From: Tribonema minus
Taxonomy: Eukaryota > Sar > Xanthophyceae > Tribonematales > Tribonemataceae
Reading direction: 5' to 3'
Assembly: GCA_017506865.1 (NCBI GenBank)
Contig: JAFCMP010000223.1
Coordinates: 434,001-498,000 of the forward strand
DNA length: 64,000 nucleotides
Within the stretch, counting starts at the first letter, position 1. Each line of letters starts with the position of its first letter. The position numbers and the translations under genes are program-made. Below, piece after piece: positions 1-64,000 of the stretch. The notes below the pieces were generated by a model, which ran no database searches, was not told the origin of the DNA, and saw only the letters and a list, made by a program, of their open reading frames with translations.

Positions 1-201
1 CCACCGGTTCGCCTCAGCCATCGTCTCGCGGCAGCCATGCACCCTGATGGTGAGCTGCTCGGCCTTCTGATTCGTGCCGTGCGGAGCCACAATTGTCATG
101 ACACAGTAACGCTGCGACGAGTCGGTGAGATGGTGCGGCACGGGCTTGCGCGAGTTCATGCCATTCTCATCCACATCTTCGATGCTCCTCCAATCAGCCA
201 T
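1..201 (-). CDS. DUF5832-like protein, N-terminal fragment cut by window edge
   Basis: An open frame starts at ATG 201 on the minus strand and runs 67 codons off the left edge. After a short lead it reads RYCVMTIVAPHGTNQKAEQL followed by a basic 'IRVHGC' segment. This resembles the small DUF5832-type domain of many large DNA viruses (F/Y-x-x-I-x-x-V-x-P ... K-x-R-G). That match is from memory of the family pattern. An AAAAAATGTTG element lies 25-35 nt upstream, which supports this start. Function is unknown in the family. Confidence 0.5.
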   Translation of the reverse strand, partial: MADWRSIEDVDENGMNSRKPVPHHLTDSSQRYCVMTIVAPHGTNQKAEQLTIRVHGCRETMAEANRW

Positions 202-225
202 GCTGTTCTGGTGATACACAGCATG

Positions 226-236
226 CAACATTTTTT
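226..236 (-). promoter_or_regulatory. AAAAAATGTTG promoter-like element
   Basis: Perfect copy on the minus strand, 25 nt before the ATG at 201. It matches the element in front of many other genes here. Confidence 0.55.
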
Positions 237-275
237 CGAGGCACCCAGAAACACACTTCAAAATGGTGAATCTGT

Positions 276-851
276 TTATATTGAACACGGGGACACCGGA
301 GTCGCCTCACCACCTATGAGCGGATCCGGCTCGATCCTGTCGTTGAACAAATCCCAATTGACGAATTGACACATTGTGAGCTCGCGCGTCATGAGCGACT
401 CCGACGTCACGTCCTTCCACCCATCCTCCCGCGCTTTGTCGAGGGTCACGGCGTGGTGCGTCAAACTTTGCGGTCCCATGAACTTGACGGTGATGAAGAG
501 CGCCGTGATCATGAGAATGGTCCGCTCCCCATCCTGCTTGAGGCTTTCCTGGTAGTCGCTCTTCACCCTGATCCACAGTGATAGCGCGCCTTCGAAATAG
601 CACACCGGCAGGCGTCTCCTGGCACACAGGGTCATCATCAAGTCGCGCTCTGCCTGGCACAGCGGCAGGGGCGTAGGCGGACCGTCTCTGCTCCAGACGC
701 TGCGCGTGACCGGCGTCCGGGGCGGGGAAGGCGTTCTGAGAAATGGCGACGACTCCGAGCTCTCCGATGTGGTGCACTCCAGTAAGCAGGGGGATGTCCC
801 GGCCGACGGCCGGCCATGGCACACGCGCTTGGCACTGGGCTCGGTTGACAT
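276..851 (-). CDS. cyclin-like protein
   Basis: 191 residues. The first ~65 are Ser/Pro/Thr-rich and probably disordered. Residues ~75-170 resemble a cyclin box: the segment ILMITALFITVKFMG matches the 'LL..TALFIA.K' helix, and 'VTSESLMTRELTMCQFVNWDL' type spacing matches the 'eLl.mE..iL..L.W.L' helix that follows. A cyclin would bind and steer a host or viral CDK. The usual second cyclin fold is absent or very short, as in minimal viral cyclins. No promoter element lies close to ATG 851, so an upstream exon is possible. The call rests on pattern only. Confidence 0.5.
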   Translation of the reverse strand: MSTEPSAKRVCHGRPSAGTSPCLLECTTSESSESSPFLRTPSPPRTPVTRSVWSRDGPPTPLPLCQAERDLMMTLCARRRLPVCYFEGALSLWIRVKSDYQESLKQDGERTILMITALFITVKFMGPQSLTHHAVTLDKAREDGWKDVTSESLMTRELTMCQFVNWDLFNDRIEPDPLIGGEATPVSPCSI

Positions 852-1441
852 TTCCGGAGTCTGTTTGTGAAAGTGAGGAAGGACCTGCCATCCTTCCCGT
901 TCCCAAAAGTCTCCGTACCGCCAAAGTCCAGGTTGACAATTTCAAGGTTTGAACCCGCATTCTGCACAATTTGCGGCATTTGCTCATGAGCCATTTCGCT
1001 TCGACGAGCTCTATTATACTGCCGCTGCGTGAGCCGGAACGTATCCGTAGCACGGCATTCTGCCGAGCTGGAACAAGAAGCAATTGGGACTTTTTGGAGA
1101 AGTTCAAGTTCAACTGGGACTTTTGGACAAACACCAAGTATTGCGGCAGCAATCCCAATGATGACATCACTCTGACATGGCAAACAGCGCACAACAGGCG
1201 ACCAGGGCGCGCAATGACATGAGCGGCAAGAGAGATGAGTGGAGATGAAATTATCCTCGTTGATTATCTCGGTCCGGCGCAGCATATCTCATGCTTCACA
1301 CCCTGTCTTGTCAACTCTGTGTACACTGGTAGCTCAGTGGCGCAGCAGCGCAGTCTGCAACGCAAGCGCATCCACATGCTCAGTGAGCGCCTTCTTCAGC
1401 GATTTGTAGGGCTGCAAAATGTAAGAAACCCGGAGCGTAGA
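852..1441. other. 590-bp stretch without a confident gene
   Basis: It holds two AAGTCCCARTTG elements (about 1081-1126) and several short overlapping frames. A minus-strand stretch at about 860-997 reads somewhat like protein, beginning MAHEQMPQIVQ, and could be an exon of the cyclin gene. No junction joins it cleanly. At 1340-1412 (minus) a peptide beginning PYKSLKKALTEHV follows a good acceptor (TTTTGCAG) and may be a last exon of the spliced gene at 1442-2121. Confidence 0.4.
1081..1126 (-). promoter_or_regulatory. TCCCA element cluster
   Basis: Two copies of AAGTCCCARTTG (minus strand) about 28 bp apart, the same sequence family seen in many intergenic gaps here. Confidence 0.4.
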
Positions 1442-2121
1442 TCACTCCTCCATGCTGCGCAGCGCCGCCGCAGAGCACAGCTGCAGAATATTGCGAAGGT
1501 GGACATTCGGGCTCTTCGTCTTCCGCTTGCGCACCCGCTTTGGGACAACAGGTGCGCGGTTGCGCCTCCACCCTCCGTGCCACCTGGGCTCTCCAATGTA
1601 CTTCAAGGCGTCCACGTCGCTGCAGCGGCAGAGACCATAAAGCACTCGTTAGATACTGTGCGCACGTGGTCCACAGCATGGGCGAAGCGAGAAATGATGC
1701 GCATATCACATCAGCTGCTGCGCTGCTTGCTGCTGCTGCGCTGCTTGCTGCTGCTGCGCTGCTTGCTGCTGCTGCGCTGCTTGCTGCTGCTGCGCTGCTT
1801 GCTGCTGCTGCGCTGCTTGCTGCTGCTGCGCTGCTGCTGCAGCCTGAAGGTGTCCGGATCATTGACTTACCTGTCAGCCCAAGTCTTGATGACCTCTGCT
1901 CTGCGCTTTGTGAGCATCTGCAAGCACTTCCGCAGCTTGTTCCGGGATATCTGCCTGTGGTTCTGTAGGTGCACCAGCACCTCTTTAGGGCTCTGAACCA
2001 GCCACAAGCAGTTGATGGGGGCTTTGGCTCTCATTCCAACATACAAGGCATCATCAGTGATTTCAAGAGATGGAGGGCCAAGCAGCCTGAAGCTGTGCCT
2101 CCTGTTGCTGTGTCCACTCAT
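1442..2121 (-). CDS. unknown basic protein, spliced (exons 2121-1871 and 1619-1442)
   Basis: Exon 1 starts at ATG 2121 and encodes 83 residues, ending at a textbook donor, ACAG|GTAAGT (intron from 1870). Read-through hits TAA at once. An acceptor, GCTGCAG at 1620, restores frame into ADVDALKYIGEPRWHGG-type sequence with a basic tail (VPKRVRKRKTKSP) and a stop at 1442, giving about 142 residues. The 251-bp intron carries an 18-bp tandem repeat. I recognise no family. The Lys/Arg-rich C-terminus would suit a nuclear or nucleic-acid-binding protein. A further downstream exon is possible. Confidence 0.5.
1721..1850 (+). repeat. 18-bp tandem repeat inside intron
   Basis: About six copies of GCTGCTGCTGCGCTGCTT, lying within the proposed intron of the minus-strand gene at 1442-2121. 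If translated it would give poly-Gln/Ala or Ser/Ala runs, so it can make a false coding signal. Confidence 0.8.
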
Positions 2122-2363
2122 GTGGCTGCTGCTGCTGGTGCTGCTACTGCGTGTTGTTTAGCGCTGCTGCTGCTGCGTTTGTTCTTTAAAGACAGCTGCT
2201 TCTGCACTGCTGCTGGAATACCCCTCCCCCCGCAACGCAAATGAAAGGTCACTGTGACTTGAAGCTGACCTGACTCAGTCCCCACAAAAGTCTCGAGTCG
2301 TCGACCGCCTCGCCATTCATTCGATGCGCGGTGATGTCGTAGCGAGCACGACGCCGAGCGCTG

Positions 2364-2867
2364 TCAAAGATCTGCGAAAGGACCTTCGGGATACGGCAGA
2401 GCCGACCCGTGTCGCTCGATCCAAGGCTTGCGGTCGTCATGCAGCTCCAAACGCCCTTTGCTGATGCTGATGTTCGCAAGCGCGGAGGGAACGGTGTCCT
2501 TCAGGGCAGACTCTCTCCACTCCAGCAGCAGCTGGCGCACCGCATCGCTACTCAATTGCTCCTTGATTACCTTGCGTTTCAGGAAGGTGTCAAAATCGTA
2601 GTGATATGTCATCAACCTCTCGTTGTCCACCCATTTTTCCACCCTGTAGTCGCTCACCCCGGTGCCACCACTCCATCCGTCGATCCAGTCCTCTTCTCGC
2701 TGGTACCATCTCTTCTTCGGATCGTAGTAGTTGAACGTGAGGTTGGAGAAGATGGCACGCAGAATGGCGAGCACGCACAGGTGAGACTTGTTGCACACGG
2801 CGATGACATCTGTTGTGGAGCACTCGCAAGCGTACGTGTGCTGAAGCGTGACGTACATACTGAGCAT
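2364..2867 (-). CDS. unknown protein
   Basis: 167 residues from ATG 2867, chosen because an AACAAAATGTTC element sits 10-22 nt upstream. The protein is rich in charged and aromatic residues in the middle (YYDPKKRWYQREEDWIDGW) and has Cys residues near the N-terminus. No family recognised. Near its end another frame becomes more protein-like and stays open to 2249 (RIPKVLSQIFDSARRR...), so the true C-terminus may be reached by a small intron or frameshift near 2400. Confidence 0.55.
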   Translation of the reverse strand: MLSMYVTLQHTYACECSTTDVIAVCNKSHLCVLAILRAIFSNLTFNYYDPKKRWYQREEDWIDGWSGGTGVSDYRVEKWVDNERLMTYHYDFDTFLKRKVIKEQLSSDAVRQLLLEWRESALKDTVPSALANISISKGRLELHDDRKPWIERHGSALPYPEGPFADL

Positions 2868-2868
2868 C

Positions 2869-2889
2869 AAGGAACGAACATTTTGTTCA
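2869..2889 (-). promoter_or_regulatory. AACAAAATGTTC promoter-like element
   Basis: A palindromic variant (GAACAAAATGTTC) of the AAAAAATGTTG element, just upstream of ATG 2867. Confidence 0.45.
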
Positions 2890-3249
2890 GTCGCACTGGT
2901 GCGGCCACGCGACCGCGGGCGACACGATCGGCCACGTGATGTGGACGTCCACACGGCCAAAGCCATCGTTATCTCTGACGTCCGTGTCGAACCCCTGCTC
3001 TCTCATCACTTCGGCCACACTCTCCGCCGTCGCCAGAGCTCGCGCGGCAGCAGCGACGTAGTCGTCCACGTCTTCCTCGTCTTCAAAGAATTGGCTGTAA
3101 GAGACAAAATCCTCTGCTGTGGTTTTGCCGGCCGCGGCGCGCATCGTCACCATGTACGTGGCGCTGCGAACGTGTTCCGCGACGACGCTCTCTTGCGACT
3201 GTGCCCGGGTCGCCTGGGCGATATACCTCGCGTGGTCAGCCGTGAACAT
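2887..3249 (-). CDS. unknown small acidic protein
   Basis: 120 residues from ATG 3249. The middle is acidic (FFEDEEDVDDYVAAAARAL). The C-terminal part reads 'EVMREQGFDTDVRD...VDVHITWP', a small alpha/beta pattern also seen in the protein at 3835-4191 ('AISELGYHVTRS...ATLQW'). The two may be distant paralogues. It is divergent from the gene at 3319, with a near-palindrome between them. Confidence 0.6.
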   Translation of the reverse strand: MFTADHARYIAQATRAQSQESVVAEHVRSATYMVTMRAAAGKTTAEDFVSYSQFFEDEEDVDDYVAAAARALATAESVAEVMREQGFDTDVRDNDGFGRVDVHITWPIVSPAVAWPHQCD

Positions 3250-3270
3250 GCCCGGATCGTCGTGCAGGCA

Positions 3271-3292
3271 CCAACAAATTTGTCGGTGCGCA
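3271..3292. promoter_or_regulatory. 22-bp palindrome between divergent genes
   Basis: GCACCAACAAATTTGTCGGTGC is a palindrome apart from one mismatched pair. It lies in the 69-bp gap between the divergent starts at 3249 and 3319 and could serve both genes. Confidence 0.4.
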
Positions 3293-3318
3293 CGCAGTTT
3301 TTCTGTTGCCCGAAAGAA

Positions 3319-3738
3319 ATGATGGATGACGGCAAGTGCCAGACAGCTCTCTGGCAGCTGGTAGAAATGTGCTCGGGGCGTAGAGAGGATGCGGTACCGG
3401 CTTCAACGTTCGTAAGGAACATTCTGCAAACCGCCGAGTGCGACGCGTACATGGGCGCGCGGGCGGCGCAGCGCGGGAGGGAAACGCGCGAAGCATTCGC
3501 TACTGCTGTTGGAAACGAATCCGCCGCAAGGATCCGTGCGCAGGAGCAGAACCCTGACGACGAGAGCCGCGCGCTGCAGGCCGTGGTACACTATCAGTCG
3601 CGAACATGTAACGATCTGGCTGCCGGCCTCCGTGCGTGGCGCCGCGCCCAGTACGGCGCCAGGCTCAGGGCGGATCGTCATAACGCACTCAGCAGCATGG
3701 CCGCCGCGTCGTCAGCAGCGATGGGCAAGGGAAAGTAG
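3319..3738 (+). CDS. unknown protein
   Basis: 139 residues from tandem ATGs at 3319/3322. The same frame is open upstream, but there it overlaps the better-supported minus-strand gene at 2887-3249, so I use the internal start. The protein is Ala/Arg-rich, probably helical, and ends in a Lys-rich tail (AAMGKGK). No family recognised. Confidence 0.55.
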   Translation: MMDDGKCQTALWQLVEMCSGRREDAVPASTFVRNILQTAECDAYMGARAAQRGRETREAFATAVGNESAARIRAQEQNPDDESRALQAVVHYQSRTCNDLAAGLRAWRRAQYGARLRADRHNALSSMAAASSAAMGKGK

Positions 3739-3809
3739 CGAGCGGCTCTCCGGTGCGCTGCGACCCGCAATCACACGTGATGGCGAATGTCGCGTTCGTG
3801 CGTACATTC

Positions 3810-3820
3810 AAAAAATGTTG
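3810..3820 (+). promoter_or_regulatory. AAAAAATGTTG promoter-like element
   Basis: Perfect copy ending 14 nt before ATG 3835. It decides the start of that gene over an in-frame upstream ATG at 3787. Confidence 0.6.
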
Positions 3821-3834
3821 CGCTGTACCAACAG

Positions 3835-4191
3835 ATGCTGACAGCAGTAGAAGCGCGCGCATTGGAAGCGATGACCGACACAACAGATCGCGCAGATGAC
3901 AGAGCAGCCATCGCTGCCTTTCTGCTCAAGACCGATGCTGCCGTCAGGACGGCTATAGAGTGCGGGAAGCGCATCGTGCACGTCAGCGTGCCAGCGGCAC
4001 AGTACCCGCTTGAGCCGTACAACGACGATGTCGTGGCAACTAGGTTGTTCGCCGCGATCTCCGAGCTCGGTTATCACGTCACACGCAGCGCATTTCCTTT
4101 CCACAACACGGCGACACTGCAATGGAAAGAGTTGACGACTCCACAACAGCGGCCACCGGAAAAGAAGAAGTGGTACCAAAGCCTATGTTGA
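3835..4191 (+). CDS. unknown small protein
   Basis: 118 residues. It opens with a helical, Ala/Asp-rich segment and continues with 'GKRIVHVSVPAAQYPL' and 'AISELGYHVTRSAF', an alpha/beta pattern, then a basic Pro/Lys tail. It is possibly related to the protein at 2887-3249. The start follows an AAAAAATGTTG element. Confidence 0.6.
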   Translation: MLTAVEARALEAMTDTTDRADDRAAIAAFLLKTDAAVRTAIECGKRIVHVSVPAAQYPLEPYNDDVVATRLFAAISELGYHVTRSAFPFHNTATLQWKELTTPQQRPPEKKKWYQSLC

Positions 4192-4350
4192 AGTTGGAGT
4201 TGGAAGATTAAAAATCCCACTTGAAAACTGTGGAAGCACAGTAGCACATTTAATGGGATGCAACCACATTGCTAAGGGTAACACAGGCAAGCGCAACGCA
4301 GCAGCAGGCGGTGAAAAGAGAGATACGCGAGCTCATTCACTGATTTCAGG

Positions 4351-5259
4351 ATGAGCAGCACAGCACAATCAGCAGTGGAGAGCCTGCCAACATTGGTGTT
4401 TGCCTTCTGCAACCTCCACGACGTCGCCTGGAAGGCGCGATTCACAAAGCAGCTCGTGGAGGCCATGAGATGGCGGCTCGGCGTGCCTGCCGACCTCGGC
4501 ATCGTATTTGCGGACGCACACCCGCTCACGGAGCCTGTCGCCGATTCAAGCGGGCACCTGCTCCCATGGAAAGACGTTCGCACCGTCGTTGACATCCTTC
4601 GCTTCGCCACTGTCACCACATCTGAGGCATCGGACTTTGCGAGGCTGGTCCGATCGAAGAAGACCGTGTACATGCGGCCGTTTGCGATGCTGTCTCTGCC
4701 GGCGTGGAGCAGCGGAGAGCAGAGCCTGATGGAAGCCATGCAGCCCGTGCCGGGAGTGTTGCACATCAGGGTCCATGACGCATTTGCGTCAGCATTTGCT
4801 TTCAGAGCCCGTGAGAGCATCGTTTTCGAAGCGGATGAGACGATCGCAATGCGACTCCCCGCGGACCTCAACGCCCTCAGTGTGGAGGTCGTGGGCAACC
4901 CCCGATTCCTCGACCTCAGCCTTCTGCCAGAAGCGATTGGGCCGCTCCCACGACATGCGCGCATCAACCTGCGCGCCACAGAGATGGCCTTGGACTGGGA
5001 GATGCTGCTCGAGGCGGCGGAGAAGCGACTGCTCGCCATGTACGACGGGACGGGGTGGTACCTGAGCCCCGAGAGAGCGACAGTGCTGCACATCGCGCTG
5101 CAGTCCGCCCCAGCTTTCGCTGAAGCGGCAGATGCGCGTGGCTACACTCAAGTCTATCCCCCCGGCTACACGCTGTGCTTCCCTGCGCGGGGCCAAGTGC
5201 AGATCGACGTCTTCGACGCCGTCACAGTCCTCAGCGCTCGACTGCTGTGCCGCGCATAA
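4351..5259 (+). CDS. unknown protein
   Basis: 302 residues with an even composition and normal codon pattern, so it is very likely real. Features seen: a hydrophobic early strand (PTLVFAFCNLHDVAW), a central alpha/beta region and a C-terminal Pro/Gly turn (YPPGYTLCFPARG). No signal peptide, no obvious membrane segment and no motif I can assign. A TCCCACTTGA element lies upstream at about 4213. Confidence 0.65.
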   Translation: MSSTAQSAVESLPTLVFAFCNLHDVAWKARFTKQLVEAMRWRLGVPADLGIVFADAHPLTEPVADSSGHLLPWKDVRTVVDILRFATVTTSEASDFARLVRSKKTVYMRPFAMLSLPAWSSGEQSLMEAMQPVPGVLHIRVHDAFASAFAFRARESIVFEADETIAMRLPADLNALSVEVVGNPRFLDLSLLPEAIGPLPRHARINLRATEMALDWEMLLEAAEKRLLAMYDGTGWYLSPERATVLHIALQSAPAFAEAADARGYTQVYPPGYTLCFPARGQVQIDVFDAVTVLSARLLCRA

Positions 5260-5590
5260 ATGGCGATGAGAACTGTTCAATGCGACGAGATTGCGTGTTC
5301 GTTCGCCTTGTTCGGCCTCATGCTCTGCCTGCACGAAGATCCTACTTGAAATTTGGGAAAGGTCCCAGTTGAAGTTGGTGTTCATGCACTTCAGCAACAG
5401 TGTTAGACACACACAGCAACAGGCTCAGCATCTCGGCGCTGCGGGTCCTCCGGCGGGGCATCAGCAGCATCAACGGCAAAGGTGCGTCAGCACAGCATGA
5501 CGATCATTCCGTGCATGCAGCTGGGTTTCATTAAACATGCATTTCGTAAATTCTACCACACCATGCCCTCACCTTTCACAGTACGTGACC
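5260..5590. other. intergenic gap
   Basis: About 330 bp with a TCCTACTTGA / GGTCCCAGTTGAAG element cluster (5341-5375). I see no convincing gene. Confidence 0.5.
5341..5375 (+). promoter_or_regulatory. TCCCA element cluster
   Basis: TCCTACTTGAAATT and GGTCCCAGTTGAAG in close tandem, part of the intergenic TCCCAnTTGA family. Confidence 0.4.
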
Positions 5591-5887
5591 ATGCCCAAGA
5601 TGAACAAGCCGGGCAGCGTGGTGGTTCCACATGGCAAATTTTTGATTCGTCTTCAAGAGGTGGCGCTACGAGGCGATGTGGCGCACTTCGAAAAGGTTCG
5701 CGGCACCAAGGGATACATGCTAGTTTTCACCTCCAAGCAGGATGTGACAGACGCCATGGGCGGAAGCCGTGAAGCGTTCTCCAGGAGCATGCAGAGGTAC
5801 GGGTTCTCGAAGGTCGCCCGCAAGAATGCCTACACGCACAAGTCGTTCGGGCCTGCGAGCGACCCTAAACTTTTCGGGCGGAAGTGA
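5591..5887 (+). CDS. HSF-type DNA-binding domain protein
   Basis: 98 residues from ATG 5591 (an alternative ATG is at 5600). The order of elements fits the winged helix of heat-shock factors: 'GKFLIRLQEVALRG' for helix 1, 'GYMLVFTSKQDV' for the strand and acidic loop, 'REAFSRSMQRYGFSKV' for the recognition helix (family pattern 'SFVRQLN.YGF.KV'), then 'YTHKSFG' for 'F.H..F'. Trimerisation and activation regions are missing, so it is a bare DNA-binding domain. It probably regulates transcription in the nucleus. Family match by eye. Confidence 0.55.
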   Translation: MPKMNKPGSVVVPHGKFLIRLQEVALRGDVAHFEKVRGTKGYMLVFTSKQDVTDAMGGSREAFSRSMQRYGFSKVARKNAYTHKSFGPASDPKLFGRK

Positions 5888-6019
5888 TCTCAAAATGGCA
5901 ACTATCATGCTACGTCACCTCTGGTGTGTGTTGCTTGTGCATCGCTGCTTGCACACCGTCGTTTGCTTGCTCGTCATGTGCCAACTGACACAAAATGTAT
6001 AGTCACGCATGACACAACG

Positions 6020-6991
6020 ATGCAAGCGCTACTAGACATCGCCCCGCGAGGTTGCCGTGTCCGTGTAGGCGAGCCGGACAATGATTGCGACTCGCTGAGT
6101 TTGTGTACCGCATATGCACACGAGGGATACTCCTCCATGAACTTCGATAGTGCAAGGAACGCTTACTTCAAGGACGCAATCGCGGCGTGCCATGCGAGGA
6201 GGTGGCTCGAGGTAGGTGTCGGAGCGCACGCCACCCTTTCGCGCATGGTGCTCGATGGCGCCCCGCAGCGCACGCTGACGGGCGTGGAAGTGCTCGCGAG
6301 CAGCGCTAAGTCAGCACGTCGCTGTCTGAGAGAATACGGCAAAGACAGGTTTCACATCGTAGAGACGTCGTCTTACGACATGGAGGGGGGGCCGTTCGAC
6401 GCATTGCTCTGCGAAGTGGTCGGAGCGATTGCATCAGCAGAGGGTATCGTGGACGTCGTCGACGACTTGTGCGCACGAGGCATCCTCACGCCCCTCTGCC
6501 ATGTCATCCCGACGCGAGTGGAGACCTTCTTCGCCCCTGTCTCTCTGACCGCTAGGGATCTGAAGCGAGGCGGGTTGTACGTCACCACCAGGTTCGCGAG
6601 TGTGAAACCGGCGTCATTTGATGACACGACGCCCACCCGTGACAGAGGCTTGTTGGAGCAGTACGACCTCTACACGGGCACGCGCACCACCGCTGGGCTC
6701 TCCGCATTCACCATTCACAGAGAATGCGCGGTCCACGGCATCGGCATGTACATCGTGTTGGACGGTGCACTCAGCAGCTGCCACGGCCGTGATGACGCGG
6801 GGAAGAATTGGCGGATGCCGGTCGCGTTGTTCGATGAAGTGGTGAATGTTCGCACAGGCGACGTGATGAACATCGCGTCACGAGTAACCTCTGTGGCACG
6901 GCGACACTCTTACGCGTTTGAATGCGAAAGAGGCGGCGACAGGTGGGAGGTGGAGCTGAAGACGGAACACATGTACGCCAGTTTCGCTTGA
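6020..6991 (+). CDS. protein arginine N-methyltransferase-like (PRMT)
   Basis: 323 residues. Seen: a pre-core 'YSSMNFDSARNAYFKDAI' (residues ~38-54), like the PRMT 'mL.D..R...Y..AI' segment; motif I 'WLEVGVGAH' (62-70); post-I acidic residue E90; and the double-E loop 'CEVVGAIASAEG' with E132 and E141, which in PRMTs holds the arginine guanidinium. A C-terminal beta-barrel-like region follows. Expected reaction: transfer of methyl from S-adenosylmethionine to protein arginine. The H4-fusion protein at 38417 keeps Arg3 in a GRG context, a known PRMT target site in eukaryotes. The link between the two is inference. Confidence 0.65.
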   Translation: MQALLDIAPRGCRVRVGEPDNDCDSLSLCTAYAHEGYSSMNFDSARNAYFKDAIAACHARRWLEVGVGAHATLSRMVLDGAPQRTLTGVEVLASSAKSARRCLREYGKDRFHIVETSSYDMEGGPFDALLCEVVGAIASAEGIVDVVDDLCARGILTPLCHVIPTRVETFFAPVSLTARDLKRGGLYVTTRFASVKPASFDDTTPTRDRGLLEQYDLYTGTRTTAGLSAFTIHRECAVHGIGMYIVLDGALSSCHGRDDAGKNWRMPVALFDEVVNVRTGDVMNIASRVTSVARRHSYAFECERGGDRWEVELKTEHMYASFA

Positions 6992-7138
6992 TTCGCCTTG
7001 ATTACTTCTCGAATTGGAGCTCGAGCGAGCAGCTGCGCGCAGCTGCACCGCAGCGCAGATGCGCGGCCAAAACATGAGATTCATGTGGCTGATAAAATAT
7101 TGTATCCTGTGAAAGCGCCCCTACCTCTCCTGCGGTCG

Positions 7139-8365
7139 ATGTCGGGCCTAGGAACGATTTCCACGGGTAATATCGTACTAGCAGGAAGTAATGGAACGGT
7201 TAATTTTCTCAATTCCATGGCGACAACGCCCCAGGTTGGCATTCTGCAACCAATTTTTGACGTGTCATTTGTGACGAGCAACGCGACGGAAGACTTCACG
7301 CGCAAGACGGCAGGCGCGGCGACCATCGCGAGGGATGCGGGCGCAGACTTCATGAGCTTGAAAGTGTCAGGTGCGGGCGACAGGGCAGTTTTCCAGAGCA
7401 AGAGGTACGTGATAGCTGCCGCCGGTTGCTCAAGAATCACAACTGTCGTGGCGACGCTGGGGGCGGCGACCGGCGTCAGGGCGCGGGCCGGGGCGTTTGA
7501 CTGCGCAGACGACAGAGAAGACGATGCACGCGGCGATGGCTTCTTTATGGAGGTAGACGATGGTGCTGTGTATGTCGTTATGCGTGCGTCGACGGACGGT
7601 ACCGCAGGGGTCGACACTCGTGTTGCGCAAGCAGACTGGAACTTGGACGCGCTCAACGGCACCGGCCTCTCCAAAACAACTTTGGACACATCGCTGGCCA
7701 TTGTCATCCTGATTGTCCAAGAGACGTCCGCAGGTGTGGGCTCGACCAAAGTGGGCGTACTCGTTGAAGGCAGCGTGGTCTACATTCACCGCTTCGATCC
7801 GGCCGCAGGGGTCGCCCCTGTTAGAACTTCGGTGCTTCCTGTCCGCTTCGAGCTGGAGAGCACTGCCGGTGGCACCGCTGAGATGAAGGCGATGTCGGCA
7901 TCCGTTAGCAGTTCCGGTCAAGTGCCACGGGGTGTGCGCCGTTCCGTTGGCATGCGTGCCGCCGCGCGTGACATCTCCGTGTCTGCCATTTCTAACCCGG
8001 TATTGAGCCTGCGCCTGGAACAGTGCCGAGCGTTCGCGAGGATGTCCGCACTGCACATCACTTGCACCACGGCCGCATTTTTCGAGTTGCTGCTCAACGG
8101 GACGATCGACGGCGCATCGTGGAATGCGGCGCCCATGGGCAAGATTATAGAGTACGACACCGATGCGACCGATGTTACGGGCGGTGGCTGCATAACGAGC
8201 GGGTACCTCTCTGCCGGCACCACTTACACTGTGGAGCTGGACGAGTGCGTGCCAGCTCTAGCATCGGACATCGCCGGCGTGGCTGATATCTTCACTCTCA
8301 ATATTGTCGCGCTGATGTCTTCAGGGCTCGTTTGGGCGACATGTGATATCGAGGAGCTGACTTGA
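7139..8365 (+). CDS. virion structural protein, large-virus/phage beta-rich family
   Basis: 408 residues. The core 'DGFFMEVDDGAVYVVMRAST' and 'WNLDALNGTGLSKTTLD' followed by 'VGVLVEGSVVYIHRF' (about residues 135-225) matches a protein family found in large algal viruses and tailed phages and usually taken as a surface or tail-fibre component. The rest is Thr/Ser/Ala-rich beta sequence without a signal peptide. An in-frame extension upstream to 6998 exists, but a GATAAAATATTGT element at about 7090 favours ATG 7139. Confidence 0.6.
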   Translation: MSGLGTISTGNIVLAGSNGTVNFLNSMATTPQVGILQPIFDVSFVTSNATEDFTRKTAGAATIARDAGADFMSLKVSGAGDRAVFQSKRYVIAAAGCSRITTVVATLGAATGVRARAGAFDCADDREDDARGDGFFMEVDDGAVYVVMRASTDGTAGVDTRVAQADWNLDALNGTGLSKTTLDTSLAIVILIVQETSAGVGSTKVGVLVEGSVVYIHRFDPAAGVAPVRTSVLPVRFELESTAGGTAEMKAMSASVSSSGQVPRGVRRSVGMRAAARDISVSAISNPVLSLRLEQCRAFARMSALHITCTTAAFFELLLNGTIDGASWNAAPMGKIIEYDTDATDVTGGGCITSGYLSAGTTYTVELDECVPALASDIAGVADIFTLNIVALMSSGLVWATCDIEELT

Positions 8366-8629
8366 GTACGCATATGCGGAGTGCGGGGGCGCTGACCAAA
8401 ATATACACTCTGCAAAACAGCACAAGAAAAACACAAACGTCTCATTGCAATTGTGTACATTGTGTCAAACCCGAAGAATTATTGAAGCTGAAGATGCAGC
8501 GAGGATGGCGACAGCCACAGGCGAACTCACGCGCCGCTGTGCTCCATTCGCCCAACACTGCAGAATCATCGATACCACGGCATCACCGTCACATAGGACC
8601 AACGACTGCTGCATTTGCGACGTGATATA

Positions 8630-9088
8630 TCACCCCAGCACCACCTCCCCCGCGCTGTTCAATGCGGCTTCCATCGCCACGTCCCCATTGCACCGTTCCG
8701 CAAGGTGTGCGCTCAGTTTCTCAGACATGGCCTCACGGTTTGACATGTCTCTCAACCCCTTCGCGTACTCCACCACGCTGCGCAGCTCAGCGGCAAACTT
8801 GTCTGTTCGCCGAGCGTCCGCATAAGCCTCTTCAGCCCGCTGCTTGAACGCGTTCTTGCGTGCGATGATGGCGGCCCGCATCGCCTCGTAATCGCCGTCC
8901 AGTTCCGCCAGCTCTACAGGAGGCTCGTCGACTGCAGGCAGCTCGACCACGTGGTAATACTCGCCGTGCGCGAGGGCCGTGAGCTCGCAGTGGCGCTCGG
9001 CCCGTTCGCGGTCCGTGTACGTCGCGCACGCTTCCACCACATTGAGCTCCCCGTCGAATCCGGGCACGATGCACATGAGGGCGAACAT
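8630..9088 (-). CDS. unknown protein with C-terminal helical region
   Basis: 152 residues from ATG 9088. The N-terminal ~55 residues form a small domain ('MCIVPGFDGELNVVEACATY'), with a general likeness to the short protein at 30801-31019. The rest is charged and helical, perhaps coiled coil (residues ~60-140). A TATTTTGTGACATC stretch lies 15-30 nt upstream and resembles the promoter element. No function assigned. Confidence 0.6.
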   Translation of the reverse strand: MFALMCIVPGFDGELNVVEACATYTDRERAERHCELTALAHGEYYHVVELPAVDEPPVELAELDGDYEAMRAAIIARKNAFKQRAEEAYADARRTDKFAAELRSVVEYAKGLRDMSNREAMSEKLSAHLAERCNGDVAMEAALNSAGEVVLG

Positions 9089-9146
9089 GCTTTGCTCGGA
9101 TGTCACAAAATACACGTCGCTCGCGCTACGCAGCGCGCGGCGAGGC

Positions 9147-9476
9147 TCACGGCGCACCGTCCCGTTCCGCCGTAGTGAACGTCAACGAGCCCTGCGCCTC
9201 GTGACCATCATACACGTCACCCTGTCCGGCACAGAGTGTTGTGGCGTCCCACTTCCTATTGTCGAATGTCGTCATTGCCCTGATGCTCGAATCCTCTTCA
9301 ACGCGCAAGACGACAGCGTGCGTCGCCATAGGCACCAACTGATGGTACACGTCCACTGCGCTGTTGTCTGCCTTCATTTCAATACAGTGAAGAACGACAG
9401 GTCGCGTGAGGTTGAAACGCAGCACCACGTCACGTCGTGCCGGGCAGCCCTGCGTCTTGGAGTGATTCAATCCCAT
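9147..9476 (-). CDS. unknown small beta-rich protein
   Basis: 109 residues from ATG 9476. Mostly beta-like: 'RRDVVLRFNLTRPVVLHCIE', then 'HAVVLRVEEDSSIRAMTTF'. No motif I can name. Start chosen by a CTATAATGTTGC element 12-22 nt upstream. It overlaps the upstream end of the minus-strand gene at 8630 only in discarded sequence. Confidence 0.55.
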   Translation of the reverse strand: MGLNHSKTQGCPARRDVVLRFNLTRPVVLHCIEMKADNSAVDVYHQLVPMATHAVVLRVEEDSSIRAMTTFDNRKWDATTLCAGQGDVYDGHEAQGSLTFTTAERDGAP

Positions 9477-9486
9477 CCTTTCTAGT

Positions 9487-9498
9487 GCAACATTATAG
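9487..9498 (-). promoter_or_regulatory. TATAATGTTG promoter-like element, possibly bidirectional
   Basis: It lies in the 40-bp gap between divergent starts 9476 (minus) and 9517 (plus). The minus-strand reading matches the ATGTTG element. Confidence 0.5.
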
Positions 9499-9516
9499 CA
9501 AACGATTATCAGCGAT

Positions 9517-9753
9517 ATGGTCATCAATGAAGAAGCGCTGAATAACTTCCTCATGCAAGTGGCATTGATGCACCTAGAAGTGGTGATGATGGAATTCAAC
9601 AGCTCTCCTGCCGGGCACGAGTACGACCTGCGCATGTGGCAGCAGCGCCTGAAGCCAGCGTTCGAGGATGGCATCCTTCCGTCTTGTGTGCAGGCGGCGC
9701 TAGATGCCCTTCACGCACAGTACGTGGACGAGTTGCCACGCTCTAGGCGATGA
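9517..9753 (+). CDS. unknown small helical protein
   Basis: 78 residues, predicted mostly helical (NNFLMQVALMHLEVVMMEF), with a basic end (PRSRR). Divergent from the gene at 9476. No family recognised. Confidence 0.5.
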   Translation: MVINEEALNNFLMQVALMHLEVVMMEFNSSPAGHEYDLRMWQQRLKPAFEDGILPSCVQAALDALHAQYVDELPRSRR

Positions 9754-9824
9754 CGGCGACGCAACCGCCGGCGCTGGCCATAAAATGTCCGCAGAATGTA
9801 GTACGTACTGTCATCGGCGTCGGC

Positions 9825-10490
9825 ATGGATGTGATTCTGTACGAGGATCGCGTTCTGCCTCGGAAGCGACGCATAGACGCGATGGACACCGTTGGGACCG
9901 CCCCACAATGGCGCGACCGGCCTCCGGTCGGGACTCCGACGCGAACCGTGACGGTGGCACCCACGATGATGGACATGTTGAACTCGATGCAGCGGCAGTT
10001 GAATTCGATGCGGCGCCAGCTGTCTGACCTGCGGCATCAGGTCGGCGACCTGCAGAACTCGAGCGCCGGCTTTAGAAATGCCACATTCGACGTGGCAGCC
10101 TTCGGCTGCGTCGCAGCACAGGTTCTCCTCGTAGCTTGCAGCCAAAGCATTTACCGCTCCTCCACCGGCAAGTATTTCTCGAAGTTCGGGAATGATCACC
10201 CTGGCATCATCAGCTTGTGTAGTGCAGCAGACACCACCCCGCAGCAGTTCATCGCGCTGGCGCAGCACGTCATCGAAGTGCGCATAAACGACACATGTCA
10301 AGTTCACAGCTTCAGTGCTCTCGAAGCTCGAGTGTTCGAGCTCGCTGATGTGGCCGCCTCTGCCCGCATGCAGAAGGCGAGCCCGGAGGAGTGCTGGGTG
10401 ATTCAGCACTACCTCGATATCAAAGAAGCTTTTTTTCCGCGCGAGTTCAGCGACGCCATGCGCCGTGCCACAGGACACGTGTCAACGTGA
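9825..10490 (+). CDS. coiled-coil protein
   Basis: 221 residues from ATG 9825. The frame is open from ATG 9750, but a TAAAATGTCC element at about 9780 lies between the two ATGs and favours the second. Residues ~47-80 form a coiled coil (MMDMLNSMQRQLNSMRRQL). The C-terminal ~130 residues are a helical domain containing KASPEECWVIQHYLDIKEAF. The minus strand also has a long open frame here, but its composition is unlike protein. Confidence 0.6.
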   Translation: MDVILYEDRVLPRKRRIDAMDTVGTAPQWRDRPPVGTPTRTVTVAPTMMDMLNSMQRQLNSMRRQLSDLRHQVGDLQNSSAGFRNATFDVAAFGCVAAQVLLVACSQSIYRSSTGKYFSKFGNDHPGIISLCSAADTTPQQFIALAQHVIEVRINDTCQVHSFSALEARVFELADVAASARMQKASPEECWVIQHYLDIKEAFFPREFSDAMRRATGHVST

Positions 10491-10564
10491 GATTACATTC
10501 ATTGTGGGCGCGTGCTCACCATGGCGGAGCAACCATAAATAATGTGACCAGAGGGTGACTGAAC

Positions 10565-11275
10565 ATGTACCTCGACGTTGCCGACAACGGCCTCCACGAG
10601 TTCGTGGTGCGCGAAGGCGAATACGTTGTGTGCGACGCGACAGGCGCGGACACGATAGTAGTCGGCGGCGTATCCGACGGCATCGCGACGCTGATGATAC
10701 TGAAAGACAGCGCCGGGTCGCCGCTTAAGATGGCGGTCACGCACACGCTGGCCGCGAGCGACGAGGGCGACACGGCAGTAGCCGCTGCAGCCGCGATGAT
10801 CAAAGAGGCGCACGTGAACGGCGCCACCTTGGATGTCCTGTGCGCCGGAGGGATCTCCTACATCGATGAGGCCGCCGCAAATGCGTGGTTGAGAGTGGAC
10901 AAGGTGACGAGCGCGCTTCGTCTGCTGTGTGCGCAGTACGGCATCGACGTGCAGGAGGGCTGGCATCGCCTGGCGTGGGGCGGCGACTCTTCAGCGATGC
11001 ACGACCTGACAGAAGACGACCGCGCGCTCATCGGGGGCATTCAGCGCCGCGGTCTGGGGGCGTATTACATCCGAAACATCCGATGCACGGCCACCGGCTG
11101 CATGCTGGCTCGCAACGTCGGCGAGCTGTTCGACGGGAAGCCTCTCCCGGACGGCTGCATCGCAGCGCTCGGAGACCAGCTGTCGTCTGTGGCTGCGAAC
11201 GAGCGCGCCGCGCCGCAGGACCCCTCGTTGCTGGAGATCGCGAGTCGCGCGGCGGCTCTGGCGATGGGCATGTAG
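10565..11275 (+). CDS. unknown protein
   Basis: 236 residues. The N-terminal half is beta/alpha with many Gly/Asp (VVREGEYVVCDATGADTIVV); the C-terminal half is helical. Upstream AAATAATGTGACC (about 10540-10552) resembles the promoter element. No family recognised. Confidence 0.65.
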   Translation: MYLDVADNGLHEFVVREGEYVVCDATGADTIVVGGVSDGIATLMILKDSAGSPLKMAVTHTLAASDEGDTAVAAAAAMIKEAHVNGATLDVLCAGGISYIDEAAANAWLRVDKVTSALRLLCAQYGIDVQEGWHRLAWGGDSSAMHDLTEDDRALIGGIQRRGLGAYYIRNIRCTATGCMLARNVGELFDGKPLPDGCIAALGDQLSSVAANERAAPQDPSLLEIASRAAALAMGM

Positions 11276-11340
11276 CTGATGGTGCAACGCACACAGTGCA
11301 AGTGTTGGCACATATAAATGGAGAAAATGCGTGTATTCAT

Positions 11341-12579
11341 TTAAGCACCGGTGATCGCAGTTATTGTGCTGTGTGCCTCACGCTCCTTTGCCTCCAGCTT
11401 CTTGAGGACGCCCTCAAGGTAGGCGATCACCTTCGGCAGCTCCAACGGGTACTCTGCGGGATTGTTCATTGAGCGTCGCTCGACATACGTACGGCTGTAG
11501 TCTCTCTCCGCGTACTGGCAGGCTTGGCAGACGAGGCGCACGTTGTCCACGTCATAAAAGGGATTCGAGTTCTCCAGGCGATCCGGCGACGCTTGCTTGG
11601 GGTCGTTGGTGTACAGCAGCATGCCGCGCTCGTCGCCCGTGTGCATGTCTCCGTTGCAGTTGGCGCAGGTGGTGATGTGCATCAGTTGCTCCATCACGCT
11701 TGCGTAGTTTGCTCGCCACTGCTGGCGAGTTGTGCTCTCAAATCTCACGATCTGGTCGCGCTCGGCCGATGAACGAGCTTCCTCTGGCTTATTTGTGATG
11801 AGTGTCTTCATCCGCCTGAACGTGCTCTGCAGCGTGCTGTTGACCAGCTGTTTTAGCCATCGCACTGGTAGGAGCCTAGGTATGCGAACGGCGTCGGGCT
11901 TGATGACGGTGTTGTGATGCTTGGAGGTGATCGTGATGACTTGTGAAGCGTCGCTGTAGCCCTTGTCGTTCTTGCCACGATCCGGCGAGACTGCGTCGGC
12001 GCCACGGAGCACCATCTTTGCCGTGCAGTGGGGGCGACCGCAGTTGCAATCATCGCCGTCGCACCGGCGGAAGGCGTCGAGAAGATTGGTGACCGCCACC
12101 TCGAAGTTGAACTCGTGTCCGCGCTGTTTGGAGTTTCGCTTCATGTCGCTCAGCATGTTACAAATGGTGTACTTGACAACCTCAAACTGGTGCCAAATCC
12201 CTTGTTTGAAGATGTTGATGAATCCATCGCGGCTCGGCGGTTCCACGATGAGGAACTTGCGGCTGTACTCCTTGGCCCATTTCGTCTGCAGGGTCGCAAG
12301 CTGGGTGCGGCCGATGTTTTTAGCAGACGCTCCATAACGGTTCTTCACCGCCTTCATCCTCTGCGGTCGCCTGAACGCGAAGACGAACTGAGTGCCACTG
12401 ACACCGAGCCACTGGATGCGTTTGTCTGCGTTGAAGAGAGCCTCCGCTGCTGCCACGCCGCCATCATGCTCGATGAGCACGACTTGCGCATTGAATCCAG
12501 CCAGGTGCCTGGGCGCGACAGCCGTGACCCCACCCTTGCGCTTCTTGGCGATCGCCGCCCCGTTCTTGGCTTTCGTCAT
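11341..12579 (-). CDS. zinc/HNH-like nuclease-type protein
   Basis: 412 residues from ATG 12579, fixed by a perfect promoter element 23-33 nt upstream. The N-terminus is basic (AKKRKGG). A Cys cluster at ~residue 190 ('CDGDDCNCGRPHC') may bind zinc. Residues ~320-380 read 'CANCNGDMH ... ASPDRLENSNPFYDVDNVRLVC-x2-C', which resembles HNH/endonuclease VII-type folds (C-x2-C, SxDR, Y..dNv.lvC..C). The first catalytic His is not obvious, so activity is uncertain. It may be a recombination or homing nuclease. Confidence 0.5.
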   Translation of the reverse strand: MTKAKNGAAIAKKRKGGVTAVAPRHLAGFNAQVVLIEHDGGVAAAEALFNADKRIQWLGVSGTQFVFAFRRPQRMKAVKNRYGASAKNIGRTQLATLQTKWAKEYSRKFLIVEPPSRDGFINIFKQGIWHQFEVVKYTICNMLSDMKRNSKQRGHEFNFEVAVTNLLDAFRRCDGDDCNCGRPHCTAKMVLRGADAVSPDRGKNDKGYSDASQVITITSKHHNTVIKPDAVRIPRLLPVRWLKQLVNSTLQSTFRRMKTLITNKPEEARSSAERDQIVRFESTTRQQWRANYASVMEQLMHITTCANCNGDMHTGDERGMLLYTNDPKQASPDRLENSNPFYDVDNVRLVCQACQYAERDYSRTYVERRSMNNPAEYPLELPKVIAYLEGVLKKLEAKEREAHSTITAITGA

Positions 12580-12601
12580 CCGAGAGCAGTTGTGAAGGAC
12601 C

Positions 12602-12612
12602 CAACATTTTTC
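12602..12612 (-). promoter_or_regulatory. AAAAATGTTGG promoter-like element
   Basis: Minus-strand copy 23-33 nt before ATG 12579. The open frame itself extends 76 codons further upstream, so the element decides the start. Confidence 0.6.
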
Positions 12613-12745
12613 ACTGCAAGCGCATTCCGTGTGGCAAATGGGAATGGAATTGGCGCCAAAACATAAGAAAGGGCGGGCAATATTCATCAAATAAAAGCAC
12701 GATGTGACAAATGCATGGAGAGTCTCATCTTTTTTTATTGTTTGC

Positions 12746-13735
12746 TCACGGCATCGAGCGCGCGTACCGCCACCCCAGCTCCTCGCAAATCTTGCGCCAT
12801 ATTGCATCTTGGTAGACGACTTTCTCCTTCGATTTCAGGAGCTTGAAGGCCCTGGCGATGTCGTGGTAGCCCAGCAGCTTCGCACATTGGGAAATCACGT
12901 ACGAGTACGACAGCATGTTGCTCCGCTCCTTCGGCTTGTGCTTCTCGAACGGCGCCTGGATCATGGCAAACATAACCACCAAGTTCTGCTCCTGCGTCTC
13001 GGTGAGCTCCGGCGGCTGATGGCCCGTCAGCAGCGTCCAGATGCGGGTGGAGTGGTTGTACAGGTGCGACAGCGACAACCGCTTCAGAACGTCGCGAACC
13101 TCGTCCTGCGAAACGTTCTTGAACGATGCATCGTCGTACACACGCTTGCGGAGCTCCGTCCTGATCGCCTCCAGTACGTCGTCTTCGATGGTCGTCGTCT
13201 CGCGCGCCGCAAACCGCTTCAGGTGGTCCCGGAAGTGGTTCGACCTCTTGTACAGATATGGCTGAAACACGCAGTTTGGGAATGCAGAAACACAGCAGCG
13301 AAAACAGGTTTGAGGGCAGGTTAGAGAAGATAACAGTGTCATAAGAGTTTGGCGCACGGTACAAACACATACCGTGTGCAGCGAGGTTCCCTCGCGAAAG
13401 GAGCGGTCTATGACGTTGAACGTTTGGGAATCGCCGCAGCGAGAGCAAGTCGCCGTCGCTTGTCTCGTGTCGATGACGCGCGGCCGATTGCACGGGTCAC
13501 AGAGGTGCGCGTCCGGTACGAAGTCATCGCGCCGCTGCTGCGCCTCTCTGCTGAGCATCTTGGACGGGGCAGAAACGCTGACGAAGGCTGCGATGTTCGG
13601 AGGTCGTGCTGCCAACTTCATGCGCTTTGCGAACCGTGCCGAAGGCAGCGCAGCGTCGAATGATTCCCATGCATCCTCCAGCACGATTTGAAACGGAAGC
13701 TCCACGCGAGCGCAGCAAGGTGGCGGCACTGCCAT
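12746..13735 (-). CDS. VLTF3-like late transcription factor, spliced (exons 13735-13373, 13261-12746)
   Basis: A hallmark gene of Nucleocytoviricota, the viral late transcription factor 3 type. Exon 1 (121 codons) holds a zinc ribbon with Cys79/Cys82 and Cys97/Cys100 (CDPCN ... CSRCGD). Exon 2 carries the conserved core: YLYKRSNHFRDHLKRF, LTGHQPPELTETQEQNLVVM, MLSYSYVISQCAKLLGYHD and LKSKEKVVYQDAIWRKICEE. The 111-bp intron (GTATGT ... TTTCAG, 13372-13262) has no in-frame stop, so unspliced RNA would give a 37-residue insert before the YLYKR motif. About 292 residues when spliced. The only earlier in-frame start is GTG. A GATAAAATATCAC element precedes ATG 13735. Confidence 0.85.
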   Translation of the reverse strand: MAVPPPCCARVELPFQIVLEDAWESFDAALPSARFAKRMKLAARPPNIAAFVSVSAPSKMLSREAQQRRDDFVPDAHLCDPCNRPRVIDTRQATATCSRCGDSQTFNVIDRSFREGTSLHTVCVCTVRQTLMTLLSSLTCPQTCFRCCVSAFPNCVFQPYLYKRSNHFRDHLKRFAARETTTIEDDVLEAIRTELRKRVYDDASFKNVSQDEVRDVLKRLSLSHLYNHSTRIWTLLTGHQPPELTETQEQNLVVMFAMIQAPFEKHKPKERSNMLSYSYVISQCAKLLGYHDIARAFKLLKSKEKVVYQDAIWRKICEELGWRYARSMP

Positions 13736-13796
13736 CTCCACAGTGTGGATGTCGTATACAGTGAGAGTGATATTTTATCAGATGACAAAAAAACGC

Positions 13797-13820
13797 ATTC
13801 CCAATTCAGCTGAGTTCCCA
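13797..13820 (+). promoter_or_regulatory. TCCCA element pair
   Basis: ATTCCCAATTCAG followed by AGTTCCCAAACC, upstream of VLTF3. Confidence 0.4.
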
Positions 13821-14054
13821 AACCCACCTGTGTACCGCAATCGCATATGCGCGCTTCGAAATGTCTCACACAAGAAGCCTCCGTGAGCAGCGCTGCTCAG
13901 AAACTGGTGGCGCATCATAAATTCTTGTGTTCACTCGACGCTCCTGTCTCGACACGTACACTTCCACAACTTCGCCTCGTGAGCTCATGACCTTAACCGC
14001 TGTCCTGAGCTTCTACACGTTGCCCACGCTCTGCTTTAACATACTCTGGAGAAC

Positions 14055-14065
14055 AAAAAATGTTG
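14055..14065 (+). promoter_or_regulatory. AAAAAATGTTG promoter-like element
   Basis: Perfect copy ending 19 nt before ATG 14085. Confidence 0.6.
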
Positions 14066-14084
14066 ACCGCAGAAAAGGTGAGTC

Positions 14085-15290
14085 ATGGCGTGCGCGTTCT
14101 CGTCGGTGAGCGCGTTCTCCGCTGTGTTGAACTGGGCCCCGTCCGCGGAGGCGTGCCTCATACAGTACGGCCTGGGCACCGGAGGTCGCTTCACCACCGC
14201 CGCGGAGGTGGCGGGCGGCGCGTGCAAGTTCACGGCGCTCAACCTGCGTCCCTCTCAGACGTACCGCGCACGTGTCGTCACTGCGAGGCACGGGGTCGTC
14301 GTCGCGCAGGGCGAGTTCGTCACGAGATCTCGCTCCGACAGCGACATCGCAGCCATGTACGAGAGTCTGCGAGGCGATGGAGGCGAGCTGGACGCCACCG
14401 ACCTCGACGAGGAGGCGCACGACGCGCTGATCGACGCGCTGGGCGCCGTGGCGAAGGAGGGAGACGTGGTGCACACCGCGATCACGGTGCACGGCTCCGT
14501 GCGACACGCGAGGGCGACGGTGGCGCTGCCGGGCGGCGAGGTCGTCGCGCGCCCGGGCGACCATTTATTAATGCCCTTCGCGCGCCGCGGGGACCCATGC
14601 TCCGTCACCATCAAGTCAGCGTCGGGCGATGGGATGCTTTTCGAGTATTGCCCGGACGACGACACGGTCATCGTGGCGGGCGTGCGCCACCAGGTGGGCG
14701 ACAGGTTCGTATGCTTCGGGCAGAGCGCAATGATAGCGCGAGGAAGCATCGTCGTGGCGTTCACGAATTCGGTGACGGCGACGTACCCACACTCCGCAAC
14801 GCTGGCGTCGAAAGCAACGACACAAGGAACTACCTACTTCAACGCCGTTTCAATGTCCTCGGCGACGTTTACGGGGCAACAAACTTTGGGGCAAACCGGA
14901 AAGACTGTTCAGAGCCACTATGTCTATCATCCGTCGAACGGCACCACCCAAGAAATTGCACGCCACATCTCTTCCGTAGCCAGCAACCAGCAGGACGGGA
15001 CGTACAGTCTGGGATTGAGCCACGCAGACGGTGCATCGACATTCATCGACCCCGTCATTCAGTGTGCACGCGACGAGACGCGCTTCACGTCGTCGGATGC
15101 TACAACGACAGTTAATTCTTCGTTCACCAAAGCTGGTCTTTCCTTTGACAATGCGGACGCAGCTCTGTATCTGGGTGCTAACAAAGAATTTCGGCTAAAG
15201 TTCACTGCGGGAACCGGGGGCACAAATTACCTCAGCATAGATGCCCTAGTTAACGGCAGCTACGTGACGAAGTCCTCGTTTTCAAATTAG
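14085..15290 (+). CDS. FN3-domain fibre/surface protein
   Basis: 401 residues. Residues 1-85 resemble a fibronectin type III domain ('AVLNWAPSAEACLIQYGLG', then 'LNLRPSQTYRARVVTARHG'). Residues ~125-230 form a beta domain ('GDVVHTAITVHGS', 'RPGDHLLMPFARRGD', 'DDDTVIVAGVRHQVGDRF'), which matches in order the C-terminus of the adhesin at 41697-45956. The last ~65 residues ('GLSFDNADAALYLGANKEFR ... YVTKSSFSN') match the C-terminus of the protein at 57143-57691. Probably a virion surface or attachment protein. No signal peptide. Confidence 0.6.
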   Translation: MACAFSSVSAFSAVLNWAPSAEACLIQYGLGTGGRFTTAAEVAGGACKFTALNLRPSQTYRARVVTARHGVVVAQGEFVTRSRSDSDIAAMYESLRGDGGELDATDLDEEAHDALIDALGAVAKEGDVVHTAITVHGSVRHARATVALPGGEVVARPGDHLLMPFARRGDPCSVTIKSASGDGMLFEYCPDDDTVIVAGVRHQVGDRFVCFGQSAMIARGSIVVAFTNSVTATYPHSATLASKATTQGTTYFNAVSMSSATFTGQQTLGQTGKTVQSHYVYHPSNGTTQEIARHISSVASNQQDGTYSLGLSHADGASTFIDPVIQCARDETRFTSSDATTTVNSSFTKAGLSFDNADAALYLGANKEFRLKFTAGTGGTNYLSIDALVNGSYVTKSSFSN

Positions 15291-15333
15291 GATTGGTTTA
15301 AATTGGCAATGGAATGCAGCATCAGGATTGGGA

Positions 15334-15352
15334 ATCAAAATTGGGAATACCC
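15334..15352 (-). promoter_or_regulatory. TCCCA element pair
   Basis: Two TTCCCAAT copies (minus strand) 13-14 bp apart, 65-80 nt before ATG 15415. Confidence 0.35.
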
Positions 15353-15414
15353 ACGCACCGCCCTTCCACATTCACTCTTCATCCCTGAGCAATTAAAATA
15401 TATGCCTTAGGCAA

Positions 15415-16980
15415 ATGGGGGGCGCGGGCGCAGCGTCAGCATCGAACAAGTCAGCGAAGGCGGTGTTGAAGCGAGTGAAAACTTGCGCTTTCCTACCATG
15501 CTGCAACCCTGCCGTCCGCAAGTGGTGCCCAGCGCACAGTACGTTAAAGAAATGCATCGTAAATGGGTGCGGAAAGCGCCCTCATCACAACTACGTGGGC
15601 GCGGGATCCCGATACTGCACATCCCACAAGCTCCTAGGCATGGTTGATGACTACGGTTCACGGGAATGTGAGGAGCCCGGCTGCGCCACGAAACCATGCT
15701 TCGGACGGAAAAGAGGTCGACCGACGCATTGTAGAAAGCACAAGCATCTGGATATGGTTGACGTCAGCAACCCACAATGCGCGACAACAGGCTGCAGTAT
15801 TCAACCATCTTACGGGGAGGTCGGAGGTCGTGCAACATGCTGCAGCACACATAAACAACCCGACATGGTGAACGTCAAGGATCCGCAATGTGCGGCAACG
15901 GGCTGCAGCAAACAACCATGCTACGGGGAGGTCGGCGGCCGTGCAACATGCTGTGGTCCTCACAAACAACCCGGCATGGTCAACGTCGTGAGCCCACAAT
16001 GCTCAGCACCGGGATGTACGACCATACCTTGCTTCGGACAGGTCGGATGTCCTGCAACATGCTGCAGCACACATAAACAACTCGGCATGGTCAACGTTAA
16101 GGATCCGAAATGCGCAGCGCTGGGATGCATGACGTATCCATGCTTTGGAGACGTCGGTGGTCCCGCAACACATTGTGCCAGACACAGGCGACCCGGCGCC
16201 GTTAATGTTAGGGACCGGCAGTGCGAGTCGGATGGATGTACCACGCGCCCGTCCTTCGGAATTGAAGGGGAGCGCGCCACTCACTGCGGCGCGCACCGAC
16301 TGCCCGGCGCAGTTGATGTCGTGAATCGGAAGTGCGCGGCAGAGGAGTGCACCACGCAAGCGTGCTTCGGCGAAAGAGGTCACCGTGCGACACACTGCTT
16401 CACGCACAAAAGACCCGGGATGATCGATGTCGTCACCACATACTGCGAGCACGGACGCCAAGTGTGCCGTGGCGACATCTGCCGGGTCAACAATATCGGG
16501 CAGCGGTCGTTGGAGGAGATGTGGCCTGATGCAATTGTCTTCTTCGTTTGGAGCGGCGGCGACAACCTGGCGGGCTTCCTCGCCACCATCTCGCATCGTC
16601 TGCAGTTCGGGACCGTGCAGGTCCGCCCTGACGTCCTCGTGGGCACGCGCGCGTTCTTCCACGATGGCCTGTTCTGGCACAAGGACAAATCAGAGGCCGA
16701 TGCATTGCAGACGGCGGCGCTCGTCGACGCGGGCTACAGCGTGCTGCGGACACGCGACCGGTTACTGCCCATCCCACGCGCGGTCAACATCGCGGTCGAC
16801 ACGCGCAAGGGCTGCGAGGCGCTGTCACGAGAGGTGGCTCGAGAGCTCAGCGTGGGCGATGCGGCGTGGCCCGACCTGTGGCGGCGCGCCGACAGCCTCG
16901 CGCGCCGCGCCATCCTGTCGCTGTCGCAGCGATACGTGCAGAACAAGCAGAGCACGCTTGACGACTGGATCGTGGCATGA
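15415..16980 (+). CDS. EsV-1-7 repeat protein fused to PD-(D/E)XK (DUF559-like) nuclease
   Basis: 521 residues. Residues ~20-345 contain about nine Cys/His repeats of the form C-x4-C-x~14-C-x2-H (for example 'CAATGCSKQPCYGEVGGRAT' followed by C-C-x2-H). This is the EsV-1-7 repeat known from Ectocarpus virus EsV-1 and brown-algal developmental regulators. Residues ~360-520 look like a DUF559/Vsr-type nuclease: 'VRPDVLVG' supplies the Asp, 'FHDGLFWHKDKSEADALQTA' the core and 'AGYSVLRTRDRLLP' the last strand. The repeats probably bind nucleic acid or protein through zinc and the C-terminus may cut DNA. The fusion is what I see; the activity is inferred. Confidence 0.65.
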   Translation: MGGAGAASASNKSAKAVLKRVKTCAFLPCCNPAVRKWCPAHSTLKKCIVNGCGKRPHHNYVGAGSRYCTSHKLLGMVDDYGSRECEEPGCATKPCFGRKRGRPTHCRKHKHLDMVDVSNPQCATTGCSIQPSYGEVGGRATCCSTHKQPDMVNVKDPQCAATGCSKQPCYGEVGGRATCCGPHKQPGMVNVVSPQCSAPGCTTIPCFGQVGCPATCCSTHKQLGMVNVKDPKCAALGCMTYPCFGDVGGPATHCARHRRPGAVNVRDRQCESDGCTTRPSFGIEGERATHCGAHRLPGAVDVVNRKCAAEECTTQACFGERGHRATHCFTHKRPGMIDVVTTYCEHGRQVCRGDICRVNNIGQRSLEEMWPDAIVFFVWSGGDNLAGFLATISHRLQFGTVQVRPDVLVGTRAFFHDGLFWHKDKSEADALQTAALVDAGYSVLRTRDRLLPIPRAVNIAVDTRKGCEALSREVARELSVGDAAWPDLWRRADSLARRAILSLSQRYVQNKQSTLDDWIVA

Positions 16981-17227
16981 GGAGCGCGCACAAGAGTTGA
17001 ATGAACATCAAGTAATCTCCATCAACGCTGCGTCTTCAACTGCACATGCACCATGCATCACCAGTACTGCCATGACCAATGCGCACGTGGGACGGCTCGT
17101 GTGAGCGGCTCGAGCGAAACTTGCGTCGAGGGGCTTTCAGGGTGTGGGGTTTTGATGTTGTGAAGATGTCAATATCACTCACTTTATCTTTTTTACGTGT
17201 GCTGCATAACGAGGACTCTGTGCACCA

Positions 17228-17878
17228 ATGTCGGCAGACCCAACGCAACTTCTTGCGCAGCTCAAGCGAGACGGAGTGGTCATGCTCCCTCGTGTGCAGC
17301 TTTCACCAACCTCTAGGGAATGGTGGCAGAGCCTGTTAGCATCTGCGAATGGTGGGAAAAAAAAGGGCCAGACATACAGAACAGGCCGCAAGGGGTTCAG
17401 AGTGGATATCAGCACCGCTCCTCCGTCGTTGCTAGAAGATGTTTTCACAAAGGACATGAAAGCTGTGTTGCGAGAGTACTTGAAATGTGAAAGTGTGGCG
17501 GTGCACATTTGCGAGATCATAGCAGTGCCCAGGCAAAGCCCAACACAAATGTTCCACCGTGACCATGACTACGGTACACACATCTGCTGCACACTGGCTT
17601 TGTGCATGAATCCCGATCGCGTTTTGAGGACCGAATTCGTCCTCGGGTCGCATTCACATGAAGCAGTGAGACTTGAACCCATCGCACCGTTGGGAAGCAC
17701 TTTACTCTTCGATGGTTGTGTTTTACATGCCGGCGGAGAGGAGACTGATGTGAAGAAAACGGATTTTGAGCGACTGTTTTTCACATTCACCGACGCCAGG
17801 GTGGCCGACAAGTATTCAGAAGATCTCAATGGCGATTTTCCGACTACTATGGCTCCTCATACATACGGATTGCTATAG
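17228..17878 (+). CDS. PhyH-like Fe(II)/2-oxoglutarate dioxygenase
   Basis: 216 residues. The iron triad is visible: His and Asp in 'MFHRDHDYG' (~residues 115-120) and a distal His in 'LLFDGCVLHAGGEE' (~170-183). 'FVLGSHSHEAVRLEPI' is the typical segment between them. An Arg for 2-oxoglutarate may be in 'FERLFFTFTD'. Substrate unknown; phytanoyl-CoA-type enzymes hydroxylate small molecules. The gene is AT-richer than its neighbours, as is the convergent glycosyltransferase gene it overlaps by 6 bp. Confidence 0.65.
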   Translation: MSADPTQLLAQLKRDGVVMLPRVQLSPTSREWWQSLLASANGGKKKGQTYRTGRKGFRVDISTAPPSLLEDVFTKDMKAVLREYLKCESVAVHICEIIAVPRQSPTQMFHRDHDYGTHICCTLALCMNPDRVLRTEFVLGSHSHEAVRLEPIAPLGSTLLFDGCVLHAGGEETDVKKTDFERLFFTFTDARVADKYSEDLNGDFPTTMAPHTYGLL

Positions 17879-18661
17879 GTTGAGTAACTGTTCAAATTCA
17901 TCAGCACTAATATCGTCGATAAATTTACGAGCGAATATGGCCCTTGAGTGTTGTCTTTTCTCTTTCTTGATAAATTTGCACGCCTTCTCAAAGGGTGTCA
18001 GCACCTTTGCATGCATGCAGTGATCTGTACGGCCATTGCACTTGTGACACTGAAACCCTTCGCGATGGTGGGTGGCGATTGTGGTGCGACACAGAACCAC
18101 ATTTGACGACATGGTGTTTACCAGTATCGTACCGAGAACTACCTCATCTGCCGCCAGAGAGACGCACCCCGAGTCGACAAGTTGCTGCACATCTCGAGTG
18201 AGTGTCTCTACATCAGACAACGGCAAGCTACTGAAGCAGGATCTAGACATGATCTTGAAAGCGCTCGAGGTAATCCAATCACAACTCCCCAACATTTGAA
18301 CGTGGACAAGTTGGATTGTACTTTTCTGCTTTAAACGTTGACATGTCTTCAGCGCGCGCTCGACCGTTACAACTGGAAGGTCCGTTTCTGATACCAACAC
18401 ACAGTGGTCTGCCGACGAGGTAGCGAACGCTCTGTCGTACAGTGAGAGTTCTGCGTCCAGCTGAGACCTATGTCCCCAGCGTGTTTCGATCTCAGGGATG
18501 ATGGTGCCTGTCGATGCTGCCCATGCCATGAACGCTTCATCTGATGGACGTGATACGTGAAAGTAAAGTACAACATCACCATTCTTGTCATCTGACAGCC
18601 ACTGTTTCCATCGAGCAAGGTTGTGGAGCTTGCCTACTATCAGAAAACACAAAGCGATCAT
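17873..18661 (-). CDS. GT14-like glycosyltransferase (core-2/I-branching type)
   Basis: 262 residues. It starts 'MIALCFLIVGKLHNLARWKQ', then 'VVLYFHVS', a Trp/Gly-rich segment and 'HCVLVSETDLPVVTVERAL' (~residues 85-105), which follows the 'vllS...P' step of the core-2 branching enzyme fold found in large viruses. The C-terminus is basic with a Cys/His cluster (FQCHKCNGRTDHCMH). It would transfer a sugar, perhaps onto virion glycoproteins. No signal anchor. It lies with the dioxygenase in a locally AT-richer block, which may mean later transfer. Confidence 0.5.
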   Translation of the reverse strand: MIALCFLIVGKLHNLARWKQWLSDDKNGDVVLYFHVSRPSDEAFMAWAASTGTIIPEIETRWGHRSQLDAELSLYDRAFATSSADHCVLVSETDLPVVTVERALKTCQRLKQKSTIQLVHVQMLGSCDWITSSAFKIMSRSCFSSLPLSDVETLTRDVQQLVDSGCVSLAADEVVLGTILVNTMSSNVVLCRTTIATHHREGFQCHKCNGRTDHCMHAKVLTPFEKACKFIKKEKRQHSRAIFARKFIDDISADEFEQLLNL

Positions 18662-18951
18662 GTGTGCGGGTATACATTCACATTCATTGCCTCAGAAAAT
18701 AATAGAGGTGTTTCGTTGTGTGAAGGGCTTGGGAAGATAGTGCGCCATTAGAAACGCCGCCATTAAAGGCCCTTTCGTGCTCACATTTTGAAGCGCTCTC
18801 CAGCCGTCGCACAGTGAACGGCGGCTCTGCCGCCATGCACACGTGCTGGGTGATGAGTTTACGAACCCGAAATGCAGCCAGTCATGTGAGAGCGACGGGC
18901 ACGAGAAACAGAGACTCGGTGAACGCGAACATCGAAATGCATTGATATATA
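18662..18951. other. intergenic gap
   Basis: About 290 bp. Short open frames only; no promoter-like element of either family stands out. Confidence 0.4.
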
Positions 18952-20568
18952 TCAGCTGTCGTCCTTCGCCGGCTTGAGAACGGCGGCGACCGTATCGTCG
19001 CTGTACTGCGCGAGCATGGCCGCGACGGCAGCATCGCTTCCCCCCTGCACCGCCAGAGCGAATGCGGCCTTGACCGCCGCCGCCGTCGCCCCGTCGACCA
19101 CTCCGCGCACCACCTTCTCGGCGGCCGCCTTGCGAATCTCCTTGAACGCCTCGTCGTCCTCGACGAGGCTGACGTCGTCGTCCTCCTCGCGCCCCATCTC
19201 TGCCCGCTTGCGCTTGAGAACCTCCAGACTCTTGTCGGTCGTGCTGTCGCACAGTCTGATGTGCGCCTCCGTGTTCTGCTTGACGCGCAGCAGGTGGTCT
19301 AGGAGCTTGAAGCGCGGCGCCGTCTCCTGATACAAACTCCTGATGGTGGCCCGGATGCGCGAGTTGGCATCGCGCACCCTCGTCAGCTCCTGCTCCAACT
19401 GCGCAGTGCTGCGCTCGTCGTCTCCGAGACGGAGCCGCACCCGCAGCTTGGCGACGTCGTCCCCCGTGTACAACTGCAGATTGCCGACGCCAGCGGCCGT
19501 GCCCGCAGCAGCGGCACTGCTCGTTGAGGGCTGGTACGGCACGATAGCGAGCGCCCTGGCGGCCAGCGTGGCCTTCTCGAGCTCGAGGCGAGCCGTCAGC
19601 GGAGGATAGCTCGCCACGATGTACCTCATCGTCTTCGGGTCGACGAGGGTCTTGGTGAAAACCGGCCACGGCACGCTCGCGCCCTTGTCGTAGAGGCCGT
19701 CCTCCGTTATGAAGTACTTTCCGAAGAAGCGCCGGTTGAAGCCCGGGACCTCGTGAAAGCGCAACGCGGTGTCCATGTTGTGGACAAAGGCCGCAAGTCC
19801 ATCCTTCGTCGCGCTCTTCTTGGTCTTGGCGTAGACGTGGAAATCGAACTGCTCGATCAGCCGCTTCTGAGTCAGGGGGTCATGAGGCTCCTCGTCGCCT
19901 GACGGCGTCCAGGCCACGCTCGTCACCGTCGCCCCCTTCTGCAGGTCGTAGCGATGGTAAAACGTCGGCACGACGGCGACTTTGTCGACGCTGCGGCTCG
20001 CGAGGGCGGCGGTCTCGATGACGTCGCAGAACGCCACCTGGTCGTTGTCGAGGAACGGGTAGGAGATGCGATCGTCGCTGTACGCCCTCTTGAGCTCGTA
20101 GCGGATGCTCACGAGGTAGCCGCTCCACTGAGGCTCTGACGTAGCAACCTCCACAGGCGGGGTATTGACGGCCGCCGCGACGATCATGCCTGCAGTCGCG
20201 AGCCAAGCCCGCAGCGGGGTCACCACATCGGCGGAGAACATGCTCTCGATGCTGTCACGATTGGTCGGCGTAAACTCAGACACCGTGAACACAGCACCCG
20301 GAGGCACAACTGTCTGAATCTTCTTGACGACATCTCTGAAGTGGGCCGTCAAGGTCGTCCTGAGGACAATAAGTCCACATGTAACCGCATAGATGTTGGG
20401 ATCATCTGGATGGGTGATCACAGCCGAACTCTCGTTGCGGACCGTCTTGGGCACTGCTGCTATGGCCTCAGTGATGGCATCCCTCACATCGGTTACGGTG
20501 GTGTCTCCAGACGTCATCTGAAGATGGTACGCGAATGTGTACGCGCAGCCTCTTCCGTCTGTTTTCAT
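18952..20568 (-). CDS. large unknown protein with C-terminal coiled coil
   Basis: 538 residues from ATG 20568. The N-terminal ~330 residues are mixed alpha/beta with no motif I recognise. Around 340-380 is an Ala/Ser-rich linker, then a helical charged region (~390-500: LRLGDDERSTAQLEQELTRV and a KRKRAEMGREEDDD acidic/basic stretch). Even codon use and length make it a certain gene. It might be structural. Four degenerate TCCCA units stand 60-120 nt upstream. Confidence 0.65.
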   Translation of the reverse strand: MKTDGRGCAYTFAYHLQMTSGDTTVTDVRDAITEAIAAVPKTVRNESSAVITHPDDPNIYAVTCGLIVLRTTLTAHFRDVVKKIQTVVPPGAVFTVSEFTPTNRDSIESMFSADVVTPLRAWLATAGMIVAAAVNTPPVEVATSEPQWSGYLVSIRYELKRAYSDDRISYPFLDNDQVAFCDVIETAALASRSVDKVAVVPTFYHRYDLQKGATVTSVAWTPSGDEEPHDPLTQKRLIEQFDFHVYAKTKKSATKDGLAAFVHNMDTALRFHEVPGFNRRFFGKYFITEDGLYDKGASVPWPVFTKTLVDPKTMRYIVASYPPLTARLELEKATLAARALAIVPYQPSTSSAAAAGTAAGVGNLQLYTGDDVAKLRVRLRLGDDERSTAQLEQELTRVRDANSRIRATIRSLYQETAPRFKLLDHLLRVKQNTEAHIRLCDSTTDKSLEVLKRKRAEMGREEDDDVSLVEDDEAFKEIRKAAAEKVVRGVVDGATAAAVKAAFALAVQGGSDAAVAAMLAQYSDDTVAAVLKPAKDDS

Positions 20569-20626
20569 CTGTGCCGCAGGGCCGGTGTTGTGATGCTGGA
20601 GCTGACTGCACAAGAAATACGCAAAC

Positions 20627-20685
20627 TGGGAATGTCCCGTTTGAAAATCCTAGTTCAGAAAATCCCATTTGACATTCCCAGTTAG
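20627..20685 (+). promoter_or_regulatory. four-unit TCCCAnTTGA tandem element
   Basis: Degenerate units in series: TCCCGTTTGAAAA, TCCTAGTTCAGAAAA, TCCCATTTGACAT, TCCCAGTTA. This is the clearest multi-copy example of the family, upstream of the minus-strand gene starting at 20568. Confidence 0.55.
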
Positions 20686-20954
20686 CGCAGAAAAGCAGAC
20701 ACACACAGTGCCACAACCGAAAGCAGCAGAGAGAGTGAGCGCGACATCGCGGCACGAAGAAGCAGGCTGCCATAGTCACGATACAGATGCGCGAGGGTCC
20801 CACAGTTGAAGAGGCTGCATCTGCGGGAAAGATGCGCATGAAGGCCGCAATGTCGACTGAGATCAGAACATAAATTCGACATGGTACTCGTGGTTCATGA
20901 GATCCATCCTTGCTTTCTGTGATCCAGTTTGCCCTGATGCATACATTTGTGATG

Positions 20955-21160
20955 ACAACCGCTGCCGCTGCCGCCGCCACCGCCGCCGCCGCGCCAAGGC
21001 AGACGAGCTCAGTCTTCACTCCGGCCGGAACGAGGACTTGTGTTAGTTAGTTAGTTTTCTATTAACTAACAAACAAACATCAGCCAGATCCGCTCAGCGA
21101 ATTTGCAAAGGGCGAGGGTGAAGTGGAGCGGCGGCGGCGGTGGCGGCGGCAGAAATCCTG
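20955..21160. repeat. ~200-bp imperfect inverted repeat, copy 1
   Basis: Outer arms are complementary GCC/GGC-rich runs (about 20960-20995 and 21126-21155). The centre is GTTAGTTAGTTAGTTTTCTA followed by TTAACTAAC, itself an inverted repeat. A second copy at 22175-22375 matches along its whole length at roughly 85%, judged by eye. No protein-coding frame is convincing inside. Confidence 0.75.
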
Positions 21161-21513
21161 TCGAGCTTCCGTTGCAAATCGAGTCGAAGCAGCCCCCTGC
21201 GCGATGTCTGGTCTCTCGTGTCGTGTCCTCTCTTTCGAGTAATAATTGATTCTCCTAGCGGCATGCCCCGAGCAAGCGACAGTTTGCAAAAATACAATAA
21301 TTCAGAATCTGAGAGAAGTGATCAGCTCTCTCACGAATAGAACCCCGCTGCGGTAGGCCAGGTGTGAACCAAAAACGCAGACACGGCCCTGCGCGGACCT
21401 GTGTGTCAAGTGCATACCGCGCAGCACTCGCTAGTTGTTGTCGTGGGCTTCATATCTTGAACTCGCCGGAGCACACCACCGCGCCGTGCTCATCAAGTGC
21501 GTACCGCACCAAT
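21161..21513. other. gap with degenerate copies of a neighbouring gene end
   Basis: It contains decayed, tandem copies of the 3' end of the gene at 21514-21888 (see the pseudogene entry) and otherwise nothing I can support. Confidence 0.45.
21346..21513 (-). pseudogene. degenerate tandem copies of the 3' end of the downstream-oriented gene
   Basis: On the minus strand, 'EHGAVVCSGEFKI' at about 21450-21490 mirrors the true gene's last residues 'ENGAEVYSGDFKL'. Further left, GAACCCCGCTGCGGTA (21344-21359) mirrors GAACTCCACTGCGGTA inside the gene, and GTGTCAAGTGCATACCGC mirrors CTCATCAAGTGCGTACCGC. Two decayed partial copies therefore trail the intact gene. Confidence 0.5.
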
Positions 21514-21888
21514 TCACAGTTTGAAGTCGCCAGAGTACACCTCCGCCCCATTCTCGGCCACGCTGTAGTGATACGGCGACTTCTGGCCTCTAAGTCCAAA
21601 AAGAACTCCACTGCGGTACCCCACCGTGGTGGGGGTGGAGGAGTCGTTGTCAATGAGCTTGTTGTTGGCGTTTCGCAGACGAATTTCGAACCGTCTCGTG
21701 GTGTTGTTCAGTATCAGCGCTCGGTGGCCACGGATGGCATCCCCGTCGATGACCACGGATACTGGACTCGAGGCTCCGACCGGCACCGGCGTGGGGGGCT
21801 TCCTGGTGACATCAAGCAGCACTGCAACGATGAGGGCGGCAAGCGCCGCCGCGGCTATCGCTCCTACAGCCTTGCTCGCGGTGCTCAT
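21514..21888 (-). CDS. small signal-anchored beta protein
   Basis: 124 residues. Residues 5-27 are a hydrophobic segment (AVGAIAAAALAALIVAVLL), a signal anchor or signal peptide. The rest is a small beta-rich domain ('SPVSVVIDGDAIRGHRALIL') ending in 'VYSGDFKL'. Its architecture resembles the protein at 47763-48101. Start set by AAAAAAATGTTC 15-25 nt upstream. Probably a membrane or virion surface protein. Confidence 0.6.
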   Translation of the reverse strand: MSTASKAVGAIAAAALAALIVAVLLDVTRKPPTPVPVGASSPVSVVIDGDAIRGHRALILNNTTRRFEIRLRNANNKLIDNDSSTPTTVGYRSGVLFGLRGQKSPYHYSVAENGAEVYSGDFKL

Positions 21889-21902
21889 CTTTGTTGCAGA
21901 TC

Positions 21903-21914
21903 GAACATTTTTTT
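21903..21914 (-). promoter_or_regulatory. AAAAAAATGTTC promoter-like element
   Basis: 15-25 nt before ATG 21888 on the minus strand. Confidence 0.55.
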
Positions 21915-21952
21915 CTTCAAAAAGTCGCACCAGAAAACGTAAACTGCGAAGG

Positions 21953-22000
21953 TCCCGGTTGGAAAAATCCAAATAGATAAATTCCACTTGACATTCCCAG
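21953..22000 (+). promoter_or_regulatory. TCCCAnTTGA tandem element
   Basis: Units GGTCCCGGTTGGAAAAA, TCCAAATAGATAAA, TTCCACTTGACAT, TCCCAGAC, upstream of the gene starting at 21888. Confidence 0.5.
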
Positions 22001-22002
22001 AC

Positions 22003-22078
22003 AAACGAGGACTTGCGTTATTTAGTTAGGTTTTTATTAACTAACAAGCGGCGGCGGCGATGGCGGCGGCAAAAGAAG
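22003..22078. repeat. partial third copy of the inverted-repeat element
   Basis: Carries the GAGGACTTGCGTTATTTAGT / TTATTAACTAAC core and a right GGC-rich arm, but lacks the left arm. Confidence 0.6.
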
Positions 22079-22174
22079 TATCGAGTTGTGGCTGTGACGA
22101 AGGAAGTCTGGAGCCTTCACTCGCTGTACCTTACTCACGACATCATCCCCATTCAGACAAATGCAGAAGTGAGA

Positions 22175-22375
22175 CCTGCTGCTGCCGCCACTGCCGCCGC
22201 CACTGCCGCCGCCGCGCCGCGGCAGACGAGCCCGGTCTTCACTCCAGCCGGGACGAGCACTTGTGTTAGTTAGTTAGTTTTCTATTAACTAACAAACGGG
22301 TATCAGTCAGATCTGCTCAGTGAATTTGAAAAGGGCGAGGGTGACGTGGAGCGGCGGCAGCGGTGGCGGCGGCAA
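22175..22375. repeat. ~200-bp imperfect inverted repeat, copy 2
   Basis: Same layout as 20955-21160: GCC-rich left arm, CTTCACTCC..GGGACGAGCAC, GTTAGTTAGTTAG core with TTAACTAAC, AAGGGCGAGGGTGACGTGGA and a GGC-rich right arm. The two copies flank the gene at 21514-21888. Confidence 0.75.
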
Positions 22376-22419
22376 AGGTTGAGACGGACCGGCCAATTAG
22401 ATTTGGTCAAGAAATTGCA

Positions 22420-23073
22420 TTAATCCTCCCTGAACCGCTCCAGATGATCCTCCAGTGGCACTGCTTTGAGTTTCTCCATGGCCTCGTCGTATGTCTTGCC
22501 GACATTTACCTCTGCCCAGAAGATCTCCGGAAACGAAGTGTAAAAAAAATCTTCGACCAGCTGCTCACGCCAGGTGTCCCTCATGCCGAGGTTGCGATTA
22601 TCCGGTGCGTGCTGTACCCACAGATCATTGAATTCTGCATTGCGTCGAAGGTCACAGAGTAGCAACCTGTTTGCGCTGAGCGATGCCTCCGCGATGGCGA
22701 GCTGTGCCCTGATGGAAGCGAGCTGCTCGTCAGTCCTATCAGCGGCAGAGGGCCTGCGCTGCGGTCCCGGCACGGTTTTGACGCCTCTCTTGGCCGCCGG
22801 CGACTTCGGCCACTCGAAGTCCCTGCCGTACGCCCACGGACCCGTCACCTTTGCCACATGGCTAACGATTTCTGTGATTTTCCTAGGCAGTGTGTCGGTG
22901 CGGCCGGGCGTCGCCAGCTGAAAGCAGAGACGAAACGCGACGCCGGACAGCTTCTCCAGCGCGACTGCATTCACTCCAGGAGCGGTCATGTGGTACGCAG
23001 CAGCTGCAACGTCGTCCGCGCTTTTCCCTCGAAGCAGCGTGACATCGACGCTGACGAGGTACTTTTGGGCCAT
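22420..23073 (-). CDS. unknown protein
   Basis: 217 residues from ATG 23073. N-terminal alpha/beta domain (MAQKYLVSVDVTLLRGKSAD), a basic Pro-rich linker at ~95-110, and a charged helical C-terminus ending in acidic residues. No family recognised. The sequence just upstream, TTTTTTTCACTTTCAG|GTGACGCC, looks like a splice acceptor, so a 5' leader exon is possible. Confidence 0.6.
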   Translation of the reverse strand: MAQKYLVSVDVTLLRGKSADDVAAAAYHMTAPGVNAVALEKLSGVAFRLCFQLATPGRTDTLPRKITEIVSHVAKVTGPWAYGRDFEWPKSPAAKRGVKTVPGPQRRPSAADRTDEQLASIRAQLAIAEASLSANRLLLCDLRRNAEFNDLWVQHAPDNRNLGMRDTWREQLVEDFFYTSFPEIFWAEVNVGKTYDEAMEKLKAVPLEDHLERFRED

Positions 23074-23475
23074 GGCGTCACCTGAAAGTGAAAAAAATGA
23101 TCACAAGTGAGTCAATTACGATCTGCAATCACGAAGATCCGAGAGTGTTATGGTCGTCGACCCTTTTCTAGGCTCACCTGGTATATCTCTTGCTGAGAAT
23201 GTGGGTTGTGTGGAGTGCAGCCTCCCACTGGTTCCCATATTGGAGAGGTGCGCAACATCCCCGTTGACATTCCCAAACGCACAAGCGATGCAGAAACCAT
23301 CATTAACTCATTGCGAGTCTCACATCTCATCACTTGTGGATGCGCAGACGTGACAATGCATTTGAAGGTGGTGATGGGTTATTCGTGCCACCATGTGACA
23401 CACAAGCGAGGTGCATTACGAGGACAAATAACACAAAAGTGCTTCACCGCCGAGAGCGTGTACAATAACACAGTT
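23074..23475. other. intergenic gap
   Basis: About 400 bp. It holds one GTTGACATTCCCAAAC element (about 23258) and an acceptor-like TTTCAG just upstream of 23073. A plus-strand open frame (23206-23577) overlaps the next gene and does not look coding. Confidence 0.4.
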
Positions 23476-24156
23476 TCATTTAGTACGCGAGCGCAGCGCT
23501 GCCAGCACAGCGTGCAGCGGAGCGCCGATGACGGTCACCACCGCCAGGTGCTCACGTGGCACGTGGCTGAGGTGTAGCGATATCCACTTCTGATTATCGT
23601 CGTGCTTGTGTGTCGTGGTGGTAAAAATGTGAGGCACCCCTTCTATGTCCGTGCAGAATCGCGTCAGCGGCACCGCCCTGTCGTGGTCGCAGTAGCCGTG
23701 CATGTAAGAGGTCGTGCCACTGCACTCGCAAAGCCCGTTCACCGCTGTTGCCACGAATCCCTGTGCTTCGCAGTAATCCATCACTCTGTCCAAATTTTTT
23801 GCGGGGATTGCGAAAGTGAGGTACTCCTGCTGCGCCATCGTGACCTCGAGGCCGTCGGGAAGGCCATCTGCCACAGCGTGATCCGCGTAGCGCTCGTGCA
23901 GAGGGCAGTTGCAGGGGAGAAGGAGGTCGTCGTCATTGCACGTGGTGACGTCCTTGAGGCGTTGCGCGTCGACCCACTCGCACCGCTTATCTTGGCCCTC
24001 GATTGAAATCGCCAGCAAGTTGATGCTCTTGAGTGTCCTCATGTTCCATCGCGGGTTCGTACCCGTGATGGCGGCCTTGCACTGGATATGGACATCGTCA
24101 GCCATGGCATTGGTGTCGCTCCACCAGGTGCGGTTCTGCTTCATGGCATCCTGCAT
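23476..24156 (-). CDS. unknown protein
   Basis: 226 residues from ATG 24156; in-frame ATGs further up overlap promoter elements. Contains Cys/His-rich segments (CNCPLHERYADHAV and CECSGTTSYMHGYCDHD). These may bind metal, but the spacing matches no family I know. It shares a bidirectional promoter region with the gene at 24281. Confidence 0.55.
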   Translation of the reverse strand: MQDAMKQNRTWWSDTNAMADDVHIQCKAAITGTNPRWNMRTLKSINLLAISIEGQDKRCEWVDAQRLKDVTTCNDDDLLLPCNCPLHERYADHAVADGLPDGLEVTMAQQEYLTFAIPAKNLDRVMDYCEAQGFVATAVNGLCECSGTTSYMHGYCDHDRAVPLTRFCTDIEGVPHIFTTTTHKHDDNQKWISLHLSHVPREHLAVVTVIGAPLHAVLAALRSRTK

Positions 24157-24189
24157 GATGTGGGATATGAGAAAGTGTTTGCCAGGCAA

Positions 24190-24215
24190 CATCCCACTTG
24201 AGATTCCCAAAACTT
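24190..24215. promoter_or_regulatory. TCCCACTTGA-GATTCCCA pair with overlapping ATGTTG
   Basis: TCCCACTTGAGATTCCCAAA on the plus strand. The minus strand reads GTGGGATGTTGCC, so both element families overlap here between divergent genes. Confidence 0.5.
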
Positions 24216-24280
24216 TTCCCATTACATAAATGTGCGGTACGCCATGTCCCGCATCACTCAACAGCATTCACAGGAGCGCG

Positions 24281-25465
24281 ATGGCCAAACGTCTCTCTGC
24301 CGCATTGGAAGGCGCAGACCGCACCGGAGGGCGGTCTGCGGCGTGCACACCTTACCTCATCGGCGACGACGATCTCAATCGGGACATCTACTCGTTTCTC
24401 CCACCTTCGGACTCGACGAGGAGGAGGCAGGTGCAGAAGTCGCAGAGGGCTTCGGCGCCCTCCATGAAATTTGTCAGAGGCAGAGTCGGCCGCAGCGGGG
24501 GGAACCTGCTCATCCGCAAAGTGCCCGGGATGATCGTGCCGTTCGACAGATCACCTGATCGAGACACTGTGACCCTCGCCACCGATGACCTGTGCTGCTT
24601 GCACATTGCGTACCGTCGAAGGCGAACGGCTCGGGCGTCGGACATCGCTTCCGCTCCCGCAGATGCGGGAGCGCTCGTGGCGGTGCACGAGTCCGTGCTG
24701 GCGGTGCTCACGGCGGTCTTCTTGTCCGCGCAGCACATGCGGCTCGGCCCTCCTTACACGGGGCCGGCCGATCCCGCCTTCATCATGGAGCTCGACCTCA
24801 CCGGAACGCCGGCTGTCGTGCAGCGTCGCTCTCACGACCTCAGCCTGCTCCTGCGTGCCCTCGACCCCGTGTTCGGGCGGGTCGGTGTCGACGCCTGCGC
24901 CCCCGGCCTCCAGCTGGCTGATGGTGCGAGACTCGAGTGCAGCGTTCACTTTGAGATGAAGTATGACTTCCCTGCGACCATACCCGGAGGTGTCTGTGCG
25001 GTGCAGGCCACATTCACGCCTCGCGACGGCGGAAGCATCGACTACCTCGCCGGCATCCAGGAAGCGCTCATCTCAGCGCCGATCACCGATGTTTGGGGGG
25101 AAGACACGGCGAGTTGGTGCTTCCGCGACGCGCAGCTCCCTAACCCCGGCGACTCACGAATTTTGGACGCCGTATCTAACGCTGCGGCAGCGCACTCGGC
25201 GAGGCGCACGTTTCTGAAGGAGCCAGCGATAATCGTGAAGCTCACTGCTGCCGTAGTGCCCTTTGACGACCCCGTGTCGTACTGCGCCGCCATGGGGCTG
25301 ACTGCACACGGCGCGCATGATGGCTTCTACGCCTTCACCCGTGGCGAGGACCGGGCTTGCGTCACCGTCGGCATGAAGCGGTTTCCTACGTGCTGGAGCT
25401 GCTTCGTATCCTCGAACGAGAGTGATGACGACACCGACGGTAGCGATGACGAAGGCGACGAATAA
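24281..25465 (+). CDS. unknown protein with acidic tail
   Basis: 394 residues. The N-terminal ~70 residues are basic and probably disordered, followed by a folded alpha/beta region and an acidic C-terminal tail of ~18 residues (ESDDDTDGSDDEGDE). It has a weak likeness to the divergent neighbour's 'YC-x-AxG' segment. No motif I can assign. A polyadenylation-like AATAATAAA follows the stop. Confidence 0.65.
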   Translation: MAKRLSAALEGADRTGGRSAACTPYLIGDDDLNRDIYSFLPPSDSTRRRQVQKSQRASAPSMKFVRGRVGRSGGNLLIRKVPGMIVPFDRSPDRDTVTLATDDLCCLHIAYRRRRTARASDIASAPADAGALVAVHESVLAVLTAVFLSAQHMRLGPPYTGPADPAFIMELDLTGTPAVVQRRSHDLSLLLRALDPVFGRVGVDACAPGLQLADGARLECSVHFEMKYDFPATIPGGVCAVQATFTPRDGGSIDYLAGIQEALISAPITDVWGEDTASWCFRDAQLPNPGDSRILDAVSNAAAAHSARRTFLKEPAIIVKLTAAVVPFDDPVSYCAAMGLTAHGAHDGFYAFTRGEDRACVTVGMKRFPTCWSCFVSSNESDDDTDGSDDEGDE

Positions 25466-25616
25466 TAAACAATTGATATGATGCCACCACGACGTGTATG
25501 CTGCCGTTTTTATGTGCCAACAACAGTGTGAGTTGATGTTCGGGAATTGTGGTTCACGCAGCGGGCGTCAGCCCGCAGGCGCACGCATCACTGAAACTTC
25601 GCTCGCCAGCGTCGTC

Positions 25617-26384
25617 ATGCCCGCGGCTGCGGATCCTGCTTTCCTGTTGGTGAAGCCGTCGCCCGAAGACACTCGCGACTTCAAGTTCAAGGCGAAGACG
25701 ACATATAGCAATCTACCCACCTCTGTCGATCTAACCCTGCTTCTGCCCCCTGCGCTAGATCAAGGCGAGTTGGGCAGCTGCGCGGCGAATGCGGGCAGCG
25801 TGGCTCTGCGTTATCTTTACAAGAAGCAGATCGCACAAGATTGGCTGCCTTCTCGCCTGGCACTGTATTATGTGACACGCGTGTACATGACTGGAGATAC
25901 TCCCGATGAGGACACCGGTTGCTACCTCCGCGATTTGTGTAAGGCCATGAGTCGGTATCAGCTCCCGCCTGAGATATATTGGCGATACGACATAAGCAAG
26001 TTCGCATTGCCCCCGCCCTTTCTTCAAGCCGACGAAGTGGCGTCCGCACCACTGGTTGAGTACAGAGCTGTCAACCGTGACGAGTTCTCGCTCAAGAGCG
26101 CTCTGGCTGAGAGAAACATGGTTATCGTGGGTATTGCAGTGTACGAATCGTTCATGACCCCGCTGGTTGCAAGCACGGGCGTCGTGCCGATGCCCAAACC
26201 GGGGGAGCTGTGTCTGGGGGGGCACGCTTGTTTACTGACTGGGTTCACTACGTCAACTTGGACGCTGCGCAACAGCTGGGGTATGTGGGGTAAGAAAGGC
26301 AACTTTACATTGCCTGTTGCATATCTGACTAACCCACACTTGTGCTTTGACGCTTGGGTGCTCAGCAAGGCGATCGAAACTTGA
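25617..26384 (+). CDS. papain-like cysteine protease (C1 family)
   Basis: 255 residues from ATG 25617. Catalytic residues: Cys55 in 'DQGELGSCAANAG' with the oxyanion Gln just before it, His203 in 'CLGGHACLLTGF', and Asn219 in 'RNSWGMWGKKGNF'. 'YYVTRVYMTGDTPDEDTGCY' lies between. No long propeptide, unlike host cathepsins. Such proteases in large viruses may process virion proteins or act in uncoating. Paralogue at 54010-55125. The frame is open further upstream (to 25494), so the start is uncertain. Confidence 0.75.
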   Translation: MPAAADPAFLLVKPSPEDTRDFKFKAKTTYSNLPTSVDLTLLLPPALDQGELGSCAANAGSVALRYLYKKQIAQDWLPSRLALYYVTRVYMTGDTPDEDTGCYLRDLCKAMSRYQLPPEIYWRYDISKFALPPPFLQADEVASAPLVEYRAVNRDEFSLKSALAERNMVIVGIAVYESFMTPLVASTGVVPMPKPGELCLGGHACLLTGFTTSTWTLRNSWGMWGKKGNFTLPVAYLTNPHLCFDAWVLSKAIET

Positions 26385-26500
26385 GTGGCAAGAGGGTCGA
26401 CGACCAGTAGTCAAAAATACCCTCATTCTCATTCATGTCGATCGCGTCTCCTATGCATTCGCGTCAACATTGTGCGGCCAGTCGCGAAACAAAGTGCTCA

Positions 26501-26950
26501 TTATGACTGTGTGTCAAGCGCAAAGCCTACCATGCCGTCGCGGTACACTGACTTCATGTCTGCGTGCCGCACCTCAAAATTGAACACTTGAGAACCCGGG
26601 CCGACCTCCCCCTCGTGCGAATACCGCACAGGCCCCAAGTCAGAGCTGACCAGCTTGATGAGGACGCAGCAGTAGACGGCTGTTCGCAGGTGCAAAGGGG
26701 CGTCGTCGGTGAACTGGTCAAACCACCACTCATCGCCGTGCGCTGTCGCCTTCACGCCGGCAGGCACCAGGGTGGCACGCCAGTCGCTCGGCCTGGGGTC
26801 GAACATCTTGTCGGGGGCAGGAGGGTCCACGAAGGACAGCTCTGCGCCCTGCAAGCCCTCGCCGCTAACGCGGATGTCGTATATGTATTCTTCCAGTCCG
26901 CGCTCGATCTCAATCCAGTAGTGGCCGCAGGTCGACATTTGCGCCTCCAT
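26501..26950 (-). CDS. unknown beta-rich protein
   Basis: 149 residues from ATG 26950 (alternative ATG 27007). Beta-strand-like throughout: 'YWIEIERGLEEYIYDIRVSG', 'AVYCCVLIKLVSSDLGPV', 'GSQVFNFEVRHADM'. It might be a jelly-roll or capsid-accessory fold, but I cannot support that. A degenerate TCCCA element overlaps the alternative start region. Confidence 0.5.
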   Translation of the reverse strand: MEAQMSTCGHYWIEIERGLEEYIYDIRVSGEGLQGAELSFVDPPAPDKMFDPRPSDWRATLVPAGVKATAHGDEWWFDQFTDDAPLHLRTAVYCCVLIKLVSSDLGPVRYSHEGEVGPGSQVFNFEVRHADMKSVYRDGMVGFALDTQS

Positions 26951-27113
26951 GCGACCTTCCACGTTGCCAGAATTGGATTTTGAAATGGGGTACGTGTAAG
27001 TGAACATGCAGATTCGCTGAATGACAAGAGGGCATACAATAACTGCTCTCCCAGCAGCGCGAACTGCTTTCGTGGTCTCACGTGCTTTGTTTTTTTCTCC
27101 CTTTGAGGAAAAG

Positions 27114-27890
27114 ATGCGCACCGTGCAGCTCGGCCTGCGCACTTACAATGCAAACATTTACGATCGAAGAATAAATGTTTGGGACGACACCAAGGAGCGC
27201 GCATCGGTCATGCCGGCACCCCCATCACACATTGTGAGGTATGATGAGAGCTACGAGCTCACTCGTCGCTTCGCGTCCACGGCGATCACGGTGGTCAATG
27301 AGGACACCATTGAAACCGGCATGTCCATGCCCGGCGCGCTTTGTCACAATTTTAGCGATATCTGCTTTGCAGGCGGCTACGTCGCGCAAGGCTCCTCTGC
27401 GCAGGAGGAATCCATCATGCGCAGGTCAAACTTTTGCAGCACCCTGCTTCAGTCGTTTTATCCACTGGGCGCTGAGGAAGGCGTGTACTCCCCCTGTGTA
27501 ACGTTCTTCAAACGAGGTGAGCGCGATGACTGGGCGCCCATGGAGCACGTGGACCTCGCATTCGCCTCGATTCCTGCCCTTAAACGGCCCTACTGCGTCG
27601 ATGACAGACTGCGTGACGAAGATGTACGAGTGTTTCGAAAGAAGGTGCGGCTCTTGATGCAGACTGCACACGAAATGGGTCACGCGAGCATCGTGACTGG
27701 CGCATGGGGCTGCGGTGCGTGGGGAATGCCCGCTCGACACGTCGCGGAAATCTTCAGAGACGAGCTCGCGGCGTGCGACGGGGCATTCGAGACCGTGTGC
27801 TTTGCCATCATCGAAGGCGGGGATAGCCATGAGCGACCTAGACACGCAAATCCCATTGCGGTCTTCAGGGAGGTTCTGTGTCCCGTGTGA
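27114..27890 (+). CDS. microbial-type poly(ADP-ribose) glycohydrolase (PARG)
   Basis: 258 residues. It matches the bacterial/viral PARG family: 'HNFSDICFAGGYVAQGSSAQ' followed by EES-x-MRRS (~residues 75-105). The two Glu of 'AQEES' are the catalytic signature, where the family has GA.AQEE. 'IVTGAWGCGAWGMPARHVAE' (~200-220) is the other conserved block. It removes poly(ADP-ribose) from proteins, a modification used in DNA damage and antiviral signalling. It fits with the chromatin-acting genes nearby. The start follows an AAAGATG context; the upstream TTTTTTTCTCC stretch could be an acceptor. Confidence 0.75.
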   Translation: MRTVQLGLRTYNANIYDRRINVWDDTKERASVMPAPPSHIVRYDESYELTRRFASTAITVVNEDTIETGMSMPGALCHNFSDICFAGGYVAQGSSAQEESIMRRSNFCSTLLQSFYPLGAEEGVYSPCVTFFKRGERDDWAPMEHVDLAFASIPALKRPYCVDDRLRDEDVRVFRKKVRLLMQTAHEMGHASIVTGAWGCGAWGMPARHVAEIFRDELAACDGAFETVCFAIIEGGDSHERPRHANPIAVFREVLCPV

Positions 27891-28082
27891 CTAAACTTTG
27901 CTACTCCCCCCTCCTCTGTTGCACGAGAAACACTGTGCGGTCGAATCGCATGTGCCGACGCAGCAAATTCTGCATCCGTCGACAATTCCTGTGAAGCAGG
28001 AGGTGATCGCAGAGCACATTCGCTCCACGCCTGCAGCAAAGCCATTGCATATGCCGGAGAGGCAAGTGCACACACACGACAT
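27891..28082 (-). CDS. small Cys-rich, membrane-prone protein
   Basis: 63 residues from ATG 28082, with about 14 Cys spread as 'CVCTCLSGICNG', 'CSAITSCFTG', 'GCRICCVGTC' and a final 'CFSCNRGGG'. The regular Cys/hydrophobic pattern suits palmitoylation or a small disulfide protein. Start set by an AAAAATATGTTATT element. Stop abuts the convergent PARG stop. It is shorter than most genes here, but element and composition support it. Confidence 0.5.
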   Translation of the reverse strand: MSCVCTCLSGICNGFAAGVERMCSAITSCFTGIVDGCRICCVGTCDSTAQCFSCNRGGGSSKV

Positions 28083-28096
28083 CTTTTTACAGGGTA

Positions 28097-28110
28097 ATAA
28101 CATATTTTTC
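28097..28110 (-). promoter_or_regulatory. AAAAATATGTTA promoter-like element
   Basis: 15-28 nt before ATG 28082. Confidence 0.45.
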
Positions 28111-28132
28111 AGACATTGGCGCATTTTCCAAA

Positions 28133-28198
28133 TGGGATTTCCCATTTCGGGATTTCCCATTCCCATTTCAGACAATGTCTTTCAATTTGTCCCAGTTC
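28133..28198. promoter_or_regulatory. TCCCATT cluster
   Basis: Several TTCCCATT copies in tandem and both orientations (AAATGGGATTTCCCATTTCG), plus GTCCCAGTTCAG at about 28188. It overlaps the 3' end of the gene at 28168-28671. Confidence 0.45.
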
Positions 28199-28671
28199 AG
28201 ATTTGCTTTCAGCATCATTTGCGTCACTCCACGCTCCTCACAGTCAATTTTCAACTGGGATATAAGAGCGCTTGCGGCCTCAGGTGCTGCCTTCAGCAAC
28301 TCCGCTTCAGCTTCAAGAAACGGCCTCGACTCGTCTCCCAGCGCCTGTGAGTATACCCGCATGAGAGCCACTGCGCCAGCGCGTCCTTTGAGCAGAAAAG
28401 GGCGGGGTGGCACGATGTTGATCAAATGAGAAAGCCTTTCCCGCTGCGACGGCAAGATTGTCGCTAATGTCGTGAGCACGTCCTGAAAACCTCGCGCAGC
28501 TGTTCCGAAGTCACGTGGAAGACCAAGCGCGCAAGCGCGCAGCAGTGTGAACATCTGCGATTGGTATGCACTTTGGTTTAGTGAGACTCGCTCCTGCACA
28601 TTATCGTGAGCGATCTCTCGCGCGCTGCTCCAGAGCAAAGCGATGGCGACGATTGTGAGCGCAGTCAACAT
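28168..28671 (-). CDS. unknown signal-anchored helical protein
   Basis: 167 residues. The first 15 residues are hydrophobic (MLTALTIVAIALLW), a signal anchor. The rest is helical, with Leu/Ala-rich segments and no motif. Divergent from the gene at 28730, 58 bp away. Confidence 0.6.
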   Translation of the reverse strand: MLTALTIVAIALLWSSAREIAHDNVQERVSLNQSAYQSQMFTLLRACALGLPRDFGTAARGFQDVLTTLATILPSQRERLSHLINIVPPRPFLLKGRAGAVALMRVYSQALGDESRPFLEAEAELLKAAPEAASALISQLKIDCEERGVTQMMLKANLNWDKLKDIV

Positions 28672-28729
28672 TTCGGGCTACCTCTCGCTCAACAAAAAAC
28701 ATCTCTGTTGTGTTGTGTGTGCAGATAAT

Positions 28730-29380
28730 ATGGCGGAGGAAACCAAAGGAGGAGGAGGGCCATTGACCGCGGAGGCGAAGCACAGCACCCGAGCCCGCGT
28801 CGTCGACAGCATGGATGAGGTCGAGCGCGTGTTCAGCGTTTTACGCGACGACGACAACCGAACCATCAGCACACTGCGTCAGCTTGCGGAGATGAATAAC
28901 AGCGGTCTGTACGCGTACAGCACTCCTGTCGCATCGGCGTACCTCTCGGGCCTCGCGCTCGTCCCCGGGAAGGCCGCAGGCACGAGGGCTCTGCCGTGCG
29001 CCGTGCCATCGTTTCCGCGGTCGGTGGACGGGGCCATGCAGGTGAACACTCTCCTCGTCGCGGCTCGTCAGCTCGCGTACTCCGAAGCTGCTCTCGCTTG
29101 CCACGGCAGCGAAGATGTCGAAGATGTTCGCGAGGTGGTGGCCGAGGCGAGGAGGTTGCTGGCGGACGAGCCGGACGAAGAGAAGCGCGCGAATGAAGTC
29201 GCGGATGTGAGGGGATGGCAACGCCTAGTATTGGCGTACGCTGGCAGCGGCATTCCCCGCATCGAGGCGATGCGGGGCAGCGCACGCGCCAAGCACATGG
29301 TGCGGCTCGGCTGCCTCGCCGCCGATGCGGAGCGCGCGAGGGTGGCGATGCGCGAGATCGTCGAATATATGCATTTGTGA
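28730..29380 (+). CDS. unknown helical protein
   Basis: 216 residues from ATG 28730. Gly-rich N-terminus (KGGGGP), then a largely helical protein with many Ala, Arg and Glu and no membrane segment. An AACAAAAAACATC stretch lies 35-45 nt upstream. No family recognised. Confidence 0.6.
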   Translation: MAEETKGGGGPLTAEAKHSTRARVVDSMDEVERVFSVLRDDDNRTISTLRQLAEMNNSGLYAYSTPVASAYLSGLALVPGKAAGTRALPCAVPSFPRSVDGAMQVNTLLVAARQLAYSEAALACHGSEDVEDVREVVAEARRLLADEPDEEKRANEVADVRGWQRLVLAYAGSGIPRIEAMRGSARAKHMVRLGCLAADAERARVAMREIVEYMHL

Positions 29381-29389
29381 ATGTGGGTT

Positions 29390-29701
29390 TCAAAACCTCA
29401 TGTTTGTTGCTCCGACAATGACATCCAGCATTGCGATGATTGCAGCAATGCCCATGTAGTCTGCCGCAGCTGCACCCGCGACACCTGCTGCGAAGTACGT
29501 GTGCATCTTGCGTGACCATCGGACCGTGCCAGAGGCAGCCGCCAACTCAGCAGCAGCTGAGCAGGCCACAAAGAACACCCATGCAGGTGGTACCAGCGGA
29601 ATCAACGAAGCCAGAAGCAGCCGAACGGGAATGCATACACAGCAGAAGAGGGCGCGTCGCTGCGCCGCCGAATACCCACGCCTCTCGAAGAAACCCGGCA
29701 T
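29390..29701 (-). CDS. small multi-spanning membrane protein
   Basis: 103 residues. Three hydrophobic segments: ~19-38 (CVCIPVRLLLASLIPLV), ~40-55 and ~68-98. 'VRWSRKMHTYFAAG' in the middle resembles the 'W.SR..H' signature of a small membrane protein family seen in large algal viruses, and 'MLDVIVGATN' the conserved end. Start set by a perfect AAAAATGTTGC element. Probably in the virion inner membrane. Confidence 0.6.
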   Translation of the reverse strand: MPGFFERRGYSAAQRRALFCCVCIPVRLLLASLIPLVPPAWVFFVACSAAAELAAASGTVRWSRKMHTYFAAGVAGAAAADYMGIAAIIAMLDVIVGATNMRF

Positions 29702-29715
29702 CTTTGCTGATGATG

Positions 29716-29726
29716 CAACATTTTTA
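29716..29726 (-). promoter_or_regulatory. AAAAATGTTG promoter-like element
   Basis: 15-25 nt before ATG 29701 on the minus strand. Confidence 0.6.
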
Positions 29727-29773
29727 TGAGTGCGCTTCTGCCCACATGCAAATTATGTGTAGGCTGATCAAAG

Positions 29774-30787
29774 ATGCCGTCCGACCATGATGTGGTGCGT
29801 TTTCTGTTCAAGAAACATTGTCGCGCAGCGTCGACATGCGCACGTGTGTCGTCACCTGCTCGAGAGCGCCTCGTGTCGTCATCGCGAGAAACTCTCGAGT
29901 CTCGCCCCGCAGTGCGCGCAGACGACGTGTACGCTCAAATGATCCCTGGCACCCCCCCGCCCTTGATTTACATTTTCACATTCGAGAATGGTACCTTCGT
30001 GTTTGCGGGTCCCTCGTCCGAACGGCGCATCTTCACGGGGAGCGTGCAGCGGTTATCCGAGGAGCACGGCATACCTCTCGACCTTCTCACTGCCCTCAAG
30101 TGCGGCGAGGTGAAAGCCATCAAGAGCAATGGTTGTGGCGCTTCCGTCGTCTACGTCGAAGACCTCGCGCTCACGTTGATCGAGGGGTCGTCAGCGTGCA
30201 GCCCGTCCTTCTTCCACCACTGTCTGCGCGATTGCGTGCACGACAGCGTGTACGACGCCGTCGTGCCTGTGGAGGACTTTGCGCTCCAGCCCGATTGCGG
30301 AGTGCTGCAAGTGTTTGGAGATCATGCGGAGACGGTGATGACGGTGAGCTTCTGGCGCTACACCGGCAAACGAGGCGCCTCCTCTCCTATCGCCGCAATG
30401 ACCGTATTGGACTTTACGCAGGACACGTGTCGCCTGACGACGAACGGCACGAGGTGTCGTATGAACGCAGGCAAGGAGCTGCTGGCGAAAACCAGCAGGT
30501 GCAGCGCGGTGGTGTGCGTGCGGGGCAGGGCGCCGGGCGCCGGTGCCGACTGCGCAGGGGTTGCTCTCGCGCTGTTCGACGCGCCCACGTCCCTGCTGCC
30601 GTGCGCTGTGTCTGGCAGCAAGTGCTACTGGGTTTCGCGGGGACAGATGACTTGCGGAGTCTTGCACGGCGCTTTTTCTGATTTGACTGTCGGAAAGCGC
30701 TACTTCGTGGGTGTCGAAGTCGACTGGGAAAGTAGCGACATGTTCGAAATCGGTCTCAGTGGCGCGGAAGTGACATGGCTGCGATGA
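29774..30787 (+). CDS. unknown protein
   Basis: 337 residues. After a basic N-terminus comes beta-rich sequence ('PPLIYIFTFENGTFVFAGPS') and a Cys-rich second half. The C-terminal ~130 residues ('SRCSAVVCVRGRAPG', 'GKRYFVGVEVDWESSDMF') look like a beta-sandwich. No motif recognised. Confidence 0.6.
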   Translation: MPSDHDVVRFLFKKHCRAASTCARVSSPARERLVSSSRETLESRPAVRADDVYAQMIPGTPPPLIYIFTFENGTFVFAGPSSERRIFTGSVQRLSEEHGIPLDLLTALKCGEVKAIKSNGCGASVVYVEDLALTLIEGSSACSPSFFHHCLRDCVHDSVYDAVVPVEDFALQPDCGVLQVFGDHAETVMTVSFWRYTGKRGASSPIAAMTVLDFTQDTCRLTTNGTRCRMNAGKELLAKTSRCSAVVCVRGRAPGAGADCAGVALALFDAPTSLLPCAVSGSKCYWVSRGQMTCGVLHGAFSDLTVGKRYFVGVEVDWESSDMFEIGLSGAEVTWLR

Positions 30788-30800
30788 AATATGTGATGTG

Positions 30801-31019
30801 ATGAGAGAGCTGCGCAAGACTACGATGACTTCTGTTTTCATCGTCAGGTGCGGCATCACTCTCAACCCTACCGGGGTGTATGCGACGCTCAGCGAGGCGC
30901 AGGCGGCGTGCGAAAGCGAAATGGGCTACGCGTTCGTGGATGTATTCACGCTCGGTCAGCGACGAGAAGGACCCGGCTCCTTCTGCACCGTGTACCAGAA
31001 TTTGCAGGACGCGTCGTGA
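30801..31019 (+). CDS. unknown short protein
   Basis: 72 residues (alternative start 30825). Reads as a small beta-alpha-beta domain: '[20 protein letters not shown]', then 'SEAQAACES'. A similar pattern starts the protein at 8630-9088. Function unknown. Confidence 0.45.
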
Positions 31020-31035
31020 GCGTCAGAATTGGCGT

Positions 31036-31046
31036 AAAAATTGTTG
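31036..31046 (+). promoter_or_regulatory. AAAAATTGTTG promoter-like element
   Basis: 18-28 nt before ATG 31064. It supports a start at the histone domain rather than at the longer open frame from 30848. Confidence 0.5.
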
Positions 31047-31063
31047 ACAACGGGCACTACCAC

Positions 31064-32194
31064 ATGCCGCCGCGGACCGGGGGCCATGGCATTCGCCACC
31101 GAAAGGTGCTGCGTGACAACATCCTCGGAGTCACGAATGCTGCCATCCGGCGCCTCTGTCGCCGGGGCGGCGTCAAGCGCATATCAAAACTTGTGTACGA
31201 GGAGACTCGCGGCGTCCTCAAAGTGTTTCTGGAAGGCATCGTGCGCGACGCCGTCACTTACACGGAGCACGCGCGACGCAAGACCGTCACTTCGCTCGAC
31301 GTGGTACTCGCGCTTAAACGGCGCGGCCGGCCTCTGTACGGGTTCGGCGATGCCCCTGCTGCGAATCCGAAGAAGCGCAAGCCTCGACGCACGGGAAAGG
31401 TCGTGCTGTCCGCCGAGCGCGCTGCGGCAGTCGAGGCGGCCTTCGGCTCGCGTGCCAGGACCATCGCGCACGGTAACGGCTGGATATTGAACCCGGAGGC
31501 ATTCGGTCGCCTGCGACCGAACGAGTGGCTCTCTGGTGATGTGATGACCGGTTACGCTACTCTGTTGAATGAGAGGGAGGCCAGGCGTCGTGCGGTCCAC
31601 CCTCGCAGGGGCCGGCGTCACGTCTTCCACTCCTTCTTGTACAAAGGGATGTGCGATAACGGGTACGAACGGGTCAAGAAGTGGTCGACGAAAGCGAAGG
31701 TGGACGTCTTCGCCTGCAGTCTCCTCGTATTTCTGTGCAATGTGAATAGGATCCACTGGACCGTCGTGGTGGCACGGATGGCGCAGCGTCGCTTGGAATA
31801 CTTCGACTCGCTCGGCGGAGATGGGTTAGCGGAGATGAACACGATCGAGAGCTACTTGCAGCGAGAGCACGCGGACAAGAAGAAGAGTCCGCTGCCGGGC
31901 GTGTGGACGAGGCGCTCGCACGGCACCAGCAGTCCTCAGCAGGCCAACGGCGTTGACTGCGGCGTCTTCGCCCTGACCGTCGCCGAGTACATCGTGGATG
32001 ATATGCCTTTCGACTTTCGACAGGACGATACGAGGGACATGACGCCAGCTCAGCGCGCCGTCGCCGTCGATGACATCCCCGGCTTCAGGTTGAAGATTGC
32101 GAATGCGCTGCTGGAGAACAGCTTACCGGTGGTCGTGAACGCCGCAGCTGGGAATGCGGCCGCGGAAGCCGACTCTGACATTGAAATACTTTGA
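31064..32194 (+). CDS. histone H4 - Ulp1/SENP cysteine protease fusion
   Basis: 376 residues. Residues 11-95 are a full H4 histone fold ([20 protein letters not shown] ... LYGFG). The H4 tail is replaced by a short [11 protein letters not shown] basic linker follows with an NLS-like PKKRKPRR (102-109). Residues ~150-330 are a C48/Ulp1-type protease with His231 ('IHWTVVV'), Asp248 ('LEYFDSLGG'), Gln292/293 and Cys299 ('[15 protein letters not shown]'). The last residues, SDIEIL after acidic positions, fit a SUMO-interacting motif. Expected role: cutting SUMO or a similar modifier from chromatin proteins while sitting in, or near, a nucleosome. The domains are clear; the chromatin role is inferred. 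Confidence 0.85.
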
Positions 32195-32287
32195 CGGTCG
32201 AAAAGAATAAATCATCACATCGTGATCGGGCCGTGTGCGCACCTCTCGTGCGATGACTTTTTATGTGTTGCTGCTGCTGTCGCGCGC

Positions 32288-33550
32288 ATGGACGACCTAG
32301 ACGACGAGGAATGTGGTGGCGTGCGCGATGTAGTGGAAGAATTCGGCGAAGGGGAAGACAGGAACACATTCTTCTCAGAGGTCCGCCTGCACGTGAGCCG
32401 CTCCGCGCTGCCGTCATCCGCGTGGCGCTCGACCGGAGAGATCGGCCACTGGCACAAGTACAGGATGGACGAGAGGAAAGTGGACCAGAGCAGGCCGAGG
32501 AGTATGTCCAGGGGAGACTTGGGCCTGAGCGGCAACAGAGACAGCAATCGGTGACGCATCCTGTCGCGTGCCGTGTTTGCTTGCGTCCTCGTTTGAATAG
32601 GCCGAAAAACGTACTCACTGTCCCCCTGCATTGCTTGTCTGCCGTTTGTGACCAGCGACCCCCGCCGCGACGCTCAAAGAGACGTGCGCCGCGACCACCA
32701 ACGAGACTTTGAAAGAGACTGCCGAAGTTGAGTACTTTGCACCATGTGATCGATGTGCATGCATGTTTTCGCTTCCGACCTCATCAACCACATCATGCAC
32801 GTGTTTCTCTTCGTCATGCAAGGATGAAAAACGAGACCGGGTGCGCGACGTCGTGCGGGACACAGCGGCTGATTCTGAAAGCGACTCCAGACGCGGTGCC
32901 AGACAAGACAAGGATCGGTCAGTAGAAAGACGATTTAAATTTCTCGAGGCATGTGCACATTCAAGATCATTCACATAGACCTCACACAGTCGCTTGTTTA
33001 TGCTCTGCTTCGTACTGCAGGGATAGGATTCGGGACTCAAGAAGGTAAGAATCAGCACTATCTATCTTGCGTGTATATCATACCAGGACGTCAGCTCATT
33101 TCGTGCATCATGTTGTCTCACAGAGATGCGTTACGCGACGTCATACATGACGAAAACAAGGATGCGGACAGTGCAAGACGCGGTGCAAGTAAAGACGCTG
33201 AACGGGACATAGCACGGTCAGTACTCATGTGAATCCAGTTTCTTCGCTTGCCGGTTCGTCTGACTCACATCATACCATTTCTGTGCGCTGCTGCTGTCTC
33301 CCTGCTCTCAGCGACGTCGTCCGCGACCTCAAGAGGTGAGCGTCCGAAGTGTTACATAAGACACGTTGCATACATGGACCACAATTTGTTTGACCTCTGC
33401 AACTGCGTGTGTTTTGTGTTCAGAGATCATGACCGAGACAGTGTGCACGATGCACAGCTTAGAGCTGCTGTGAGCTTCGTTAGACGTGTACAAGGCGCAG
33501 GTGCGGAAGAGAGCGGAGAGTGCACGACGTCGAAAAGAAGCAGTATTTAG
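32288..33550 (+). CDS. multi-exon RD-repeat protein (six exons)
   Basis: Exons as read: 32288-32550, 32656-~32726, 32823-32917, 33124-33216, 33312-33335 (24 nt) and 33424-33550. Each except the first continues an Arg-Asp repeat: 'RDAQRDVRRDHQRDFERD', 'RDRVRDVVRDTAADSESDSR', 'RDALRDVIHDENKDADSARR', 'RDVVRDLK', 'DHDRDSVHD'. Four of five junctions use GTGACG/GTCAGT/GTGAGC donors and CAG acceptors, all splitting an Arg codon after its second base. The exon 2 donor is the one I cannot resolve. Exons 3 and 4 look like duplicates. The charged repeat resembles RD/RE-type nuclear RNA-binding tails, but function is unknown. The first exon is acidic (MDDLDDEECGG) and carries one RDVVEE. Confidence 0.6.
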
Positions 33551-33831
33551 TGGCGTGTATTGTAGGACGCTCTCATCTCGGCGTACTTCTCCACATTCCA
33601 ATTGGCGCCCCTCGAGTCATGGTCAGCAGAGGATGCTCTCTGATCGTTTGTGTTGAACTCCTGTGCAATCAAGCAGCAATTCTCAACCGTGTACCCTTGG
33701 CTGGGATCCTTCCTCTCTAATGAGACTTTCCAGTCCCCTTCTCTTGTGAGAGGGATCCGCGAATAGAAACAAGCGGCTCTCTGCACAATGAACATCTGCA
33801 CAAGGTCTGCCCTCGTCAGAGTCATCACCAT
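33547..33831 (-). CDS. HNH-type endonuclease-like protein
   Basis: 94 residues from ATG 33831; the frame stays open and protein-like upstream (LFATLLAHARASSERRTSLG), so an upstream exon or longer start is likely. The order 'LTRADLVQMFIVQRAACFYS', 'WKVSLERKDPSQGYTVENCC' and 'QEFNTNDQ' follows an HNH-like family common in large viruses ('Q..rC.ySg.pl', 'SlERlD...GYt..N..Li..eFNt'). Its stop codon overlaps the end of the RD gene by 4 bp. Confidence 0.55.
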   Translation of the reverse strand: MVMTLTRADLVQMFIVQRAACFYSRIPLTREGDWKVSLERKDPSQGYTVENCCLIAQEFNTNDQRASSADHDSRGANWNVEKYAEMRASYNTRH

Positions 33832-34141
33832 GTTGGGTCGGCCTAAGGAGGTGCGCCGCTCGCTGCTTGCCCTGGCGTGGGCTAGGAGTGTTGCGAAAAG
33901 CGGGAGCCACACTGCAGCCCTGGCTGCCCTCACTTTTGAGCGACACTCAAGGCACCCTCAATCAAATCTATTTTTCTCAAATTTGTCCGATATAAGGCAC
34001 TGCTCGCACCAGCAGCGCCGCAGGTCCACCGGTTTGGAGTACTGCACGGTCGGGGTACACTGCCGCGCAGGACCGTGGGACATCCCACGTCTTCATGATC
34101 TGCAGGATGAGATCGGTGCTTCGAGCGTTGATGCCGGATTC

Positions 34142-34444
34142 ATGGAGTGGATGCATCCGACGGCACGCATGGCCATCAACTTTGCGCAGGAAAATCAAGT
34201 GCTGGTGCTCACCCTGGAGAAGGGAAACACACTGTCGCTTCAGAGATTGGAACAACTGGTCCGAGCGATGCGAGCGGCCGACTGCGTCGTGTGCTACACG
34301 GTTCACTTTGAGTTGAATATTGCGACTGGCAGAGTTCTTCGCTGTGATGGCAGATCGAAGTGGTATGTGGAGCGTGTGGATGGCACTGTGCGCGGTGGCA
34401 TTGGGGGTGCGTGGGGTGTTAAGTTGCCGATCGTGCACAAATAA
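34142..34444 (+). CDS. unknown protein, 5' end uncertain
   Basis: The ATG at 34142 gives 100 residues, but the frame is open and protein-like from about 34030 ('TGLEYCTVGVHCRAGPWDIP'). There is no ATG there that avoids the antisense HNH gene, so a first exon may be missing. Sequence: 'QVLVLTLEKGNTLSLQRLEQ', then 'CVVCYTVHFELNIATGRVL'. No family recognised. AATAAAA directly after the stop. Confidence 0.45.
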   Translation: MEWMHPTARMAINFAQENQVLVLTLEKGNTLSLQRLEQLVRAMRAADCVVCYTVHFELNIATGRVLRCDGRSKWYVERVDGTVRGGIGGAWGVKLPIVHK

Positions 34445-34575
34445 AATGCCGTGCTTCGGCCCTGTGTTCAATTGTTGACTCCACGTTCACCCTGTTGTGC
34501 ATTTGCGTCTTGCTCAGGGGTGACAACATCGGTGCGTTTGCCGTGTGACCATTTACATCTCATGTCACACCCAGC

Positions 34576-36048
34576 CTACATCCACTTGTGCAGCATGTCC
34601 TGTAGCTGCTGTGAGGTGAACGGCTTGCTGAGGTGGTCATTCATGCCAGAGGCCAGGCATTCTTCAACATCGTGAACGAATGCGCTCGCACTCACCGCCA
34701 CGATGGGAGTGGTAACCCCCATTTCTCGCAACTGTTTGGTGGCAGCGCAGCCTCCGAGCAGTGGCATTATCAAGTCCATTAAGGTCAACGATGCTGTGTG
34801 CCCGTCGGCAAAATACTGAATTGCTTCGAGACCGTCTATCGCGATTTCCGTTTGCACGCCCATGATCTTTAGCATGTGCTGCGCGATGGACCGGTTGACT
34901 TTTGAATCGTCGACGACCAGAACGATCTTATCGCCAAACCCGGCATGTGCCACGGCACGCTTTGGGGAAACCGCCAACTCTGTGATCTGCACTGGCACGG
35001 TAACGGTGAATGTAGATCCCCTGCCAACTTCAGTCAGACACGACAATGTGCCCTGCAGCAAGCCCACCAGCGACTTGCATATGCTCAGTCCGAGTCCGGT
35101 ACCGGTCGATAGTTCGAATGGTTCAAACAAGACCGCCATCTTGCTGTCGACGATTCCGGTGCCGGTGTCGCTCACCACAATGTGCAGCTCGCTACTTCCC
35201 TGCATCGTGTATACCACATTCACTCCGCCTCTCTTCGTGTACTTGATCGCGTTGATGACCAGGTTCACTATCACCTGCCGGAGGCGGGGAGCGTCAGTCG
35301 CCACCGCTAAAGATGACATCAGTGAGCTCGTGGTCGTCGTCAGGCTCAGCCCTTTCCGTTCTGCAATGACGGCCATGGTGGCGTGGATGTCATGTGCGAA
35401 GTCGTGCACATCGATGTCGTGTTTCTGCAAGACCATTTTTCCTGCGCTAATTTTCGACATGTCCAAAACGTCATTGACTATGTGCATCAACGAGTCCGCG
35501 CACTGCTTCAAACCTTTCAGGCACGCTCGATGTTTCTCCTCTACTACCATGTTATCCAAAATGTCGACCCACCCCACCACCCCGTGCAATGGTGTGCGTA
35601 TTTCGTGCGACATGGCCGCCAAGAACGAACTCTTCGCAAGTGTCGACGCGAGCGCGACCTCTTGCGCCTCTCGCAGCTGCAATTGCTCTGTGACATCGCG
35701 CACGATAGCTATCGTATGCATGTATCCTCCTACGGAAAGCGGGCTCAACGACACTTCCACATGCATTTCCGACCCGTCCTTCTTGCGTGCTATCAATTCG
35801 GTACCGCGCACTCCCATCCTGCGCGTCGTGGGAGCATCTGCGTAAGCGAGCCTATGCTGCAAGTGTCGGCTCCTCATGCGCGTAGGGATGAGCATCTCCA
35901 TCTTTTCAGAAAACATCTCTTCCTTGCTGTACTGGAACAGAACCTCCATCTGCGTATTCGTCATCACGATCACCCCTTCGGCATCGACAAGCAAGATGCC
36001 ATCCGGAGCGGCGTCGATCACAGCGCAGAGCGAAGAGTCATGTAGCAT
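34576..36048 (-). CDS. hybrid histidine kinase (PAS-HisKA-HATPase-REC)
   Basis: 490 residues. PAS domain ~5-122 ('VIDAAPDGILLVDAEGVIV'). HisKA with phosphoacceptor His148 in 'AAMSHEIRTPLHG'. HATPase ~245-360 with N-box 'VIVNLVINAIKYTKRG', G1 'VSDTGTGI' and G2 'GTGLGLSICKSL'. Receiver ~373-488 with acidic pocket 'VVDDSKVNR', phosphoacceptor Asp425 ('LTLMDLIMP') and Lys475 ('LSKPF'). All key residues are present, so it should autophosphorylate and relay to its own receiver. No membrane segments: a soluble sensor. Brown-algal phaeoviruses also carry hybrid histidine kinases. No separate phosphotransfer protein is seen here. Confidence 0.9.
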   Translation of the reverse strand: MLHDSSLCAVIDAAPDGILLVDAEGVIVMTNTQMEVLFQYSKEEMFSEKMEMLIPTRMRSRHLQHRLAYADAPTTRRMGVRGTELIARKKDGSEMHVEVSLSPLSVGGYMHTIAIVRDVTEQLQLREAQEVALASTLAKSSFLAAMSHEIRTPLHGVVGWVDILDNMVVEEKHRACLKGLKQCADSLMHIVNDVLDMSKISAGKMVLQKHDIDVHDFAHDIHATMAVIAERKGLSLTTTTSSLMSSLAVATDAPRLRQVIVNLVINAIKYTKRGGVNVVYTMQGSSELHIVVSDTGTGIVDSKMAVLFEPFELSTGTGLGLSICKSLVGLLQGTLSCLTEVGRGSTFTVTVPVQITELAVSPKRAVAHAGFGDKIVLVVDDSKVNRSIAQHMLKIMGVQTEIAIDGLEAIQYFADGHTASLTLMDLIMPLLGGCAATKQLREMGVTTPIVAVSASAFVHDVEECLASGMNDHLSKPFTSQQLQDMLHKWM

Positions 36049-36245
36049 TGCTATATGATATCTGAGGTTCTATTATTTCTCACATGGTCATCGATGTGTA
36101 CCAGCTGAGGACGTTACGTCGATGGCGCACCTGCAGTCCTGAGTGATCATTGCAGAAAACGGTGTGTGCCTTGGCACGCAAACAAAGAAACGGCGCAAGC
36201 TGTGCACAGTGCGCAAGATGAGTGATATTTGAAGCACCTTTGTAT

Positions 36246-38243
36246 TTATAGGCACTTGCGCTTGAAAGCACCCAGCCGTCTTCGCAGTACGCCTGCAAAT
36301 GTCGAGTACCTGTCTCTGTTCTTCGTGTTGGCGATGATGGCGGCTACGTCGCGCATTCCCTCGACGGTCACGATGTCGCACCTGCGCCTCGCCCTCGTCA
36401 CGGCTGTGTAGAATGCTTCCGCGTCGAAAAAGCCGCAGTTGGCGGAGACGGCGACGACCACGACCGCATCGCACTCGTCGCCCTGTATCAGATGAATGGT
36501 CGTCGCGTATCCGGTCTTGAGACACCGTCGCGCGTCGTCCTTGGAGGCGAAAGTTGCAGAGACGCACGCCGCGCCGGGTCTTTGCCATGGTTTGAGAGTC
36601 ATCCTTACTTGCGCGTCGTCCAGAGCATCCATTGCCGCGAGCGTAAACATGTCGCCCTTGAGCATCTCTTCGCCGCCTGAGAGGGGCTGACGAGCGACGG
36701 CCACCAGCTTCACGCCGGTGTGAAATATGTGCTCCTCTGGTTTGCGGCGACCGAATGTTCGCTCGAAGATGTGGCGGTTGATGGCATCGACCTCCACGTT
36801 CTTGTAGGCGATGATGTGCGCATCCCGTCCGTCCGTGACTCTGTCGATGCATTCGAGCGGTACTTTGTTGTTCTTGTAGTTGTCCTTCACGATCGCCGGG
36901 TTCCCATCTGTGTGGATGATAAACGTGTCGTCGAAGCGGAGGTTGTGAGCCTCTCTGCGGAGGATGCGCTGCGGGTTGGCAGCGAGCTCACCCGCATCTG
37001 TGCGCATGACCTCCGTGAGGTGCGGGTTGGGGAATGCACCGCTGTCGATCATGTCCTGCAGCAGCCGCCCCCTCTCGACGCTGCGCAGCTGTCGCGGATC
37101 ACCGATGAAGACGATTCGGCAGAGAGACGGGTACAATCTCACGAACCTCGAAACGACTCGCGATATCAAGCCCAAGTCCGCCATGCCGCACTCGTCGATG
37201 AAGAGTGTTTGCAGAGAGCCCCCCTGGGCTCGAACGGCTTTGTCAAACTGTTCCGCTCTGGGCCCCTGTCGCCCCGCATGCGCGTACTGCGCCCACTGCA
37301 GCACTTCCGTCGCTGCTCCGGGCACACGAACCTGCGCCACTCTCCGTGAAGCATGCGAGGGCGTAAGGATGACGGCCGCTCCTGCGCACGCCTGTTTGAT
37401 GGCAAGCTCAGCCTCCGTCTTGCCCGTTCCTGCGAAGCCTGTGAGGTTCGTAATGTGCTGGTCGACCGCTGTCTGCGCCGCTGCCAGCTGCCCCTCGTTT
37501 AGGCGCCCTCTCACGACGGATCCTCCGCAAAGTGGTCTTTTGCGCAGCTGAAGAAGGGCTCCTATAAGGCTGTCCTCATCAGCAATGACCTCGGGCGTTT
37601 TGAGGCAGCTCGATGCGCCACCGCAGGGCTCGTCCACGATCCTGAAGAAGTCGTGTGACGTCAGGAAGTCGACTCCGCCTCCGCTGTTGAGGAGTGAGGT
37701 GAGGGGTATGGCAGTGTCGCTGAGGTAGGTGCCGTTGTTGCAGGCGTACGAGGCCCAGAGCGCCAGAGCGGCGTGCGCATCTGGCGCTATCGCCTCCCCC
37801 ATCACTTCACAGACGGCCTCGATCTTTGGCCTGTTCAAAGCGAGAGTATGGCTCTCCGGCCCCCATTCGGTATCCTTAGTCCATCTGTGCTTGCTGAACA
37901 TGGTCTCGATGACACCTCGCGATCGGACCCTGTCGAGGAAGCGCACGACGCCCGCGACGTCGCTTTTCTGCATCAGCGGCTCGGCCACCGCCTGCAGTAC
38001 CCATGCGTCTCGATGTTCTGAGTCCGCTGCAGGCCAGGTGACGACCCCGCCATTCACCTCTGTCCCGATGAAGGTCATGAGCCTCAGACAGGACTTCACA
38101 TATGCAGTCACGCGTTGAGGCAGTCTCAGCTCCGGTCGCTGCACCCCGTCCTCACTCAGTGCGAGGCTGACGAATTTGTGTCTACGGCGCACGGGTTTGT
38201 CCTCCTTTGTCAGCTCTAGGATGTACGGGATAGTCGTCACCAT
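36246..38243 (-). CDS. SF1 helicase, RecD/PIF1-like
   Basis: 665 residues from ATG 38243. Walker A 'LTGFAGTGKTEAELAI' (~270-285), Walker B 'LFIDECGMADL', motif III 'VFIGDPRQLRSVERG', and C-terminal motifs 'TTIHLIQGDECDAVVVV' and 'AEAFYTAVTRARRRCDIV'. The N-terminal ~250 residues are unlike other helicases and may form an accessory domain. It should unwind DNA 5' to 3' in replication or recombination. The frame extends upstream to 38465, but there it overlaps the H4-kinase gene. A TCCTACTTGAGATTCCCA element lies upstream. Confidence 0.8.
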   Translation of the reverse strand: MVTTIPYILELTKEDKPVRRRHKFVSLALSEDGVQRPELRLPQRVTAYVKSCLRLMTFIGTEVNGGVVTWPAADSEHRDAWVLQAVAEPLMQKSDVAGVVRFLDRVRSRGVIETMFSKHRWTKDTEWGPESHTLALNRPKIEAVCEVMGEAIAPDAHAALALWASYACNNGTYLSDTAIPLTSLLNSGGGVDFLTSHDFFRIVDEPCGGASSCLKTPEVIADEDSLIGALLQLRKRPLCGGSVVRGRLNEGQLAAAQTAVDQHITNLTGFAGTGKTEAELAIKQACAGAAVILTPSHASRRVAQVRVPGAATEVLQWAQYAHAGRQGPRAEQFDKAVRAQGGSLQTLFIDECGMADLGLISRVVSRFVRLYPSLCRIVFIGDPRQLRSVERGRLLQDMIDSGAFPNPHLTEVMRTDAGELAANPQRILRREAHNLRFDDTFIIHTDGNPAIVKDNYKNNKVPLECIDRVTDGRDAHIIAYKNVEVDAINRHIFERTFGRRKPEEHIFHTGVKLVAVARQPLSGGEEMLKGDMFTLAAMDALDDAQVRMTLKPWQRPGAACVSATFASKDDARRCLKTGYATTIHLIQGDECDAVVVVAVSANCGFFDAEAFYTAVTRARRRCDIVTVEGMRDVAAIIANTKNRDRYSTFAGVLRRRLGAFKRKCL

Positions 38244-38292
38244 GTCTTCAACTGGTTGTGATATCACATGCTGCAGTTCTGCGGGGACATTC

Positions 38293-38320
38293 CATTTTGG
38301 GAAAGTCCTACTTGAGATTC
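38293..38320 (+). promoter_or_regulatory. TCCCA element cluster between divergent genes
   Basis: TTTTGGGAAAG, TCCTACTTGAGAT and TCCCAACTCG in 28 bp, between the helicase start (38243) and the H4-kinase start (38417). Confidence 0.5.
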
Positions 38321-38389
38321 CCAACTCGAATGCGCGGCTTCGTTTCAAACGACATGTGTGCAATGCACGAATTGTCGAACCGCTGTGAT

Positions 38390-39724
<1,335 letters not shown>

Positions 39725-39753
39725 ACATTGCAGATTTTTACATTAAAAAAAAT

Positions 39754-39776
39754 CCCGCCTGAAGTTCCCAATTCGC
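39754..39776 (+). promoter_or_regulatory. TCCCA element pair
   Basis: ATCCCGCCTGAAGTTCCCAA, 45-65 nt before ATG 39819. Confidence 0.4.
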
Positions 39777-39818
39777 ATCCTGATTGACATTGTGGAGCAG
39801 CTTCACAATACTGGCAAT

Positions 39819-41507
39819 ATGCTGTTCTGTACATTTTGCAACAGCTGTGCATATGAGAGGGAGATCTGTGCGCGCTGCGGCGTTTTCAATGGAGACAGCC
39901 TGCAAACAGTAGCTCAAACTTACCAGTATCCTCCTCAGCAGGTGTGGGTTCCTGTGGAGCAATTTGTGCACGCCACAGCCGTAGAGCACGATGATGACGC
40001 TGAAAAGGCCAGGCGCAAGGCTGAGAAAAAGAGCAGGAGGAACGCCCTGAGGCAGCAGAGGGCGGCAGAAGAGGAGGAGCGCCTGACACAGATGGCGAGG
40101 CTGGCAGCGATCCGAGACGAAGAGAAGCGAGTGCGCAAGGCCAGGCGCGCCGCGACAGCCGCAGCTGCGAGAGAATGCAAACGCATCACAATGCGCAGAG
40201 CGTCGGGGGAGCGCGAGCGTGCCGTGGCCGCAGAGCGCGCAGCAGCTGAGGCTCTTGCCACTGAGAAGCGCGCCGCTGAGAAGCGCGCCGCTGAGGTCGC
40301 TGCGGAGAAGCGCGCAGCAGCTGAGGCTCTCGCCACTGAGAAGCGCGCCGCTGAGGGCGCTGCGGAGAAGCGCGCAGCAGCTGAGGCTCTCGCCGCTGAG
40401 AAGCGCGCCGCTGAGGTCGCTGCGGAAAAGCGCGCAGCCGAGGTCGCTGCGGAGAAGCGCGCAGCCGAGGTCGCTGCGAAGAAGCGCGCAGCCGAGGTCG
40501 CCGCCGAGAAGCGCGCAGTCGAAGTCGCCTTTGAGAAGCGCGCAGCCGAGGTCGCTGCGGAGGAGCGCGCGGCTGCAGCAGCTGCGGTTCGCACTATCGC
40601 AATCTCTCAGCGAATGTGCGACTTCGACATGAAGGGGCTCGCCGCGTCAAAGCTCATCGACGCGTCGGTCACGTCACAGCGCACGGCCGACCACCAGTCT
40701 TTCGGATTTGCCTGCTCACTGATCGGTGTGGCCTGCTCGCTGACGCAGAGGCGGGTCGAGAGGGAGTGCGTGGCGCATCGAGAGGAAGTTGAGATCGCTG
40801 CGATGCGCATCGAGCGCAGCGAAAGGGCGCGCAGCCTGGCCGCCTTTCTCGTCCTGGCCATTTGCCTCACGGAGGACATGCCGAAGTGGTTCAGCCCTGC
40901 CGCAGTCCTGCTGCAGCTCGAGGACGAGCAGGCGGCGGTGCTGCTCGAGCACATCACAACGGCGATGAACGCAGCGGCACCTCCGTCGAGGAGGATCAAG
41001 AGCGCCATGCTCTGCGTCACAGGCGTCCAGGCGACGCTGGACAGGCGTACAGCAGAGCGCACACGGTCTCACCTGGCGGCGAGTATTTTCATCAAGCGAA
41101 GCTTCAAACCGTCCCTGCGCGATCTGTTCACCGAGCGAGTGGAATTCGAACAGATCGCGTGTGTCGACGGCGACGAGGGGTTGCAGTGGGCGGAAGTGGC
41201 CCGTGTCTTCCGCAGAGCTCACGACGCGCACAGGAGAGCATTTGAGATGGCTATCGGCGAGCTCCCGCTTCTCGACAGACTCAGCGGACGTGCCCACACC
41301 TGCACGCACGCCGTCACATTGGCAGAAGTCAGTGCGAGGGCACGATTCCCGAAGCTGACGGCGATGGATCCCAGTGTGGCCTTCGATATATCTCTCATGA
41401 ACGCAGCCACCATAGAGGACTGCGTAGTGGCTGAGCGAGTCATGCAGAACATGCCAAAGGGTGTAGTGGTCGTTCCGCTCCTGAAGAAACGTCTGGCCGC
41501 AGCATAA
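39819..41507 (+). CDS. zinc-ribbon protein with long EKRAAEVAA coiled coil
   Basis: 562 residues from ATG 39819; the frame opens earlier only at GTG 39792. N-terminal zinc ribbon 'CTFCNSCAYEREICARC'. Residues ~75-265 are a continuous highly charged helix, including ~14 units of EKRAAEVAA-like sequence, as in TolA-type rods. The C-terminal ~300 residues are a helical domain without a motif I know. It could be a structural spacer or scaffold. The DNA repeats make length variation between strains likely. Confidence 0.6.
   Translation: MLFCTFCNSCAYEREICARCGVFNGDSLQTVAQTYQYPPQQVWVPVEQFVHATAVEHDDDAEKARRKAEKKSRRNALRQQRAAEEEERLTQMARLAAIRDEEKRVRKARRAATAAAARECKRITMRRASGERERAVAAERAAAEALATEKRAAEKRAAEVAAEKRAAAEALATEKRAAEGAAEKRAAAEALAAEKRAAEVAAEKRAAEVAAEKRAAEVAAKKRAAEVAAEKRAVEVAFEKRAAEVAAEERAAAAAAVRTIAISQRMCDFDMKGLAASKLIDASVTSQRTADHQSFGFACSLIGVACSLTQRRVERECVAHREEVEIAAMRIERSERARSLAAFLVLAICLTEDMPKWFSPAAVLLQLEDEQAAVLLEHITTAMNAAAPPSRRIKSAMLCVTGVQATLDRRTAERTRSHLAASIFIKRSFKPSLRDLFTERVEFEQIACVDGDEGLQWAEVARVFRRAHDAHRRAFEMAIGELPLLDRLSGRAHTCTHAVTLAEVSARARFPKLTAMDPSVAFDISLMNAATIEDCVVAERVMQNMPKGVVVVPLLKKRLAAA
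40240..40590 (+). repeat. tandem GAGAAGCGCGCAGC repeats
   Basis: Imperfect 24-27-bp units coding for EKRAAEVAA within the coiled-coil gene. Neighbouring units are almost identical at DNA level. Confidence 0.8.
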
Positions 41508-41696
41508 ATCCAAAATCTTTCTCCCTGTATTGAAGCTGCGGGTGTCATCACGTCTTCTGCCTTCAACCTCCCTCTCATGTTTGCAGTATATTTGCATTGT
41601 GTAATCATGATCAGCTATCCACTGTGTGTGTCCACGCTGATTGTGTGTCGACAGGGGAAACGGGCAAAAAACGTTTCAAAAGCACCAGTGCTCAAT

Positions 41697-44600
41697 CTAT
41701 TGAATTACTATAGTAACAACCTGTCCATCCAGATTGAAGGTATCGCCCTGTGAATAGATTGTTCCGCCAATGCTGACAGTGTCGTCTTCATGGAAGACAA
41801 CACTCGCGGAAGACCCATCCCTCAGCAGCAGAGTCGCGGTCTGGTCCTCCGAGATGTCCTTATCAAACGGTATGTACACTCGATCGTTGGGTGTGATGGT
41901 CATGGTCCCGGATGTCCTCAAGAACCGGGCAGTAACCGTTGCTCCGGTGCCCTTGATCTCTGTTGACACCTCGACCTTGTCGCCTGTTGCAAAAATCGAG
42001 TCAATGATGGTCGGTGTGAGGGCCCCCGCATTCTGCGTGATGGAGCTCAGTGCGTATGTATCGGACGACGCGTTCTTGAGGAATGCCGCCTTGGGAATGT
42101 TTTCAATGTGTTCTGCAGCAGGCAGCTGCACAGTGCCTGTGCTCCAGGTGGAGGTGACACCACTGACCTTTGCCAGCACTACCACAGCGTAAACACCATC
42201 TGGCGACAGCCCCGGTATGAGCACTGACACTTGTGATGTGGCGGATATGAACTCGATGATGTCTAGGTCCACGTCTCTACGGTACTGCACCTTATAGCTC
42301 TCAGCTGTGGCGAGTGCTGTCCATGATACCTGCATGCTGAAGGGGGTGGTGGCAAAAGTGATGGCGCCTTGCACTGGTTGGGTGATGACAAAAATGAATG
42401 TCGCAGAGGCGCCGACTCCATCGCCCATACTCAGCACGTACGTGCCAGCAGCCAGCCCCGTCTTCGTTGAGTTGGTGGAGGGATTGGCGATCCCGGTGCC
42501 GCTCCAGGAATACGTGTAGCCAGATCCCGACCCACCAGAGGGGGTCAGAGAAGCGATCTCTCCCGTTTTGCCCCCGTAGGTTGCGGCCGGTGTGATCTCG
42601 CCACCAGAGTACGATAACACAGGGTTCTGAGCGATAGTGAAGCTCTTCGCCTTCGCCCCACCGACGCTATCAATTACAGTCAGAGTGTAGGTGCCCGCCG
42701 AAAGCCCTGTCTTCGTTGCGTTTACCGTCGGATTAGGCACTCCAGCACTCCAGGAGTATGTGTATCCTGTTCCGGACCCTCCAGACGGCGTCACAGATGC
42801 GATAGCACCAGTGCTCTGCCCATAGATGACGACATCCGTGATGGTGCCTCCGCTGACCGTGATCACTGGGTTCTCTGCAATTATGTAGTTCGTGACCTTT
42901 TCTGCAGCGACGCTGTCAGTCACAGTGAGAGTGTAAGTGCCTGCCGACAGCCCAGTCTTCGCGCCGTTCACCGTTGGGCTACTCACGCCAGCACTCCAGG
43001 AGTATGTGTAGCCGGTTCCCGACCCGCCAGACGGCGTCACAGATGCAATCGCGCCTGTGCTCTGCCCATTGACCAGGACGTTCGTAATGGTTCCTCCGCT
43101 GATGGTGATAACGGGATTCTCCGTGATGGTGCAGGAAGCAGTCTTGGTGGCCCCCACGCTGTCAGTGATGACACACGAGTAACTACCTGCCTTCATCCCA
43201 GTTTTCGAGACGTTGACAGTCGGGCTGGTCACAGCGTACGTCCCCGTCCAGCTGTATGTGTACCCCGTGCCGCTTCCACCAGCCGGAACCAGCGCAGTGA
43301 TCTGGCCAGTCTCTCCTCCGTTAATGAGTACGTTGGTGACTACACCTCCTGTGTAGGTAATGACGACGTTCTCCGTGATGGCGAATGACGCCGTGTTGGT
43401 GGCCCCCACACTGTCCGTGATGACGCACGAGTAGCTGCCCGCTTTCATGCCAGTCTTGGTCTCATTGACGGTTGGGTTCGTGACGGCATATGTCCCTGTC
43501 CAGCTGTAAGTGTACCCCGTGCCGCTTCCGCCGGCCGGTACCAGCGCGGTGATCTGGCCCGTTGAACCTCCGTTTATGAGGACGCTCGTAACAGCGCCGC
43601 CCGTATACGTGATGACCGGGTTCTCCGCGATGGTCGCCGAGACGGTCTTCGTCGCTCCCACACTGTCCGTGATGACGCACGAGTAGCTGCCCGCTTTCAT
43701 GCCAGTCTTGGTCTCATTGACGGTTGGGTTCGTGACGGCATATGTCCCTGTCCAGCTGTAAGTGTACCCCGTGCCGCTTCCGCCGGCCGGTACCAGCGCG
43801 GTGATCTGGCCCGTTGAACCTCCGTTTATGAGGACGCTCGTAACAGCGCCGCCCGTATACGTGATGACAGAATTCTCCGCGATGGTCGCCGAGACGGTCT
43901 TCGTCGCTCCCACACTGTCCGTGATGACGCACGAGTAGCTGCCCGCTTTCATGCCAGTCTTGGTCTCATTGACGGTTGGGTTCGTGACGGCATATGTCCC
44001 CGTCCAGCTGTAAGTGTACTCCGTGCCACTTCCGCCAGCCGGAACCAGGGCCGTGATCTGGCCCGTGGATCCTCCGTTTATGAGGACGCTCGTAACAGCG
44101 CCACCCGTGTACGTGATGACAGAATTCTCCGCGATGGTCACTGAGACGGTCTTCGTCGCTCCCACACTGTCCGTGATGACGCACGAGTAACTTCCCGCTT
44201 TCATTCCAGTCTTGGTAGCGTTGACCGTGGGACTGGATACCGCGTACGTCCCTGTCCAGCTATATGTGTAACCGGTTCCGCTGCCGCCCGCCGGCACCAG
44301 AGCCGTCATCTGGCCGGTGGATCCCCCGTTGATGAGAACATCCGTAGCAACGCCGCCCGTGTACGTGATAACGGAATTCTCTGTGATGGCGAAGGACGCC
44401 GTCTTGGTGGCGCCGGCGCTGTCCGTGATGACGCACGAGTAAGATCCCGCTTTCATGGAGGTCTTGGTGGCATTGACGGTTGGGCTGGTCACCGTGTACG
44501 TCCCGGTCCAGCTGTAAGTGTAACCCGTGCCAGTTCCCCCAGAAGGCACGAGAGCAGTGATCTGCCCAGTGGACCCCCCGTTGATGAGCACATTGGTGAC

Positions 44601-45956
44601 TGTGCCTCCCGTGTAGGTGATGACTGCATTCTCTGTTATGGTGAACGACGCCGTCTTGGTGGCGCCGGCGCTGTCCGTGATGATGCACGAGTAAGACCCC
44701 GCTTTCATGGAGGTCTTGGTGGCGTTGACAGTTGGGCTGGTAACCGCGTACGTCCCGGTCCAGCTGTAAGTGTAGGTGCCAGTTCCCCCCGAAGGCACGA
44801 GAGCCGTGATCTGCCCGGTGGAACCCCCATTAATGAGGACGCTGGTGACTGTGCCTCCTGTGTACGTGATGACCGCGTTTTCTGTGATAGTGAATGCCGC
44901 TGACTTGGTGTTACCCACGCTGTCCGATATTACACATGTATAAGTGCCGGCCTTCATACCCGTCTTGGTCGCGTTGACGGTGGGACTGGTCACAGCATAC
45001 GTCCCCGTCCAGCTGTACGTGTATGTACCGCTGCCACCGGATGGTACGAGAGCGGTGATTTGACCAGTGGCTCCCCCGTTTATGAGCACGTTTGTAACTG
45101 CCCCTCCAGTGTACGTAATTGGAGAAATAGTAAATGAGGGCACGGTAACGGTAGCACCTGTGTAGTCAATGATGGTAAGAGTGTACGAACCGGATGATAG
45201 GCTTGTACGCGTAGACACGCTGGACACATAGGCATCTGACCAGCTGTATGTGTAGTACGTGCCACCGGACGGCGTCGTTGCCGAGATGCTGGTTCCCGAC
45301 ACGGTACCCGCGGCGTACCCCAGCGTCGGTAGCGATGAGCGGTACGGGCTGCTGACGATGCCAGAGAAGAACTGTATCATGGACACATCTATATTGGCTG
45401 GCGAGGAGGATCCGCGCGCCGAGTGATTGCACGACCATCCGACGCCTGACGTCATGGTGCCGCTTGGTAGCGTGAATGTTCCGACGGAGGTGCCGTTCTT
45501 AAACGTGTTCACGGTGTGAGTCGTCGCGTCGTACTGGACCCACCAGTGGATCCACGTGGCAGTCGTCCAGGCATTGCTGCTTATCGTGATGTTGACGCGT
45601 GTCGAGTTGATCCAGAAGTGGGAGTACAAGCCGCCTGTGGTGTTGGCATAGTCGAGTTCGTACCCGATGTTTGACGCGTTGCAGTTTGATATGGGGTAGG
45701 CCTCCGGCACATTGGTCAAGTCGCGCAGGTTGAACCACCCGCCGTATGATCGGCTTGTGCCGTACACAAACTCAAGCGCAGACGAGAAGCTGAACTGCAG
45801 GTACTGTGTCGTGCTGAGTCTGAGCGCAGAGTTGGACGTTCCGAACGGACCAGTCGTATATGTCGCGGAGCCCGAGCTGAGTGCAGCTGTGACACCAGCC
45901 GACCCTGTGGTCGACAAGTTCCCAGTGCAGGTGGCGCTCGCGGTCACCGACGACAT
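41697..45956 (-). CDS. giant adhesin: lectin-like domain, ~12 SprB-type repeats, FN3, terminal beta domain
   Basis: 1419 residues. N-terminal ~235: LamG/ConA-like lectin pattern ('GFNLRDLTNV'-type segment, 'WIHWWVQYDATTHTVNTFKN', 'VSMIQFFSGIV'). Residues ~236-1185: about twelve ~84-residue repeats ('VLINGGSTGQITALVPSGG', then YSWTGTYAV, 'GMKAGSYSCVITDS'), matching the SprB repeat of Bacteroidetes gliding adhesins. Then FN3 ('MQVSWTALATAESYKVQYRR') and a C-terminal beta domain shared with the protein at 14085. It probably forms a long virion fibre that binds host glycans. No signal peptide visible. Confidence 0.75.
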   Translation of the reverse strand: MSSVTASATCTGNLSTTGSAGVTAALSSGSATYTTGPFGTSNSALRLSTTQYLQFSFSSALEFVYGTSRSYGGWFNLRDLTNVPEAYPISNCNASNIGYELDYANTTGGLYSHFWINSTRVNITISSNAWTTATWIHWWVQYDATTHTVNTFKNGTSVGTFTLPSGTMTSGVGWSCNHSARGSSSPANIDVSMIQFFSGIVSSPYRSSLPTLGYAAGTVSGTSISATTPSGGTYYTYSWSDAYVSSVSTRTSLSSGSYTLTIIDYTGATVTVPSFTISPITYTGGAVTNVLINGGATGQITALVPSGGSGTYTYSWTGTYAVTSPTVNATKTGMKAGTYTCVISDSVGNTKSAAFTITENAVITYTGGTVTSVLINGGSTGQITALVPSGGTGTYTYSWTGTYAVTSPTVNATKTSMKAGSYSCIITDSAGATKTASFTITENAVITYTGGTVTNVLINGGSTGQITALVPSGGTGTGYTYSWTGTYTVTSPTVNATKTSMKAGSYSCVITDSAGATKTASFAITENSVITYTGGVATDVLINGGSTGQMTALVPAGGSGTGYTYSWTGTYAVSSPTVNATKTGMKAGSYSCVITDSVGATKTVSVTIAENSVITYTGGAVTSVLINGGSTGQITALVPAGGSGTEYTYSWTGTYAVTNPTVNETKTGMKAGSYSCVITDSVGATKTVSATIAENSVITYTGGAVTSVLINGGSTGQITALVPAGGSGTGYTYSWTGTYAVTNPTVNETKTGMKAGSYSCVITDSVGATKTVSATIAENPVITYTGGAVTSVLINGGSTGQITALVPAGGSGTGYTYSWTGTYAVTNPTVNETKTGMKAGSYSCVITDSVGATNTASFAITENVVITYTGGVVTNVLINGGETGQITALVPAGGSGTGYTYSWTGTYAVTSPTVNVSKTGMKAGSYSCVITDSVGATKTASCTITENPVITISGGTITNVLVNGQSTGAIASVTPSGGSGTGYTYSWSAGVSSPTVNGAKTGLSAGTYTLTVTDSVAAEKVTNYIIAENPVITVSGGTITDVVIYGQSTGAIASVTPSGGSGTGYTYSWSAGVPNPTVNATKTGLSAGTYTLTVIDSVGGAKAKSFTIAQNPVLSYSGGEITPAATYGGKTGEIASLTPSGGSGSGYTYSWSGTGIANPSTNSTKTGLAAGTYVLSMGDGVGASATFIFVITQPVQGAITFATTPFSMQVSWTALATAESYKVQYRRDVDLDIIEFISATSQVSVLIPGLSPDGVYAVVVLAKVSGVTSTWSTGTVQLPAAEHIENIPKAAFLKNASSDTYALSSITQNAGALTPTIIDSIFATGDKVEVSTEIKGTGATVTARFLRTSGTMTITPNDRVYIPFDKDISEDQTATLLLRDGSSASVVFHEDDTVSIGGTIYSQGDTFNLDGQVVTIVIQ
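42600..45110 (-). repeat. ~252-bp tandem repeats coding for SprB-type units
   Basis: Successive units keep a 246-255-bp period. Three in a row (about 43462, 43714, 43966) are nearly identical at DNA level, which means recent duplication or gene conversion; outer units are more diverged. Confidence 0.85.
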
Positions 45957-46121
45957 GTCGTTGTATGCCGGGAATACAACAAGTAAAATATTATTATCCT
46001 CGGCCGAGCCACCATGGGAGACAACGCGTTGTTGATAGACTGTGCAGTGACCTAATCAGCATAGATATAACATCTAATGCTACAAGACAACTCTTCGTGC
46101 TGATCGCGCTCTGCGAACGTC

Positions 46122-46135
46122 CCTTTTAATGTTGT
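46122..46135 (+). promoter_or_regulatory. TTTTAATGTTGTC promoter-like element
   Basis: 14-27 nt before ATG 46149. Confidence 0.5.
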
Positions 46136-46148
46136 CTGCCTGTAAACC

Positions 46149-47702
46149 ATGTGCGGCATTGCTTGCTGGTTCGGTGATCGCTCCGAGGCTATCGCAAACG
46201 CTTCTGAGCTTTTGAGGCCTCGAGGGCCAGATGGGAGTCAAATGCTCATCTTTGCTGAAGGCACGATGACATTTCATCGACTAGCAATCATTAACCTCGA
46301 CGTGTCGGGCATGCAGCCGTTTGAGTACGAGGGCGCTCACTTCGTCGCGACAGGCGAAGTGTACAATTACCAGCAGCTGGGTCATTTTGGTGAACTGCGA
46401 TCCGACGTCGATGTTATTCTGCGGTTGATCGCCGCCGACGACAGCGAAGGCGGCGTCAGGAACACGTGTCGCAGTCTCGATGGAGACTTCGCCTTCGTTT
46501 ACTCAAAGAATCAACGAGTGATCGCGGCGAGGGACCCTGTCGGCGTGCGACCTCTGTTTTACGGCGAGGTCGACGGAGATGTGGTGGCCTTTGCATCTGA
46601 GGCTAAGGCGCTGCACGCCACAGGTGCTCTTGACAGGATCAGCGTGTTTCCGCCCGGTTACTTCTTCATCGACGGCGAATTCATTCGCTACACCGACATC
46701 TACGACTCCCCTGTGAGCGAAGAGCACTCCCCTGTGAGCGAAGAGCAGGTCAGGGATCTTGTGTTGAATGCAGTGAAGAAGCGCGTGGAGCACTCGGATC
46801 GGCCGGTCGCATTCCTCTGCAGTGGAGGGCTGGACTCGTCTGTCGTCCTCTGCGCGGCCGCAGACATGTTTCCCGAACGAGATCTGCATGCGTTCTCTGT
46901 CGAGTTCGAACACTCTGCGAGTCAAGACGCGGTGTTCGCCCACGAGCTGCTGAAGACTCTTCCACGAGTCCAGCACACTCACATCGTCCTCACGGAAGAG
47001 CAAGCGCAGCGTGACATGCCGGAAGTTGTGCGCGTGTGCGAGACGCACGATCCGGCCACGCTGCATGCTGCCCTGCCCATGTTTCACCTCGCGCGTCACA
47101 TCGCAGAGAGCACCGATTACAAAGTGATTCTCTCCGGTGAAGGTGCTGATGAGGTTTTCCTTGGATACTCTTACTGTGACCAAGCGCCGAGCTCGCAGGA
47201 GGCGGAGGCGGAGTCGCGTCGACTCGTTGAGAACCTGCACAGTTTCGACCTGCTGCGTGCGGATCGCTGCTTCGCCGCGCACGGGCTCGAAGTTCGCGTC
47301 CCGTTTCTCGATAGGGACCTACTGCGCCATGCCATGTCGCTGTCCGGTGCGCAGAGGGGTGCAAGGAATGGCCTGGAGAAAGCCCTGCTGCGGGACTCCT
47401 TTTCCTACATGCAGCCATTGCAGAAGACTGGAATCATCAACCGCGGGAAAATGAGGTTGACGGACGGTGTCGGCTTTCGCATGGTTGAGAGCCTTGTGAA
47501 CGGCGTGAACGAAAGGGGTACGAGTGCGGAAGACAAAGTGAAGATCGAGAGCGGTGTCCTGTGGGGCTACTTCATCGACTACTACGGGCTGGAGGCGACG
47601 AGATGGATCATTCCGCGCGAAATGCCAGCTTGGGGAAAGGAGTTCACGGGCAAGTTGCCTGAGGCAAAGTGCGAGAGCGATGGGGCCGCCATTTGGTGGT
47701 GA
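46149..47702 (+). CDS. asnB: asparagine synthetase (glutamine-hydrolysing)
   Basis: 517 residues. Class II glutamine amidotransferase with nucleophile Cys2 ('MCGIACWFGD') and 'RPRGPD' and 'GEVYNYQQL' blocks; synthetase domain with PP-loop 'FLCSGGLDSSVVL' (~222-235) and 'ILSGEGADEVFLGY'. Makes asparagine from aspartate, glutamine and ATP in the cytoplasm. A perfect tandem duplication of 21 bp gives 'SPVSEEHSPVSEEQ' in the linker between the two domains. All catalytic blocks are present, so it should work. Some other large viruses carry this gene. Confidence 0.9.
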   Translation: MCGIACWFGDRSEAIANASELLRPRGPDGSQMLIFAEGTMTFHRLAIINLDVSGMQPFEYEGAHFVATGEVYNYQQLGHFGELRSDVDVILRLIAADDSEGGVRNTCRSLDGDFAFVYSKNQRVIAARDPVGVRPLFYGEVDGDVVAFASEAKALHATGALDRISVFPPGYFFIDGEFIRYTDIYDSPVSEEHSPVSEEQVRDLVLNAVKKRVEHSDRPVAFLCSGGLDSSVVLCAAADMFPERDLHAFSVEFEHSASQDAVFAHELLKTLPRVQHTHIVLTEEQAQRDMPEVVRVCETHDPATLHAALPMFHLARHIAESTDYKVILSGEGADEVFLGYSYCDQAPSSQEAEAESRRLVENLHSFDLLRADRCFAAHGLEVRVPFLDRDLLRHAMSLSGAQRGARNGLEKALLRDSFSYMQPLQKTGIINRGKMRLTDGVGFRMVESLVNGVNERGTSAEDKVKIESGVLWGYFIDYYGLEATRWIIPREMPAWGKEFTGKLPEAKCESDGAAIWW

Positions 47703-47762
47703 GAAAGTGCACGTCGAAACGCTGTTTCCTTATAAATAAAACATTTGGGAGTGACCAGCAAA

Positions 47763-48101
47763 ATGGCAAACACGCGCAGAAAAGCTGCAATTGCGGTTCT
47801 CGTTGTCTTCCTCGTGGTAGCAATACCAGGTGTGACGTGGGCGGCTGTCAGTGAGGGCGCCAGCGGGGCTCCGATCGTCGTGACCACAAACTCTGTCAAA
47901 AGTAGCGCGGTAGTGAAGACATCATCCAGGGGCAATCTGTATGTCAAGCTCACTAAGGGTGGCACTTTGATTTCCACATCTCAGACGTTCCCGCCAATAG
48001 TCTCGTGGACATTCTCCAACCTCAGCAGGGGCGCATACGTTGCTTCTGCGTTCGATCGCATATCAAACGCTCTGATCGGCTCTGTGACTTTCAACATGTG
48101 A
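47763..48101 (+). CDS. small signal-anchored beta protein
   Basis: 112 residues from ATG 47763. Signal peptide or anchor at ~7-27 (AAIAVLVVFLVVAIPGVTWA, with an Ala-type cleavage site). The mature part is a compact beta domain ('NLYVKLTKGGTLISTSQTFP ... GSVTFNM'). Layout resembles the protein at 21514-21888. Probably secreted or membrane-bound on the virion. Confidence 0.6.
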   Translation: MANTRRKAAIAVLVVFLVVAIPGVTWAAVSEGASGAPIVVTTNSVKSSAVVKTSSRGNLYVKLTKGGTLISTSQTFPPIVSWTFSNLSRGAYVASAFDRISNALIGSVTFNM

Positions 48102-48223
48102 AACATCAATGAACCATTGAACACACATTATAACGCTGCAAATTTAATGTTTCTCGCGCAATACACAACAAACAAGGCCAGAATACAAAGGTCAAATAGA
48201 ACATGCGTTTATGTGTGTCGTAT

Positions 48224-48991
48224 TTAGACGTCCTCAGCATCGTCAAAGTCTTTCATTACTGCGCGCTTCGCGGCAGGTACATCCTCATGCGCCTCTTCGG
48301 AAGCACGCTTGAGGGTGGCAGCTGTGGCGGCCGCCTTGAGCTCCTCGTCATCGTCGACCTCGAAAGCAAACCTCTCGATGTTGATGTTGGGGATCGCAAG
48401 AATCTGCGTGGCGTCGACGCGGATGCTCACCTGCTTGTTCGCGCGGCCGAGATGAATGTACGGAATGTGCGCAATAACGGATGCGCGGGTGTCCTTGTGC
48501 AGCGTCTCCTCGGGATCCAGAGGATTGCCAGCGGCATCGAAGACTCGAACAGTCATCCGCTGAGCGCCAGTCGCGTCGGGCTCGAAGGCGATTTTGCTAA
48601 TGAATGTGGGCGCAAAGTTCGAGTCCACAGCATCCTTCACGAGCGGCTTCAAATAGTCCGCGACCTGCCCCTCACTCAGCGGCTTTGTGTACCACTCCAG
48701 AGAGTTCTCCTGCACCAGCTTTGCGAGGTGCGCGTGCAGGTCCTGGAGCCACTTTGCAAATGCCTTGACGCGCAGGTCATCCGAGGCAAAAGAGAGTGCC
48801 ACACCGCAGGAGAAGCCAGTAGGTTGCGGCCTGACCATGGAATTCCACGCAATCGCCATAGGAGGGCTCTGGAAGATCAGCTTGCTTCCGTCAGGGTTGC
48901 ACAGCTTCACCAGTGTGCCTTTGTTCTCCTTCAGTACTACCACCTTGTCAACACGCACTGCGCAGGGATCTATCTGGCTGAATTTCGGCAT
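48224..48991 (-). CDS. DUF5871-like protein, possible ssDNA-binding
   Basis: 255 residues from ATG 48991. The block 'LIFQSPPMAIAWNSMVRPQP', 'GVALSFASDDLRVKAFAKWL', then 'ENSLEWYTKPLSEGQVADYLK' follows the conserved layout of a protein common to large viruses (QTP.m..pfG, LSF, s..Wf.k.ls...v...y.p). I match it to DUF5871 by pattern; a single-stranded DNA-binding role has been considered for this type. The C-terminal ~45 residues are acidic and then basic, with an NLS-like PAAKRAV. Confidence 0.55.
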   Translation of the reverse strand: MPKFSQIDPCAVRVDKVVVLKENKGTLVKLCNPDGSKLIFQSPPMAIAWNSMVRPQPTGFSCGVALSFASDDLRVKAFAKWLQDLHAHLAKLVQENSLEWYTKPLSEGQVADYLKPLVKDAVDSNFAPTFISKIAFEPDATGAQRMTVRVFDAAGNPLDPEETLHKDTRASVIAHIPYIHLGRANKQVSIRVDATQILAIPNINIERFAFEVDDDEELKAAATAATLKRASEEAHEDVPAAKRAVMKDFDDAEDV

Positions 48992-49054
48992 CTTGCGCGC
49001 TGTAGAAGAGGTTGTGAATGGAAGTGAGCTGCTGCAAAAAAATGGAATGCAGGA

Positions 49055-49092
49055 TTCCCAATTCAAATGTCCCAGTTGACGTTCCCAGATTG
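49055..49092 (+). promoter_or_regulatory. three-unit TCCCAnTTGA tandem element
   Basis: TCCCAATTCAAATG, TCCCAGTTGACGT, TCCCAGATTGG in series, between divergent starts 48991 and 49129. Confidence 0.55.
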
Positions 49093-49128
49093 GATGTTTA
49101 CCAGTTCAACTGCTTCACTCTCAAGCAG

Positions 49129-49662
49129 ATGGCTGAGGAGGCTCTTCGCAGCGCGATTGTGTTCGGAGTGCGTGCTGCGGGGTTCAACAGAGACGCTGAT
49201 ACACTCTTGGTGTGTCAGCTTTCTTATGAGCGTGGCGCGGAGAAGTGCCGCTATGAAGTGATGATCAGCATGACAGAGAACAACACCATCAGGCTCCGTG
49301 GCGAATGGTTCATCGAATCTGGCATCATCCCCTTTGAAGTACTAGGTGGGTGCGTAGCGCTTCACACGCTGCATCTGACCTGTCGGTCGCCAGCTTCTGA
49401 CTCTCCTTTCTTGCTTACAGGTCACTTCGACGAAGACAGCCCGGAGTGCTTCCCCAGAGTCGTGCAGTGGCACGGGAGCCTTTGTTTTTTCGACCACGCC
49501 TTCGACACGCTCCTGAACGGGTCAGCGGGATGGCAGCTGCAGGCAATTGCGTACAGCACATCTGAGGAATCAGATCTCTTCACAAACAAGTGGGTCGCGA
49601 ACCCGAACACGAAGAGAAAGCGGGAGATCGATGAAAACGAAGCTACTGACACCGATGAATAA
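49129..49662 (+). CDS. unknown protein, spliced (exons 49129-49345, 49421-49662)
   Basis: An intron at 49346-49420 has a GTGGGT donor, a pyrimidine-rich tract and a TTACAG acceptor. It is 75 bp long without an in-frame stop, so retention would insert 25 residues. The spliced protein has ~152 residues: 'EALRSAIVFGVRAAGFN', 'CRYEVMISMTENNTIRL', then 'VVQWHGSLCFFDHAFDTL' and an acidic end (IDENEATDTDE) after basic KRKREID. No family recognised. Start uncertain: the frame is open from 49018, through the TCCCA elements. Confidence 0.55.
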   Translation: MAEEALRSAIVFGVRAAGFNRDADTLLVCQLSYERGAEKCRYEVMISMTENNTIRLRGEWFIESGIIPFEVLGGCVALHTLHLTCRSPASDSPFLLTGHFDEDSPECFPRVVQWHGSLCFFDHAFDTLLNGSAGWQLQAIAYSTSEESDLFTNKWVANPNTKRKREIDENEATDTDE

Positions 49663-49710
49663 ATTCACAAGATCTATATTCATGACGAGCTGCCTCATGT
49701 CGTTGTGCGT

Positions 49711-51075
49711 TCACTGCTTGAAACTTTCCACCAGAAGCCACTCCAGCACACGTGGAATGGTGATGAGCTTGGCGTTCAGTCGACTGCCGTAGACACCGTT
49801 GCCCACAGCCGTCTTGAGCACGGGCGATCGCACCGTCACCCCTGTCGCATCGCGGTCCCAGCACACTGGCGTTGCCAGCCACACTATAGAGCACAGCGGT
49901 ATATGAGGAACCTCGATATCGTCGCCAAACTTCATCTGTCGTCCGTTCGTCTCGTATCTCAGCCTCTCTTCATCTGTGAGCAGCTCCAAAGCCTCGGTGA
50001 AAGTCGCCTCGTTTAAGACTTTAGCCGTCGCATTCGTGCCCTCGTGTTTAAGCTTCACCAGTGCAAAAGGTTGGTGCGCCCCGCGACAGAGCAAGTTACC
50101 GATGAGTCCAAAATTCTGAGAGGGCGTGTAGAGATGCACCACGTAGTCGTCCGGGTGGCTGCAGACGAAGGCTGGGAAGAAGAAGTACTTGTCGATCGCG
50201 TGGTCGAGCCATGGCATCGCGATGGCGAGCATGGAGGTCATCATGTGTGCGCTGGCGACGTGGTGTTCTGCTCGCCGTTTGTTCACCGCAATACTCGATG
50301 TCTCGCCAGCCCTGTCCTTCGGGTGGTCGAGCCGTGACTGATGTCGTTCGCACCAATCGCGCATCCCTATCGTTCCCGCCTCGTGAACCAGATGCGAGAA
50401 CCTCGACGCCGTTCTGCTGATGTGCGCCGCGACGACGTGTCCCGTGTCCCCGAAGTGAGCGAAGGCCCCGAAATCTGCGATGACCTCAGCGAGGTTCTCA
50501 GCCTCGTCTTCGCTGTCCACGCCGTAAAAGTGATCTGCATGAGGCATTGTGATCAGGCTCTTCGCCGGCGTCTGATGATATGTTGGATATGTCTGGGTGA
50601 GAGCGCGGATGCAGGGATGCTGCACGTCGTCTTCGCAAAGGATGGTCAGAAGGGGATAGTCAATGCTGTTGTCACGCTCGTAAGCCCCTCCCGCCCACTG
50701 CACCAGCGGAATCTTCAGATTGCGTGCGATCGCGGCGCTCTGGTAGGCGCCCTGAGAATGACCGACCAGCAGGACGTGCTTCTTGCCGCAGGCGATCTCT
50801 TCCACACGTGATGCAGCCTCGAGGTGGTACAGAAGGGGGCAGGTAAACCGAACGATGTCCACGGAAGCAGAGATGTTGCACGACGCGAACGCTGACGTGA
50901 TGCACTCGGCAGCGGGCAGGTAGCGCTCGGGGCGCACTCCGAACCCTGGGAGTAAGACGACGCTGACTTCCCTGCTGGCTACGTTTCGCGCGGGTACTGA
51001 CAGGTGATGAGGTCCGAACGCGCTCGCTCTCAGCGCTACCCCTACTGCGATCAAAACTGATAGCGGAAGCCTCAT
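49711..51075 (-). CDS. secreted alpha/beta hydrolase, lipase-like
   Basis: 454 residues. Signal peptide ~1-19 (MRLPLSVLIAVGVALRASAF). Hydrolase fold with 'VVLLPGFGV' (oxyanion region) and nucleophile in 'VLLVGHSQGAYQSAA' (~residues 105-118); 'HADHFYGV' may supply the His. The second half (~270-454) is an extra domain of unknown type ('WLDHAIDKYFFFPAFVCSHP'). It probably acts on lipid esters in the secretory route or outside. Next to another signal-bearing hydrolase gene in the same orientation. Start backed by TTATTATGTTGCC. Confidence 0.7.
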   Translation of the reverse strand: MRLPLSVLIAVGVALRASAFGPHHLSVPARNVASREVSVVLLPGFGVRPERYLPAAECITSAFASCNISASVDIVRFTCPLLYHLEAASRVEEIACGKKHVLLVGHSQGAYQSAAIARNLKIPLVQWAGGAYERDNSIDYPLLTILCEDDVQHPCIRALTQTYPTYHQTPAKSLITMPHADHFYGVDSEDEAENLAEVIADFGAFAHFGDTGHVVAAHISRTASRFSHLVHEAGTIGMRDWCERHQSRLDHPKDRAGETSSIAVNKRRAEHHVASAHMMTSMLAIAMPWLDHAIDKYFFFPAFVCSHPDDYVVHLYTPSQNFGLIGNLLCRGAHQPFALVKLKHEGTNATAKVLNEATFTEALELLTDEERLRYETNGRQMKFGDDIEVPHIPLCSIVWLATPVCWDRDATGVTVRSPVLKTAVGNGVYGSRLNAKLITIPRVLEWLLVESFKQ

Positions 51076-51086
51076 GTTTGGCAGAC

Positions 51087-51099
51087 GGCAACATAATAA
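51087..51099 (-). promoter_or_regulatory. TTATTATGTTGC promoter-like element
   Basis: 12-24 nt before ATG 51075. Confidence 0.45.
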
Positions 51100-51125
51100 T
51101 CAGTGTCGTTACTGACGCGTGTAAC

Positions 51126-52034
51126 TCAAAAGTCGCAATGTTGTACCGACTCGAACTCCTCTCGAATCACCTCGTTGATGTCGAAAGCGTCCGCAGTGAT
51201 CAGATGATTGCTTTTCACGACAAGCACCCGGCTGTTCGGTATCATCTTGTGCAGGGCTTCAGCCTCCTCTGTTGACGGAAACATCTCATCATCTTCCCCC
51301 GCCACGATCACCACTTTCCCGTCTAGCCTACGCAAGCGCTTCCGCGTCACCCTCTCACACCCGGCCTTGATCCACGTGTCCGCCCTGTGCACCAGCGTTT
51401 CCTTCTTGAGCAGCAGCAAGTTCAGTAGCATAAGGGTGAGGACGTGCAGGTCATCGACATTGATTTTTGTGGAAGGTCCATGCTGCACCATCATGTATAT
51501 GATGGCACACCTGAATGCCATCTCATCCAACTCACGCAAAGAGTCGATGGCCTGCGGCATCTTCGAGATTGGATACGCTGTTGCCGAGTTCAAAAGGATG
51601 ATGAGCCGCACGTGTTTCTCGAAGGCGACGTCGAGCGCCAGAAGCGCCCCGAAGCTCTCGCCGACGAGCACGACGCCGCGTTTGTTGCCGATGTACGAAG
51701 CGAGGGCCTCGCGCAAGTCCTCAAATCTGGTGTTCTCCCGGTGTCCGCAGCACATGAATGCGAGGTTCAACGGATCACGGAGAGAGGGGGCGTACTGCGC
51801 AGTGCTCAGAGCCGAGAACTCGACTCCCGGGATGAAAATGCATGTGGGCTTGTGGACGCTGTGAGGCCTGGACGCTGGGGCTGCAAAGGTCACGTCTGCG
51901 CTGGGGTAGTACGTTTGATTGTGAAAATCAGGTAAGTCGACGATCGTTCGACGCACGATGGCCAGCGGTGGCTGTTTTAGCTGCACGAACCCCGCCGCTC
52001 CCTGCAGCGCCGCGATCACGGCGAGGAACTTCAT
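51126..52034 (-). CDS. secreted alpha/beta hydrolase, phytyl ester synthase/esterase-like
   Basis: 302 residues from ATG 52034 with signal peptide 'MKFLAVIAALQGAAGF'. Nucleophile in 'VVLVGESFGALLALDVA' (~115-130), followed by 'LIILLNSATAYPISKMPQ'. The acid is probably in 'VVIVAGEDDEMFPS' and the His in 'VVKSNHLI'. This layout is that of plant plastid phytyl ester synthase/DGAT-type esterases (GESFGA, NSAT). It may release or move fatty acids from chloroplast or membrane lipids. The frame extends to 52091, but the signal peptide fixes the start. Tandem with the hydrolase at 49711. Confidence 0.65.
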   Translation of the reverse strand: MKFLAVIAALQGAAGFVQLKQPPLAIVRRTIVDLPDFHNQTYYPSADVTFAAPASRPHSVHKPTCIFIPGVEFSALSTAQYAPSLRDPLNLAFMCCGHRENTRFEDLREALASYIGNKRGVVLVGESFGALLALDVAFEKHVRLIILLNSATAYPISKMPQAIDSLRELDEMAFRCAIIYMMVQHGPSTKINVDDLHVLTLMLLNLLLLKKETLVHRADTWIKAGCERVTRKRLRRLDGKVVIVAGEDDEMFPSTEEAEALHKMIPNSRVLVVKSNHLITADAFDINEVIREEFESVQHCDF

Positions 52035-52139
52035 GACTGATGAACAGGAGTCAACAAAATGTCGGACAGTGGGCGTATAAGCGCCATCCACGCGTTACCT
52101 CGATCCCTATTTTTTTCACATTCTCTCTGCAAACGTATC

Positions 52140-52682
52140 ATGGGTGCCATCGTTAGCTTCTTCGACAGCCAAGAAGTGCTGCAGATGCGCGCAGATATCG
52201 ATGCCAGGTTTGACGCGCTGGACACCAGGATAACAGAGGCTGCGGAGGCAATGAAAGCGAGAGCAGAGGAAGCGAGGGAGGCTTCGTGCGCACGCATCGC
52301 CGGGCAGCAGCAGGCAGCTAAGATCGCGCTGGCGAAATCAGAGTCATCTTCGTACGACCTGGTGAAGCAAATCATTTCCGACGTTTCCCGCAAGAACGAC
52401 GAGAAAATGGCGCAAATGGCTGCTCAAGTGCGGTCCTTGTGCGAGCGGGTGGCGGCGACCGAGATGGATCTAACGGAGATGTGCGCCAAGTTGAAGGAGG
52501 CGGAGACGAAGAGCGTACAGGCGCTCGCGTACGCTCAGGAGGCGAAGTCGATATGCGAGAAGCGCGAGCAGGAAAAGGCGGGAGACGTGGATCTCAACGA
52601 GAGCATCAGGAGAGGCCTTCTCAAGCGCCAGCGCCAGTTCTCATTCAGGCCGAGGACGAACGCGCTTCATCCCATGAAATGA
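52140..52682 (+). CDS. coiled-coil protein with myristoylation-type N-terminus
   Basis: 180 residues from ATG 52140. 'MGAIVSFF' has Gly2 and Ser6, a fit to N-myristoylation. Residues ~15-155 are a long charged coiled coil ('ALDTRITEAAEAMKARAEEA'), then a basic tail. An upstream ATG (52059) would bury the glycine, so I prefer 52140. Likely a membrane-attached scaffold. Confidence 0.6.
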   Translation: MGAIVSFFDSQEVLQMRADIDARFDALDTRITEAAEAMKARAEEAREASCARIAGQQQAAKIALAKSESSSYDLVKQIISDVSRKNDEKMAQMAAQVRSLCERVAATEMDLTEMCAKLKEAETKSVQALAYAQEAKSICEKREQEKAGDVDLNESIRRGLLKRQRQFSFRPRTNALHPMK

Positions 52683-52825
52683 AAAGATGAAAATAGGTAG
52701 GGCGTACCTCGCGAGAGAACTGGAAGCGCTCCCAATTCTACGGAATGCGCATCGCGATTTCTGGACGACCGATTTAATGTTGTCATAATACTACACAAGG
52801 ACATCGCCTCATCACAGATCTGCAT

Positions 52826-53908
52826 ATGATGGTGAAGCGTAAGCTTGCAGAAGTGACTGCTGCAGACACAACGGCTTCGGGCTGCAAGGTCCTTCTAGGG
52901 TTTCCCGGCTACGCTGCGACCCGTGATGGCCACATCCTCAACTGCCGAACTGGCAAGCAGAAGAAGGAGAGGGGGTTACAGGGCTATGCTGTTGTATCAC
53001 TGATGCTGCAAGGGAAATCTCATCCCAAGCTGGTGCACACACTGGTGTGGAGTGCCTTTGCGGGTTACTGCGTCCCTGCTGGAAAGAGCATCGACCACAT
53101 CAACAGAGTGAGAAGTGACAACAGGCTCGAGAATCTGCGACTGGCATCTGGCGCGCAACAGGCCGCCAACTCTGAGACCCGTCTTGGCCGTGCAAGGCCA
53201 ATCATGCACCGCGCCATTGTTGTTTCCGGAGAAGGAGGCGAGTCGATGCATTCAAGACTGGACTCGGCGCTGCTGAGCTCTCTAGCCCCCCACGTCAACC
53301 CGTTGACCGTACAACGCAATGTCTACACTGCGCTGAAGACCGGGTGCTCTGCATATGGCCGCACATTTGCTTACGCAACGAGTGGCTTGCTTGAGGGGTC
53401 ATCACATGTTTGGAAAGCGATCCCGCCTGGCAGAATTGGAGGCGCGACGGGATACTATGCGTCCGACACAGGTCTTGTCAAATTGCCCAACGGGCGTGTG
53501 ACTCAAGGGACCCTGGGGCAGTACAAGGAGTATCGTGTCATCAGCATTCAGCGCCACGAGTACCGGGTCCACAGGTTGGTGGCCGATGCTCACCTGCCAG
53601 ACGACCCGGCCAGGCTGGTTGTAAATCACATCGATGGCGACAAGCTCAACAATGCGGCCTCCAACCTTGAGCGCGCCACGCATTCAGAGAACACAAGACA
53701 TGCGATGCGCACTGGACTGATGATGCGGCCGTGCGGCGTGTTGGTCAAGCGCACATCTTCATGTGGTAAGTTTACACAAAACTTCGATAGCGTTGGTGCA
53801 GCGGCACGCAGCGTCGGTCATGAGGCCGGTAGAAGCAACATCACTGCATGCTGTCAAGGGAGGCAGAAGACAGCTTATGGGTACACGTGGACCTATGCCG
53901 ACAAGTGA
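52826..53908 (+). CDS. double NUMOD4-HNH endonuclease
   Basis: 360 residues. Two HNH modules in tandem: NUMOD4-like 'GFPGYAATRDGHILNCRTG' with HNH 'IDHINRVRSDNRLENLRLAS' (~90-115), and a second 'GYYASDTGLVKLPNGRV' with 'VNHIDGDKLNNAASNLE' (~265-285). A NUMOD1-like 'DSVGAAARSVG ... GYTW' ends the protein. This is the layout of mobile homing-type nucleases, here duplicated internally. It is probably a selfish gene that nicks or cuts DNA. A TTAATGTTGTC element lies ~50 nt upstream. Confidence 0.75.
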   Translation: MMVKRKLAEVTAADTTASGCKVLLGFPGYAATRDGHILNCRTGKQKKERGLQGYAVVSLMLQGKSHPKLVHTLVWSAFAGYCVPAGKSIDHINRVRSDNRLENLRLASGAQQAANSETRLGRARPIMHRAIVVSGEGGESMHSRLDSALLSSLAPHVNPLTVQRNVYTALKTGCSAYGRTFAYATSGLLEGSSHVWKAIPPGRIGGATGYYASDTGLVKLPNGRVTQGTLGQYKEYRVISIQRHEYRVHRLVADAHLPDDPARLVVNHIDGDKLNNAASNLERATHSENTRHAMRTGLMMRPCGVLVKRTSSCGKFTQNFDSVGAAARSVGHEAGRSNITACCQGRQKTAYGYTWTYADK

Positions 53909-54009
53909 ACAGGCAATGACGACCGCCTCAATAATAAATACCTTCATCATCCTGTGCCTTCATCAACTCATGGTTTGCGCATGCTGTGTGCGTACATTCT
54001 TTATATTTT

Positions 54010-55125
54010 TCACTGGAAGCCAGTTGTCATCCAGAAGTCACATGCAAGGTCTGGATTCGTCAGGTAGTCGTACGAAAGTTTGAAAAATCCTCCCTGACCC
54101 CACGCCGAACTCCAACTGTTGCAAAGTGTAAACGTACGAGTAGCGTCTTCAAAAGCAACCAGATATACCGCGTGTCCTCCCAGACACTGCTCTCCCTCTG
54201 CAGGCATCGGCACGACACCCGTCCGCGCCACCTCCTCCGTCTCAAATGAATCATAAACTTGGATTCCCACTACGACCGGGTACCCGGAGGCCAGTGCGCC
54301 CTTCAGCGCACTCAGTGACTGCTGGACCGCCCGGTACGTGAAGGTCGTGTGCAGGCGCGCGTTCGCCACCGCCAGCGCGGGCGGCTGCTCTGCGATCTTC
54401 GTGTCGTCGTATTCCATGTAACGCTCGTTGCACACGTGATAGGTGGCTATCGCCTTCGCCACGTCCCGCAGCGCGCACCCGCTGTCTTCAGAGGGGGAGA
54501 CGCCCTCCACGTACACTCTCGTCACGTAGTACAGAAATAAGCGACTGGGAGGAAAGTCTTGCAGCTTTTCCTTGCGAAGGAGGAACCGCAGCGCGCTGGC
54601 CGTCGCGTGCGCACTACAAGTCCCGGCCGACCCTTGATCCATCACGGGCGGCACGTATCCTGTCGTCCTCAGGTCCACCGCGGCGGGCAGGGACTTCCGG
54701 CTCGCAGCGACGAACTGGTAGTCGCGGTCATCCGGCTTCTGTTTGACCAGGCCGTAGCGCCTGCCTCCCGTGGATACCGGTAGTTTCCCGCCTTTCTGCA
54801 GCTCTGCCGCCCGCGACTCCACAAACTTTTCGAGTCTCGCGGCGTTCGTCTCCAGCAGCTTATCAACAATCGGGCCACATGTCTGGATCATGAAGCCCAC
54901 AACCTCTCGCTCGGGGTGGGGCAGCGAGTTTGCCAAAGACTTCAGGCAGTCGATGGCCACCGCCTTGTCGGACTTCGCCTCGTGTGTGGGATCTGCATCG
55001 CCCGCTGCGACTGCACTCACGATCTCGCACAGCAGCTTGCTGAAGGTTGACGGCGTCAGCACTCCATGTGAGAGCGTTGCCAGCACTCCTGATAGGTTAT
55101 TAACGTGTGTCGCTTTGACCACCAT
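54010..55125 (-). CDS. papain-like cysteine protease with N-terminal helical region
   Basis: 371 residues from ATG 55125. Residues 1-115 are helical and unique to this copy. The protease follows: Cys170 in 'VMDQGSAGTCSAHATA', 'LYYVTRVYVEGVSPSEDSGC', His in 'CLGGHAVYLVAFED' and Asn in 'LCNSWSSAWGQGGFFKL'. Paralogue of 25617-26384, sharing 'YYVTRVY', 'TGVVPMP' and 'LGGHA'. The N-terminal part could be an inhibitory or targeting segment. Start set by AAAATAATGTTGTACC. Confidence 0.75.
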   Translation of the reverse strand: MVVKATHVNNLSGVLATLSHGVLTPSTFSKLLCEIVSAVAAGDADPTHEAKSDKAVAIDCLKSLANSLPHPEREVVGFMIQTCGPIVDKLLETNAARLEKFVESRAAELQKGGKLPVSTGGRRYGLVKQKPDDRDYQFVAASRKSLPAAVDLRTTGYVPPVMDQGSAGTCSAHATASALRFLLRKEKLQDFPPSRLFLYYVTRVYVEGVSPSEDSGCALRDVAKAIATYHVCNERYMEYDDTKIAEQPPALAVANARLHTTFTYRAVQQSLSALKGALASGYPVVVGIQVYDSFETEEVARTGVVPMPAEGEQCLGGHAVYLVAFEDATRTFTLCNSWSSAWGQGGFFKLSYDYLTNPDLACDFWMTTGFQ

Positions 55126-55146
55126 TCCCAGTTTCCAAGCATGGTA

Positions 55147-55160
55147 CAACATTATTTTGT
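55147..55160 (-). promoter_or_regulatory. AAAATAATGTTG promoter-like element
   Basis: 22-35 nt before ATG 55125 on the minus strand. Confidence 0.5.
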
Positions 55161-55238
55161 ACTTTTGTTTTCCCATTTGCGCATTCTTTTGGCGCACGCA
55201 GCTCCGCTCAATGTCCAGGACATTCACTCCTCGCCCAG

Positions 55239-56808
55239 ATGTTTGTCTGGATACGTCACGGCCCCGCATTGCCATCCCATGCAGCTGTGCTGCGCGCAAG
55301 CGGAGAGCGCGTTCACGTCGTCGGGCCGATCACCCCGCTGGAAGCTCCTCCCGGGTACATCGCAGTTCACGTGACGGAGTTGGTCGCGGAGGGAGAGCAG
55401 GCCGCTCGCGTTCTTGACGCTGTGGCCCGTGAAGCCTTCCCTCTCATCCCGCACGAGCGCGGGACGATTCACGTACTGCATGCTCCTGCGGGCGGAGGTA
55501 AAACGACGTCCATCATCAACCTCTGCAGGGCTCAGCGAAGCCAGCGCCCGGACCGACGCATCCTCATTGCCGCGTTCAACAGATGCGCTGCACAGGAAGG
55601 GGCGTCTCGAACAGCGGATGACGCTGGCATCGTGTGGAAGACGATCGATGCACTCCTGCACGAGATGTACGGCTCGGAGCTCACGGAGGAGCTGCGCGGC
55701 GATTCAGGAAACGCCGTCGGTGTGCGTGCGTTGTGTGCGCGGCTCTTCTCTCTCGGTATCAGCAGCGCTGAGGCTCGCTTGGTCTCCAGGCAGTTGCAAG
55801 ATGCGCTCAACAGGGGTGCCGTCGGCGATCTCGTCGGGACCGCGCTACGCCTCTTTCGCGCTGCGGAGAGGGGAGAGTGGTTCGACTTCGCCACACTGAG
55901 GATGAGGGCTCGCGGCGACCCTCGATGGTCCGCGGCGCTCCAGGACTACGACGTTGTGATCATCGACGAAGCTCAGGATCTCAATGTCGTGATGGCGGAG
56001 CTCGTGATGGAGGTCGCACCGCAGAAGATGTTGGTCTTCGTGGGCGACGGCGGCCAGAAGCTGTACGCGTTCATGGCGTGTCGCGACGTCACTGAGATTC
56101 TTCCCCCCGAGTCCTTCAATGCGTGGATTCTGTACATGAGCTTCAGATACGGCAAGAAGGTCTGCGATCTCATCAACACCCTCCAGCTGCCACTGGTCCC
56201 GACGTTCGCAGCGGAGGGCGCGCCGGACACACTGGTGCAAGCGGTCGGATCGGGGCTGGAGGTCGCCGAGCCGCACGTGTCTCTCTTTGCGACATGGGCG
56301 GACGCGATTGCAGCCGCAAACAAGTACCTTGAGCGTGGGCGATCGGTGTCGATGGACTCCGTGAAGCGACACGAGCTTCTAGAAGCTGCCTGCTCAGAGG
56401 ACGACGACGCGGGGTATCAGCAGGTCTTGAAGCGCGTGAGCAGGGCCGGCGCGCTGAGGATTTTGAGCGCCATTCGCGACGCCGGCGAGGACGCCATGGA
56501 CGTCTTCATCAGCACGGTTCATGGATACAAGGTGGGTGTGCGACAAACATGGGTGAGGTTTCAATGTGCGGGTCGCAAACTCAGTTCACTCATGATGCAA
56601 ATTTCCATTTCGTTTTGTTTTTCATTTACAGGGAATGGAGACCGGCATCGTCGTCGTGAGTCAAGTCATCATCGACGCGAACGGCACGTATCCAAAGTCA
56701 GAGAAGCCGAGGGCTTACGTGGCGCTCACGAGGAGCTCCACCACGCTATATCTCGTTCAGCGCTTGACGCGTGGCTTCTTGGCGTCGGGGCGAGGGCTGT
56801 TGAGGTGA
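55239..56808 (+). CDS. UvrD/Rep-like SF1 helicase, spliced (exons 55239-56531, 56632-56808)
   Basis: 489 residues after splicing. Walker A 'HAPAGGGKTTSIINL' (~81-95), Walker B 'VVIIDEAQDLNVVM' (~238-250), 'VFVGDGGQKLYAFMACRD' and 'SFRYGKKVCDLIN'. A 100-bp intron (GTGGGT ... TTTACAG) interrupts motif V exactly: 'STVHGYK|GMETGIVVVS'. The last exon ends with motif VI 'AYVALTRSSTTLYLV'. Unspliced RNA would lose motifs V and VI. It unwinds DNA 3' to 5'. Its 3' end overlaps the convergent acidic gene by 52 bp. Confidence 0.85.
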
Positions 56809-57068
56809 CACCTCCCAGGGGTCTCGCCGGGTTCCACGTACGCATCCTTGATGATCTTCTCGTAGCGCATGATGAGTTTGGCAAGGCGGTCCTGGCCGAC
56901 GGTGCCGGCTGCCATGGGCGGGAGAGACATGACTGCCTTGGCGGTGCCTTCGAGCCCTTCGTCTGCTGTATCGCTTCCGTCCGTGATGAAACCGTCCAAA
57001 TCGCTTCCACGATCCTCTCCATCGCTGGAGCGCTCCTCGTCGCTGCGGCACGTGTCTCCCTTCTCCAT
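56757..57068 (-). CDS. small acidic protein
   Basis: 103 residues. Acidic first half ('DEERSSDGEDRGSDLDGFIT'), the 'LDGFI.D.SD' type of segment seen in several large-virus proteins. Then a helix ('DRLAKLIMRYEKIIKDAYVE') and a basic tail (KKPRVKR). Possibly chromatin- or histone-binding, an inference from charge only. It shares a short divergent promoter region with the gene at 57143. Confidence 0.55.
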   Translation of the reverse strand: MEKGDTCRSDEERSSDGEDRGSDLDGFITDGSDTADEGLEGTAKAVMSLPPMAAGTVGQDRLAKLIMRYEKIIKDAYVEPGETPGRCHLNSPRPDAKKPRVKR

Positions 57069-57142
57069 GTTCCTGCTTGTCTGTGCTAGAGATAATTTCG
57101 ATCACATTTGCAGCGCACGTACAAAATATTTCATACCTGCAA

Positions 57143-57691
57143 ATGAATCCTGCGACATTCCCCCATGATCCACGCTCTGCATCGAAAACCGCAAAATCCG
57201 GTGTCGTCACAGTCAATGATGTGATATGTGAGGACACTTTTTCGGTCATGACGCGGTCCAGTGCTGCCGATCCCGCCAGCAGCACGCGCGCCACGTACGC
57301 CCTCGATGCGGACACCGCCACCCTCGTCGAAGGGACGCGGAGTGTTCAATCAGTGGAGGAGGGCGTCGCCGCCAGCGCTTTGTTACTGCTACGGACAGAC
57401 CCAATGACGGGCACGCAGACCATGGAGCCAGTGCTGACGATGGCGCCCGATGCAACACAAATTCGTGCCGTAGACTCCACTGGAACCGCTTCGACCGCGA
57501 CCTTCGATCAGGGCGGTTTGAAATGGGACAAAGATAACTGCGCTATCTATCTTGGAAGCGATGTGTTTCGAATCATCTTTTCTCCAGGTGACGAAGAATC
57601 TGGCGGCGTGCCGTGCCTGCGTGTGCAAGGACGCACGGCTTCTGGCGTAAATTACGTGACAAGGTTCTCGGTCACAAACGATAACAGTTGA
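57143..57691 (+). CDS. fibre/surface protein sharing a C-terminal domain
   Basis: 182 residues from ATG 57143, with AAAATATTTCAT 10-20 nt upstream. The last ~60 residues ('GLKWDKDNCAIYLGSDVFRI ... NYVTRFSVTNDNS') match the end of the protein at 14085-15290 ('GLSFDNADAALYLG ... YVTKSSFSN'). The N-terminal part is Ala/Thr/Ser-rich and may be a stalk. Probably a short fibre or attachment protein. Confidence 0.55.
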   Translation: MNPATFPHDPRSASKTAKSGVVTVNDVICEDTFSVMTRSSAADPASSTRATYALDADTATLVEGTRSVQSVEEGVAASALLLLRTDPMTGTQTMEPVLTMAPDATQIRAVDSTGTASTATFDQGGLKWDKDNCAIYLGSDVFRIIFSPGDEESGGVPCLRVQGRTASGVNYVTRFSVTNDNS

Positions 57692-57771
57692 TGCAAAGCT
57701 GAATACTTGAAACAAGTTTGTAACTGCAATGCCTGTCTGATATAATATTGTTTATAAGCACCAGCACAAAG

Positions 57772-58119
57772 ATGTCGAGGCGCAAGACCAGGCAGCAGAG
57801 CGACAAGGAGTGCATGGCACGCATGCATGCGCGACAGCTACCGCGGATCACGACGGGAAAATACACATACGACAAAGTCATTGCGGAGGCACAAGAAAGA
57901 GGCTTCAGAGTAATCCACGACATCGCTGCGTGGGATGCGCAGACGGTGCAAACACGTGAAGTATCCTACCTTTGGGTGGTCGCCCACCAACACGCCGCAT
58001 GTGCTGCAGAGCCGCATCGATCTCTCAGATCACAATGCAGCACAGCTCCTGCTCGAAGCATGTATGTGAACAGTGTGTGCACAAATGAAAACATGTTAAG
58101 TACGTGGGTGTATCTGTGA
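57772..58119 (+). CDS. unknown small basic protein
   Basis: 115 residues from ATG 57772. N-terminus basic (MSRRKTRQQSDKE), then 'YDKVIAEAQERGFRVIHDIA'. The second half is less protein-like, so the true 3' end may lie after an intron near 57950. Upstream ATATAATATTGTT resembles the promoter element. No family recognised. Confidence 0.45.
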   Translation: MSRRKTRQQSDKECMARMHARQLPRITTGKYTYDKVIAEAQERGFRVIHDIAAWDAQTVQTREVSYLWVVAHQHAACAAEPHRSLRSQCSTAPARSMYVNSVCTNENMLSTWVYL

Positions 58120-58302
58120 ATCTCTGCCTGTGTGTGCGCGGACGTCTAAGACAAACTGCTGACCTCAATTGCCATATGTCTACATTTGAAAGATTGAAGC
58201 ATGTGTGGTTGTGCGTTCGTCTATTGTGCTCCTTGCTGACATGTTTTCGGCCGCCATGAACAGCGGCCTGTGATTTTTTTGTATCCTACTTCCAAAGCAG
58301 AC

Positions 58303-59142
58303 ATGTACTTCCTCCTCTTCCTCATCTTCCTGTTGTGCGTGCTGACGTACTGGACGAGAGCAGTAGCATTCTTACAATGTGTCATGTCTGTCGCGCGGCG
58401 CAAGTGGTTCATGGCCCACGCCGCTTACCCGCGGAAGCGATCCAGGATGCCGTCGATCCTGCACCCAGTTCTGGATGCCTTCCTCAATCTTGACGCGACA
58501 GCGTACTCGCTGGACCACGGCGTCACCCCTTCAGAGCGAATCGCCATTAAATCCGCCAGGGCGTTTGCAGTCGTCGCTCCTGAAAACCCTGTCCTCAGTT
58601 GGGAGGACGGCGTCGACAGCAGGCAGTGGGCGCTCGCAGACATGCGTAAAGCAATCAGCGCTGCGGGCGATGGGGTAGATGTCACAGAGGAAGTGGTTGC
58701 TGAGTGGGAACGGGAGGGTGTGGCGGTGTTGTGCAGGTGCATGGCGGAGAGATGCCTGTGGGAAGCAGGAGAGGACGTGCCAGACGGCTCATCCATCTAC
58801 CTTCTTGTAGAATACGATGGACACGCGGTGCTGAAGCAGGGCGGACACGAGTCGTTCATGTGCGTGTACGGCCCCAGTGAGAAAGGTTGGGTGTTCCCCC
58901 CTGTGCCATCCGATGAGGCGTGCGCCGCTGGCCTCGGGACGAGACGTGTAGACATCGCAACTGTTGATGGGGCAGACGTGACAGACATTGTGCGACAACT
59001 GTGCGGGCCTCGAAGAGATTTCTGGGCCAGCACTGGTCACGCGCTGACGGCGGTGTCTGTCGCGCTTGCGTTCAAGATACACGGAATTGAGTTTGGAGCG
59101 GTGACGATAGGTGATGTGATTAACGATGACATTGTCTGGTGA
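58303..59142 (+). CDS. unknown membrane-anchored protein
   Basis: 279 residues from ATG 58303. A hydrophobic segment at ~2-20 (YFLLFLIFLLCVLTYW) anchors it. A basic stretch follows (RRKW, PRKRSRM), then a soluble alpha/beta domain ('SSIYLLVEYDGHAVLKQGGH'). The C-terminal ~60 residues include helical and beta segments without a motif I can assign. Convergent with the MscS-type gene. Confidence 0.6.
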   Translation: MYFLLFLIFLLCVLTYWTRAVAFLQCVMSVARRKWFMAHAAYPRKRSRMPSILHPVLDAFLNLDATAYSLDHGVTPSERIAIKSARAFAVVAPENPVLSWEDGVDSRQWALADMRKAISAAGDGVDVTEEVVAEWEREGVAVLCRCMAERCLWEAGEDVPDGSSIYLLVEYDGHAVLKQGGHESFMCVYGPSEKGWVFPPVPSDEACAAGLGTRRVDIATVDGADVTDIVRQLCGPRRDFWASTGHALTAVSVALAFKIHGIEFGAVTIGDVINDDIVW

Positions 59143-59158
59143 CTCAAAATTCATTCAA

Positions 59159-60691
59159 TCAGTTGCTGCAGGCTTGAAGTGTTTCCACTCCTTGCAAGCA
59201 CTTGTGCACTGTGCACGTGACCGCATCAAGGATAACATCGTCACGATCTACAGGCAGTCCCGGCCTCGAATTGGGCACGCTCAGAGACACGAGAGTGCTT
59301 ACGCCGTCCTCCCTGCAAGAGACAGCTCTGATCACCACCTCACCCAGCCCGTCGACGGAGGACTGAAGCGCGTTCAGCGCTTGCTGCAGTTGCTCCAGGT
59401 CCAGTTCATGGGTGCTTGGCACTCGGACATACAATGTTTGCGAGCAGAGATCAGAGCGCGTGGTATTCTTGATGACGCAGCCCTGCATTGCCGCAGTTGG
59501 CCAAGTGACCACCCTGCCCTCCGAGTCCAGGAATGTAACATCGAGTAGCCCGACCCGCTTGACTGTGAGGTTTGCCTTCGCTCTCGTGAGCGGATCTGCG
59601 ATGCTGACCTTGTCCCCAGTGTCGAAAGGACGCCGCACGAACGCGAGAATGATGCCTTCAAATAGGAGCTGCGCAGTCTTGCCGAAAAGGAAACTGCACG
59701 CCAGAATGATGGTCACGATGGTGAGGGCGTTCGAAAGGAGGTCCGTTCCAGCGAGTTTGAGGAGAGTGAAGAGGATGGCGATGCACGATATGGAGGTGAG
59801 CACTCTGTCCAGCATTTGCATCATAGAACGGTAGTCGCTTACGGTGGAGAGGACGCCGTCCCTGTCATCGGACGCGGCATCGAGAGCTTCGGCAAATCCT
59901 CTTCTGGAAACCTCGCCATCGCGGTCGGTATCGAACAGGGCTCGCAATCGGTGCCGCAGGCGAGGTGGAACTCCCGAGTCGAGCTGGCTCATCGACAGTG
60001 TGCTGCGCGACCGGGGCGACGGGCACCGATGTGTTGTCCTCATTGGGCTCAATGCCATGATAACGCTCCTCATCGGAGACGTCGCCCTCGACGGCGCGGC
60101 GTGCAGGGCGTGCAGAAGTTTGTCGTAGAGCAGGGCAGAGTAGCCGGGCGTCAGGTGCGACGCTGTGTCCCCTGCTGCCTCCAATTTGGAGAGTCCCCCT
60201 CGCGGACCATGAGGGGTCGCCTGCGTCGCGGTAGCAGACTCCGCAAACACCTCGAGAGCGTCGATTAGCTCGAGGTTTTCCACCGCGCATCCAATCTTGA
60301 CGATGTACGCATCCCAAATGACATGTTTGGACACAGCGCTGGTGATGAGCGCTTGTGCGAGAAGAATGGTGCTTGATATGGCAAAGAACTGCAGCACGAC
60401 GTGAGGGTATGTCAGCTGCGCTGCCCAGAACGCGCAGCACGCAGAAAGTTTCGAGAGCACGATGCGATATGTGTTCCAAAGTGCATCAGAGAACTCATGC
60501 CGCATGTTCTCCATGAAGCCTGCCAGGACAGAGCATATCAGCTTTGTCGCCGCGTCAACGCTGCTCAGCAGTCCCAAAACGGCCACTGCATTCACGTGGT
60601 ATACGATGCCCGTCGCCAGCAACGGCACGCCGACGACTAGTTCCACTGACGCCCATTTCGCATTGCGCGCGATGGGCGGTGAACAGATCAT
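59159..60691 (-). CDS. MscS-type mechanosensitive channel with EF-hand
   Basis: 510 residues. Several N-terminal membrane helices (~15-150). An EF-hand loop DTDRDGEVSRRGF at ~250-262 has Asp/Asp/Asp plus Gly and a hydrophobic position in the right places. Two further helices follow, then the MscS pore and beta domain: 'LFGKTAQLLFEGIILAFVRR', 'PFDTGDKVSIADP', 'VGLLDVTFLDSEGRVVTWPT'. The EF-hand plus MscS order is that of eukaryotic MSL/Msy channels, so it was probably taken from a host. It should pass ions under membrane tension, tuned by calcium. Confidence 0.8.
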   Translation of the reverse strand: MICSPPIARNAKWASVELVVGVPLLATGIVYHVNAVAVLGLLSSVDAATKLICSVLAGFMENMRHEFSDALWNTYRIVLSKLSACCAFWAAQLTYPHVVLQFFAISSTILLAQALITSAVSKHVIWDAYIVKIGCAVENLELIDALEVFAESATATQATPHGPRGGLSKLEAAGDTASHLTPGYSALLYDKLLHALHAAPSRATSPMRSVIMALSPMRTTHRCPSPRSRSTLSMSQLDSGVPPRLRHRLRALFDTDRDGEVSRRGFAEALDAASDDRDGVLSTVSDYRSMMQMLDRVLTSISCIAILFTLLKLAGTDLLSNALTIVTIILACSFLFGKTAQLLFEGIILAFVRRPFDTGDKVSIADPLTRAKANLTVKRVGLLDVTFLDSEGRVVTWPTAAMQGCVIKNTTRSDLCSQTLYVRVPSTHELDLEQLQQALNALQSSVDGLGEVVIRAVSCREDGVSTLVSLSVPNSRPGLPVDRDDVILDAVTCTVHKCLQGVETLQACSN

Positions 60692-60716
60692 GAGTCACTC
60701 CTGTTGCACATATTGT

Positions 60717-61211
60717 TCAACCGCGCGCAGACATCATCTTCTCCAGGATTGTGTTCACCGCTCCGCTCGGAGCCTCAGCGCCGCACGCGGCTTCGAGCCT
60801 GTCGCTCTCGGAGAACGCGTCGCCTAGAGCGGCGCCCGTCCCTGCGGCCTCAGGTATCAGTGCAATCTGTGGCGACGTAACTGGGAGAGTGGCAGTCACC
60901 AAGGGTACGGCCGGCGACATGGCCATTTGACGAAGCGCTTCAAACGCTGAGTCGCCGCAATACACTTCGCCGGTACCATCGACGAGTGTTGGTGTACCGG
61001 AGACCCAGACCGGCGGGGGTGTCTTCCTGACGTCGTGCACGAGCACTTGCAGTCCCAGCTCATCAGCAAGGGCAACGAGGTCCTCGGAGTGCTTGCAGTA
61101 AGGCTTGTGAGCTGCGTAGATCGTAATGTGATCCTCAGCAGTCTCGTCTTCCTCTGCCGGAGCGCGCAGGACAAATGGCGGGCGCTCTGCGGGGGCAATC
61201 CTAGCCCTCAT
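60717..61211 (-). CDS. thioredoxin/glutaredoxin-fold protein
   Basis: 164 residues from ATG 61211. After a disordered lead, 'ITIYAAHKPYCKHSEDLVAL' (single active-type Cys in YCKHS), 'LQVLVHDVRKTPPPVW', then 'SGTPTLVDGTGEVYCGDSAF' with the cis-Pro of the thioredoxin fold. The C-terminal ~65 residues are Ala/Pro-rich with an acidic end. It could act in disulfide formation in virion assembly. The frame extends further up without a good ATG context. Confidence 0.55.
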   Translation of the reverse strand: MRARIAPAERPPFVLRAPAEEDETAEDHITIYAAHKPYCKHSEDLVALADELGLQVLVHDVRKTPPPVWVSGTPTLVDGTGEVYCGDSAFEALRQMAMSPAVPLVTATLPVTSPQIALIPEAAGTGAALGDAFSESDRLEAACGAEAPSGAVNTILEKMMSARG

Positions 61212-61263
61212 GCTGCTCTGTAGGGAGATTAAGATAATATTGCCCGTGCTCACTTCGCATATG

Positions 61264-61274
61264 AAAAAATGTTG
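61264..61274 (+). promoter_or_regulatory. AAAAAATGTTG promoter-like element
   Basis: Perfect copy ending 16 nt before ATG 61291. Confidence 0.6.
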
Positions 61275-61290
61275 AGTGTTGCTAAAGGCC

Positions 61291-62169
61291 ATGGACGAGG
61301 TGGTAAACAGTATACCCGTGACCCAGGTCTGTGTTGAAGACGCATTCATCTCCACTCCGCTCCCTGCGTCCTCACGCCACGCGTCCTCGCGCCCCGCGTC
61401 TTCACGCCGCTCGTCATCCTCATCCTCTTCATTCTCTTCTTCCCGGTACTCCTCGTCGCTGTACTCTTCCGAGACCGCCATGTCAGAGCGCCCACAGCGA
61501 CGTCTCCGCACGCCGCCCACAACGAAGAGATGCGTGCGTGCCCCTGGTGCCCCTCGCAAGCACACCCCGCCTCCTCGGCGTCAGAGCTCGAGGCGCATTG
61601 AGACACGTGCGCCACCCCCCTCGCGCGCCTCTCCTCGAGAGGCACCTAGTGTTGACGCGCATTTTGCGCGCGCTCCCTCCCCCGCGTGTGAGGTCGAGGA
61701 CGAGGAATATGCTGATGACAGCGGCCTCACAACAGATGCAATGGTAGCTGCGCTGGCTGCTGCAGGGGCGCACGCTGCGGTGACGCAAGACCCCAAAAAC
61801 GGAAACAGGGGGAGCAACGTCCTGCTAGGATTGGTGGGTTTAGCAGCAGTCGCTGGGCTAGCGTTCTGGATGCACAAGACGATTCGGGAGATGGCAGCAG
61901 AGATCAGGAATCTTCGTGAAGAGCTTGATATAGCGCAGCTAAGCGCGGACGAGGTGGCTGCCATCGCCAGTGAGCAAATTGAAAAGCTCCTTGCAGAGGA
62001 GGTCGAAGTGGTTCCGGTTCCCACGCCAATTCCAGCTGCGGCTGTCGCTGAACAAGAGCCCACAGCGGTCGCGCCGCCGCTCATTGAGGAGGTCGGATCG
62101 ACCGCAGACGTGCCTGTTGAGATTTTCAACAGCGCCACCGTCGAAGACATCACGGAGGCCTCGAGCTGA
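61291..62169 (+). CDS. Ser/Arg/Pro-rich membrane protein
   Basis: 292 residues. Residues ~25-60 are Ser/Arg-rich (SSSSSSFSSSRYSSSLYSS), ~60-115 Arg/Pro-rich, then an acidic patch. One membrane segment at ~175-192 (NVLLGLVGLAAVAGLAFWM), followed by a coiled coil ('IREMAAEIRNLREELDIAQL') and a Pro/Val/Glu-rich tail. The exposed basic N-terminus could be phosphorylated. Probably a virion membrane protein. Confidence 0.6.
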   Translation: MDEVVNSIPVTQVCVEDAFISTPLPASSRHASSRPASSRRSSSSSSSFSSSRYSSSLYSSETAMSERPQRRLRTPPTTKRCVRAPGAPRKHTPPPRRQSSRRIETRAPPPSRASPREAPSVDAHFARAPSPACEVEDEEYADDSGLTTDAMVAALAAAGAHAAVTQDPKNGNRGSNVLLGLVGLAAVAGLAFWMHKTIREMAAEIRNLREELDIAQLSADEVAAIASEQIEKLLAEEVEVVPVPTPIPAAAVAEQEPTAVAPPLIEEVGSTADVPVEIFNSATVEDITEASS

Positions 62170-62344
62170 GCAAGTACTGTCTCGAAGGGTGGTGATGGCT
62201 CTATGTGAATGAACCAAAGTGAATGAACCAGAATGCTCTTCCATATCATCTTGTGAAAATTGTGAAAGCCGTCGACGCGACATATTGTTATTTTGTGTGT
62301 GGCATGTAATGTGGCAAGGCTGTATTTACGCATCTCCTGAGGAG

Positions 62345-62578
62345 ATGAGCGCAATGCTGGGCGTACCCCGACACACAAACACATCGGCCACATGGAGCTG
62401 CACACGCGCAGGCATCGCATTTAGAGTTGTCGCGGTCAACGCCAATGGTGGTACGTTCGAAGACGTCAGCAAACGTGTGGTGCTGGATATTGAGGGCGAC
62501 CAAGGCGCTTTTGAGGCAATGAGAGAGGTGGTGAGAGCATTTTATATAGCTAGATTCAGTCCGTCTCCATTTCATTGA
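62345..62578 (+). CDS. unknown small protein
   Basis: 77 residues from ATG 62345 (in-frame alternative 62309). 'GIAFRVVAVNANGGTFEDVS' and 'EAMREVVRAFYIARF' give a beta-alpha pattern. It overlaps the end of the convergent helicase gene by 23 bp. No family recognised. Confidence 0.45.
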   Translation: MSAMLGVPRHTNTSATWSCTRAGIAFRVVAVNANGGTFEDVSKRVVLDIEGDQGAFEAMREVVRAFYIARFSPSPFH

Positions 62579-64000
62579 AGATGTCAGGCGGGATCCTCCA
62601 GAAGTCGGTGTCAGTGTCGAGAGGATCCGGAAACTGGGGGTTCTCGCCTTCTCCCCCTCCCATCTTGTCCAGATCCACCACTGCGCAGCACCCCCAGACC
62701 ACCGTTCCCTGTGTCACGTTGCCGCCATCCCAGCGATACATTGCACGTCTCACGATGACTCCAAAGTCGCCGAACGGCGTGTCGTAGTAGTCCGGTGTCC
62801 ACTGGCTCTCCTTGACGTTGTTGCTTCGGCACCTGCAGAAAGGACGATCGGCATCATTAGCACTGATGACAACGCATCTTGCACAGAGGCGCAGCAGCGG
62901 AGTGGTGTATCATTGTCAGAAAGCACGTACGTACCAGTCTTTGAAGGCCGCCTGGAACACGTGCTCGGGGCACCATGCCTCCGCTCTCTTCTCGATTTCC
63001 GCGCGGCTCATGAAGTTGCGAAGTGGGTTCATGGTGCTCGCGAGCATCTGGTTCTCCTTCACCACGTGCTTGCTCAGGAGCCCCGATGACCACAGGTCCT
63101 TGCCGCCCAGCATCACTGCCGCCGTCTGGTATGCATGATTTATTTTTCTGAGGATGGCGGGCAGCTCCATGGTCCGCATCTTCGCGAGCAGGTCCGTGCG
63201 TGTGCGGGTGACCTTGACGCTGAAGTTGAAGATGGGGAGACGACGTTGCGCGGAGCCGGAGTTGTCGAGGTAGTTCTCGGGCAGGGAGTTGCCCGCCATC
63301 ATGCCGGTGCACTTGATGCTCCCCTGCCGCGCTTTCTTGCCCTTTTGCGCCACCATCATCTCCTCATTGCTGACCAGCGACTGGAACTGACCCTGATCCA
63401 GGGTGAAGGTGCCGCGAACTTCGGGCGCGACCCAGATGAGCTTGTCCTGGTCCAGGGTCTCGAGGCCGAAGGTTCCCTGCGCGCGGCAGCACGACAAATG
63501 CAGAAGGCACAGTTGAGCTTCTGAGTGGGCGCTCATCTGCACATCACATCAAATAGAAGAGGCAGGCACTGACCTGAACATCGTTGCCAATGATACACAC
63601 GTCGTTGCTGCTGTAGATGGCAGCCATGAAGTTGACGAGCGTCGACTTGCCCGTGCCCGCCTTCCCTTTCAAGAAAGGCACCACCTGCCACGTGTCAAGC
63701 GTCCCGCTCCAGTAGAGCATGCGCCCCATGAGGGCCATCAGCCAGAAGCGCGTGTGGCCGCAGAACTTTTGCGTCTCGAAGATGGTGTCGAGGATGGGCG
63801 TCGAGACCTCTGTGAAGGGGTGGAGGGGCAGGCCTTCGGGAATGGGGCCTCCCTGCTGGCGCTGGACCCGCACAAAGTGCGGCGCGAACGGCATGCCATG
63901 GTACGCGCAGGCGGCGAGGTCTTCTGGCAGCTCGAAGCGCGGGTCGTCAAAGTAGACGAAGAGGTCGCCGAGCACGTTGTAGAGGCCGTCGCTGAAGGAT
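62556..64000 (-). CDS. D5-like primase-helicase (SF3), C-terminal part, three exons seen
   Basis: The gene runs off the right edge. Exons: 64000-63574, 63476-62935 and 62832-62556. SF3 Walker A 'FLKGKAGTGKSTLVNFM' and 'CIIGNDVQ' (exon 1) join to 'GTFGLETLDQDKLIWVAPEV' (exon 2), the Walker B/sensor part of the D5 family. 'FKDW|CRSNNVKESQ' joins exons 2 and 3. Introns 63573-63477 (GTCAGT ... GCGCAG) and 62934-62833 (GTACGT ... CTGCAG) break the frame if retained. A core replication gene of Nucleocytoviricota that unwinds the replication fork. The primase half is outside the window. Confidence 0.85.

Follow-up and report, generated by a model that had tools for sequence, protein, structure and literature searches.

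A single gene of Tribonema minus is firmly predicted to encode histone H4 fused to a Ulp1/SENP-type (C48) protease. The earlier note on this DNA had read an H4 and a SUMO-type protease in one frame, and this reading was borne out, as both domains could be matched within the 376-aa product (Table 1). The gene lies in the 64,000-nucleotide stretch that we analysed, hereafter the window (C223:434001-498000; contig C223 is 2.1 Mb long and belongs to an assembly of 158 Mb and 554 contigs). Its first codon, at 31064, is the sole in-frame ATG between the upstream stop and the histone, the frame opening at 30797. A chance reading frame as the origin of the gene is ruled out by the E-values of the domains together with the pattern of substitutions between its two copies.

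Table 1. Coordinates of the H4-C48 fusion, neighbouring genes of the window and other histone genes of the assembly (window positions unless a locus label is given)
Feature	Position	Strand	Basis or remark
H4-C48 (Ulp1/SENP-type) protease fusion gene	31064..32194	+	376 aa plus stop, single frame (translation)
H4 domain, shortened tail, residues 11-97	31094..31354	+	phmmer and alignment
Basic NLS-like linker, residues about 101-112, with KKRK (at 103)	31364..31399	+	motif only
Peptidase_C48 catalytic domain, residues 155-335	31526..32068	+	PF02902 2.5e-18; SENP1 profile alignment
Catalytic codon, His231	31754-31756	+	profile alignment, spacing
Catalytic codon, Asp248	31805-31807	+	profile alignment, spacing
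Catalytic codon, Gln293	31940-31942	+	profile alignment, spacing
Catalytic codon, Cys299	31958-31960	+	profile alignment, spacing
Terminal SDIEIL, residues 371-376	32174..32191	+	motif match only; fits SUMO-interacting motif
VLTF3-like late transcription factor, NCLDV hallmark	12746..13741	-	PF04947 3.2e-42
PARG-like poly(ADP-ribose) glycohydrolase	27021..27890	+	PF10021 3.5e-10; about 3.2 kb upstream of fusion
H4-kinase-like fusion: near-canonical H4, proline-rich linker, divergent domain with HGDxxPxN	38417..39724	+	435 aa
Second H4-C48 type, long linker (C112)	L014:3706-5190	-	495 aa; tail keeps K12, K16
H3-C48 (C223:1.009 Mb)	L020:4004-5827	-	608 aa; histone 8.8e-45, C48 5.9e-25
H4, proline-rich linker, second domain (C445)	L013:4641-5948	+	
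H4, proline-rich linker, second domain (C181)	L016:4493-5770	+	
H4, proline-rich linker, second domain (C223:679 kb)	L017:4493-5782	+	
H3 with long glycine-rich, basic, low-complexity tail (C223:809 kb)	L021:4049-5314	+	adjoins VLTF3
H2B-H2A doublet, giant-virus type (C112)	L022:3418-4224	+	

Domains of the fusion protein

The N-terminal part matched a solved H4 chain by phmmer at 5.5e-41 over residues 7-102. The complete H4 fold that had been placed at residues 11-95 is thus upheld, with H4 spanning about residues 7-97, and 70 of the 85 aligned core residues (82%) are identical to those of the canonical H4 found in this assembly. HMMER searches against Pfam, which the earlier note had proposed for both domains, gave a divided result: Peptidase_C48 scored 67.1 bits against a gathering score of 20.7, but PF00125 reached only 21.4 bits where its cut-off is 26.4. 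As PF00125 (E <= 0.001) also fails on canonical H4 places of this assembly (C57, C536:576366 and C4:511713), its low score on the fusion tells little. Pfam also matched generic histone-fold families at the N-terminus, of which CENP-T_C (28.7 vs 28.1 bits) and CBFD_NFYB_HMF (22.9 vs 21.4 bits) exceeded their cut-offs.

For the protease part, we used a profile (A2) built from five C48 domains, namely those of the window, C9, C112 and H3-C48 fusions and that of the protein P0122. This profile matched SENP1 at 2.2e-44, SENP2 at 8.3e-38 and Ulp1 at 5.3e-27, and SENP8 and pathogen CE proteases scored far below SENP1/2. The four catalytic columns (His, Asp, Gln, Cys) align with those of SENP1 in the profile search, which confirms the C48/Ulp1-type assignment and puts the proposed His231, Asp248 and Cys299 in SENP register; where Gln292 and Gln293 had both been offered, we take Gln293 (Cys minus 6) as the SENP-type glutamine, following the SENP1 numbering. 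The C9, C112 and H3 fusions have a spacing of 17 from H to D, and of 6 from Q to C within one residue. Because C48-type enzymes also cleave ubiquitin-like tags other than SUMO, the SUMO substrate is assigned by similarity. A PF11976 search of the assembly recognised no SUMO gene, its best places being tandem arrays that resemble polyubiquitin.

An AlphaFold model of the fusion was computed from a two-sequence alignment, multi-H4 proteins having been left out because their repeated H4s would overlie the protease. The mean pLDDT of this model is 42.5, with values of 28-44 in the histone part and 71-85 at residues 241-280. Searched with this low-confidence model, Foldseek placed SENP2/SENP1 structures first (top five 1.2e-9 to 9.0e-9). 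Its matches also include two histone chains (5.5e-4 and 8.4e-4), which we take to be H4 because they are 71-73% identical, and, weakly, two poxvirus core protease structures (5.9e-4 and 7.0e-4). The protease core that the earlier note had taken to be intact is so by sequence; the model itself is poor, though SENP2/SENP1 come first among its matches, and the SENP-like fold of this part is predicted mainly from sequence homology.

The basic NLS-like linker is present as described, by motif match, and its letters are identical in the C9 copy. The terminal SDIEIL likewise stands where it had been noted and fits a SUMO-interacting motif, but it is weak evidence for one, as the loose pattern occurs in 13 of the 78 window ATG frames of at least 150 aa (fusion included). 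Within the last 12 residues the same pattern is found in one frame of the 78, that of the H4-C48 fusion. The C9 copy ends in SDLEIL, and a terminal motif of this kind is absent from the C112 H4-C48 and from H3-C48.

A second copy with a pattern of purifying selection

The H4-C48 fusion occurs again on contig C9 of the same assembly, with 91% protein identity. The two copies differ by 112 substitutions and no indels over 1128 nt, and the differences fall on the three codon positions as 26/21/65 (chi-square p 1.8e-7). For the whole fusion dN/dS is 0.057/0.281; the H4 part gives 0.010/0.135 (about 0.07) and the C48 part 0.070/0.384 (about 0.18). The values for the linker, 0.125/0.457 (about 0.27), and for the C-terminus, 0.025/0.080, are provisional estimates derived from 9 residue differences in 53 and 2 in 36, respectively. 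The substitution pattern between the two copies is one of purifying selection. This selection may predate integration, and the element may be inert today.

Across 20 kb, C9 follows the window in the same order, in long blocks of 92-96% DNA identity and one shorter block of 83%, with some stretches unaligned. Mis-assembly, which the earlier note had named as a way in which the fusion might prove false, is unlikely given that the same junction recurs on C9 and that two further fusions, H3-C48 and the H4-C48 of C112, stand separately at other loci. The divergence between the window and C9 is uneven: dS is 0.281 for the H4-C48 pair and 0.030 for the H4-kinase-like pair (dN/dS 0.008/0.030).

Genomic setting

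The window apparently belongs to a eukaryote assembly and not to a virus bin, judging by the size of the assembly and by the canonical H3 and H4 genes in it, and we infer that it is endogenous giant-virus DNA. VLTF3 was found at 8 places in the assembly and the NCLDV capsid gene (PF04451) at 10, all ten of them outside the window. VLTF3 lies less than 25 kb from the fusions in the window, on C9 and on C445 (1.5 kb at C445), and no VLTF3 turned up within this distance of the fusions at C112, C181, C490, C223:679 kb and C223:1.009 Mb. The GC content of the window is 0.54-0.61 in 2-kb steps, compared with 0.50 in the surroundings of the C112 fusion and 0.68 in those of H3-C48; given these differences between fusion loci, several viruses are possibly involved. 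Canonical-type H3/H4 genes are present on C223 at 524-533 kb, where the H4 has a different end.

The PARG-like gene upstream of the fusion is a possible second eraser of chromatin modification. Elsewhere in the window, positions 15415-16980 (+) encode EsV-1-7 cysteine-rich repeats (8 stretches, 3e-80) ahead of a long, unassigned C-terminal part, positions 34576-36048 (-) a hybrid histidine kinase with PAS, HisKA, ATPase and receiver domains, and positions 41697-45956 (-) a 1419-aa protein with SprB repeats.

Other histone fusions in the assembly

At E <= 1e-20, 24 places in the assembly match the H4 part. Nine of these lie in frames longer than 400 aa, eight of which have no internal stop: H4-C48 fusions in the window, on C9 and on C112; H4-kinase-like fusions in the window and on C9; and H4 joined to a second kind of domain on C445, C181 and C223:679 kb. 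At C490:163 kb (L015) the H4 ends in TGA and the same second domain follows in frame, which may be a broken fusion, a case of readthrough or an unfused pair.

The H4-kinase-like protein of the window retains 81 of 85 core residues of the assembly's canonical H4, its histone fold being matched by CENP-T_C at 6.9e-8, and its C9 copy is identical at 428 of 435 residues. The partner domain is divergent: Pkinase matched the protein at 0.0064 with 16.3 bits (17.0 for the C-terminal part), under its gathering score of 31.7, NCBIfam kinase and phosphotransferase models fell far under their cut-offs, and against the PDB only weak kinase matches were found, the best at 0.04. Folded alone, the protein gave a mean pLDDT of 40.1, and this model was left aside. 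The second partner domain has a conserved His-17-Glu and Gln-6-Cys spacing that copies the spacing of C48, and it matched no Pfam family, no NCBIfam model and, in the PDB, nothing beyond chance. Kinship of this domain with clan CE was considered; the spacing fits, but the hhalign probability is only 0.2 out of 100, and we keep the idea as a hypothesis.

Of the 22 PF02902 places in the assembly, four are fused to a histone. No histone was found by eye in nine non-fused PF02902 frames (C21:70638 and eight more), and the other nine places had no histone match on their contigs. Apart from the C9 copy, the closest C48 to the window protease is the 3′ piece of the gene at C21:70.6 kb (L019; 47% over 135 aa); this gene is broken by an in-frame TAG inside C48, and an HMG box suspected by eye before it was rejected, as it had no Pfam support and only a chance PDB match. 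On a common origin of the histone-C48 fusions the trees give no single answer: the histone-fused domains do not group in a 13-row tree of C48 (172 of 500 shuffles as low), and in a 19-row tree of H4 the eight from fusions do cluster (2 of 500 as low, near-copies included).

The histone tails differ among these fusions. The earlier note had reported the tail lysines of the window H4 as gone, which holds for K5, K8, K12 and K16 but not for the equivalent of K20 (K14 here), which is kept; the C9 copy has the same pattern. The accompanying suggestion that such an H4 would be deaf to tail acetylation holds for this pair, but it does not extend to the H4-kinase-like fusion, which has Arg at K5 and keeps K8, K12 and K16, or to the C112 fusion, which keeps only K12 and K16 of those four. 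In the tail of H3-C48, Arg replaces K4, Ala replaces K27 and K9 is kept, and the long-tailed H3 at C223:809 kb has Arg at K9. Loss of acceptor lysines among the histone fusions is frequent, not uniform.

Search for relatives

With the whole fusion as query, the protein matches were histones, and none of the best 120 of 2250 carries PF02902 in its Pfam column. The C48 part gave one protein among the matches listed, P0122, a C48 protein of 575 aa for which the Pfam column shows no histone domain, and the C48 of the H3 fusion gave none among 542 protein candidates at E <= 0.001. No relative was found in the viral contig scans or among the INPHARED phages; the viral contig scans also missed VLTF3, a common NCLDV gene, and are accordingly weak evidence of absence. 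Giant-virus histone fusions with SUMO or cysteine proteases are not described in the literature searched, which was available in part and lies mostly outside subscription journals and preprints. In their available portions, PMC11244446 reports viral insertions of Amoebidium without histones and PMC12993054 contains neither the word "fusion" nor the word "SUMO". The statement that no histone-deSUMOylase fusion had been described agrees with the protein, viral and literature searches, within their limited reach. Viral histones with recognisable enzymes appear to be new, within the known class of viral histone fusions.

Possible roles of the fusion

We consider it somewhat more probable than an even chance that the fusion is a histone that would deliver a deSUMOylase into nucleosomes, keeping viral, and perhaps host, chromatin free of repressive SUMO; its activity, its substrate and its incorporation into nucleosomes are all predicted from sequence. 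Under this explanation an H4 acquired by the virus would bring its own SUMO protease. The H4 part would pair with H3, either host or viral, and the fusion would enter the nucleosomes of the viral genome and perhaps also those of the host. The protease would thereby be placed where histones and silencing factors receive SUMO, and by removing SUMO there it would protect the activity of the viral template from SUMO-dependent repression, with the terminal segment possibly holding SUMO near the enzyme.

Several observations are consistent with this sequence of events. The H4 core, with its 70/85 identity to canonical H4, is closer to it than are viral histone doublets (22-48% in the available text of PMC9145170), which favours a fit with eukaryotic H3 and its chaperones. 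The missing K12, a SUMO and acetyl acceptor in H4, would fit a subunit that cannot itself be marked; sumoylation of H4 K12 blocks p300 acetylation and transcription in vitro, according to the available part of PMC8626089. Herpesviruses are described, in sources likewise available in part, as counteracting SUMO-dependent intrinsic defence. The presence of predicted C48 domains behind a different H4 on C112 and behind H3 also supports the deSUMOylase-histone reading, as do the complete domains with their active-site residues, the substitution pattern between the copies, the VLTF3 gene of the window and the nearness of the protease to SENP1/2 in profile and Foldseek searches. Counting against it are the low confidence of the model, a terminal motif that is short and missing from the C112 and H3 fusions, the lack of a recognised SUMO gene in the assembly and of a capsid gene in the window, and the uneven dS of the two gene pairs.

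Other explanations have to be weighed against this one. The histone could anchor the protease on packaged viral DNA, where it would trim core proteins during assembly. The adenovirus protease trims core proteins on DNA, and the core proteases of adenoviruses and poxviruses belong to the same clan as C48. The weak Foldseek matches to poxvirus core proteases would fit such a maturation role, as would the three further H4 fusions whose partner copies the C48 spacing; we nevertheless judge it quite unlikely, as the C48 domain is clearly nearest SENP1/2 and the hhalign result lends the second domain no kinship with C48. It is unlikely as well, to a slightly lesser degree, that the fusion is directed against the host, disturbing transcription or repair from within host nucleosomes, where it would remove SUMO and lower the share of acetylatable H4, on the model of bracovirus H4. 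A host-like H4 core, the missing tail acceptor lysines and the nearby PARG-like gene would all suit this role, and bracovirus H4 has been recovered in host nucleosomes and alters host expression (PMC9145170, available in part). Some of the other fusions keep their tail lysines, however, and the sequence does not tell host from viral chromatin as the target.

One may also postulate that chance alone formed or preserved the fusion as the endogenous viral DNA around it decayed, and that its two parts never functioned jointly. The broken related loci (the TGA at C490 and the TAG inside C48 at C21) point in this direction, as does the near lack of relatives, with hardly any protein among the matches listed and none in the viral collections searched. 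We regard this as highly improbable, however, since both copies are intact and show a purifying pattern in the H4 and the C48 part alike, and since the design recurs on two different histones, with no fewer than two kinds of partner.

Most discussion of viral histones treats them as packaging proteins. If the histone studied here does deliver a deSUMOylase, viruses are able to build the control of chromatin into the nucleosome; the role of SUMO on viral chromatin would then become directly testable, and a histone-anchored eraser of chromatin SUMO would be a possible tool. A broader proposal, which we advance tentatively and hold at somewhat less than an even chance, is that a group of giant viruses assembles nucleosomes from core histones to which modification enzymes are attached. 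In that case H4 and H3 would serve as interchangeable tags for a deSUMOylase, a kinase-like protein and a second, perhaps protease-like, domain, and viral chromatin would edit itself wherever it forms. Since both H3 and H4 bear such additions, and the additions are of more than one kind, the design has the look of a reusable principle. We found no description of such enzyme-armed histones in the literature searched, which was available in part.

Comparison with known systems

The protease part resembles Ulp1/SENP enzymes (C48, PF02902; nearest SENP1/SENP2) in its catalytic domain, in the order and spacing of His, Asp, Gln and Cys, and in the HW and PQQxNGxDCG motifs; it differs from them in being joined to a histone, and its SUMO substrate is only predicted. 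On the histone side, the bracovirus H4 (CvBV-H4) is not known to have an enzyme domain and carries an added tail. It is otherwise comparable as a viral H4 near eukaryotic H4, and the bracovirus protein enters nucleosomes, as given in the available text of PMC9145170. The same text covers the histones of Nucleocytoviricota (marseillevirus doublets, medusavirus and clandestinovirus), with which the present gene shares a giant-virus setting and fused histone folds; here, however, the partner is a predicted enzyme, and the H4 core is of eukaryotic type (82%), not a deep-branching doublet. Finally, macroH2A, also treated in that part of PMC9145170, similarly combines a core histone with a large folded extra domain, although in that case a macro domain is borne on H2A in animals and no protease is involved.
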